In this document: one piece after another, positions 1 through 36,281 of the stretch
Layout of the letters: the number at the start of each line of letters is the position of its first letter
Position numbering within the stretch: the first letter of the stretch is position 1
Assembly (NCBI RefSeq): GCF_004571075.1
Contig: NZ_SPQP01000038.1
Location: 1 to 36,281, forward strand
Length of the DNA: 36,281 bases
Direction: 5' to 3'
Source: Blastococcus sp. TF02A-35
GTDB taxonomy: Bacteria; Actinomycetota; Actinomycetes; Mycobacteriales; Geodermatophilaceae
Translations under genes and position numbers: made by a program
The notes under the pieces: generated by a model
What the model was told of the DNA's origin: nothing
What the model saw: the letters and a program-made list of their open reading frames with translations, nothing else
The model's database searches: none

Positions 1-135
1 GCGGACTGGTCGCGCCGGTTCGCCCCGCAGGCGGAGATCCACCAGTACCTCCGCGACGTCGCCCGCGACTTCGGCGTGCTGCCGCACATCCGCTTCGGCA
101 GCGAGGTGCTGTCCGCCCGCTTCGACGCGGGCCGG
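1..135 (+). pseudogene. Flavin-containing / Baeyer-Villiger monooxygenase fragment
   Basis: Frame 1 from the first base reads about 43 residues, beginning ADWSRRFAPQ and including IHQYLRDVA, PHIRFGSEV and SARFDAG. This matches the segment behind the first Rossmann motif in Baeyer-Villiger and EthA-like flavin monooxygenases, where a WSRRF-PQ-EI-YL pattern and an HIRFGTEV pattern are usual. Similarity fades at about 125-140; beyond that the plus frame is arginine-rich noise antisense to secF, running to a stop near 429. Both ends of the enzyme are therefore missing: the N-terminus lies outside the window and the FAD/NADPH and C-terminal parts are absent. It is either a remnant left by a rearrangement or one side of an assembly join. 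The family call is fairly firm; function cannot be claimed for a fragment. Confidence 0.55.
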
Positions 136-1418
136 GGCGCGGCCGTCGCGCCGCGCGGGCGGTCCGCGCCGCGCGGGCGGTCCGGGGCGACCGAGGACGG
201 CGACTCGACGACGACGTCGGCGTCCACCGTCTCCGGCAGCTCGGCCACCGCGACGCCCCCGGCCGGGGTACGGCGTCGGCGCGCGCTGGCGACCGGCCCG
301 GCCACGACGCCCCCGGTACGGGCCGCCGAGGCCCGCCGGGCGAGCACGCGGCGGCGCAGGGCGACCTGGGCCGGCTCGCGCTCCTTGAGGTCGGCCACGA
401 TCGGGGTCGCCAGGAAGATGGACGAGTAGGTGCCGGCCGCCAGGCCCACGAAGAGCACCAGCGCCAGGTCCTTGAGCGTGCCGACACCGAGCAGGCCGGC
501 GCCGACGAAGAGCAGCCCCGCCACCGGCAGCAGCGCGATGACCGACGTGTTGATCGAGCGCATCAGCGTCTGGTTGACCGCCAGGTTCGCCGCCTCGCCC
601 CACGTCATGCGGGCGCTCTTCTCCAGGTCCTTGACGTTCTCGTCGACCTTGTCGAAGACGACGACGGTGTCGTAGAGCGAGAAGCCGAGGATGGTGAGGA
701 AGCCGATCACCGTCGACGGCGTCACCTCGAAGCCGACCAGCGAGTAGACGCCCGCGGTGACGACGATGTCGTGCACCAGGGCCGCCATCGCCCCGATCGC
801 CATCTTGGGCTGGAACCGGACGGCCAGGAACAGCACCACCGCGACGAGGAAGACCGCCAGGGCCACCAGCGCCTGCTCGGTGATGTCCTCGCCCCACTCG
901 GCGCTGACCGACTCGGGGCTGACCTGCTCGGGACCGATGCCGACCGCCTCGGCCATCCCCTCGACGACCGCCCGCTCGGTGTCGTTGTCCAGCTGCTCGG
1001 TGCGGACCAGCAGGGTGTTGCCGCCGACCACCTGGGCGCTGGCGACCTGGGCGCCGGCGTCCTCGGCCGCGACGCGCGCGTCCTGGAGCTGCTGCTCGGT
1101 GCCGGGCAGCCGGAAGCTGTTGCCGCCCTCGAAGTCGATGCCGAAGTTGAAGCCACGGAACACCATCGAGGCGATGCACAGGACCAGGACGACCGCGGTG
1201 ATCCGGTAGATCAGCCGGCTGCGACCGACCACGTCGAGGCCGGCCTCGCCGTTGTAGAGCCGCGAGCTCAGGCGGGCCCGGCGCTGGGCCGGTGCACCCT
1301 CGTCCGGAACGGTCTCCGCGTCGCCGCCGGGGTCCTGCGGCAGGCCGGCGTCGGCCAGCGCGTCCTCGCCGGCGCCCACCGGCGCCTTCTCGGGCGTCGG
1401 GTCGGTCGGGCGGGTCAT
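1..1418 (-). CDS. secF: Protein translocase subunit SecF (3' end not resolved)
   Basis: Membrane subunit of the SecDF-YajC complex, which uses the proton gradient to help pull preproteins through SecYEG. The ATG at 1418 lies in an ATGA overlap with the secD stop and has an AGGAG upstream. Visible are a variable charged N-terminus, TM1, the FGIDFEGGNSF motif at the start of the periplasmic domain, then TM segments with the signature GFSLYDTVVVFDKVDEN and SVIALLPVAGL. Recognisable SecF ends near position 400, after VADLKEREPAQV; a low-complexity Arg/Pro/Ala tail follows. No stop codon occurs in this frame before the left edge, because around 115-150 the sequence turns into a monooxygenase gene read from the other strand. 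The last 40 or so codons of the open frame are thus probably not genuine SecF. An 18-bp tandem repeat (148-165 and 166-183) encodes DRPRGA twice in the tail. Confidence 0.85.
   Translation of the reverse strand, partial: MTRPTDPTPEKAPVGAGEDALADAGLPQDPGGDAETVPDEGAPAQRRARLSSRLYNGEAGLDVVGRSRLIYRITAVVLVLCIASMVFRGFNFGIDFEGGNSFRLPGTEQQLQDARVAAEDAGAQVASAQVVGGNTLLVRTEQLDNDTERAVVEGMAEAVGIGPEQVSPESVSAEWGEDITEQALVALAVFLVAVVLFLAVRFQPKMAIGAMAALVHDIVVTAGVYSLVGFEVTPSTVIGFLTILGFSLYDTVVVFDKVDENVKDLEKSARMTWGEAANLAVNQTLMRSINTSVIALLPVAGLLFVGAGLLGVGTLKDLALVLFVGLAAGTYSSIFLATPIVADLKEREPAQVALRRRVLARRASAARTGGVVAGPVASARRRRTPAGGVAVAELPETVDADVVVESPSSVAPDRPRGADRPRGATAAPRPASKRADSTSLPKRMCGSTPKSRATSRRYWWISACGANRRDQS
148..183. 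repeat. 18-bp tandem repeat, two copies
   Basis: Two exact copies of an 18-bp unit (148-165, 166-183) lie in the C-terminal tail of secF, each encoding the hexapeptide DRPRGA on the minus strand. They sit within tens of bases of the monooxygenase/secF junction. Confidence 0.8.
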
Positions 1419-3100
1419 GAGGTGCTCCTGTCCGTGCGGCCGGCCCCGGCGGTGGCTCCGGCGAGCTCGCGCCCGCGAGCCGGCGCCTCCGGGCGGCGGG
1501 TGTGCGCGACCTGCCCGAGGCCGGAGAAGCGGTTGCTGCCGAAGGACTTGATCCGGGAGAGCACCGCCATCAGCGGGTGGGTGAAGAGGAAGACGACGAT
1601 CAGGTCGAGCACGGTGGACATGCCGAGCGTGAACGCGAAGCCCTTCACGTCGCCGATCGCCAGCAGGTAGAGGATCGCGGCGGCGAGGAAGCTGACCGCG
1701 TCGGCCGAGAGGATCGTGCGGCGGGCGCGGACCCAGGCGCGGGGCACCGCCGACCGCAGGGACCGGCCCTCGCGGATCTCGTCCTTGAGCCGCTCGAAGT
1801 AGACGACGAACGAGTCGGCCGTGATGCCGATCGAGACGATGAACCCGGCGATGCCCGCGAGACTCAGCGTGAAGCCGATCTCCCGCCCCAGCAGGACCAG
1901 GCAGCCGTAGACGACCACCGCCGAGAGGGCGAGGCTGGCGATCATCACCAGCCCGAGCAGCCGGTAGTAGAGCAGCGCGTAGAGGAACACCAGGGCGATG
2001 CCGATGGCACCGGCGATCAGGCCGGCCTCCAGCTGCTCCTCCCCCAGCTCCGTGGAGATGGACTGGGCGGTCGCCTGGGTGAAGGACAGCGGGAGCGCGC
2101 CGTACCGGAGCTGGTTGGCCAGCTCGGTCGCCGACTCCTGGTCGAAGCTGCCCTGGATGGTGGTCTGCCCGTTGATGGCGCCCTGGATGGTCGGGGCGGA
2201 GATGACCCGGCCGTCGAGGGTGAAGGCGACGTTCTCCTGGACGTGCGCGGCGGTGTAGGCCGCCCAGGTCTCCCGGCCGCCGGACTTGAAGTCCAGCAGG
2301 ACGACCCAGCTGCCGTCGGTGGGGTCGGTCGCCGCGCTGGCGTCGTCGATCTCGGTGCCCTCGATGATCGTGGGGCCGAGCAGGTACTTGGCGGTGCCGT
2401 CCTCGCTGCACGCGGCCACGAAGTCGTCGGGCCGCGACGTCTCGCCGGTGACGTTCTCCGTCTCGCAGGTGAGCGTGGCGTAGGCCGCGGCCGCCTCCTC
2501 CTGCGTGACCGCCGGGGCGTCGGGGTCCGGCAGCGCCGGGTCCTCGACCGCGCCGTCGGTGTCGGTCGGGGCCGCCGGCGCGGAGGTCTCCGCGGCGTCG
2601 CCCTCGGCCGGGTCGCCCTCGGCGGTGCCGTCGGCCGTCTCGGCCTCCGTCGGCTCGGCCCCCTCGGCCGCGGGGTCCTCGGCCGCCGGGTCCTCGGCCG
2701 CCGGGTCCTCCTCGGCGGGCGCGGCCGGCTCGGGGCCGGACACGACCGGCCGGAAGCGCAGCTGTGCGGTGGCGCCCAGCTCGCGCGCCTGCTCGCCGTC
2801 GTCACCGGGGACGGAGATGACGATGTTCGCGTCGCCCTCGGTGACCACCTCGGCCTCGGCGACGCCGAGACCGTTCACCCGCTGCTCGATGATGCGGCGG
2901 GCCAGCTCCAGGTCCTCCTGGGCCGGCGGCTGGCCGTCGGGCGTGCGGGCGGCCAGCGTGACCGTCGTGCCGCCGCGCAGGTCCAGCCCGAGCTGCGGCG
3001 TCCTGGTGTCACCGACGAAGAAGATGAGCCCGTAGATCAGGGCGATGATCGCGATGAGCGCGGCGAAGTACCCCCGCGCCCGGGCCGGACGGTTGGCCAC
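1415..3100 (-). CDS. secD: Protein translocase subunit SecD
   Basis: Partner of SecF in proton-motive-force driven late export. The 561 residues show TM1 at about 10-29, the conserved LGLDLRGGT motif directly behind it, a long periplasmic P1 region, the FTLDGRVISAPTIQG segment of the SecD core, and a C-terminal five-helix membrane bundle with the GFTLSLAGIAGFIVSIGITAD signature of the RND-related family split over its helices. An acidic Ala/Pro/Glu/Thr-rich insert of about 65 residues (roughly 120-190) interrupts P1 and holds short AEDPA repeats; low-complexity inserts of this kind are common in actinobacterial SecD. The start is GTG at 3100, with AGGAGG about 7 nt upstream. The stop overlaps the secF ATG, so the pair should be translationally coupled. 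The gene lies 14 bp behind yajC in the usual yajC-secD-secF order. Confidence 0.96.
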   Translation of the reverse strand: MANRPARARGYFAALIAIIALIYGLIFFVGDTRTPQLGLDLRGGTTVTLAARTPDGQPPAQEDLELARRIIEQRVNGLGVAEAEVVTEGDANIVISVPGDDGEQARELGATAQLRFRPVVSGPEPAAPAEEDPAAEDPAAEDPAAEGAEPTEAETADGTAEGDPAEGDAAETSAPAAPTDTDGAVEDPALPDPDAPAVTQEEAAAAYATLTCETENVTGETSRPDDFVAACSEDGTAKYLLGPTIIEGTEIDDASAATDPTDGSWVVLLDFKSGGRETWAAYTAAHVQENVAFTLDGRVISAPTIQGAINGQTTIQGSFDQESATELANQLRYGALPLSFTQATAQSISTELGEEQLEAGLIAGAIGIALVFLYALLYYRLLGLVMIASLALSAVVVYGCLVLLGREIGFTLSLAGIAGFIVSIGITADSFVVYFERLKDEIREGRSLRSAVPRAWVRARRTILSADAVSFLAAAILYLLAIGDVKGFAFTLGMSTVLDLIVVFLFTHPLMAVLSRIKSFGSNRFSGLGQVAHTRRPEAPARGRELAGATAGAGRTDRSTS

Positions 3101-3114
3101 GGACGTCCTCCTGG

Positions 3115-3435
3115 TCAGACGGTGCGGGTGCCGTCGGCCGGACGGGCGGAGCCCTCGTCCACGACCGTCGGCCCAGCGGGGGTGCGCACCTCGAGGATGG
3201 CCTGCCGGATGAACGTCACGACGACGCCCGGAGCGATCTCCAGGTCGACCGTCGTCTCACCGAGTGCGGCGACCGTTCCGTGCAGCCCGCTCGTGGTCAT
3301 GACCGGGGTCCCGACCTGGAGGGACGCCTGCATCGCGGCGGCCTGCTCCTGCATGCGCTTGCGCTGGCGCGCCGGCAGCACGATGAGGACCACCAGCATG
3401 ACGGCCAGGAGGATGAACGGGAAGAACTGCTCCAC
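3115..3435 (-). CDS. yajC: Preprotein translocase subunit YajC
   Basis: Small single-span membrane protein of the SecDF-YajC complex. The 106 residues have one N-terminal TM segment (about 5-20, FPFILLAVMLVVLIVLPARQ), a basic QRKRMQEQ stretch just inside the membrane, and the YajC fold with the conserved VGTPVMTTSGLHGTV segment. The tail beyond residue 85 is variable and acidic. The start is GTG at 3435; a weak purine-rich stretch lies upstream. The gap of 150 bp to ruvB upstream holds no recognisable gene and could carry a separate promoter. The position directly before secD supports the call. Confidence 0.94.
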   Translation of the reverse strand: MEQFFPFILLAVMLVVLIVLPARQRKRMQEQAAAMQASLQVGTPVMTTSGLHGTVAALGETTVDLEIAPGVVVTFIRQAILEVRTPAGPTVVDEGSARPADGTRTV

Positions 3436-3585
3436 GACAGGTGCGCCTCTCTACCGCGCCTCGGGTGCTCGCGGTCGGTGCGGGTCCGCGAGGGGCCCGC
3501 TCGGGTACGTCGGTGCCGGCCCGCGCAGCAGCCAGGCGGGACGCGCACGGCCCGGGCTGCGAGTTGCGCGCCAGCGTCCGGGAGT

Positions 3586-4710
3586 CTAGGCGTCGAACAG
3601 GGCTTCTGACGACGCCCCTGCCACGTGTGGGTCAGCTGTGACACGACCGAGAGGAACTCCGCCGCGCGGCAGCGGCTGCCCGAGGTGCTGCCAGGCAGCC
3701 TCGGTGGCCACCCGCCCGCGCGGCGTGCGGGCCAGCAGGCCGGCGCGCACCAGGAACGGCTCGCACACCTCCTCGACGGTGTGCGGCTCCTCCCCCACGG
3801 CCACCGCGAGCGTCGCGACACCCACCGGGCCGCCACCGAACTTCACGACCAGCGCCTCCAGGACCGCACGGTCCAGCCGGTCCAGGCCGAGGTGGTCGAC
3901 GTCGTACAGCGCCAGCGCAGCCTCGGCCACCTCGCGCGTGACGCGGCCGTCGGCCTCCACCTCGGCGTAGTCGCGGACCCGGCGGAGGAGCCGGTTGGCG
4001 ATGCGCGGTGTCCCGCGGGAGCGCCCGGCGATCTCCGCCGACCCCTCGGCGGTGAGCTCGACCCCGAGCAGGTCGGCGCTGCGGGCGAGGACCTGCTGCA
4101 GCTCGGCCGGCTCGTAGAACTCCATCTGGCCGACGAAGCCGAACCGGTCGCGCAGCGGGCCGGTCAGCAGCCCGGCGCGCGTCGTGGCGCCCACGAGCGT
4201 GAACGGGTTGATCTCCAGCGGGATCGCCGTCGCCCCCGGCCCCTTGCCGACCACGACGTCGACCCGGAAGTCCTCCATCGCCATGTACAGCAGCTCCTCG
4301 GCCGGCCGGGCGATGCGGTGGATCTCGTCGATGAACAGGACGTCGCCCGGAGCGAGGTTGGACAGCATCGCGGCGAGGTCGCCGGAGCGCTCGATGGCCG
4401 GGCCGCTGGTGATCTTCACCGAGGTGCCCAGCTCCGACCCGATGATCAGGGCGAGGCTGGTCTTGCCCAGCCCGGGCGGCCCGGAGAGCAGCACGTGGTC
4501 GGGGGTGCGGCCCCGCCGCTTGGCGCCCTCCAGCACGAGGGCGAGCTGGCGGGCGACCTTCGGCTGGCCGATGAAGTCGTGCAGCGAGTGCGGCCGCAGG
4601 GCCGACTCCACGACGCGCTCCTCGTCACCGGCCTGCGGCGAGACGGCCCAGTCCTGGCCCTCGCCGACGGCCAGCTCCCCGGTCAGCGACCGGTCGAACG
4701 GCGCGCTCAC
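3586..4710 (-). CDS. ruvB: Holliday junction branch migration helicase RuvB
   Basis: Hexameric AAA+ motor that, with RuvA, drives Holliday junction branch migration in recombination and SOS repair. The 374 residues contain RuvB motifs in order: [12 protein letters not shown] at the start of the AAA+ core, Walker [10 protein letters not shown], Walker [10 protein letters not shown], sensor 1 and the presensor hairpin ([20 protein letters not shown], shared by RuvB proteins), the arginine finger region DRFGFVG, and the C-terminal winged helix with GGGPVG. The N-terminal extension of about 30 residues and a C-terminal extension behind the winged helix are typical of actinobacteria. The start is GTG at 4710, in a GTGA overlap with the ruvA stop, so it is the last gene of a coupled ruvC-ruvA-ruvB unit controlled by the LexA box near 5929. 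Confidence 0.97.
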
Positions 4711-5345
4711 GACCTACCCAGCAGCTGGAGCGCCTGGCGCAGCAGGAGCGCGACCTGCACGCCGCCGGTGGCGAGGATCTGCTCGTCGGCCACCGGTGCC
4801 AGCTGCAGCACCGCGCTCTCGGCCTCCTTCGCGCTCCAGCCGAGCCCGACCAGGGCCGAGGTCAGCCGGTCGCGCCACGGGGCCACCGGGGTGACCGCGG
4901 GCAGGCCGGCCGGCGCGGGCGACTCCAGCTGGGTGTCGGTGGCCGTGGAGCCCAGCCGGTCGCGCAGCTCCAGGACCAGGCGCTCGGCGCCCTTCTTGCC
5001 GATCCCGGGCACCTGCATGAGCGCCTTGAGGTCGCCCATCGTGACCGCGCGCCGGATCTCCCGGGGCGGGTGGATCGCCAGGATCGCCTGCGCGAGCCGC
5101 GGGCCGACGCCGTTGGCCGTCTGCAGCAGCTCGAACAGCTGCCGCTCGTCGTCGTCGGCGAAGCCGTAGAGCGTCAGCGAGTCCTCGCGCACCACCAGGC
5201 TGGTGGCCAGGCGGGCGGCCTCCCCCACCTGGAGCCGGGCGATGGTGCCGGGGGTGCACTGCACCGAGAGGCCGACGCCGCCGACCTCCACCACGGCGCC
5301 GTCGGGGCCGACGGCGGCCACCCGGCCGTTCACCGAGGCGATCAT
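4707..5345 (-). CDS. ruvA: Holliday junction branch migration protein RuvA
   Basis: Tetrameric junction-binding subunit that loads RuvB on four-way DNA. From the ATG at 5345 the product is 212 residues: an OB-fold domain I ([13 protein letters not shown] to about residue 62), tandem helix-hairpin-helix motifs ([13 protein letters not shown] and [16 protein letters not shown]), a flexible acidic Pro/Ala linker, and a C-terminal three-helix domain III ([14 protein letters not shown]) that contacts RuvB. A longer open frame reaches upstream to 5876, but that part is antisense-style low-complexity sequence inside ruvC and is not RuvA. The ATG overlaps the ruvC stop in an ATGA and the stop overlaps the ruvB GTG, giving a tightly coupled operon. 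Confidence 0.96.
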
Positions 5346-5911
5346 CGGGCCGCCACCCCCTGCCAGCGCGGCAGCGTCCGCTGGACGACGGGGGCACCGA
5401 TGCCACCGGCAATCGCGGCGCTGCGCAGCCGCTGCTGGGCAGGGCCGCGCCAGGCGTGGCACACCGCGAGCGCCAGCGCGTCCGCGGCGTCGGCGGGCTT
5501 GGGGGCGGTGGCGAGCCCGAGCACTCGGGTGACCATGAGGGTGACCTGCTCCTTGTCCGCGCGGCCGTTGCCGGAGATGGCCGCCTTGACCTCGCTCGGC
5601 GTGTGCCAGGCGACGGGACGGTCGGCCTGCGCCGCGGCCAGGGCCGCGACCCCGGCCGCCTGGGCGGTGCCCGTGGCGGTGCCCTTGTTGTTCTGGGTGA
5701 ACACCCGCTCGATCGCGACGACGTCCGGCCGGTGCTCGCGCAGCAGCGCGGTCACCGCGGTGTGCAGCTCGAGGAGCCGGAGCTCCAGGTCCAGCTCGGG
5801 CATCGTCCGCACGACGCCCACCCCGACCGCCGTCGGCCGGGCACCGGGGCGCCCGTCGACCACTCCCCACCCGCACCGGGTGAGGCCCGGGTCGATGCCG
5901 AGCACCCGCAT
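5342..5911 (-). CDS. ruvC: Crossover junction endodeoxyribonuclease RuvC
   Basis: Dimeric resolvase that cuts Holliday junctions symmetrically. The product is 189 residues. The RNase H-like core shows the first catalytic aspartate in [16 protein letters not shown] (Asp7), the glutamate in VVAIERVF, the [16 protein letters not shown] block, and the final acidic pair in the [13 protein letters not shown] helix. I chose ATG 5911 over GTG 5917 because GGGAG sits 7 nt before the ATG but only 1 nt before the GTG. A LexA-type palindrome and a TAGCCT -10 lie in the 145 bp upstream, so the ruvCAB unit is probably SOS-induced as well as adjacent to the long upstream block. The C-terminal 25 residues are variable. 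Confidence 0.95.
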
Positions 5912-5928
5912 GATCACGCTCCCGTCAG

Positions 5929-5944
5929 CCGAACGCCTGTTCGA
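5929..5944. promoter_or_regulatory. LexA (SOS) box before ruvCAB
   Basis: CCGAACGCCTGTTCGA fits the actinobacterial/Gram-positive LexA operator TCGAAC-N4-GTTCGA with one mismatch in one half-site (CCGAAC). It lies 18-33 bp upstream of the ruvC ATG and just downstream of a minus-strand -10-like TAGCCT (complement of 5948-5953), where a bound repressor would block transcription. SOS control of ruv genes is established in several actinobacteria; use of this particular site is inference. Confidence 0.72.
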
Positions 5945-5947
5945 CCG

Positions 5948-5953
5948 AGGCTA
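5948..5953 (-). promoter_or_regulatory. Putative -10 element of the ruvCAB promoter
   Basis: On the minus strand the hexamer reads TAGCCT, fitting the TANNNT form of actinobacterial -10 elements. It would place the transcript start about 30 nt upstream of the ruvC ATG, overlapping the LexA box. No clear -35 is seen. Confidence 0.4.
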
Positions 5954-6061
5954 ACTCCCGACGCGTGCACGCCGGCGCCAACACGCGGTGACGTGCTGGA
6001 ACGGCCCCGGTGCAGGGACCCGCGGCGAGCGGAGCGAGTCGTGGGGGGCACCGGAGTCCTT

Positions 6062-6823
6062 CTAGGCGTCGGCGGTGACCTTCTCCATGACGTCGTCGGG
6101 CACGTCGTAGTTGGCGTACACGTTCTGCACGTCGTCGAGGTCCTCGAGGGCGTCGATGAGCCGGAAGACCTTGGTCGCACCGTCCTCGTCGAGCTCGACC
6201 TGGACGCTGGGCTGGAACCCCGCCTCGGCGGAGTCGTAGTCGATGCCGGCGTCCTGCAGGGCGGTGCGCACGGCGATCAGGTCGCCCGGCTCGCACAGCA
6301 CCTCGAAGCTGTCGCCGAGGTCGCGGACCTCCTCGGCACCCGCGTCGAGGACCGCCATGAGCACGCTGTCCTCGTCGACCCCGTCGGACCTGGGCACCAC
6401 GACGACGCCCTTGCGCGAGAACAGGTAGGACACCGAGCCCGGGTCGGCCATCGAGCCGCCGTTGCGGCTCATGGCGGTGCGGACCTCCATGGCCGAGCGG
6501 TTCTTGTTGTCGGTCAGGCACTCGATGAGGACGGCGACACCGCCGGCGGCGTAGCCCTCGTAGGTGATGCCCTGGTAGTCGACGCCACCGGCCTCGGCAC
6601 CGGACCCGCGCTTGACGGCGCGGTCGATGTTGTCGTTGGGGACCGAGCTCTTCTTGGCCTTCTGGATGGCGTCGAAGAGCGTCGGGTTGCCGGCCGGGTC
6701 ACCGCCACCGGTGCGGGCGGCGACCTCGATGTTCTTGATCAGCTTGGCGAAGAGCTTGCCGCGCTTGGCGTCGATCCCGGCCTTCTTGTGCTTGGTCGTC
6801 GCCCACTTGGAGTGGCCACTCAC
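6062..6823 (-). CDS. yebC: YebC/PmpR (TACO1) family protein
   Basis: The 253 residues are a full-length YebC-family protein. The N-terminus [22 protein letters not shown] is the family hallmark (basic first domain), followed by [32 protein letters not shown] and [15 protein letters not shown] in domain 1, and the acidic domains 2 and 3 with [19 protein letters not shown] and the closing [17 protein letters not shown]. Family members were first described as DNA-binding regulators, and several act as translation factors that relieve stalling at proline-rich stretches; which role applies here cannot be read from the sequence. The start is GTG at 6823, overlapping the pdxT stop in a GTGA. yebC followed by ruvC is a classic bacterial arrangement. 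Confidence 0.95.
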
Positions 6824-7485
6824 GACTGTCCCCTCTCGTCCCCGGCAGTGCGTCGCTCGCCGACGCCGGCCCTCTCGGCCAGGTGACGGCGCACGATGTC
6901 GACGAACAGCGCGTGCACCCGGCGGTCCCCGGTCAGTTCCGGGTGGAAGCTGGTGGCCACCACGTTCCCCTGGCGGACCGCGACGATCCTACCGTCGGCC
7001 GGCCCGCCCTCGACCCGGCCGAGCACCTGCACGCCCGCCGCCGCCTCCTCCACCCACGGCGCCCGGATGAAGACGGCCTGCAGCGGAGGGCCGTCGAGGC
7101 CGACGAGCCGGATGGTCGACTCGAAGGAGTCCACCTGCCGCCCGAAGGCGTTGCGGCGCACGGTGACGTCGAGCCCGCCGACGGTCGGCTGCCCCGCCGG
7201 GGCGTCGACCAGCCGGTCGGCGAGCAGCACCAGCCCGGCGCAGGTGCCGTAGGCGGGCAGCCCGGAGCGGACGGCGTCGCGCAGCGGCTCGAGCATGCCG
7301 AACCGGTCCGCCAGCTTCGCGATGGTGGTCGACTCGCCCCCGGGGACGACGACGCCGTCGACGGCGGCCAGCTCCTCGGGGCGGCGGACCGGCCGGGCCT
7401 GCGCCCCCTCGGCCCCCAGCGCGGCCAGGTGCTCCCGGACGTCACCCTGGAGCGCGAGCACCCCGACGACCGGCGGGGTCACCAC
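6820..7485 (-). CDS. pdxT: PLP synthase glutaminase subunit PdxT
   Basis: Class I glutamine amidotransferase that releases ammonia for PdxS in the ribose-5-phosphate-dependent pathway to pyridoxal 5'-phosphate. Visible are [12 protein letters not shown] at the start, the [13 protein letters not shown] oxyanion region, the nucleophile Cys in [13 protein letters not shown], and the His-Glu pair in [13 protein letters not shown] that completes the catalytic triad. Length (about 220 residues) is slightly above the family norm because of a polar C-terminal tail. GTG at 7485 gives a 7-bp overlap with pdxS; GTG at 7482 is equally possible and would give the more usual GTGA overlap. Its stop overlaps the yebC start. 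Confidence 0.96.
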
Positions 7486-8387
7486 CCGCGGGTGGCGTAG
7501 CGCTCGCTCTCCGGGAGCGTGGCGACGTTGATGCCCACCATCGGCTCCCCCAGGCCCCGCGAGACCTTGGCGATGACGTCGGGGTCGTCGAAGAAGGTGG
7601 TGGCCTGCACGATGGCCGCCGCGCGCTGCGCCGGGTCCCCGGACTTGAAGATGCCCGAGCCGACGAAGACGCCCTCGGCGCCCAGCTGCATCATCATCGC
7701 CGCGTCGGCCGGGGTGGCCAGGCCGCCGGCGGTGAACAGGACGACCGGCAGCTTGCCCAGCCGCGCCACCTCGCGGACCAGCTCGACCGGGGCGCGCAGC
7801 TCCTTGGCGGCGACGAACAGCTCGGTCTCGTCCAGGGTGGCCAGCCGCCGGATGCCGGCGCGCAGCGCCCGCATGTGCCGGGTGGCCTCGACGACGTTGC
7901 CGGTGCCCGCCTCGCCCTTGGACCGGATCATCGCCGCTCCCTCGGCGATCCGCCGCAGCGCCTCGCCGAGGTCGGTGGCCCCGCAGACGAAGGGGACCGT
8001 GAAGGCGTGCTTGTCGATGTGGTGCGCCTCGTCGGCCGGGGTCAGCACCTCGGACTCGTCGATGTAGTCGACGCCGAGGGACTGGAGCACCTGGGCCTCG
8101 ACGAAGTGGCCGATGCGCGCCTTGGCCATCACCGGGATGGAGACCGCGTCGATGATCCCCTGGATCATGTCGGGGTCGCTCATCCGCGCGATGCCGCCCT
8201 GGGCGCGGATGTCGGCGGGGACCCGCTCGAGGGCCATGACCGCGACGGCGCCGGCGTCCTCGGCGATGCGGGCCTGCTCGGGGGTGACGACGTCCATGAT
8301 GACGCCGCCCTTGAGCTGCTCGGCCATGCCGCGCTTCACCCGGTCGGTCCCGGTCGTGGGTTCCGGCTGGTCGAGGTGCGCTGCCAC
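7479..8387 (-). CDS. pdxS: PLP synthase subunit PdxS
   Basis: (beta-alpha)8-barrel synthase that condenses ribose 5-phosphate, glyceraldehyde 3-phosphate and ammonia into pyridoxal 5'-phosphate. The 302 residues begin with a short variable leader and then carry the well-conserved [17 protein letters not shown] opening, [15 protein letters not shown], the lysine in [28 protein letters not shown], and the phosphate-binding glycines near [13 protein letters not shown]. It ends with [12 protein letters not shown]. The gene lies directly before pdxT, as is usual, and 50 bp behind the LemA-like gene. The PLP it makes is the cofactor of the group II decarboxylase at the right end of the window, but there is no sign of joint control. 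Confidence 0.97.
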
Positions 8388-8437
8388 GGGTGTCCGCCTT
8401 CGGTCGACACGATCAGTCGTGCACGACCATACGGAGG

Positions 8438-8983
8438 TCAGCGGGCCGACCGACCCGCCGGGTCCGGGTTCCGCGCCCCGGCGTCGATGCGGTCGTCGAT
8501 GTCGAAGTACCGCGGCAGGGGCCGCGAGCGGTGCAGCCCGAGCCAGCGCGGGAAGCGGCGGCCGCGCAGCTCCCGGGTGTCCCGGACCGCGTCGTTGTAG
8601 AACCGGCGGGCCAGCGCCACCCGGGTGAGCGTCCCGGCCAGGTCGGTGCGCAGGGCCTGCGGCACGCCGGGCAGGTCCACCGGCAGCTCGCGCAGCTCGC
8701 GCCCGAGCGCGTTCTCGGCCAGCTCCCGGTCACCGCCGCGGGAGGCGCGCGCCTCCCGCGCGGCCGCGGCCAGCCGGTCGGCCACCTCCGGACCGAGTGC
8801 CGCCGGGTGGTGGCGGGCGAGCTCCTCGGCCAGCCCGACCCGGCGCTGCAGCTGGGCCTCCAGGGCCGCCTCCGCCCGCTGCACCCGCTGGGCCAGCCGG
8901 CGCAGCCGGGTCAGCGTCCAGCCCGCCCAGAGCAGCAGCGCGAGGACGCCGGCGGTGAGCAGCAACCACACCTCGGACGTCAC
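8438..8983 (-). CDS. LemA-like single-span membrane protein
   Basis: 181 residues from GTG 8983, 11 bp behind the pimA stop. One N-terminal TM segment (about 5-24, [20 protein letters not shown]) is followed by a long helical region [23 protein letters not shown] and a C-terminal motif [14 protein letters not shown]...PRYFDIDD. The Q-L-RR-L-EL pattern and the YNDAVR...FP...YF ending are those of LemA-family proteins, helical membrane-tethered proteins of unknown biochemical role. A longer open frame reaches to 9496 but is a shadow of pimA. No strong ribosome binding site is seen, so coupling to pimA is likely. The position between pimA and pdxS suggests, but does not prove, a cell-envelope role. 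The LemA assignment is moderate. Confidence 0.72.
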
Positions 8984-8994
8984 GGCTGACGAGG

Positions 8995-10206
8995 CTAGCG
9001 CTGCGCCCGCCGGATCCGGGGAGGTCGCGCCGCGGTTCCGGTCGGGGGCACGCCCGGGACGGCGTTGTCGGGCCCGGCGGTGACGGCTCCGCCGCCGGCG
9101 GGCAGCACCGTCTCGTAGACCGCGAGGATGCGCCGGGCCAGCAGCTGCCAGTCGTACTGCGCGGCCACCCGCGAGCCGCGGGCGGCGAGCTCGGCCCGGC
9201 GCGCAGGGTCGGCGAGGAGGTCCGACAGCGCGCGGCCCAGGGCGGCCGGGTCGTCCCGCCGCACCACGACCCCGGCCGCGCCGTCGTCGAGGACCCGGAC
9301 GAAGGCGTCGAGGTCGCTGGCGACCACCGGGGCCCCGGCGGCCATGGCCTCGATGAGGATCACGCCGAAGGACTCCCCCAGCAGGTTGGGGGCGCAGTAG
9401 ACGTCGACGGTCCGCAGCAGGGCCGCCTTGTCGGCCTCGGAGACCTCGCCCAGCAGCGTGACGTGCGGCCGGAGCTCGTCGCCCACCATGCGCCACAGCT
9501 CGTCGGCGTCCCCCCGCCCGGCGATGAGCAGCCGGGCCCGCGGGTGGTCGCGGACGACGGTGCGCATCGCCTCCAGCAGGACCGGCAGGCCCTTGCGCGG
9601 CTCGTCGAACCGGCCGACGAAGCCGATCGTGGGCCCGTCCGCGCCGCGCGGGCGGCCGGTGAGGGTGGGCCCCTCGGCGAAGAGGCCGACGTGCACCCCG
9701 TTCGGGATGATCACCGCGTCCCCGCCGAGGTGCTCGACCTGCACGCGGCGCGCGAAGTCCGAGACGGCGATGCGCCCGGCGATGCGCTCGAGCCAGGGCC
9801 GCACGGCGGGCCCGAGCACGACCAGCATCTTCGAGCGGGTGGTCGCGGTGTGGAAGGTGGCCACGATGGGGCCCTCGGCGAGCATGCAGACCAGCAGCGA
9901 GACCGACGGCGACGACGGCTCGTGCACGTGGACGACGTCGAACCGCCCCTCGCGCAGCCAGCGCCGGACCCGCGCGGCCGACACCGGGCCGAACTGGACG
10001 CTGGCCATGGAGCCGTTGTAGGGCACCGGCACGGTGCGGCCGGCGAAGGTGATGAAGGGGTCGGTGATCGACTCCTCGCGCTCGGCCGGCGTCAGGACCT
10101 CGACGTGGTGGCCCATCCCGCGCAGCGTCTCGGCCAGGTCGCGCACGTGGTACTGGACACCGCCGGGGACGTCCCAGCGGTAGGGCGAGACCAGGCCGAT
10201 GCGCAT
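8995..10206 (-). CDS. pimA: Phosphatidyl-myo-inositol mannosyltransferase PimA
   Basis: GT4 (GT-B fold) glycosyltransferase that transfers the first mannose from GDP-mannose to phosphatidylinositol on the inner membrane face. The 403 residues begin MRIGLVSPYRWDVPGGVQYH, with the GGVQ glycine loop of the N-terminal Rossmann domain. They continue with DVVHVHEPSSPSVSLL, the GFVGRFDEPRKGLPVLLEA block that opens the C-terminal domain, and the nucleotide-sugar motif GESFGVILIEAMAAGAPVVASD with the E-x7-E pattern. The ATG at 10206 shares one base with the patA stop (TGATG). The long open frame upstream of that ATG is a patA shadow. The order pgsA-patA-pimA is the mycobacterial PIM cluster, which supports the assignment over other GT4 enzymes. 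Confidence 0.93.
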   Translation of the reverse strand: MRIGLVSPYRWDVPGGVQYHVRDLAETLRGMGHHVEVLTPAEREESITDPFITFAGRTVPVPYNGSMASVQFGPVSAARVRRWLREGRFDVVHVHEPSSPSVSLLVCMLAEGPIVATFHTATTRSKMLVVLGPAVRPWLERIAGRIAVSDFARRVQVEHLGGDAVIIPNGVHVGLFAEGPTLTGRPRGADGPTIGFVGRFDEPRKGLPVLLEAMRTVVRDHPRARLLIAGRGDADELWRMVGDELRPHVTLLGEVSEADKAALLRTVDVYCAPNLLGESFGVILIEAMAAGAPVVASDLDAFVRVLDDGAAGVVVRRDDPAALGRALSDLLADPARRAELAARGSRVAAQYDWQLLARRILAVYETVLPAGGGAVTAGPDNAVPGVPPTGTAARPPRIRRAQR

Positions 10207-11150
10207 CAGGCGGGCTGCCGCCGGGCCGGGCGGGGGTCGTCGGCGGGGACGTCGGGCCAGATGCGGCCGAGCATGTGCCAGTCCTCCGGCCGCTCGGCGA
10301 TCGACTCCGTGAAGGCGTCCGCCACCGCCTGCATCGCCGTCGGCACGGCGGTCCGCGGGTCGTCGCCGGCGGTCACGGGTACCTCGGGGTGCACCTGCAG
10401 CCGCCACCCGCGGTCGGTGAACCGGCAGACGACGGGGTGCAGCGAGGCGCCGGTCTCCGCCGCCAGCAGCGCGGCGCCCCCGGGCATGGTCGCCCGGCGG
10501 CCGAAGAAGGTGACCGGGACGCCGCCGGCGCCCAGGTTGCGGTCGACCAGCAGGCAGGCGGACCCGCCGTCGGCCAGCCAGTCGCGCAGCACCTCCGAGC
10601 TCGGCCGCGGGCCGCCGGTGAGCGGCACGACCCGCATCCCGAGGGACTCGCGGTAGTCGAGGAACCGGCGGTACAGGGACTCCGGTCGCAGCCGCTCGGC
10701 GACGGTCATGAACGGCCCGCCGAGCCAGTTGATGAACCAGACACCGGCGGCGTCCCAGTTGCCGCTGTGCGGCAGGGCCAGGATCACTCCCCTGCCCGCC
10801 GCCCGCGCCTCCTCCAGGTGCTCGATGCCGGGCACGGTGGTGCCGGCGACGATGCGGTCCAGGCCGAGGGTGGGCAGCCGGAACGCCTCCTGCCAGTAGC
10901 GGGCGTAGGAGCGCATGGCGGCGCGGGTGAGGTCGTCGAGCTCCGCCTCGGAGAGGGTGCCGCCGGTGACCACCCGCAGGTTGGCCCGCAGCCGGCGCAC
11001 GCCCGTGCCCTCGCGGGCGGTCGCCCAGTCGCCGGCCCGGTCGAACAGGGCGCGGGCGGCCGGCTCGGGGAGCATGCGGACCGCCCGCCAGCCGGCCGCG
11101 TAGCCGGTGTCGGCGGCGCGCCCCAGCAGGCGGTCGCGGGCGCCGCTCAC
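10206..11150 (-). CDS. patA: Phosphatidylinositol mannoside acyltransferase PatA
   Basis: LpxL/LPLAT-like membrane-associated acyltransferase that acylates the mannose of PIM1/PIM2. The 314 residues show the HxxxxD catalytic motif as LPHSGNWDAAG, the later LLVDRNLGAGGVPVTFFGR segment with the conserved substrate-side residues, and the C-terminal PRTAVPTAMQAVADAFTESI/ERPEDWHMLGRIWPD ending seen in PatA proteins. The GTG at 11150 makes a GTGA overlap with the pgsA stop; the further open frame to 11453 is out of character and antisense to pgsA-like composition. Neighbours on both sides belong to the same lipid pathway. Confidence 0.93.
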   Translation of the reverse strand: MSGARDRLLGRAADTGYAAGWRAVRMLPEPAARALFDRAGDWATAREGTGVRRLRANLRVVTGGTLSEAELDDLTRAAMRSYARYWQEAFRLPTLGLDRIVAGTTVPGIEHLEEARAAGRGVILALPHSGNWDAAGVWFINWLGGPFMTVAERLRPESLYRRFLDYRESLGMRVVPLTGGPRPSSEVLRDWLADGGSACLLVDRNLGAGGVPVTFFGRRATMPGGAALLAAETGASLHPVVCRFTDRGWRLQVHPEVPVTAGDDPRTAVPTAMQAVADAFTESIAERPEDWHMLGRIWPDVPADDPRPARRQPA

Positions 11151-11764
11151 GGCGCGATCCGCGCGTCGGCCGCCGACCGCTTCACCGCCAGCACCCGCTG
11201 GGCGACGGTGACGGCGCTGCCGACGAGCAGCACCCACAGCGCGACGTGCACCGCGTACGGGATGCCCAGGCCGGTGAAGCCGGTGCCGACGAGCACCAGG
11301 ATGAGCCGCTCGGTCCGCTCGACGACCCCGACGTCGCACGACAGGCCCATGCCCTCGGCGCGCGCCTTGATGTAGGAGGTGAGCACGCCGAAGACCAGGC
11401 AGAGCAGGGCGAGCAGGACCAGGAGCCGGTTGTCGCCCTCGCCGGAGTACCACCAGACCAGCGCGCCGAAGATCGCCGCGTCCGCGGCCCGGTCGCCGGT
11501 CGAGTCGAGGACCGCGCCGAAGACCGAGCCCCCGCCGCGCAGCCGGGCCAGCGCGCCGTCGAGCATGTCCAGCAGCACGAAGACCGTGACGGCGAAGGCG
11601 CCCCAGAACAGGTGGCCGGTGGCGATGAGGCCGGCAGCCGAGGCGACCGCTCCGACGGTCCCGGTGATCGTCACCATGTCGGGCGTGACGCCGACCCGCG
11701 CCAGGCGGGTGGCGAGGGGGTTGACCACCTTGGCGACGACGGGACGCGCGTTGACGCCGAGCAC
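11147..11764 (-). CDS. pgsA: Phosphatidylinositol phosphate synthase (CDP-alcohol phosphotransferase)
   Basis: Membrane enzyme that joins CDP-diacylglycerol to myo-inositol 3-phosphate, giving the phosphatidylinositol phosphate precursor of PI and PIMs. The 205 residues carry the full CDP-alcohol phosphotransferase signature DxxDGxxARx8Gx3Dx3D, read here in DMLDGALARL, GSVFGAVLDS and TGDRAAD, flanked by about six TM segments. The N-terminal VNPLATRLARVGVTPD segment and the loop SYIKARAEGMGLSCD are typical of the actinobacterial PIP synthase branch. The GTG at 11764 follows the HIT stop with no gap. In mycobacteria the orthologous gene is also placed between a HIT gene and the acyltransferase gene, which supports PIP synthase over phosphatidylglycerophosphate synthase. 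Confidence 0.93.
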   Translation of the reverse strand: MLGVNARPVVAKVVNPLATRLARVGVTPDMVTITGTVGAVASAAGLIATGHLFWGAFAVTVFVLLDMLDGALARLRGGGSVFGAVLDSTGDRAADAAIFGALVWWYSGEGDNRLLVLLALLCLVFGVLTSYIKARAEGMGLSCDVGVVERTERLILVLVGTGFTGLGIPYAVHVALWVLLVGSAVTVAQRVLAVKRSAADARIAP

Positions 11765-12397
11765 TCAGGCCTCAGCCGGGGTGGTGGGGTGGGTGGACGA
11801 CTCAGCCGGGGTGGTGGGGTGGGTGGACGACGGCGCGTGCTCCGCCCACGCCGCGGCCAGCAGGTCGCGGGTCTCCCGCAGCACCTGCGGGAGCACCCGG
11901 GTGAGCCCGACGACCGGCATGAAGTTGGTGTCGCCGCCCCAGCGGGGCACGGCGTGCTGGTGCAGGTGGTCGGCGATGCCGGCCCCGGCGACGGCGCCCT
12001 GGTTCATGCCGATGTTGAACCCGTGCGCGCCGGCGACCGCGCGGATGGTGCGCATCGCCGTCTGCGTGAAGGCGCCGAGCTCGGCGACCTCCTCGGCCGT
12101 GAGGTCGGTGTAGTCGGGCACGTGCCGGTACGGCACCAGCATCAGGTGGCCGGCGTTGTACGGGTACAGGTTGAGGACGGCGAAGACCGTGCTCCCCCGC
12201 GCTACGACCAGCCCCTCCTCGTCGGCCATGGTCGGGATGACGCAGAACGGGCAGTCGTGCGCACCGGTGGGCTTGCCCTCGCCGCGGATGTAGGCCATCC
12301 GGTACGGCGTCCAGAGGTGCTCGAAGACCGTCGCCGGGCCGCCGTCGTCGGAGGAGACGGCGACCCGGTAGGCCTCGGGGGGCCCGTCCTCGCTCAT
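11765..12397 (-). CDS. HIT-family Ap4A phosphorylase-like protein
   Basis: 210-residue histidine-triad protein. A Zn-site type CPFC pair lies at about 49-52 ([11 protein letters not shown]), followed by [18 protein letters not shown] and the catalytic triad [16 protein letters not shown]. The C-terminal [14 protein letters not shown] is characteristic of the mycobacterial Rv2613c group, described as an Ap4A phosphorylase. That activity is inferred here from family and from the conserved thrS-HIT-pgsA gene order. The ATG at 12397 overlaps the thrS stop (ATGA). The last 21 residues come from an exact 30-bp tandem duplication ([10 protein letters not shown] twice), absent from the core fold and probably a disordered tail. 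Confidence 0.88.
11771..11830. repeat. Exact 30-bp tandem duplication in the HIT gene 3' end
   Basis: Positions 11771-11800 and 11801-11830 are identical. The unit is G-rich on the plus strand (GGGGTGGTGGGGTGGGTGG) and is a whole number of codons, so the frame of the HIT gene is kept. It ends 3 bp before the stop region and 7 bp before the pgsA start. Confidence 0.95.
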
Positions 12398-14430
12398 CCG
12401 GCGACCACCGCGTTCTCCGCCGTCGGGTCGGCGTTGTTGCGCGCCGCCACCCAGGCGGCGATCTCCTCGACGGCGACGTCGACCGGCACGCCGTTGCGCT
12501 GGCTGCCGTCGCGGAAGCGGAAGGAGACGGCACCGGCCTCGGCGTCGGTGGCGCCGGCGATCAGCGCGAACGGCACCTTCTGCTTGCTGGCGGTGCGGAT
12601 CTTCTTCTGCATCCGGTCGTCGGAGTCGTCGATCTCGACCCGCAGCCCGCGCGCCTTGAGCTTCAGCGCGACGTCGCGCAGGTAGGGCACCTGCTCGTCG
12701 GTGACCGGGATGCCGACGACCTGGACCGGTGCCAGCCAGGCCGGGAAGGCACCCGCGTAGTGCTCGGTCAGCACGCCGAAGAACCGCTCGATCGAGCCGA
12801 ACTTGGCCGAGTGGATCATGACCGGCTGCTCGCGGCCGCCCTCGGGCGTCGTGTACTCCAGGCCGAAGCCGGCCGGCTGGTTGAAGTCGTACTGGATGGT
12901 CGACATCTGCCAGGTCCGGCCGATCGCGTCCCGCGCCTGGACCGAGATCTTCGGGCCGTAGAAGGCCGCCCCACCCGGGTCGGGGACCAGCTCCAGCCCG
13001 GTCTCGCGCGCGGCGTCCTCGAGGACCTCCGTGGCCAGCGCCCACTGCTCGTCGGAGCCGACGAACTTGTCCTGCTTGTCCGGGTCGTCGCCGCGGGTGG
13101 AGAGCTCCAGGTAGTAGTCGTCGAGGCCGAAGTCGCGCAGCAGGCCGAGGACGAAGGCCAGCAGGTGGCGGACCTCGCCGGGCGCCTGGTCCGGCGTGAC
13201 GTAGCTGTGCGAGTCGTCCTGGGTCAGGCCGCGCACCCGGGTCAGGCCGTGCACGACACCGGACTTCTCGTACCGGTAGACCGTGCCGAACTCGAAGAAC
13301 CGCAGCGGCAGCTCGCGGTAGGACCGCCCGCGCGACCTGAAGATCAGGTTGTGCATCGGGCAGTTCATGGCCTTGAGGTAGTACTGCGAGTTGTCCAGCT
13401 CCATCGGCGGGAACATCGTGTCCGCGTAGTACGGCAGGTGGCCGGACAGCTGGAAGACCTGCTCCTTGGTGATGTGCGGGGTGCCGACGTAGTCGAAGCC
13501 CTCCTCGATGTGGCGGGCGCGGACGTAGTCCTCCATCTCCCGCTTCACCACACCGCCCTTGGGGTGGAAGACGACCAGGCCGGAGCCGATCTCGTCGGGG
13601 AAGCTGAACAGGTCGAGCTCGGCACCCAGCCGGCGGTGGTCGCGCCGCTCGGCCTCGGCGAGGTGCTCCAGGTAGGCCTTGTGCGCGTCCTTGCTCTCCC
13701 ACGCGGTGCCGTAGACGCGCTGCAGCTGCGGGTTCTTCTCGCTGCCGCGCCAGTAGGCCGCCGCCGACCGGGTGAGGCTGAACGCCGGGATGCTCGAGGT
13801 CCGCGGCAGGTGCGGGCCGCGGCACAGGTCGGCCCAGACGCGGTCGCCGGAGCGCGCGTCGAGGTTGTCGTACATGGTCAGCTGCGCGCCGCCGACCTCC
13901 ACGTCGGCGCCCTCGGTGTCACCGGCGCCGCCCTTGAGCCCGATGAGCTCGAGCTTGTAGGGCTCGTGCGCGAGCTCGGCCTGCGCGTCGGCGTCGCTGA
14001 TCTCGCGGCGGGCGAAGTGCTGCCCGGCGCGGACGATCTCGGTCATCTTCTTCTCGAGGGCCTGCAGGTCCTCGGGGGTGAAGGGCCGCTCCGGCTCGAA
14101 GTCGTAGTAGAAGCCGTTCTCGACCGGGGGGCCGATGCCCAGCCGGGTGCCCGGGAAGAGCTCCTGCACCGCCTGCGCCAGCACGTGCGCGGCCGAGTGC
14201 CGGATGACCGAGCGGCCGTCCTCGCTGGAGGCGGCGACCGGCTCCACCTCGGCGTCGGCGTCCGGCGCCCAGGCCAGGTCCTTGAGCTCACCGGTGGCGA
14301 GCTCACGGACGACGACGGCGCCGTCGGCACCCTTCAGCGGGACGCCGGCGTCCTTGAGCGCCTGCTGCGCCGTCGTCCCGGCCGGCACCCGGATCGGGGA
14401 GACGGCGGTCGGCGAGGGCGGGGTGGACAC
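12394..14430 (-). CDS. thrS: Threonine--tRNA ligase
   Basis: Class II aminoacyl-tRNA synthetase. The 678 residues contain an N-terminal TGS domain (about 10-75), the second additional/editing domain with [11 protein letters not shown] and the HFARREISD region, the catalytic core and a C-terminal anticodon-binding domain ([16 protein letters not shown] onward). In the core, motif 2 reads [15 protein letters not shown], followed by [15 protein letters not shown], and the zinc Cys and His lie in [10 protein letters not shown] and later histidines. The GTG at 14430 has GGGAG 5 nt upstream, and a -10-like TAGGCT stands about 60 nt before it. It heads the long minus-strand block and its stop overlaps the HIT start, so PIM genes probably share its transcript. 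Confidence 0.97.
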
Positions 14431-14471
14431 AGGGGCTCCCAGGGGTCGGCACGGCTTCGGGGCGCCCGGAC

Positions 14472-14497
14472 GGGCCGGTCACCGGCCCCTGAGCCTA
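14472..14497 (-). promoter_or_regulatory. Putative thrS promoter and leader hairpin
   Basis: On the minus strand TAGGCT (14497-14492) is a plausible -10, followed at once by a short hairpin GGGCCGG-TGA-CCGGCCC (14488-14472) and then about 40 nt of leader before the thrS GTG. No T-box features (specifier loop, TGG bulge) are seen. Hairpin function unknown. Confidence 0.4.
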
Positions 14498-14537
14498 GTG
14501 CGCGTGCCCACCCGCCCCGGGACGACGCCCGTGCCGG

Positions 14538-15086
14538 CTAGAGGCGGACGACGTCTCCGACGGTGATCTCCCCGGGGCGCCGCACCTCGGCGTAGACCCC
14601 GAGGCAGTGCTTGGGCGTCCGCGTCACGTACAGCTCGACGTCACCGACCCGGACCGTCCGCCCCACCCAGGTGCGCTCGTCGCCGTCGGGGAGGTCGAGC
14701 AGCACGTTGGCCCGCGGGTCGTCGGCGGAGCAGCCGTCGGGGACGTCCCCCGCCTCGGCCCGGTCGATCGCCTGGCGGGAGACCAGGTGGACCGCCGCGG
14801 CGTCGACCTGCGGCCCCTCCCCACCGGCGTCCAGCCGCACCGGCCGGCCGAGGACCTCGGTGAGGGTGATCGTGTCGGCCTCGGCGTCCCCCGTCGCGAC
14901 GACCTGGCGCAGCTCGGGCGTCGTCTTCACCGTCACCCGCTCCCCCGTGTCGGCGTCGACCACCGCGTACGCCCGGTCGCCGCGCAGCCCGGCGGGGTCC
15001 ACCAGGGCCGCCGGGACGCTCCGGCCGGCCAGGGACTTGACCGGGTACACCGAGATCGAGGCCACCGAGCCCACCATGTCGCTCAC
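14538..15086 (-). CDS. MOSC domain protein
   Basis: About 182 residues with an N-terminal beta-barrel segment (VASISVYPVKSLAGRSV) and a MOSC domain containing the conserved late cysteine in TPKHCLGVYAEV. MOSC proteins (molybdenum cofactor sulfurase C-terminal, YiiM/YcbX and mARC-like families) bind or transfer sulfur around molybdopterin; this short form has no ferredoxin or pyridoxal domain, so its substrate is unknown. Two starts are possible: ATG 15077, or GTG 15086, which I prefer because a TAGCGT -10 (15099-15094) ends 7 nt before it, the leaderless spacing seen at several neighbours. It stands 107 bp upstream of thrS and apart from the cluster. Confidence 0.85.
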   Translation of the reverse strand: MSDMVGSVASISVYPVKSLAGRSVPAALVDPAGLRGDRAYAVVDADTGERVTVKTTPELRQVVATGDAEADTITLTEVLGRPVRLDAGGEGPQVDAAAVHLVSRQAIDRAEAGDVPDGCSADDPRANVLLDLPDGDERTWVGRTVRVGDVELYVTRTPKHCLGVYAEVRRPGEITVGDVVRL

Positions 15087-15093
15087 CCGCGCC

Positions 15094-15099
15094 ACGCTA
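15094..15099 (-). promoter_or_regulatory. Putative -10 element for the MOSC gene
   Basis: TAGCGT on the minus strand, ending 7 nt before the GTG at 15086; consistent with a leaderless transcript. Confidence 0.35.
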
Positions 15100-15115
15100 C
15101 GGGCAGCCGGGGCGC

Positions 15116-15526
15116 TCAGCCCGTCCGCTGCCCGGCCGCACCGCCTGCCCGGCGGCCCAGCCTGCGGAGCTGCCCGTCGAGGTAGGGCCGCGCCCGGCGC
15201 TGGCCCCCCGCCGTGGCGATCGCGGCGGCCAGCGCGGTCAGGGTGCGGACCAGCCGTGGCTCGTCGGCCGGCCAGCCCCGGCGCAGGCACTCCTCCAGCC
15301 AGTCCACCGGGGTCCGGTGGCCGCGCTCGGCGTTGCAGCGCCGGCAGGCCGCGACCTCGTTGGCCAGCCACGAGGGACCGCCCTTGACCCGCGGCACCAC
15401 GTGCTCGGTGGTCGGGTGGACGAGCGCGGAGAACTCCCGGCCGCACCAGATGCAGGTCGGCCCGTCGCGGTCGAGGACCAGGTCGAGCCGGGCCGCACGG
15501 TCCGGTTGGGCGCCCACCGCTCCCAT
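15116..15526 (-). CDS. HNH endonuclease family protein
   Basis: 136 residues from ATG 15526 (GGGGGA 4 nt upstream; GTG 15541 is an alternative). The core is a standard HNH/McrA-like nuclease: a CIWCGREF zinc knuckle, the EHVVPRVKGG motif with the catalytic His, an Asn in LANEVAAC, and a second CRRC zinc knuckle followed by NAERG. The C-terminal third is a helical Arg/Ala-rich region of unknown role. Such small HNH proteins are widespread in actinobacteria and their targets are mostly unknown; no restriction, phage or mobile-element context is visible here. It reads away from the DUF2804 gene, with the two starts about 50 bp apart. Confidence 0.85.
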   Translation of the reverse strand: MGAVGAQPDRAARLDLVLDRDGPTCIWCGREFSALVHPTTEHVVPRVKGGPSWLANEVAACRRCNAERGHRTPVDWLEECLRRGWPADEPRLVRTLTALAAAIATAGGQRRARPYLDGQLRRLGRRAGGAAGQRTG

Positions 15527-15566
15527 GGTCCCCCCGGGCACGGGCCGATGTCGCGATCTTGGTCAC

Positions 15567-15572
15567 TACGCT
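15567..15572 (+). promoter_or_regulatory. Putative -10 element for the DUF2804 gene
   Basis: TACGCT ending 6 nt before the ATG at 15579. No Shine-Dalgarno sequence is present, so a leaderless transcript is likely. Confidence 0.4.
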
Positions 15573-15578
15573 GCGCGC

Positions 15579-16709
15579 ATGACGACCCCTGAGCGCCTGG
15601 TGGAGTCCGGCAGCCGCCACTACGGCTGGTTCGACGCCCGCCCCCGCGACGTGAACCCCGTCGACGAGTTCCGGGGCCTCGGCCGCCGCTGGCACGACTT
15701 CCGGCTCAAGGAGTGGGTGGGGTTCACGCTCGTGCACCCCGAGGTCGCCGGCGCCATGATCATCCAGGAGGCGAAGTACCTCGCGTCCTCGGAGTTCTAC
15801 GTCCGCGACCTGGGCAGCCAGCAGCTCACGGAGTTCGCCGTCAACGCCCGCGGCGGCTTCGCGCAGCTCCCGCGGGTTCTGCTCGACGGCGCGCACTGCG
15901 AGTTCACCAAGCCCGGCTACTCGCTGCAGTACGACTTCGACGACGCGGGCGGCAGCCACCGGATCCGGTTCGAGTTCGCCGCGACCGAGCAGAGCGAGGC
16001 CGTCTCCGGCGACCTCGTGCTCGACGTGCGGGGGGCGTCGCCGGCGCTGTCCATGAGCGCCCGGCTCCCCCGCCGCACGAGCCTGTACACGCACAAGCGG
16101 ATCTTCCCGGCCTCGGGGCACGTGACGGTCGGCTCGCGCACCTACCGGTTCGACCCCGCGAAGCACCTGGCGGTCATCGACGAGCACCGCTCCCACCTGG
16201 CCTACCGCACCGAGTGGACCTGGGGCACCTTCGCGACCCGGCTGCCCGAGGGCATCGTGGGCGCGAACTTCGCCACCCGCCCGCAGCTCCCCGAGGAGTT
16301 CGAGGAGTCCGGCATCTGGACCCCGGACGCGGCCGAGCCGCTCCGGGGCATCACGTTCACCCCCGACCCCGGTGACCCGCCGGCGGACCTGACGGCGCCG
16401 GTCACCGTCGTCGACGCCGACGGCCGGCTGGACCTGGTGTTCACCCCGGAGGGCCACAAGGCGGTGCGCCACCAGCTGGTGGTGGCGGCCATCCGCTACG
16501 CCCAGATGTACGGGCGGTACTTCGGCACCATCCGCGCGCGGGACGGTCGCGAGTGGGCGGTCGACGGCGTCCCCGGCGTGCTGGAGCGCATGGACGCCCG
16601 CATGTGGGCGACTGCCGCAGGACGACGAAGGCCCGGCCCGCTTCCGCGGACCGGGCCTTCCGTGCACGTGGGCGATACTGGGTTCGAACCAGTGACCTCT
16701 TCGGTGTGA
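15579..16709 (+). CDS. DUF2804 domain protein, frame runs into tRNA-Val
   Basis: 376 residues from ATG 15579. The N-terminal HYGWFDARPRDVN motif and the later beta-rich sequence (KEWVGFTLVHPEV, SLYTHKRIFPASG, YRTEWTWGTFATR, GANFATR) fit the DUF2804 family, beta-sandwich proteins of unknown function. The genuine domain seems to end near residue 345 (GVLERMDARMW). Beyond that, the frame crosses a perfect-looking hairpin at 16627-16660 and enters the antisense strand of tRNA-Val; its last residues, GDTGFEPVTSSV, are merely the reverse of a tRNA. So the normal stop codon seems to be lost or displaced. Whether a functional protein with this tail is made is unknown. The start is supported by a -10 at leaderless distance. 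Confidence 0.8.
   Translation: MTTPERLVESGSRHYGWFDARPRDVNPVDEFRGLGRRWHDFRLKEWVGFTLVHPEVAGAMIIQEAKYLASSEFYVRDLGSQQLTEFAVNARGGFAQLPRVLLDGAHCEFTKPGYSLQYDFDDAGGSHRIRFEFAATEQSEAVSGDLVLDVRGASPALSMSARLPRRTSLYTHKRIFPASGHVTVGSRTYRFDPAKHLAVIDEHRSHLAYRTEWTWGTFATRLPEGIVGANFATRPQLPEEFEESGIWTPDAAEPLRGITFTPDPGDPPADLTAPVTVVDADGRLDLVFTPEGHKAVRHQLVVAAIRYAQMYGRYFGTIRARDGREWAVDGVPGVLERMDARMWATAAGRRRPGPLPRTGPSVHVGDTGFEPVTSSV
16627..16660 (-). terminator. Hairpin behind tRNA-Val(CAC)
   Basis: GAAGGCCCGG pairs with CCGGGCCTTC, then after one C-A mismatch CCGC pairs with GCGG around a TTCC loop. It lies just beyond the 3' end of the minus-strand tRNA-Val and probably ends its transcript; on the plus strand it lies inside the extended DUF2804 frame. 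No T-tract is present. Confidence 0.6.
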
Positions 16710-16740
16710 ACGAAGCGCTCTACCACTGAGCCAATCGCCC
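16669..16740 (-). tRNA. tRNA-Val (CAC)
   Basis: 72 nt. The acceptor stem GGGCGAT pairs with ATCGCCC; the D-loop contains AGTGGTAG, the anticodon loop reads TTCACAC (anticodon CAC, codon GTG) and the T-arm holds GGTTCGAACC. Discriminator A; CCA is not encoded. The 3' half of the DUF2804 frame overlaps it on the other strand. The gene closely resembles the tRNA-Val(GAC) at 19617. Confidence 0.95.
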
Positions 16741-16766
16741 GTTGCGCGTCTGATTGTGCCAGACGC

Positions 16767-17261
16767 TCACCGCCACAGCGGCACCCACCCCGGGACCCAG
16801 TCGGGCACCCCCGCGATGTGCAGGGTGACCACCATGACCCCGTAGACGAACGCGGCGGTGGCCAGGCCGATCAGCAGGCGGACCCACACCGGCTGGCCGG
16901 ACACCCAGTCGGTCCAGCGCTTGACGTGGTGCCTGGTGAACTCCAGCAGCCGCTCGGCCCAGGTGAACTCGGTGGCGAGCACGAAGAGGCCCGCGATGAC
17001 GGTGAGCCAGCCCGGCCCCGGGAGCGGGATGGTCACCAGGCCCACGGCCAGGACGAGCACGCCGACGATGCCGACGCCCACCCGGTAGCCGTGGTTGATG
17101 CTGCGGTTGGCCGCCAGCCGGCGACGCCACCGCGCCCCGGCCACTCGCTCCCGCAGGCTGTGCACCTCGTCGGCGTCGTACCGCGCCCGCCGCTCGTCGG
17201 AGGTCTCCCCGTGGGAGCGGCCCGGGTGGGAGGCTGCCGACCTCGTCTCTGATCCGCTCAG
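16767..17261 (-). CDS. PGPGW/TIGR02611 family membrane protein
   Basis: Small membrane protein with the family motif PLPGPGW in a hairpin between the first hydrophobic segments (VGVGIVGVLVLAVGLVTIP, then WLTVIAGLFVLATEF), and a further C-terminal TM segment (WVRLLIGLATAAFVYGVMVV). The function of the family is unknown; it is often encoded next to the RskA/SigK type genes in actinobacteria. The start is uncertain. No ATG, GTG or TTG lies in frame upstream of GTG 17165, yet the conserved-looking RRARYDADEVHSLRERV precedes it. A CTG at 17261 would overlap the anti-sigma stop as CTGA, with AGGTGGAGAG just upstream; I give that longer form (164 residues). The shorter form from 17165 would have 132. 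Confidence 0.75.
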   Translation of the reverse strand: MSGSETRSAASHPGRSHGETSDERRARYDADEVHSLRERVAGARWRRRLAANRSINHGYRVGVGIVGVLVLAVGLVTIPLPGPGWLTVIAGLFVLATEFTWAERLLEFTRHHVKRWTDWVSGQPVWVRLLIGLATAAFVYGVMVVTLHIAGVPDWVPGWVPLWR

Positions 17262-18070
17262 CTCTCCACCTGCCCGCTCGCGACGACCCCCGTCGGTGCC
17301 GACGGAGCCTCTCGACCGGGCTCGATGCTGATACCGTAGCCAGGGAACTCGTCGAGGCCGGTCGACCCGGAGCCTACGGTTTCCACGGCGATCTGCGGGC
17401 GTTCGACGTCGAACGTGCCGAGCGCCACCGGCTCGCCCCGGCCCAGGCCCCACAGGACGTAGGTCTCGGCGGACACGTCGTTGCGCTCGAGCCCCTCGGT
17501 GACCACGTGCACCTCCTCGTCCCGCGCCACCAAGGTGACGGTGTCGCCCTCCTCGGTGGTCGTGAGCGGGACGACCACCGCCGGGCCCGGCTTCGTCAGC
17601 TCGGCCACCACGGCCTCCTGCGCGGCCAGCGTGGACCGCAGGTCGTCGCGCGACTGGCTGAGCACCGCCGTCCACGTGCCCAGCCCGACGACGGCGGCCA
17701 CGGCGGCGGCGGCCAGCGCCCGGGTGAGGACCCGGGAGCGGGAGGCCGGGCGACGGGGCACCGGCACCGCCCCGGTGCGCTCGGCGGCACCCGCGGCGGC
17801 GGCCGGCTCCGGCGTCGGGCGGGCAGCGGGCGGCGGCAGCTGCTCGGTGGCCTCGACGGCGGCGCGCAGGCGGCTGCGCAGCTGCGGCGACGGCTCGGTC
17901 GCCGGCAGGTCCCGCGCCATCGCGCCCATGACCTCGGTGGTCTGCGCCACGGTGAGCAGGCACCGCTCGCAGCCGGCCAGGTGCTGCACGAAGGCGGCCT
18001 CGTCGTCGGGCTCGAGCGCGTGCAGCGCCCACCCGACGGCCAGCTCGTCATAGGCGTGTTCGCCGGTCAT
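17258..18070 (-). CDS. RskA-family anti-sigma factor
   Basis: Membrane-bound anti-sigma factor that should sequester the sigma factor encoded just upstream. The 270 residues show an N-terminal cytoplasmic domain with the zinc-binding anti-sigma motif H-x3-C-x2-C (QHLAGCERC, about 27-38), a Pro/Ala-rich linker, one TM segment (about 115-137, ALAAAAVAAVVGLGTWTAVL), and an extracytoplasmic RskA domain with YVLWGLGRGEPVALGTF. This layout matches RskA, whose sigma factor is freed by regulated intramembrane proteolysis; the inducing signal is not visible. The ATG at 18070 overlaps the sigma stop (ATGA). The PGPGW gene follows with a 4-bp overlap. Confidence 0.9.
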   Translation of the reverse strand: MTGEHAYDELAVGWALHALEPDDEAAFVQHLAGCERCLLTVAQTTEVMGAMARDLPATEPSPQLRSRLRAAVEATEQLPPPAARPTPEPAAAAGAAERTGAVPVPRRPASRSRVLTRALAAAAVAAVVGLGTWTAVLSQSRDDLRSTLAAQEAVVAELTKPGPAVVVPLTTTEEGDTVTLVARDEEVHVVTEGLERNDVSAETYVLWGLGRGEPVALGTFDVERPQIAVETVGSGSTGLDEFPGYGISIEPGREAPSAPTGVVASGQVES

Positions 18071-18711
18071 CGTGCCGTCCCGTCCAGGGGCGCGTCGTCC
18101 AGCGCGCTCCCGCCCTGCCCCGGCATGCCGCCGAGCTCCGTCCTGAGCCGGCGCATGCCCGCCAGCATCCGTGTCTTCACCGTGCCCAGCGGGGTGCCGG
18201 TCAGCGCCGCCACCTCCCGCTGCGTGTACCCGCCGTAGTAGGCCAGCGTCAGCGCCTCCCGCTGCGGCGTGGGCAGCTCGCCCAGCGCGGACCGGACCTG
18301 GTCGGCCACGACCCGCGACCAGGCGTCGTCCTCGACGTCCCGGGTGGCGACCGGCTCGTCCAGCACCGCCTGGTCCTCGGCGCGCGCCTGGCGACGGCGC
18401 TGCGACTCCTCGCGGCGCACGGCGTCGACCGCCTTGTGGTGGACGACGGCCAGCAGCCACGAGGAGAAGCTGCCCCGCGCCCCGTCGTAGGCGTACGGGT
18501 CCCGCCAGACGCCGAGGAAGACGTCCTGCAGCACGTCCTCGGCCAGCCCGTCGTCGGCGAGGATCCGCCGCGCCAGCGCGAAGGCCGGCCGGCGGAAGCG
18601 CTCGTACAGCTCGTCGACGGCGTCGCGCTCACCGGCACGGATGCGCCGGAGGATCTCGACGTCGCCGACGCCGTCCTCCGGTCGGCGCACCGGTCGACTC
18701 ACGGCTCCCAT
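18067..18711 (-). CDS. ECF RNA polymerase sigma factor, SigK-like
   Basis: 214 residues from ATG 18711. Region 2 contains ILADDGLAEDVLQDVFLGVWRDP and the DNA-melting segment GSFSSWLLAVVHHKAVDAVRREE; region 4 reads LPTPQREALTLAYYGGYTQREVAALTGTPLGTVKTRM, the usual helix-turn-helix. Together with the overlapping RskA-type gene this is a SigK/SigL-like ECF group member. In-frame GTG codons at 18717 and 18732 are alternative starts; none has a Shine-Dalgarno sequence. Many ECF genes are autoregulated, and the intergenic region toward the ssgA-like gene holds an array of degenerate 9-bp repeats that could be part of such control (inference). SigK identity is not certain; an ECF sigma factor is. Confidence 0.9.
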   Translation of the reverse strand: MGAVSRPVRRPEDGVGDVEILRRIRAGERDAVDELYERFRRPAFALARRILADDGLAEDVLQDVFLGVWRDPYAYDGARGSFSSWLLAVVHHKAVDAVRREESQRRRQARAEDQAVLDEPVATRDVEDDAWSRVVADQVRSALGELPTPQREALTLAYYGGYTQREVAALTGTPLGTVKTRMLAGMRRLRTELGGMPGQGGSALDDAPLDGTAR

Positions 18712-18752
18712 CGTCACACGAGGTGTTCGCACGGACCCACCCCTGCGGTTCG

Positions 18753-18797
18753 GTGTGACCCGTGTGACTGATGGGACGGGTGTGACGGGTGGGGCAG
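18753..18797. repeat. Five degenerate 9-bp direct repeats in a divergent promoter region
   Basis: Read on the plus strand in steps of 9 the units are GTGTGACCC, GTGTGACTG, ATGGGACGG, GTGTGACGG and GTGGGGCAG. Three share GTGTGAC exactly (18753, 18762, 18780), and an inverted copy GTCACAC lies at 18713-18719 near the sigma start. The array stands between divergent sigma and ssgA-like genes. Confidence 0.7.
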
Positions 18798-18833
18798 GGC
18801 ATCACTTATCGGCCCCTGCGTCGTTGACCGGAC

Positions 18834-19283
18834 ATGACGAGCCGATGGACGCCCGGTCACATCACCCCCATCACTCTTCAGCTGGTCGGCCCGCAGTCGT
18901 GGACGGAGGTCCCCGCGCTGCTCTGCTACGACCCGTCGGACCCGTTCGCGGTCCGCATCGCCTTCGGCGAGATGGGCGAGCAGGACGACGAGGGCATCGC
19001 CTGGCTGGTGGGCCGCGAGCTGCTGAAGGCCGGCCTCGAGCACCCCACCGGCGACGGCGACGTCCGGGTCTGGCCGGCCCAGGCGACCAGCGACGTCCTC
19101 TTCCTGCACCTGCGCGCCCCCTCGGGCGAGGCGCTGTTCGAGCTGTCCCGCGCGACCGTCGCCGCGTTCCTCCGGCACACCGAGGCGCTGGTCCCGACCG
19201 GGTCGGAGAGCGCCCTGCTGCACCTGGACCAGGAGCTCGACGCGCTCCTGTCCAACGGCGGACCGGACGCACCGGGCCGCTGA
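18834..19283 (+). CDS. SsgA-like (SALP) sporulation/cell division regulator
   Basis: 149 residues. The pattern PALLCYDPSDPFAVRIAF, WLVGRELLKAGL, GDGDVRVWP and the ending VAAFLRHTEALVPTGSE is that of SsgA-like proteins, small actinobacterial factors that in Streptomyces position FtsZ and control septation and spore-wall events (SsgB recruits FtsZ). The presence of such a gene fits a morphologically complex actinobacterium. Which SALP subfamily it belongs to cannot be told by eye. It is divergent from the sigma gene; a hairpin at 19312-19351 follows it, then the tRNA cluster. No good Shine-Dalgarno sequence precedes the ATG. Confidence 0.87.
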   Translation: MTSRWTPGHITPITLQLVGPQSWTEVPALLCYDPSDPFAVRIAFGEMGEQDDEGIAWLVGRELLKAGLEHPTGDGDVRVWPAQATSDVLFLHLRAPSGEALFELSRATVAAFLRHTEALVPTGSESALLHLDQELDALLSNGGPDAPGR

Positions 19284-19311
19284 CCTGCGGAAACGCGCCG
19301 GCGACACCCCT

Positions 19312-19351
19312 CGGAGGGGGTCGGGGGGACCCCCCCTTCAAACCCCCTCCG
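19312..19351 (+). terminator. G/C-rich hairpin behind the ssgA-like gene
   Basis: CGGAGGGGGT (19312-19321) pairs perfectly with ACCCCCTCCG (19342-19351). An alternative inner stem GGGGGTC/GACCCCC (19316-19322 with 19328-19334) competes. Likely terminator between the ssgA-like gene and the tRNA-Gly promoter. Confidence 0.5.
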
Positions 19352-19360
19352 GGCGTCGGT

Positions 19361-19366
19361 TAGAGT
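19361..19366 (+). promoter_or_regulatory. Putative -10 of the tRNA-Gly promoter
   Basis: TAGAGT lies 12 nt before the mature 5' end of tRNA-Gly; TTCAAA 18 bp further upstream could act as a weak -35. Confidence 0.4.
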
Positions 19367-19378
19367 TCTATCCGTAAC

Positions 19379-19450
19379 GCGGACGTGGCTCAGTGGTAGA
19401 GCATCACCTTGCCAAGGTGAGGGTCGCGGGTTCGAATCCCGTCGTCCGCT
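19379..19450 (+). tRNA. tRNA-Gly (GCC)
   Basis: 72 nt. The acceptor GCGGACG pairs with CGTCCGC; D-loop CAGTGGTAGAG, anticodon loop TTGCCAA (GCC, codons GGC/GGT), T-arm GGGTTCGAATCCC. Discriminator T, as usual for bacterial glycine tRNA. CCA is not encoded. Confidence 0.97.
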
Positions 19451-19491
19451 CGGAACCTCGGGCACCGGTCGAGAGACTGGTGCCCGCGTGC

Positions 19492-19562
19492 GGTGGAGTG
19501 GCCGAGAGGCGAGGCAACGGCCTGCAAAGCCGTCTACACGGGTTCAAATCCCGTCTCCACCT
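19492..19562 (+). tRNA. tRNA-Cys (GCA)
   Basis: 71 nt. The acceptor GGTGGAG pairs with CTCCACC; the anticodon loop CTGCAAA gives GCA (codons TGC/TGT); T-arm GGGTTCAAATCCC; discriminator T as expected for cysteine. CCA is not encoded. It is part of a Gly-Cys-Val cluster. Confidence 0.96.
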
Positions 19563-19616
19563 CGTCGCTTCCTCGCGGGGCACGAGCGCGGGGAGGGAAC
19601 CGGTCCAGACCGGATC

Positions 19617-19691
19617 GGGCGATTGGCGCAGTGGTAGCGCGCTTCCTTGACACGGAAGAGGTCACTGGTTCGAACCCAGTATCGCCCACCA
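19617..19691 (+). tRNA. tRNA-Val (GAC)
   Basis: 75 nt including an encoded CCA. The acceptor GGGCGAT pairs with ATCGCCC; anticodon loop TTGACAC (GAC, codons GTC/GTT); T-arm GGTTCGAACC. Its 3' half is almost identical to that of tRNA-Val(CAC) at 16669-16740, about 2.9 kb away in opposite orientation, so the two could act as short inverted homologies. Confidence 0.97.
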
Positions 19692-19694
19692 CGA

Positions 19695-19724
19695 AGAGCC
19701 CCAGGTCGGACGACCTGGGGCTCT
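19695..19724. terminator. Strong hairpin between tRNA-Val and coaE
   Basis: A perfect 13-bp stem AGAGCCCCAGGTC / GACCTGGGGCTCT around a GGAC loop starts 4 bp behind the encoded CCA. It lies between convergent genes and could serve both. No T-tract. Confidence 0.75.
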
Positions 19725-19749
19725 CGCCGTTCCCGGGACCTCGCGCCGC

Positions 19750-20346
19750 TCAGCCGAGGGCCGGGACCACCCGCTCCTCCCAGAACCGCTCGACCTGCTC
19801 GGCGAGCTGCTCCCGCGTGCCGCTGTTGTCGAGGACGACGTCGGCCACCGCCCGGCGCTGCTCGTCGGTGGCCTGCGCGGCGATCCGGGCGCGGGCGTCG
19901 GCCTCGGTGAGCCCGCGGGTGACCAGCCGGGCGACCCGCACCTCCGGGTCGGCCTCCACGACGACCACCAGGTCGTAGGAGCCGGCCTGCCCGGTCTCCA
20001 CCAGCAGGGGGACGTCGTTGACGACCACGGCGTCGGCCGGGACGTCCGCGACGAGCTCGGCGGAGCGCGCGCGCACGAGCGGGTGCACGATCGCGTCGAG
20101 CCGGGCCCGCGCCGCGTCGTCGGCGAACACGACCGCGGCGAGCGCCGGCCGGTCGAGCGCGCCGGCGTCCGTGAGGACGCCGCCGCCGAACTCCGCCACG
20201 ACGGCGTCGAGGCCGGGGGTGCCGGGCTCCAGCACCTCCCGGGCGATCCGGTCCGCGTCGACCACCGTCGCGCCACGCGCGGCAAGGAGGGTGGAGACCG
20301 TGCTCTTGCCCGAGCCGATCCCGCCAGTCAGTCCGATCCTCAGCAC
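19750..20346 (-). CDS. coaE: Dephospho-CoA kinase
   Basis: Last enzyme of CoA synthesis, phosphorylating the 3'-hydroxyl of dephospho-CoA with ATP. The 198 residues begin [16 protein letters not shown] (P-loop GGIGSGKS), followed by the DADRIAREV acceptor-binding motif, [12 protein letters not shown], and the lid [26 protein letters not shown]. This is the stand-alone form, without the C-terminal GrpB-like domain seen in mycobacterial CoaE. The GTG at 20346 is preceded at 6 nt by a TACTGT -10 (20358-20353), suggesting a leaderless message. The nearby rpsA and polA repeat the order known around mycobacterial coaE. Confidence 0.95.
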
Positions 20347-20352
20347 GCACGG

Positions 20353-20358
20353 ACAGTA
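20353..20358 (-). promoter_or_regulatory. Putative -10 element for coaE
   Basis: TACTGT on the minus strand, ending 6 nt before the GTG start; leaderless spacing. Confidence 0.4.
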
Positions 20359-20441
20359 GCGACCGCCCGCGGAAGATCACGGACGGGTAACACGCACCCC
20401 ACACGCCCGGCGCGTCGCAGTAGTCACACCAGTCCCACCGC

Positions 20442-20447
20442 TAACGT
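20442..20447 (+). promoter_or_regulatory. Putative -10 element for the small ORF at 20491
   Basis: TAACGT, which would give a leader of about 35 nt containing AGAGAGG before the ATG at 20491. Confidence 0.3.
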
Positions 20448-20490
20448 CCCACCTGGCGATCTTCCCCGCCGAGAGAGGCAGAACGAGAAC

Positions 20491-20763
20491 ATGTCCGGTC
20501 ACACGCCCGCTGCATCCCCGTCGACCCGAGCCGCCCGCCGTGGCGCCGGCCGGCACCGGCTCGGCGCCCCCGCCGGTGTGCGTTGCGCCGACATCCCCGC
20601 GGTCCGGGACCGGATGCAGTTCCAGCGCCCGGCGGTCGCGCACCGCAGCTCCCTGCTGCGCTGGATGTTCTCGACGCCGACCACCGGCCGGCACACCTGG
20701 AGCTTCCTCGCCGGCTCCGGCGGTCGCCCCCGCACGGCGTTCGCCATCATCCTCAGTCTCTGA
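20491..20763 (+). CDS. Small basic protein, unrecognised
   Basis: 90 residues; I do not recognise a family. The sequence is Arg- and Ala-rich at the N-terminus (STRAARRGAGRHRLG), then has a mixed middle part (CADIPAVRDRMQFQRPA) and a hydrophobic end (AFAIILSL). Support for a real gene is contextual: a purine-rich AGAGAGG upstream, high G+C at third codon positions, a stop at 20761, and a 10-bp hairpin beginning 5 bp behind that stop. It is divergent from coaE and convergent with rpsA. It could be a species- or family-restricted small protein, or an RNA gene with an incidental frame. A single Cys and no clear TM segment are seen; the C-terminal hydrophobic stretch is too short to call membrane-spanning. 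Confidence 0.5.
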   Translation: MSGHTPAASPSTRAARRGAGRHRLGAPAGVRCADIPAVRDRMQFQRPAVAHRSSLLRWMFSTPTTGRHTWSFLAGSGGRPRTAFAIILSL

Positions 20764-20767
20764 CCTC

Positions 20768-20792
20768 CCCACCGTCCGCTCGGGACGGTGGG
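20768..20792 (+). terminator. Hairpin directly behind the small ORF
   Basis: CCCACCGTCC pairs perfectly with GGACGGTGGG around GCTCG, 5 bp behind the TGA at 20761-20763. No T-tract. Confidence 0.65.
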
Positions 20793-20877
20793 CCGAGGGA
20801 CCGGCGGTGGGCCCACGTGGCCCGCTGCTGCGCGCCGGCGCACGGGCGGGGCCACGTCCCCTCCCCTGCCTCCCGCA

Positions 20878-20918
20878 CGACGAAGGGCCCGTGGACGTCG
20901 TCCACGGGCCCTTCGTCG
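20878..20918 (-). terminator. Distal hairpin downstream of rpsA
   Basis: A perfect 19-bp stem (20878-20896 with 20900-20918) closes a 3-nt GTC loop. It is the longest perfect stem in the window and lies between the convergent small ORF and rpsA, beyond the proximal rpsA hairpin. Probably a second, bidirectional terminator. Confidence 0.7.
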
Positions 20919-20966
20919 TCACCGCGCTGCCGGGCGGACCGCGGCCCTCCGCGCCCGGGAACGGCA

Positions 20967-20998
20967 GAGGCCCAGGACCCGTGCGGGTCCTGGGCCTC
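20967..20998 (-). terminator. Proximal rpsA terminator hairpin
   Basis: GAGGCCCAGGACCC pairs with GGGTCCTGGGCCTC around GTGC (14-bp perfect stem), 33 bp behind the rpsA stop on the minus strand. Confidence 0.75.
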
Positions 20999-21031
20999 CG
21001 ACGTGCAGAGCTAGCGGGTCAGACCCTCAGG

Positions 21032-22498
21032 TCACTCGCCGCCGGCCAGCTTGGCGCGCAGCGCCGCGAGCGCCTCGTCGCTGGCCAGGGTGCCACCGGT
21101 GGCCGGGGCGTCCGTGCCGGCAGCGTCGTCGCTCGAGTAGCTGCCACCGGCAGCGGCCTCGGCGTCGGCCTCCTTGGCGGCCGCGATCTGCTTGCGGTGC
21201 GCCTCGAAGCGGGCCTGGGCCTCGGCGTACTGCCGCTCCCACGTCTCGCGGGCCTCGTCGTAGCCCTCGAGCCACTCGCCGGTCTCCGGGTCGAAGCCCT
21301 CGGGGTAGATGTAGTTGCCCTGCTCGTCGTACGAGGCGGCCATGCCGTAGGCGGCCGGGTCGAACTGCTCCTCGTCGCCGACGACGCCCTCGTTGGCCTG
21401 CTTGAGCGAGAGCGAGATCCGGCGGCGGTCCAGGTCGATGTCGATGACCTTGACGAGGATCTCGTCGCCGACCTGCACGACCTGCTCCGGGATCTCCACG
21501 TGGCGCTCGGCCAGCTCGGAGATGTGGACCAGGCCCTCGATGCCCTCGTCGACGCGCACGAACGCACCGAAGGGGACGAGCTTGGTGACCTTGCCGGGGA
21601 CGACCTGCCCGATCTGGTGCGTGCGGGCGAACTGACGCCACGGGTCCTCCTGCGTCGCCTTCAGCGACAGGGAGACCCGCTCGCGGTCCAGGTCGACGTC
21701 GAGGACCTCGACGGTGACCTCCTGGCCCACCTCGACGACCTCGGACGGGTGGTCGATGTGCTTCCAGGACAGCTCGGAGACGTGCACGAGGCCGTCCACG
21801 CCGCCCAGGTCGACGAACGCGCCGAAGTTGACGATCGAGGAGACGACACCCGAGCGCACCTGGCCCTTGGCGAGCTTGTTGAGGAACTCGCTGCGGACCT
21901 CGGACTGCGTCTGCTCCAGCCACTGGCGACGGGAGAGGACGACGTTGTTGCGGTTCTTGTCGAGCTCGATGATCTTCGCCTCGAGCTCGCGGCCCACGTA
22001 GGGCTGCAGGTCGCGGACGCGACGCATCTCCACCAGCGAGGCGGGGAGGAACCCGCGCAGGCCGATGTCGAGGATGAGGCCACCCTTGACGACCTCGATG
22101 ACGGTGCCGGTGACGACCTCGTCGGCTTCCTTCTTGGCCTCGATCGTGCCCCAGGCGCGCTCGTACTGGGCGCGCTTCTTGGAGAGGATCAGCCGACCTT
22201 CCTTGTCCTCCTTCTGGAGAACCAGGGCTTCCACCTCGTCGCCGACCTTGACGACCTCGTTGGGGTCGACGTCGTGCTTGATGGAGAGCTCGCGCGAGGG
22301 GATGACGCCCTCGGTCTTGTAGCCGATGTCCAGCAGCACCTCGTCCCGGTCGACCTTGACGATGACGCCCTCGACGATGTCGCCATCGTTGAAGTACTTG
22401 ATCGTCGCGTCGATGGCGGCGAGGAAGTCCTCGGCGCTGCCGATGTCGTTGACGGCGACCTGGGGGGTGCTGGAAGGACGGACCTGGGTGGAGGTCAT
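21032..22498 (-). CDS. rpsA: 30S ribosomal protein S1
   Basis: 488 residues from ATG 22498. Four S1 RNA-binding repeats can be seen, starting near [26 protein letters not shown], then [25 protein letters not shown], then [28 protein letters not shown] and [29 protein letters not shown]; each is a beta-barrel of the OB type. The first two repeats mediate ribosome docking and the last two bind mRNA in S1 proteins generally. Four repeats and a disordered Ala/Gly/Asp-rich C-terminus are typical of actinobacteria (proteobacterial S1 has six). A longer frame to 22669 exists but the [10 protein letters not shown] start fits relatives. The upstream 220 bp is shared with the divergent methyltransferase. 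Two hairpins follow the gene. Confidence 0.96.
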
Positions 22499-22719
22499 GT
22501 GGTTGGTAGCTCCGGACGGGGAATGCGTAGGGACAGGACACCCACGGCCGCACGACCGCGGGGAGGAACAGCGGGAAAGAACCGGCGCGGCCCGTCCCAC
22601 GGGATGGGGAGGACACGTCAGACCTCTGGCGCCCCTCCATGGTACGGACGCCGAGACGGCCCGGTCCACCTGGGTGGAACCGGCAGCCCCCGCCGGCGGC
22701 GTGTCACGATCGGCGTGTC

Positions 22720-23568
22720 ATGAGCCTGCCCCCGCACTCGTCCCCCCTGCCGCTCGCCGGTGACGGGTACCCCGCCGCGGGCGGGGTCGCCCGCCGGCCC
22801 GTCGGCTCCTCCGAGTCGGTCCGCGCCAACCGGGCCTGGTGGGACGCCGCGGCACCGGCGTACCTCGAGGAGCACGGCTCCGACCTGGGCGACGCGGACT
22901 TCCTCTGGTGCCCCGAGGGCCTGCGCGAGGCCGACGCCCACCTGCTCGGCGAGGTGGCCGGCCGGCGGGTGCTGGAGATCGGCTGCGGCTCGGCGCCGTG
23001 CTCGCGCTGGCTGCGCTCGGCCGGCGCCGACCCGGTGGCCCTGGACCTGTCCGGCGGCATGCTGGCCCGCGCGGCGGAGCTGAACCGGGTGACCGGGATC
23101 GACGTCCCGCTGCTGCAGGCCGACGCCGGCGCGCTGCCCCTGGCCGACGGCAGCGTCGACCTCGCCTGCTCGGCGTTCGGCGGGCTGCCGTTCGTGGCCG
23201 ACGTCGAGGGCGCCCTGCGCGAGGTGGCCCGGGTGCTCCGGCCCGGCGGGCGCTTCGTGGCCTCGGTGAACCACCCGATGCGCTGGCCCTTCCCCGACTC
23301 CCCCGACCCCGAGGACCTGCGGATCGTCTCCTCCTACTTCGACCGGACGCCCTACGTGGAGACCGACGACACCGGCCGCACGGTCTACGTCGAGCACCAC
23401 CGGACGGTCGGCGACTGGGTGCGGGCCGTCGTCGGCGCCGGGCTGGTCCTCGCAGACCTGGTCGAGCCGGAGTGGACGCCGGGCCGCACGGAGAACTGGG
23501 GCCAGTGGTCGCCCGAGCGCGGCGCGCTCGTCCCCGGCACGCTCGTCCTGGTCTGCACCCGACCCTGA
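22720..23568 (+). CDS. Class I SAM-dependent methyltransferase
   Basis: 282 residues from ATG 22720. The Rossmann motif I reads VLEIGCGSAPCSRWL (about 86-100), motif II VALDLSGGML, post-motif LLQADAGALPLADGSVDLACSAFGGLPFV and motif III REVARVLRPGGRFVASVNHP. This is the UbiE/Methyltransf_11 type. The substrate is unknown. The first 35 residues (SESVRANRAWWDAAAPAYLEEHGSDLGD follows them) form a variable leader, and W-rich positions at the N-terminus (ANRAWWDAAA) are common in an actinobacterial subgroup. It is transcribed divergently from rpsA, as in other actinobacteria. It is convergent with the acetyltransferase gene, with a weak 6-bp hairpin at 23571-23587 between them. Confidence 0.9.
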   Translation: MSLPPHSSPLPLAGDGYPAAGGVARRPVGSSESVRANRAWWDAAAPAYLEEHGSDLGDADFLWCPEGLREADAHLLGEVAGRRVLEIGCGSAPCSRWLRSAGADPVALDLSGGMLARAAELNRVTGIDVPLLQADAGALPLADGSVDLACSAFGGLPFVADVEGALREVARVLRPGGRFVASVNHPMRWPFPDSPDPEDLRIVSSYFDRTPYVETDDTGRTVYVEHHRTVGDWVRAVVGAGLVLADLVEPEWTPGRTENWGQWSPERGALVPGTLVLVCTRP

Positions 23569-23570
23569 AC

Positions 23571-23587
23571 CTCAGGTCGAGCCTGAG
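23571..23587. terminator. Weak hairpin between convergent genes
   Basis: CTCAGG-TCGAG-CCTGAG directly behind the methyltransferase stop; only a 6-bp stem, so a modest candidate. Confidence 0.3.
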
Positions 23588-23629
23588 CGAGCCCGTCGGT
23601 GCAGCCGCCGGCCCGTCGGCCGCGGCCGC

Positions 23630-24172
23630 TCACCAGAGGTCGCCCTCCCGCCAGTCGCAGGTGAGCTCCGCGGCCACGTCCAGGCCCACGTCCCCCGGCA
23701 GCACGAACACCGAGCCGTCGTCGTCCTCGGTGCGGACCCGGCCGGACGGAGTCAGGGCCCAGGTGGTCCCGCTCCAGCGCAGCCACCCCCGCGCGGCGTA
23801 GAGCGCGGCCCCGTCGTCGGTGGCGCTCAGCGCACCGGCGTCGTGGTCCCGCCGCACGGACTCCTCGAGGGCGGCCATGACCGCCGAGCCGAGGCCGCGC
23901 CGGCGGAGCCCGGGGTCGACCGCGACCGCCTCGACGTAGCCGACCCGCAGCACTCGCCCCCCGTGGAGGAAGCGGCGTGGGACCAGCGCGCCGTGGGCGA
24001 CCAGCCGGCCGTCGTCGTGCACGAGGGCGTGGACGCCGCCCAGCGCGTGCCGCCAGTCCTCGTCGCCGAAGCACTCCCCGGCGAACGCCACCTCGCAGAG
24101 CCGGCAGCCGGCGGCGAGCTGCGCCGGCCCCAGCTGCTCGGTGGTGCCCAGCGTGACGGCGACCGGCGGCAC
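23630..24172 (-). CDS. AAC(2')-I-like aminoglycoside 2'-N-acetyltransferase homologue
   Basis: 180-residue GNAT acetyltransferase. The sequence follows the chromosomal mycobacterial AAC(2')-I family closely: VAFAGECFGDEDWRHALGGVHALV, RRFLHGGRVLRVGYVEAVAVDP, the acetyl-CoA loop RRRGLGSAVMAALE, GALSATDDGAALYAARGWLRW, RTEDDDGSVFVLP and a CDWREGD ending near the C-terminus. Such enzymes acetylate the 2'-amino group of gentamicin- or tobramycin-type aminoglycosides in vitro, but in mycobacteria their natural role may lie elsewhere, so resistance is not proven here. I chose GTG 24172, 4 nt behind the polA stop, because it gives 180 residues, the family's length; GTG 24211 would overlap polA by 35 nt. 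Co-transcription with polA is likely. Confidence 0.85.
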   Translation of the reverse strand: MPPVAVTLGTTEQLGPAQLAAGCRLCEVAFAGECFGDEDWRHALGGVHALVHDDGRLVAHGALVPRRFLHGGRVLRVGYVEAVAVDPGLRRRGLGSAVMAALEESVRRDHDAGALSATDDGAALYAARGWLRWSGTTWALTPSGRVRTEDDDGSVFVLPGDVGLDVAAELTCDWREGDLW

Positions 24173-24176
24173 CGGC

Positions 24177-26930
24177 TCAGTGCGCCGCGGCGTCCCAGCT
24201 GGCCCCGACACCGACCGAGACCTCCAGCGGGACCGACAGCTGCGCGGCGCCGGCCATCTCCCGGCGCACGAGGGTCTCCAGGGCGTCCTTCTCCCCCGGC
24301 GCCACCTCGAGCACGAGCTCGTCGTGCACCTGCAGCAGCATCCGCGACCTCAGCCCCTCGGCGGCGATCGCCTTCTCCACGTTGAGCATCGCGACCTTGA
24401 TGACGTCGGCCGCCGAGCCCTGGATCGGCGCGTTGAGGGCCATACGCTCGGCCATCTGCCGGCGCTGGCCGTTGTCGCTGGTGAGGTCGGGCAGGTAGCG
24501 CCGGCGGCCCAGCGTCGTCTCGGTGTAGCCGGTCTGCCGCGCGTCGTCGACGACGCCGTCGAGGTAGTCGCGGATGCCACCGAAGCGCTCGAAGTAGGCG
24601 TTCATCTGCTCGCGCGCCTCCTCGACGGAGATGCGCAGCTGCCCGGACAGCCCGTAGGCGCTCAGGCCGTAGGCCAGCCCGTAGCTCATCGCCTTGATCC
24701 GGCGGCGCATCTCCGGGTCGACCTCCTCGATCGGGATGCCGAACGCCCGCGACGCCACGAAGGAGTGCAGGTCCTCCCCCGACATGAAGGCCTCGATCAG
24801 CCCCTCGTCGCCGGAGAGGTGCGCCATGATGCGCATCTCGATCTGGCTGTAGTCCGCCGTCATCAGCGACTCGTAGCCCCGGCCGACCACGAAGGCCTGC
24901 CGGATCCGGCGCCCCTCGGCGCTGCGGATCGGGATGTTCTGCAGGTTCGGGTCGGTCGAGGACAACCGCCCGGTCGCGGCGATCGTCTGCTGGAAGGTCG
25001 TGTGGATGCGCCCGCCGTCGTCGACCATCGGGATGAGGCCGTCGATGACGGTGCGCAGGCGCGTGACGTCGCGGTGGCGGAGCAGGTGCTCCATGAACGG
25101 GTGGCCGGTCTGCTCGAACAGCCAGGTCAGCGCGTCGGCGTCGGTGGTGTAGCCGGTCTTGTTCTTCTTCGTCTTGGGCAGGCCCAGCTCGTCGAAGATG
25201 ACCGCCTGCAGCTGCTTGGGCGAGCCGAGGTTCACCTCGCGGCCGATCACGGCGTAGCACTCGGCGGCGGCCGCGGCGACGGCGTCGGAGAACTCCTTCT
25301 GCAGGTCCTGCAGGAAGTCCAGGTCGGCGGCAATGCCCCGGTACTCCATCGAGGCGAGGACCCGGGTGAGCGGCAGCTCGATCTCGCCGAGCAGGTGGGC
25401 CCCGCCCTTCTGCCCCAGCACCTGCTCCAGCGCGTCGGACAGGTCGTTGACCGCCACGGCCTTGAGCACGTCGACCTTCGCGGCCTCGGCGGCGACGTCG
25501 TCCTCGCTCGGCCCGAGCCCGTCGAGGGTGAGCTGCCCCTCCGGCTCGGCGGCATCCTTGAGCTCGCGGCGCAGGTAGCGGACGGCGAGGTCGCCCAGGT
25601 CGAAGGAGCGCTGCCCCGGCAGAGCCAGGTAGGCGGCGAGGGCGGTGTCGCTGACGACGCCGTCGAGCTCCCAGCCCCGGGCCCAGATGGCCAGCAGCGG
25701 GCCCTTGACCTCGTGCACGACCTTCGGCCGGCCGGGGTCGGCCAGCCAGGCCGCCAGCGCCTGCTCGTCGGCGACGTCGAGCTCCGGGCCGAGGTCGACG
25801 AAGGTCGTGTGGTCGTCCGCGCCCGCCAGCGCCAGCCCGGTCAGCTCGCCGGTGCCGCGGCCCCACGTGCCCCGGAAGATCACACCGGTGTGCCCGGTGC
25901 GCGCGTGCGCGTCGAGCCACGCGCCCAGCTCACCGGGGGCCACCGGGTCGACGCGGACGTCGAAGCCGCCCTCGACCTCGGGCTCGGCGCTGGTCAGCGT
26001 GGCGAACAGGCGGTCGCGCAGCACCCGGAACTGCAGGTTGTCGAAGAGGGTGTGCACCTCGTTGCGGTCCCACGCCTGGACGGCGAGGTCCTGCGGGCCC
26101 ACCTCCAGCGGCACGTGCCGGTCGAGCTCGGTGAGCCGCCGGTTCTGCAGCACGGAGGACAGGTGCTCGCGCAGCTTCTCCCCCACCTTGCCCTTCACGG
26201 TGTCGACCTGGTCGACCAGCGCGTCCAGGGAGCCGTACTCGCGCACCCACTTGGCCGCGGTCTTCTCCCCCACGCTCGGGATGCTCGGCAGGTTGTCGCT
26301 CGGGTCGCCCCGGAGCGCGGCGAAGTCCGGGTACTGCGCCGGCGTCAGGTTGTACTTGGCCTCGACCTCGGCCGGCGTGAACCGGGTCATGTCCGAGACG
26401 CCCTTGCGCGGGTAGAGGACGGTGACGTGCTCGTTGACCAGCTGGAGCGCGTCGCGGTCGCCCGTGGCGATCAGCACGTCCATGCCCTGGTCGACCGCCT
26501 GCACGGTGAGGGTGGCGATGACGTCGTCGGCCTCGTAGCCCTCCGCGGTGATGACCGGCACCCGCAGGGCGCCGAGGACCTCCTGGACGAGGCTGACCTG
26601 GCCGCGGAAGTCCGTCGGGCTCTCCGCACGGTTGGCCTTGTACTCGGCGTAGATCTCGCTCCGGAAGGTCTTGCGGCCCACGTCGAAGGCGACGGCGAGG
26701 TGGCTCGGCTTCTCGTCGCGCAGGATGTTGATCAGCATCGAGGTGAAGCCGTAGACGGCGTTCGTCGGCTGGCCCGTGGTGGTGGAGAAGTTCTCCACCG
26801 GCAGCGCGAAGAACGCCCGGTAGGCCAGGGAGTGGCCGTCGAGGAGCAGCAGCCGCGGGCGCGTCCCCGGGCCCGAGGGGGCGGCGGACGCTGGGCTGGT
26901 GGACACAGTGGCGGAGACCGGAGCGGACAT
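24177..26930 (-). CDS. polA: DNA polymerase I
   Basis: 917 residues from ATG 26930. The N-terminal 5'-3' exonuclease (about 25-320) has LLLLDGHSLAYRAFFAL, AVAFDVGRKTFRSE, EGYEADDVIATL and the helix-hairpin-helix IPSVGEKTAAKW. The middle domain keeps the 3'-5' exonuclease fold, but where an active enzyme has an FDTET-type motif it reads GVIFRGTWGRG, so proofreading is probably lost, as in many actinobacterial and Taq-like Pol I. The polymerase domain holds motif A (DYSQIEMRIMAHLSGD), the O helix RRIKAMSYGLAYGLS, and motif C (LQVHDELVLEV). A TACGAT -10 (26944-26939) ends 8 nt before the ATG, hinting at a leaderless transcript. The acetyltransferase gene follows at once. Confidence 0.96.
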   Translation of the reverse strand: MSAPVSATVSTSPASAAPSGPGTRPRLLLLDGHSLAYRAFFALPVENFSTTTGQPTNAVYGFTSMLINILRDEKPSHLAVAFDVGRKTFRSEIYAEYKANRAESPTDFRGQVSLVQEVLGALRVPVITAEGYEADDVIATLTVQAVDQGMDVLIATGDRDALQLVNEHVTVLYPRKGVSDMTRFTPAEVEAKYNLTPAQYPDFAALRGDPSDNLPSIPSVGEKTAAKWVREYGSLDALVDQVDTVKGKVGEKLREHLSSVLQNRRLTELDRHVPLEVGPQDLAVQAWDRNEVHTLFDNLQFRVLRDRLFATLTSAEPEVEGGFDVRVDPVAPGELGAWLDAHARTGHTGVIFRGTWGRGTGELTGLALAGADDHTTFVDLGPELDVADEQALAAWLADPGRPKVVHEVKGPLLAIWARGWELDGVVSDTALAAYLALPGQRSFDLGDLAVRYLRRELKDAAEPEGQLTLDGLGPSEDDVAAEAAKVDVLKAVAVNDLSDALEQVLGQKGGAHLLGEIELPLTRVLASMEYRGIAADLDFLQDLQKEFSDAVAAAAAECYAVIGREVNLGSPKQLQAVIFDELGLPKTKKNKTGYTTDADALTWLFEQTGHPFMEHLLRHRDVTRLRTVIDGLIPMVDDGGRIHTTFQQTIAATGRLSSTDPNLQNIPIRSAEGRRIRQAFVVGRGYESLMTADYSQIEMRIMAHLSGDEGLIEAFMSGEDLHSFVASRAFGIPIEEVDPEMRRRIKAMSYGLAYGLSAYGLSGQLRISVEEAREQMNAYFERFGGIRDYLDGVVDDARQTGYTETTLGRRRYLPDLTSDNGQRRQMAERMALNAPIQGSAADVIKVAMLNVEKAIAAEGLRSRMLLQVHDELVLEVAPGEKDALETLVRREMAGAAQLSVPLEVSVGVGASWDAAAH

Positions 26931-26938
26931 CGCCGCCG

Positions 26939-26944
26939 ATCGTA
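26939..26944 (-). promoter_or_regulatory. Putative -10 element for polA
   Basis: TACGAT on the minus strand, ending 8 nt before the polA ATG. Confidence 0.4.
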
Positions 26945-26984
26945 GGTGCACGCACCGACGCTCCCGACCTCGGCGAGCGCTGGT

Positions 26985-26990
26985 TACGGT
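26985..26990 (+). promoter_or_regulatory. Putative -10 element for the thioesterase gene
   Basis: TACGGT ending 6 nt before the ATG at 26997; divergent from the polA element 41 bp away. Confidence 0.4.
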
Positions 26991-26996
26991 GCCGGG

Positions 26997-27413
26997 ATGA
27001 GCACCCCTCCCCCGGCCTGGCTCCCCGACGGCATCAGCAGCCCGCTCGACGACAAGCTCGGCGTGCGGATCACCGACTGGAACCCCGACCGGCTGGTCGC
27101 GACCATGCCCGTGGCCGGGAACGAGCAGCCGTTCGGCCTCCTGCACGGGGGCGCCACGTGCACGCTGGTCGAGACGATCGGCTCCATGGCGGCCGCGGTC
27201 GGCGCCGGCCCCGACAAGCAGGTCGTGGGCGTCGAGCTCAACGCCAGCTACCTGCGCGCGGCGACGTCCGGGACCGTGACCGCCGTCTGCACGCCGGTGC
27301 GCCGGGGCCGCACGCTGTCGACGTTCGTCATCGACGTCACCGACGACCAGGGCCGGCAGACGGCGACGGCGCGGCTCACCTGCATGACGCTGAACGCTCC
27401 GAAGCGGGGTTGA
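26997..27413 (+). CDS. PaaI-type hotdog-fold thioesterase
   Basis: 138 residues from ATG 26997. The hotdog motif is clear: ATMPVAGNEQPFGLLHGGATCTLVETIGSMAA contains the HGG turn and the catalytic Glu on the central helix, followed by GVELNASYLRAATSGTVTA and the last strands RTLSTFVIDVTDDQGRQTATARLTCMTL. PaaI/YbdB-like enzymes hydrolyse acyl- or aryl-CoA thioesters; the substrate here is unknown. The gene is divergent from polA, as in mycobacteria where a thioesterase gene also adjoins polA. The stop codon lies in the 3-nt loop of a small hairpin (CGGGGT-TGA-ACCCCG, 27405-27419). Confidence 0.92.
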   Translation: MSTPPPAWLPDGISSPLDDKLGVRITDWNPDRLVATMPVAGNEQPFGLLHGGATCTLVETIGSMAAAVGAGPDKQVVGVELNASYLRAATSGTVTAVCTPVRRGRTLSTFVIDVTDDQGRQTATARLTCMTLNAPKRG

Positions 27414-27419
27414 ACCCCG
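27405..27419 (+). terminator. Small hairpin around the thioesterase stop codon
   Basis: CGGGGT and ACCCCG flank the TGA stop as a 6-bp stem with a 3-nt loop; weak terminator candidate. Confidence 0.3.
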
Positions 27420-27537
27420 GCCGCGACCTGCAGTGATCACGGGTGCGCACCGGCCGGCTCCGTGCCGTCACGCTCTCGGCGTGTCGCGGAAAGGTCACAG
27501 CTCACCACGCGGCGGGGGTGCTGCCGGAGAACCGGGT

Positions 27538-27543
27538 TAGGGT
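27538..27543 (+). promoter_or_regulatory. Putative -10 element of the liv operon
   Basis: TAGGGT, 32 nt upstream of the livH GTG. With the GGGAG at 27566-27570 this would give a normal leadered transcript. No convincing -35. Confidence 0.35.
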
Positions 27544-27575
27544 CCGTCACTCCATTCATCCGCCTGGGAGGTCGA

Positions 27576-28931
27576 GTGACGCACCCGACGGACCGTGTCC
27601 GCCGGCACGGTCGACGCAGCAGGTCTGCATCAGCAGGTCTGCCGACGCCGGGCAGCGCCCGGCGCCGCAGGGGCCAGACGGCCCTGCGCCTGCTGCTGGT
27701 CGCGCTGTTCACCGCAGGCCTCGCCGCGCTGACCCCCGGGGTCGCGCAGGCCGAGGGAGAGCAGGTCTCCGGCACGCTGCGCACCAGCGCCAGCGGCCCC
27801 ATCGAGGGCGTCGAGGTCGTCGTGGCGACGCCGGACGGCGACGAGGTCGGCACCGACGAGACCGACGGGAGCGGCCGGTTCGCCGTCCCCGTCCCGGGGC
27901 CGGGCCAGTACACGGTCACCGTCCCGGAGGACGCGCTCCCCGACGGCGTGGAGTTCGCCTCGGGCAACACCCGCACCGTCACCGTCGACCCCGGCCGCAA
28001 CCAGGGCGTGATCATCGGCCTGGACGACGGCAGCCGCGAGAGCGGCAGCGGCACGGTGCGCTGGGTGCAGCTGCTGGTCGACGGCCTCCGCTTCGGCCTG
28101 CTGATCGCCATGGCCGCGGTCGGGCTCTCCCTGATCTTCGGCACCACGGGGCTCACGAACTTCGCCCACGGCGAGCTGGTCACCATCGGCGCGATCGCCG
28201 CATGGTTCATCAACGTCGAGGGAGGCGTGCCGCTCATCCCGGCCGCGCTCCTCGCGATGGTGATCGGCGCGGTGGTCGGCTTCGCGAACGAGCGGCTGCT
28301 GTGGCGCCCGCTCCGCCGTCGCGGCACCGGCCTCGTGGCGGCGCTGGTCATCTCGATCGGCCTGTCGCTGCTGCTCCGGTACGCCTACCAGATCTTCTTC
28401 GGCGGCCGGTCCGAGGCCTACGCGGACTACCGCGGGCAGCGGGCGGTCGACTACGGGCCGTTCAACCTGACGGACAAGGACCTCTACTCGATCATCATCG
28501 CGCTGGTCGTCCTCGTCCTGGTCGCGCTCATGCTGCAGCGCACCAAGATCGGCAAGGCGATGCGGGCGGTCGCCGACAACCGCGACCTGGCCGCCTCCTC
28601 GGGCATCGACGTCAACCGCGTGATCCTGGTCGTCTGGATGATGGGCGGGGCGCTCGCGGCGCTCGGCGGCGTGCTCCTGGGCCTGTCCGACGAGGTCCAG
28701 TGGGACATGGGCTTCCGGCTCCTGCTGCTGATGTTCGCCGGCGTCACCCTCGGTGGCCTGGGTACCGCCTACGGCGCGCTGGTCGGCAGCCTCGTGGTCG
28801 GTGTGTTCGTGCAGATGTCCACCCTGGTCATCCCGAACGACATCAAGTACGTCGGCGGCCTCCTGCTGCTGATCGTGATCCTCATGGTCCGCCCGCAGGG
28901 CATCCTCGGCAGCCGGGTTCGGGTGGGTTGA
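27576..28931 (+). CDS. livH: Branched-chain amino acid ABC permease LivH with an exported N-terminal domain
   Basis: 451 residues from GTG 27576 (GGGAG 5 nt upstream). Residues 1-35 are basic; 36-59 form a signal-peptide-like segment ending AQA; 62-148 read as a beta-sandwich of the carboxypeptidase-regulatory/CNA-B type (SGTLRTSASGPIEGVEVVV, TDETDGSGRFAVPVPGPGQYTVTV, TLPDG-like ALPDGV). From about 163 to the end is an ordinary LivH permease of 289 residues: FGTTGLTNFAHGELVTIGA, the cytoplasmic RAVADNRDLAASSGI loop that contacts the ATPases, and GGLGTAYGALVGSLVVG. The usual LivH has only the permease part. The extra domain would face outward, on the side where the binding protein docks. First gene of livHMGF. 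Confidence 0.92.
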   Translation: MTHPTDRVRRHGRRSRSASAGLPTPGSARRRRGQTALRLLLVALFTAGLAALTPGVAQAEGEQVSGTLRTSASGPIEGVEVVVATPDGDEVGTDETDGSGRFAVPVPGPGQYTVTVPEDALPDGVEFASGNTRTVTVDPGRNQGVIIGLDDGSRESGSGTVRWVQLLVDGLRFGLLIAMAAVGLSLIFGTTGLTNFAHGELVTIGAIAAWFINVEGGVPLIPAALLAMVIGAVVGFANERLLWRPLRRRGTGLVAALVISIGLSLLLRYAYQIFFGGRSEAYADYRGQRAVDYGPFNLTDKDLYSIIIALVVLVLVALMLQRTKIGKAMRAVADNRDLAASSGIDVNRVILVVWMMGGALAALGGVLLGLSDEVQWDMGFRLLLLMFAGVTLGGLGTAYGALVGSLVVGVFVQMSTLVIPNDIKYVGGLLLLIVILMVRPQGILGSRVRVG

Positions 28932-28934
28932 GCA

Positions 28935-29922
28935 ATGGGTGAGTTCATCGACGCACTGGCCATCGCCGTCAAGGCGGGCATCGGCTTCCAGGCCGTGTTC
29001 CTCGCCCTGCTGGCGCTCGGCATCAACATGCAGTTCGGCTACGCCGGCCTGCTGAACTTCGGGCAGATCGCCTTCGCGCTGGTCGGCGCGTACGGCATCG
29101 CCGTCTCGGTCAGCCAGTGGGGCCTGAACTTCTGGGCCGGCGTCGCGATCGGCCTCGCCGCCGCGGTGGCGCTGGCACTGCTCCTCGGCCTGCCGACGCT
29201 GCGGCTGCGCGCGGACTACCTCGCCATCGCCACCATCGCGACGGCGGAGGGCCTGCGCCTGCTGTTCCGCTCGGTGTCGGCCACGCCGGTCACCAACGGC
29301 TCCCGCGGCATCTCCGGCTTCAACAGCGGCTTCGTCGAGCTGGCGCCCTGGGACACCGGCCGCCGCTACGACATCCTCGGCGTCCGCTGGAGCGGCGCCG
29401 ACCTGTGGGTGGCCGCCGTCGGCTGGACGCTGGTCGCCCTCGGCTGCCTCCTGGTGTGGGCGCTGGTCCGCAGCCCCTGGGGCCGGGTCGTGAAGTCGAT
29501 CCGCGAGGACGAGGACGCCGTGCGCGCCCTGGGCAAGAACGTCTACGTCTACAAGATGCAGGCGCTGGTGCTCGGTGGTGTCTTCGGCGCCCTGGGCGGC
29601 ATGATCTACGCCGTGGGCACCGGCTCGGCGACGCCGGACCAGTACCAGAACGCCAACACGTTCCTGGCCTACGCCGCCCTCATCCTCGGCGGCGCCGCAC
29701 GGGTCCTCGGCCCTGTCGTCGGCGCGATGCTGCTGTACTTCATCATCCAGTTCGCCGACTCCGGGCTGCGGAGCCTGATCGAGACCGGCGTCATCCCGGA
29801 GGGTCTGCTCACGACGACCGACGTCGCCCAGATCCGCTTCGTCCTGATCGGCCTGGGGCTGATCCTGCTGCTGGTCTTCCGGCCGCAGGGCATCTTCGGT
29901 GACCGTCGAGAGGTGATGCTCG

Positions 29923-29933
<11 letters not shown>
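28935..29933 (+). CDS. livM: Branched-chain amino acid ABC permease LivM
   Basis: 332 residues, starting 3 bp behind the livH stop. It has about eight hydrophobic segments with family motifs LGINMQFGYAGLLNFGQIAFALVGAY, LPTLRLRADYLAIATIATAEGLRL, the ATPase-contact loop SIREDEDAVRALGKNVYVYKMQALVLGG and the closing GLGLILLLVFRPQGIFG. It should form a heterodimeric channel with LivH. The 3' end overlaps livG by 11 nt. No unusual domain is seen here, in contrast to livH. Confidence 0.94.
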
Positions 29934-30917
<984 letters not shown>

Positions 30918-30921
<4 letters not shown>

Positions 30922-31769
30922 GCGAGCCCGTGTTCGAGGTCGACGAGAGCGGCGAGGAGCTCACCCGCGCCGACACCGCGCAGAGCGCCGAGCTCTCCCC
31001 CGCCGAGAAGGCGGCCACGCGCGAGGAGCACGCCCGCCTCGCCGAGGGCGCCCTCGTGCGCGCCGACGAGCTGGTCGCCGGCTACGTGCCGGGGGTGAAC
31101 ATCCTCCGCGGCTGCGACTTCTACCTGCAGGAGGGCGAGCTCGTCGGCATCATCGGCCCGAACGGGGCCGGCAAGTCGACGCTGCTCAAGACCCTCTTCG
31201 GCCTGATCCCGGTCCGGTCGGGCTCGGTGACCCTGCGGGGCGAGAACATCACCTCGGCCCCCGCGCACCGGCTGGTGTCGCTCGGGGTCGGGTACGTGCC
31301 GCAGAACAACAACGTGTTCCCCTCGCTGAGCATCGAGGAGAACATGCAGATGGGCGTCTACCTGCGCCCGAAGACGTTCAAGGACCGGTTCGACTACGTC
31401 GCCGAGCTGTTCCCGATGCTGGGTGAGCGCCGCAGGATCAAGGCGGGCTCGCTGTCCGGCGGTGAGCGGCAGATGGTCGCCATGGGCCGGGCGCTGATGA
31501 TGGACCCGTCGGTGCTGCTGCTCGACGAGCCCTCGGCCGGCCTCTCCCCCGCCTACCAGGACGAGGTGTTCATCCGCTGCCGGCGGATCAACGCCACGGG
31601 CGTCTCGATCATCATGGTCGAGCAGAACGCGCGTCGCTGCCTGCAGATCTGCGACCGCGGGTACGTCCTGGACCAGGGCCGCAACGCCTACACGGCGACC
31701 GGCGAGTCCCTGATGCACGACCCGAAGGTCATCGAGCTCTACCTCGGCACGCTGGCCAAGGCCTACTGA
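30918..31769 (+). CDS. livF: Branched-chain amino acid ABC ATPase LivF
   Basis: 283 residues. The ABC domain begins near residue 47 and carries Walker A GPNGAGKS (about 80-87), Q-loop GYVPQNNNVFPSLSIEEN, signature LSGGERQMVAMGRALM, Walker B VLLLDEPSAGLSP and the switch region IIMVEQNARR. LivF is normally about 235 residues; the extra length is an acidic N-terminal leader of about 46 residues (VDESGEELTRADTAQSAELS and more) of no known fold. LivG has comparable extensions, so the pair may interact through them (speculative). It is the last gene of the operon; a bulged hairpin 15 bp downstream should end the transcript. Confidence 0.94.
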
Positions 31770-31783
31770 CCCCAGCACGCCCC

Positions 31784-31822
31784 ACGACGGCGCCGGCTCC
31801 CCTCGGGGACCGGCGCCGTCGT
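31784..31822 (+). terminator. Terminator hairpin of the liv operon
   Basis: ACGACGGCGCCGG, one bulged C, then TCCC; loop CTCG; then GGGA and CCGGCGCCGTCGT. A 17-bp stem with a single bulge, 14 bp behind the livF stop, followed by a short CGTTCCC. Confidence 0.75.
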
Positions 31823-31829
31823 CGTTCCC

Positions 31830-32064
31830 GGCCCGGGTCACCGACGCGCCCCCGGGAGCCGCTGACGGCCGCTGGAGGCCGCCGCTCGGGGCCCCGCTGG
31901 GGCCGCCCGGTCGGGGCCGCCGCTCGCGGGCCGACCTCACCTCCGGCACGCGGACCCCGCGCTCGGGCGCGAGGGCCGGGTGCCGGAGGTGAGGACGGCG
32001 CCCCCCGCGACACCGCGCCCCAGGGACGGCACGGTGACCCGGAGGGCACCGGCCCCGGACAGCA
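31830..32064. other. Non-coding stretch with a branched inverted repeat
   Basis: Most of the 375 bp between livF and the binding-protein gene that is not terminator. I see no gene. GGCCGCCGCTCG occurs twice (31877-31888, 31915-31926). Perfect 15-bp inverted arms (31935-31949 and 31980-31994) enclose two small stems, GCGG-ACC-CCGC (31950-31960) and CTCG-GGCG-CGAG (31962-31973), so a three-way junction could form in DNA or RNA. Confidence 0.6.
31935..31994. repeat. 15-bp perfect inverted repeat enclosing two stem-loops
   Basis: CCTCACCTCCGGCAC at 31935-31949 and its exact reverse complement at 31980-31994. The 30-nt spacer folds into two adjacent 4-bp stem-loops. It is distinct from the two terminators that flank it. 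Confidence 0.75.
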
Positions 32065-32099
32065 CAGTGGCCCGGCACCAGTGCGGTGCCGGGCCACTG
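32065..32099 (-). terminator. Terminator hairpin of the binding-protein gene
   Basis: CAGTGGCCCGGCACC pairs perfectly with GGTGCCGGGCCACTG (15 bp) around AGTGC, 46 bp behind the stop of the minus-strand gene. Confidence 0.75.
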
Positions 32100-32144
32100 C
32101 GGTGGCGCTACCGGGTCCCTACGAGGTGCGGGTCCCGGTGAGGG

Positions 32145-33470
32145 TCAGCGCTGCGGGCCGATGCCCTGGGCGTTGAGGCCCTCGATGATGCGAGCCGACT
32201 CGTCGAAGCCGATGACCACGACGGCGTCGGGGTTGAGCTCGACCATCTGCTGCACCTCGGCGTCGTAGTCCGACGCCGTGGGGTCGTAGATGACCAGCTC
32301 GATGCTGTCCTCGGCGAGACCGCTGTTGGTCAGGTTCTCGACCAGCTTCTCCGCCAGGCCCGTGCCGTAGGAGTCGTTGCGGGCCAGGATGCCGATGGTG
32401 TTCGCGCCATCCTCGATGATGAGGTCGGCGAGAGCGCTCGACTGCAGCGTGTCCGGCGGCGCGGTCCGGAAGTACAGACCGTTGTCGTTGTAGGTCGTGA
32501 ACTCGTCGGAGGTGTTGGCCGGCGAGATCTGGACGACCCCGGCACCGGTGATCTTGTCGATGACCGTGCGGGTGACCGCCGAGGACGCGGCGCCGACGAT
32601 CACGTCGACGTTCTGCTGCAGCAGGTTGTCGACCGACTGGGTGGCGATGTCGGTCGAGGTGTCACCCGAGTCGCGCTGGATGAGCTGGACCGGCTGGCCG
32701 AGCACGCCACCGGCCTCGTTGATCTCCTGCACGGCCAGGTCGGCACCGGCGATCTCCGGGGGGCCGAGGAAGGCCAGGTCACCGGTCTGCGGGAGCAGGG
32801 TGCCGATGATCAGCGGGTCGGTCGAGGTGGCACCCGGAGCCGCAGCGGCCGGGCCCTCGTCGGAGGCGGCGTTGGCCTCGTCACCGGCGAGCACGTACTG
32901 CGTGTCGTCGGAGATGGTGTTGTCGTCGCCGAACTCGAGGATGCCGAAGCTGGCCCGCGAGGGCTCGCCCGGCTCGGTGAAGGCCAGCGGGCCGGACACG
33001 CCGTCGTAGTCGGGGTTGCCGCCGCCGTCGACGATCTCCTTGCAGGACGCGAAGTCCTCGCAGGTGTCGCCACCGAAGGTCACGCCGTTGATGTACGGCG
33101 CGAAGACGGCCGGGTCCGTGGAGCCGGCCAGGGACGACGCGATCGCCGCGATCATGATGGCGTCGTAGGTCTCGCCCGCGTAGTTGAAGTCCTCCAGCGC
33201 GGGGTCGATCTCCAGCAGCCGGCTGGTGAAGTCGTCGCCGAGCTGCGTGAGCGGCGTGGTGCCGCGCATGCCGGCCAGGGAGCCCTCCTCGGTGAAGGAC
33301 TCACCCAGGGCGTTACCCATGTTGCCGTCGGTGCCGTAGACGTTGACCTGCTTCTCGCCGCTGTCGCCGCCGTCGGCGGTGTCGCCACCGTCGCCGCCGC
33401 CGCAGGCGGTGAGGGCGAGGAGGGCGGCACCGGTCACGGCGATGCCTCGGGCAGTGGTGCCAGTGCGCAT
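32145..33470 (-). CDS. Circularly permuted branched-chain amino acid type ABC substrate-binding lipoprotein
   Basis: 441 residues from ATG 33470 (GGGAG 7 nt upstream). A lipoprotein signal ends in the lipobox LTAC (Cys23). After a Gly/Asp linker, residues 40-196 match what is normally the C-terminal part of a type I (Peripla_BP_6, LivJ/LivK) binding protein: VYGTDGNMGNALGESF, FNYAGETYDAIMIAA, CEDFASCKEIV, GVSGPLAFTEPGEP and ASFGILEF. After an Ala/Asp/Pro linker (197-217), residues 218-440 match the normal N-terminal part: PLIIGTLLPQTGDLAFLGPP, ADLAVQEINEAGG, IVGAASSAV, QISPANTSDEF, TIGILARNDSYGTGLAE and DAVVVIGFDESARIIEGL. The protein stops at GIGPQR, just where the C-terminal part usually begins. 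Together the parts make a complete domain of about 380 residues in swapped order. The adjacent convergent livHMGF supplies the transporter. The order is seen directly; working function is inferred from the intact open frame. Confidence 0.88.
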   Translation of the reverse strand: MRTGTTARGIAVTGAALLALTACGGGDGGDTADGGDSGEKQVNVYGTDGNMGNALGESFTEEGSLAGMRGTTPLTQLGDDFTSRLLEIDPALEDFNYAGETYDAIMIAAIASSLAGSTDPAVFAPYINGVTFGGDTCEDFASCKEIVDGGGNPDYDGVSGPLAFTEPGEPSRASFGILEFGDDNTISDDTQYVLAGDEANAASDEGPAAAAPGATSTDPLIIGTLLPQTGDLAFLGPPEIAGADLAVQEINEAGGVLGQPVQLIQRDSGDTSTDIATQSVDNLLQQNVDVIVGAASSAVTRTVIDKITGAGVVQISPANTSDEFTTYNDNGLYFRTAPPDTLQSSALADLIIEDGANTIGILARNDSYGTGLAEKLVENLTNSGLAEDSIELVIYDPTASDYDAEVQQMVELNPDAVVVIGFDESARIIEGLNAQGIGPQR

Positions 33471-33698
33471 CAAGCAACTCCCAGTGTCATCTGACAGACG
33501 TCGGGCGCGCCCTGGAGGGCGAACCAGCCGGGGGGCGCCCGATCGGTGCGCAGAACCTAGCTTCCGTTCCCGACGTTCTGACCCGACCGGGAAGGGACCG
33601 TGATGAGGTCGTGACCTCGGTGTCCGCACCGTGGGAGGAGTTGCACGCAGGGTCACGGCCTCATGACGCGGCGCATCGACTGGCCCCGCGCGGTCCGG

Positions 33699-34298
33699 TC
33701 AGGCCGGCGCCTCACCCGTGGCCGTACCGCCGGTCAGGATGCTCTCCGCCAGGACCTTCATGCTCGTGCGCTGGTTCATCGCGGTCCGCTGGATCCACCG
33801 GAAGGCCTCCGCCTCGGTCATCCCCTGCTCGCTCATGAGCCGGCCCTTGGCCTGCTCGACCACCTTGCGGGTCTCCAGCCGCTCCTCCAGCGTGCGGACC
33901 TCGCCGTCCAGGGCGGCCATCTCGGCGAACCGGCCCCGGGCCACCTCGATCGCCGGCACGAGGTCGTTCTTCGAGAACGGCTTGACCAGGTAGGCCATGG
34001 CGCCGGCGTCCCGGGCCCGCTCCACCAGCTCCCGCTGGCTGAACGCGGTGAGCACGATGACCGGCGCGATCCTGGCCGAGGCGATCTGCTCGGCCGCGGA
34101 GAGCCCGTCGAGCACCGGCATCTGGATGTCGAGGATCACCAGGTCCGGCCGCAGCTCCTGGGCGCGGTCCACCGCCTGCTGACCGTCCCCGACCTCGGCG
34201 ACGACGCTGTACCCCTCCTCCTCAAGCATCTCCTTGAGGTCGAGGCGGATCAGCGCCTCGTCCTCGGCGATCAGAACGCGGATCGGCTCGCTGCTCAC
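33699..34298 (-). CDS. pdtaR: ANTAR-domain response regulator (PdtaR-like)
   Basis: 199 residues from GTG 34298. The receiver domain starts PIRVLIAEDEALIRLDLKEMLEEEGY, with the acidic pair in AEDE, the phospho-acceptor Asp57 in LVILDIQMP, VLTAFSQRELVERARDAGA and the lysine in YLVKPFSKNDL. A coiled linker with LETRKVVEQAKGRLM leads to an ANTAR RNA-binding domain (MTEAEAFRWIQRTAMNQRTSM). This matches PdtaR (Rv1626), the partner of the kinase PdtaS, which regulates by binding RNA hairpins near ribosome binding sites; PdtaS is not in this window. ATG 34331 is an alternative start, but the GTG has a TAGGCT -10 (34312-34307) 8 nt before it, which would make the message leaderless. Confidence 0.92.
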   Translation of the reverse strand: MSSEPIRVLIAEDEALIRLDLKEMLEEEGYSVVAEVGDGQQAVDRAQELRPDLVILDIQMPVLDGLSAAEQIASARIAPVIVLTAFSQRELVERARDAGAMAYLVKPFSKNDLVPAIEVARGRFAEMAALDGEVRTLEERLETRKVVEQAKGRLMSEQGMTEAEAFRWIQRTAMNQRTSMKVLAESILTGGTATGEAPA

Positions 34299-34306
34299 GA
34301 AGCGGC

Positions 34307-34312
34307 AGCCTA
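34307..34312 (-). promoter_or_regulatory. Putative -10 element for pdtaR
   Basis: TAGGCT on the minus strand, ending 8 nt before the GTG at 34298. Confidence 0.4.
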
Positions 34313-34373
34313 TCGGCGTCGGACAGCTCACACCGTCCCGCTACGCTTCTCCGGCGCCGGTCGCACCCGGCAC

Positions 34374-34447
34374 GCCCCCGTACCCCAATCGGCAGAGGGA
34401 GCGGATTCAAAACCCGCGCAGTGTGCGTTCGAGTCGCACCGGGGGCA
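34374..34447 (+). tRNA. tRNA-Leu (CAA) with a short variable loop
   Basis: 74 nt. The acceptor GCCCCCG pairs with CGGGGGC; the anticodon loop TTCAAAA gives CAA (codon TTG); the T-arm is GTGCG-TTCGAGT-CGCAC. The variable region is only five bases (GCAGT), whereas leucine tRNAs are normally type II with a long extra arm. The anticodon stem has an A-C mismatch next to the loop and the D-stem also has a C-A opposition. Discriminator A as for leucine; CCA is not encoded. The anticodon is clear, the amino-acid identity and function less so. Confidence 0.8.
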
Positions 34448-34494
34448 CCCCGCCGGGTCGCCGGACCCCTCCGGGGCCGGCTCGCCGCGGGCAA

Positions 34495-34500
34495 TACGCT
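34495..34500 (+). promoter_or_regulatory. Putative -10 element for the decarboxylase gene
   Basis: TACGCT ending 6 nt before the GTG at 34507; same hexamer and same spacing as at the DUF2804 gene. Confidence 0.4.
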
Positions 34501-34506
34501 CGGGCG

Positions 34507-36153
34507 GTGACCGAGTCCGTTCCGCACATGACCCCCGAGCAGTTCCGGCGCCACGGCCACGAGGTGGTCGACTGGGTCGCCGACTACTGGGAGCGCATCG
34601 GCTCCTTCCCCGTCCGCTCACAGGTCTCGCCCGGCGACGTCCGGGAGCAGCTCCCCGCGTCGGCCCCTGAGCAGGGCGAGCCGTTCGACGCGGTCCTGGC
34701 CGACCTCGACCGGGTCGTGCTGCCCGGCGTCACCCACTGGCAGCACCCCGGGTTCTTCGGCTACTTCCCCGCCAACACCTCGGGGCCCTCGGTGCTGGGC
34801 GACCTCGTCTCGGCCGGTCTGGGCGTGCAGGGCATGTCCTGGGTCACCAGCCCCGCCGCGACCGAGCTCGAGCAGCACGTCATGGACTGGCTGGCCGACC
34901 TGCTGGGCCTGCCGGAGTCCTTCCGCTCCACCGGCACCGGCGGCGGCGTCGTCCAGGACTCCAGCTCCGGCGCCAACCTCGTCGCCCTCCTCGCGACCCT
35001 GCACCGGGCCTCCGGCGGCGCCACCGTGCGCCAGGGGGTGCAGCCCGAGCGGGCGACCGTCTACGTCTCCAGCGAGACGCACTCCTCCATGGAGAAGGCC
35101 GTCCGGATCGCCGGCCTGGGCACCGAGGCGGTCCGCATCGTCGAGGTCGACGGCGACCTCGCCATGAGCCCCGGCGCCCTGGCCGCCCGCCTGGAGCGCG
35201 ACGTCGCCCGCGGGTACCGCCCGGTGCTCGTCTGCGCGACGGTCGGGACGACGTCGACCACCGCCGTCGACCCGCTCGCGGCCATCGGTCCCATCTGCCA
35301 GCAGCACGGCGTCTGGCTGCACGTCGACGCCGCCTACGCCGGGGTGAGCGCGGTCGCCCCCGAGCTGCGCGCGCTGCAGGCCGGCGTCGAGTGGGCCGAC
35401 AGCTACACCACCGACGCGCACAAGTGGCTGCTCACCGGGTTCGACGCGACCCTCTTCTGGGTCGCCGACCGCGCGGCCCTCACCGGCGCGCTGGCGATCC
35501 TCCCGGAGTACCTCCGCAACGCGGCCACCGAGGCCGGCGCGGTGGTCGACTTCCGCGACTGGCAGATCCCGCTGGGCCGGCGCTTCCGCGCGCTCAAGCT
35601 GTGGTTCGTGCTGCGCTGGTACGGCGCCGAGGGCCTGCGGGCGCACATCCGCGGGCACGTCGCGCTCGCCCAGGAGCTCGCGGGCTGGGCCGCGGCGGAC
35701 GAGCGGTTCGACGTCGTCGCGCCGCACCCGCTGTCGCTGGTGTGCCTGAAGCCGCGCTGGCCCGAGGGCGTGGACGCCGACGTCGCCACGATGACGCTGC
35801 TCGACCGGCTCAACGACGGCGGCGAGGTCTTCCTGACCCACACCACCGTCGCCAAGCAGCCGGTGCTCCGGGTCGCCGTCGGCTCCCCCGCCACCACGCG
35901 GGCGCACGTCGAGCGGGTCTGGACGCTGCTCACCGAGGGCCACGACTGGCTCGCCGCCGACTTCGCGGCCCAGGCCGCCGAGCAGGCCGCGGCCCGGGCC
36001 GCCGAGCGGGAGCGGGCCGAGCAGGAGCGGGCCGAGCAGGACCGCCGGCGCGCCGAGGCCCAGGCGGCCGAGGAGGCCGGGGTGACCGAGGAGGCCGGGG
36101 TGACCGAGGAGGCCGGGGTGACCGAGGAGGCCGGGGTGACCGAGGAGGCCTAG
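34507..36153 (+). CDS. PLP-dependent group II (aromatic amino acid type) decarboxylase
   Basis: 548 residues from GTG 34507. The fold-type I decarboxylase pattern is complete: the N-terminal EQFRRHGHEVVDWVADYWERI, VTHWQHPGFFGYFPANTS with substrate-side residues, TSPAATELEQHVMDWLADLLGLP, DSSSGANLVALLAT, the PLP-stacking SSETHSSMEKAV, VCATVGTTSTTAVDPL, the aspartate in HVDAAYAG, and the Schiff-base lysine in TDAHKWLLTGFDATLFW. It resembles aromatic-L-amino-acid decarboxylases (Dopa, Tyr, Trp or Phe); the substrate cannot be set by eye. The domain ends near residue 490. The tail is a coiled Ala/Glu/Arg-rich helix and four and a half copies of EEAGVT. The stop TAG (36151-36153) interlocks with the stop of the convergent transposase, so the natural C-terminus may have been altered there. 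Confidence 0.92.
   Translation: MTESVPHMTPEQFRRHGHEVVDWVADYWERIGSFPVRSQVSPGDVREQLPASAPEQGEPFDAVLADLDRVVLPGVTHWQHPGFFGYFPANTSGPSVLGDLVSAGLGVQGMSWVTSPAATELEQHVMDWLADLLGLPESFRSTGTGGGVVQDSSSGANLVALLATLHRASGGATVRQGVQPERATVYVSSETHSSMEKAVRIAGLGTEAVRIVEVDGDLAMSPGALAARLERDVARGYRPVLVCATVGTTSTTAVDPLAAIGPICQQHGVWLHVDAAYAGVSAVAPELRALQAGVEWADSYTTDAHKWLLTGFDATLFWVADRAALTGALAILPEYLRNAATEAGAVVDFRDWQIPLGRRFRALKLWFVLRWYGAEGLRAHIRGHVALAQELAGWAAADERFDVVAPHPLSLVCLKPRWPEGVDADVATMTLLDRLNDGGEVFLTHTTVAKQPVLRVAVGSPATTRAHVERVWTLLTEGHDWLAADFAAQAAEQAAARAAERERAEQERAEQDRRRAEAQAAEEAGVTEEAGVTEEAGVTEEAGVTEEA
36070..36150 (+). repeat. 18-bp tandem repeat, 4.5 copies, at the decarboxylase 3' end
   Basis: Units at 36070-36087, 36088-36105, 36106-36123 and 36124-36141, plus a half unit to 36150, are identical and encode EEAGVT each. 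They end exactly at the TAG stop and at the junction with transposase sequence. Confidence 0.95.
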
Positions 36154-36281
36154 CTGTGATGCCCAGCCAGGTTGTCCAACCTGGTGATGGGTGGTGCCTT
36201 CCCGACCGCTGAGTGGGGCCGGTGGTGGTTGTACTGGTGGACCCATGCTGGCAGAGCCGCGAGGCGAGCTGATTCGGAGTT
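36150..36281 (-). mobile_element. IS481-type transposase, C-terminal fragment at the window edge
   Basis: The minus strand reads 43 residues to a TAG stop (36152-36150): LAALPAWVHQYNHHRPHSAV, KAPPITRL and DNLAGHHS. The YNHHRPH block is the end of the DDE integrase domain of IS481/IS3-type transposases; PP-(I/T)-RL-NLAGH is a common IS481 ending. The rest of the element lies outside the window. There is no room for the usual non-coding end and terminal inverted repeat between this stop and the decarboxylase, so the element is either truncated at 36150 or falsely joined here. Confidence 0.8.

What the first reader, a model, noticed from the sequence alone, without database searches (positions are those of the whole stretch)
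32145..33470. A naturally circularly permuted LivJ/LivK-type binding lipoprotein
One uninterrupted frame carries a lipobox, then the normal C-terminal part of a type I binding protein (residues 40-196, bases about 32883-33353), a 21-residue Ala/Asp/Pro linker, then the normal N-terminal part (residues 218-440, bases about 32151-32819), and stops where the C-terminal part would usually start. The new ends fall in the loop between GLNAQGIGPQ and VNVYGTDGN; the old ends are joined by the linker. No part of the fold seems to be missing. A plausible origin is tandem duplication followed by loss of the first N-terminal and last C-terminal parts. I know engineered permutations of periplasmic binding proteins, but not a described natural one in this family. 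The convergent livHMGF operon suggests it is in use.
Basis: partly seen in the sequence, partly recalled or inferred. Interest (0 to 1): 0.93.

Follow-up and report, generated by a model that had tools for sequence, protein, structure and literature searches.

The report
Amino-acid receptor with swapped halves
The gene encodes a predicted amino-acid-uptake receptor whose two halves are in swapped order, and the same swap sits at the same chromosomal spot in several separate branches of the actinobacteria, which likely means that evolution has cut and rejoined this one receptor at least three times.

The parts
32145..33470 (-). Coding sequence of the circularly permuted LivJ/LivK-type binding protein (441 aa)
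   Evidence: ATG 33470, stop 32145-32147
33354..33470 (-). Predicted signal peptide with lipobox LTAC (Cys23) and Gly/Asp-rich spacer, residues 1-39
   Evidence: C23 invariant in 96 aligned permuted proteins; pLDDT below 50 for 1-37. Lipobox pattern recalled
32883..33353 (-). Moved C-terminal part of the binding-protein fold (residues 40-196), begins just before the conserved YGTDGN
32820..32882 (-). Linker joining the old C-terminus to the old N-terminus (residues 197-217)
   Evidence: blocks 191-220 have mean pLDDT 85-94
32148..32819 (-). N-terminal part of the fold (residues 218-441), ends at GIGPQR
33478..33482 (-). Ribosome-binding-site-like GGGAG, 7 bases before the ATG
   Evidence: read directly; not tested
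27462..28931 (+). LivH-type permease with an N-terminal carboxypeptidase-regulatory-like domain
   Evidence: PF02653 and PF13620
28935..29933 (+). LivM-type permease
   Evidence: PF02653
29923..30921 (+). LivG-type ATPase
   Evidence: PF00005, PF12399
30918..31769 (+). LivF-type ATPase, convergent with the binding-protein gene
   Evidence: PF00005; syntenic in most neighbourhoods examined
33699..34331 (-). ANTAR-domain response regulator, upstream neighbour at many of these loci
   Evidence: PF00072, PF03861

Best explanation
This gene encodes a circularly permuted LivJ/LivK-type binding protein with a predicted lipoprotein signal, at the place beside livHMGF where relatives keep the unpermuted gene, and it likely works as the receptor of that importer. 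Shown: the order signal peptide - C-part - linker - N-part; the same order in most sampled genomes of the family; unpermuted orthologues at the same locus in other families; a confident predicted two-lobe model; rejection of a single clade for all permuted proteins under the model used. Inferred: the rearranged chain folds into the usual Venus-flytrap cleft and binds an amino-acid-like ligand, because the acid, serine and threonine that line the cleft in relatives are kept on the two moved parts. Inferred: the permutation arose in place by tandem duplication, fusion of copy 1's C-end to copy 2's mature N-end, and loss of the outer parts. Inferred: its main physical effect is to move the lipid anchor from lobe I to lobe II while the old ends are closed by a linker. 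Inferred from trees: this happened at least three times at the loop between GIGP and Y-x-x-DGN, and a second loop about 20 residues downstream was used in other families.
Against: No binding, expression or membrane data. No fused duplicate intermediate was seen. The groups for the AU tests were named after seeing trees; A+C was not tested alone. In one search the starred branches alone force only two changes. On the C-half alone clades B and C are each broken up (3 changes each), on the N-half alone clade A needs 2. A and the breakpoint-2 clade D held together are not rejected (p 0.29), nor is one clade of breakpoint-2 rows (p 0.051). Clade C is scattered over six genera of its family (10 of 149 genomes), so transfer or loss is mixed in. 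Five of 22 breakpoint-1 neighbourhoods show no livF: three of family f3, one extra paralogue, one at a contig end. dN/dS against more distant relatives (0.45-0.66) is not informative because synonymous sites are saturated. Unpermuted orthologues carry lipoprotein-like signals too, so anchoring as such does not explain the permutation.
Confidence: 0.82

Rival explanations
1. One ancient permutation, with several later reversions to the normal order or spread by gene transfer, gives the patchy pattern.
For: Parsimony counts cannot by themselves tell gain from loss; clade C is scattered within its family; A and D are not separable by the AU test.
Against: Unpermuted outgroups root the trees in the normal order; clade C is nested among unpermuted genes of its family that are 66-75% (N-half) and 50-74% (C-half) identical to it; the solved LIV proteins are unpermuted; linkers of A, B and C differ visibly; single-clade trees are rejected for the whole protein and for each half.
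Confidence: 0.1
2. The permuted form is a misassembly or a decayed duplicate without function.
For: The own assembly is fragmented (87 contigs) and no reads were available.
Against: Same order in 80 of 96 genomes of the family, some on single-contig assemblies; open frame, lipobox and cleft residues kept; dN/dS about 0.2 against near relatives.
Confidence: 0.01
3. The two parts come from two different binding-protein genes fused head to tail, so the protein is a chimera rather than a permuted copy.
For: The C-half tree is noisy and distant paralogues exist in the genome. For the window protein the best unpermuted C-half matches are f2 genes (48-52%), but f99 and f133 genes fetched later match slightly better (55%); I raised the odds by 0.01 for this.
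Against: In clade C both halves are close to the same unpermuted genes of the same bacterial family (for example L076, 73-74% in both). In the N-half tree clade A groups with two unpermuted rows (98*; not named in that output, but in the whole-protein tree the two such rows are the f2 genes L020 and L030), which are also among its better C-half matches.
Confidence: 0.08

Closest known systems
LivJ/LivK and other HAAT-type binding proteins (PF13458; solved 1z15, 3ipc, 4gnr, 3td9)
   Same: Both halves, cleft residues, export signal, livHMGF neighbours; predicted fold elements nearly one-to-one
   Different: Chain order is rotated; new ends lie in a loop recalled to be in lobe II, old ends are closed by a 21-residue linker
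TpMglB-2 (Tp0684) of Treponema pallidum, 'Type Ic' permuted ligand-binding protein (PMC4990184)
   Same: Natural circular permutation of a type I binding lipoprotein clustered with ABC importer genes; its authors suggest a link to membrane anchoring
   Different: Glucose-binding MglB family; there the first three N-lobe strands moved to the C-terminus; its moved part had poor sequence identity (13%) and the authors left its origin open, whereas here unpermuted orthologues show both halves clearly
Engineered permuted halves of ribose-binding protein (PMC9815098)
   Same: Show that parts of the type I fold tolerate moved ends
   Different: Man-made; here the change is natural and recurrent

Membership tests
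LIV/HAAT-type substrate-binding protein (PF13458) | Sequence homology over the whole domain | tested here: met
   N-half by Pfam; C-half by unpermuted orthologues at up to 52% and 55% identity
LIV/HAAT-type substrate-binding protein (PF13458) | Normal N-to-C order | tested here: not met
   C-part precedes N-part; full-length PF13458 match absent, unlike paralogues
LIV/HAAT-type substrate-binding protein (PF13458) | Two-lobe Venus-flytrap fold | tested here: inconclusive
   Prediction only. Sequential aligners match residues 216-441 of the permuted model; the rest rests on the unpermuted control model compared by eye
LIV/HAAT-type substrate-binding protein (PF13458) | Amino-acid-binding residues in the cleft | tested here: met
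   Ser, Thr and acid conserved in alignments; their role is recalled, ligand not tested
LIV/HAAT-type substrate-binding protein (PF13458) | Ligand binding and delivery to LivHMGF | not testable with these tools
   Only genomic neighbourhood
TpMglB-2 'Type Ic' proteins | Circularly permuted type I binding protein | tested here: met
TpMglB-2 'Type Ic' proteins | MglB-type sugar-binding subfamily | tested here: not met
   PF13458 at 1.9e-34 against PF13407 at E 0.06, below its cut-off; that MglB belongs to PF13407 is recalled
TpMglB-2 'Type Ic' proteins | Cut that moves the first three N-lobe strands to the C-terminus | tested here: not met
   Here residues 218-441, the old N-part up to a later loop, are moved; lobe limits recalled

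The most novel reading that the evidence does not exclude
One importer receptor gene, at one chromosomal locus of the Actinomycetota, is a hot spot of natural circular permutation: four to six independent events at two neighbouring loops, kept by selection because they move the lipid anchor from lobe I to lobe II and so change how the Venus-flytrap receptor is presented to its LivHM permease.
Probability: 0.3. Interest if true: 0.92.

Novelty: new variant of a known kind. Interest (0 to 1): 0.82.

Why it matters
Natural circular permutations are usually inferred from distant homologues after the traces are lost (general knowledge). Here permuted and unpermuted orthologues sit in the same neighbourhood, with up to about 73% identity in both halves in one family (L076), tandem duplicates at some loci, and the same loop used in three clades that the tests keep apart. 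That makes the route, the repeatability and the selective reason of circular permutation directly testable. It also warns that sequential profile and structure searches see only half of such receptors: 286 of the 360 listed proteins (three lists of the 120 best, chosen by similarity) have a chain order that their names do not show.

Tried and rejected
Misassembly: rejected by the relatives. Fused LivH domain (PF13620) as a partner of the permutation: dropped, because tblastn finds it beside some permuted and some unpermuted genes. Proteins with the DGN segment at both ends, which would be a trimming intermediate: none among 344 permuted rows, repeats included (340 head only, 4 tail only). Whole-fold match of the permuted model to PDB: not obtained with sequential aligners; replaced by the control model of an unpermuted relative. 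Names for most genomes: the genome search gives none; the single genome-contig scan gave two loci, a Nocardioidaceae MAG and Marmoricola sp. Leaf446; the plasmid search was not followed for chain order. dN/dS with distant relatives: saturated. Literature: nine searches; four of them (11, 12, 85 with no paper; 76 with one) were nearly empty, and one search listed 20 of 29. By titles and abstract starts none of the listed papers describes a natural permutation in the LIV family; most subscription papers are not in the library. CIRPIN preprint PMC12667903: passages only; the words periplasmic, substrate-binding and ABC transporter do not occur in its main text.

Full report
What is there. The minus-strand frame from 33470 to 32145 encodes 441 residues: a predicted signal peptide with lipobox LTAC, a Gly/Asp-rich spacer, residues 40-196, a 21-residue Ala/Asp/Pro-rich linker, residues 218-440, Arg, stop. 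Residues 222-439 match Pfam PF13458 profile positions 4-217 of 343 (E 1.9e-34). Against E. coli LIV-binding protein 1z15, residues 227-437 match chain residues 10-218 and, weakly (2.2 bits), residues 155-188 match 309-342. In the own genome the four other PF13458 genes over the cut-off align over 1-340, 1-339, 2-335 and 3-291, and a fifth place (3-117) is below it; of those over it only this gene stops at 218. There is no close unpermuted paralogue (one weak match).

Relatives. The search of predicted proteins gave 7764 significant proteins among 8000 scored, of which 120 are listed; all 120, the window's own included, are permuted, with names such as Blastococcus, Geodermatophilus and Modestobacter. 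Two further lists of 120, started from permuted genes of families f29 and f27, hold 120 permuted, and 46 permuted, 72 unpermuted and 2 unclassified; such lists are ranked by similarity and give no rates. In 96 genomes of the window's family, 80 carry a co-linear match over the full or nearly full length, in 12 of 12 genera; three more have partial matches on fragmented assemblies, and 13 have only distant matches or none at 1e-10 (counted by hand from its table). In 394 genomes of the class, 151 match at 1e-30; co-linear full-length matches outside the family are listed in nine genomes of families f3, f27, f29 and f37, and most other listed rows match residues from about 170-220 to 440 only (its list of matches is cut). 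I read 19 of those others: all are unpermuted, with up to 65% identity in the N-half and 33-52% in the C-half. In 200 genomes of the order, 49 match a permuted f3 gene at 1e-50; 23 of them belong to family f3, and their loci are permuted. Of 93 loci then held, 53 were permuted, 39 unpermuted and one (a distant paralogue) was not classified; repeated fetches of the same gene are included. Of 35 further loci 32 were unpermuted, two undecided, one without a match.

One breakpoint, then a second. In unpermuted genes the chain runs for example ...AGIGPKDVQTYFVDGN... (L074); in permuted genes of families f1, f59, f27, f37 and f29 it ends mostly 1-3 residues after GIG-x and begins a few residues before Y-x-x-DGN; f3 genes lack the GIGP letters but end and begin at the same place. 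In a phylum search (296 genomes, 40 with a match at 1e-60) and a class search around G912 (247 genomes, 18 with a match at 1e-70) I found eight permuted genes with a different cut: they end for example with ...YGVDGNMGNALAENFEAGT and begin at ...ALAGMKGTTP.... In the model of an unpermuted relative the first cut lies between helix 268-277 and strand 287-291, the second between helix 297-302 and strand 312-316. From recalled LIV-binding-protein lobe limits both are in lobe II. Among 344 permuted rows, repeats included, 340 have the DGN segment only at the head, 4 only at the tail, none at both.

How many origins. I cut N- and C-parts out of each protein, aligned them apart and joined the alignments in the normal order. 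Near-copies and duplicate fetches were dropped before each tree, and five rows (four long-branch unpermuted ones and a duplicate) before the tests. With 111 rows and an outgroup, permuted rows fall in three clades: A (f1, f3, f59), B (f27, part of f37, metagenome proteins) and C (f29; named relatives are Nocardioides, Marmoricola and Nocardioidaceae); the tree needs 3 changes, the starred branches alone force 2, 0% of 200 bootstrap trees need one, and their 5th-95th percentile is 3-4. AU tests reject all permuted rows as one clade (39 against 67 rows, p 7.1e-30), A+B (p 4.2e-4) and B+C (p 7.1e-8); A+C was not tested alone. The N-half alone (p 0.002) and the C-half alone (p 0.0004) reject one clade too. 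With the second-breakpoint genes added, the tree of 107 rows needs 6 changes, starred branches force 5 and the bootstraps give 5-6. Results that weaken the count: the C-half tree breaks up B and C (3 changes each) and the N-half tree breaks up A (2 changes); one clade of second-breakpoint rows is not rejected (p 0.051); A plus clade D, the main second-breakpoint clade, is not rejected (p 0.29), so A and D may share an event that was trimmed in two ways; A itself is better held as one clade (log-likelihood 20.6 higher than the free quick tree). I therefore claim at least three origins and think four to six possible. The groups were named after seeing trees.

Same locus. In the window the order is polA (label recalled from its sequence, no call), a 4HBT thioesterase, livH, livM, livG, livF, then the convergent binding-protein gene, then an ANTAR-domain regulator. 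I fetched neighbourhoods chosen to cover the clades. A convergent livF lies within about 2 kb of the gene in 17 of 22 breakpoint-1 neighbourhoods (window included), 6 of 8 breakpoint-2 neighbourhoods and 17 of 20 unpermuted ones; genes between them were not looked for. The ANTAR gene is the upstream neighbour among the genes searched for in 14 of 22 breakpoint-1 and 13 of the first 15 unpermuted ones; it was not seen in the 13 neighbourhoods. Exceptions: three f3 genes and one second paralogue show no liv genes, one permuted gene is at a contig end; one breakpoint-2 gene is divergent from livH and another has no liv genes nearby; of the unpermuted ones, one f1 paralogue runs in the direction of its livF, one lies at a contig end and one has no liv genes. 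Family f37 holds both forms at this locus (L131, L162 against L165, L166). So permutation mostly happened, or was exchanged, in place.

Route. Tandem copies of the unpermuted gene stand side by side at this locus in G226, G410 and G695; these were fetched because the search tables pointed to them, so they are no rate. From such a pair, fusing the end of copy 1 with the mature start of copy 2 and losing the outer parts would give the observed gene. The linker in clade C runs into a GDG-containing stretch that resembles the mature start of unpermuted relatives. This route is inferred; no fused intermediate was found.

Known before. TpMglB-2 of Treponema pallidum is a natural circular permutant of a type I binding protein with relatives in Gram-positive bacteria, called Type Ic by its authors, who suggested an anchoring role (PMC4990184, passages read). 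It has another cut, another subfamily, and an open origin for its moved part. Permuted halves of ribose-binding protein are engineered (PMC9815098, passages read). Nine searches listed no paper that by title or abstract start describes a natural permutation in the LIV family; many subscription papers are not in the library, and one search showed 20 of 29.

Noticed in passing
window 27462-28931: LivH-type permease carries an extra N-terminal carboxypeptidase-regulatory-like domain (PF13620) behind a signal-peptide-like start; similar stretches are seen at some permuted and some unpermuted loci.
   Followed up: partly
window 33699-34331: ANTAR-domain response regulator is an upstream neighbour of the binding-protein gene in many families; it may regulate the transporter.
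   Followed up: no
window 36068-36150: 18-base tandem repeat, 4.6 perfect copies, in the 3' end of the 34234-36153 reading frame, gives a repeated EEAGVT tail.
   Followed up: no
L130, L157, L158: Permuted genes of family f3 show no livHMGF within about 7-10 kb; they may be orphan receptors or serve another importer.
   Followed up: no
L164 (G003) and G022, G036, G050: Second permuted paralogue, 63-64% identical to the window protein, in genomes of genus g4; in G003 it has no liv genes nearby.
   Followed up: partly
P0014, P0026: Proteins of 496 and 485 aa from short contigs with part of the N-part start repeated; may be assembly artefacts or partial duplications.
   Followed up: no
L147, L151, L152: Tandem unpermuted binding-protein genes at the same locus, a possible raw material for permutation.
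   Followed up: partly
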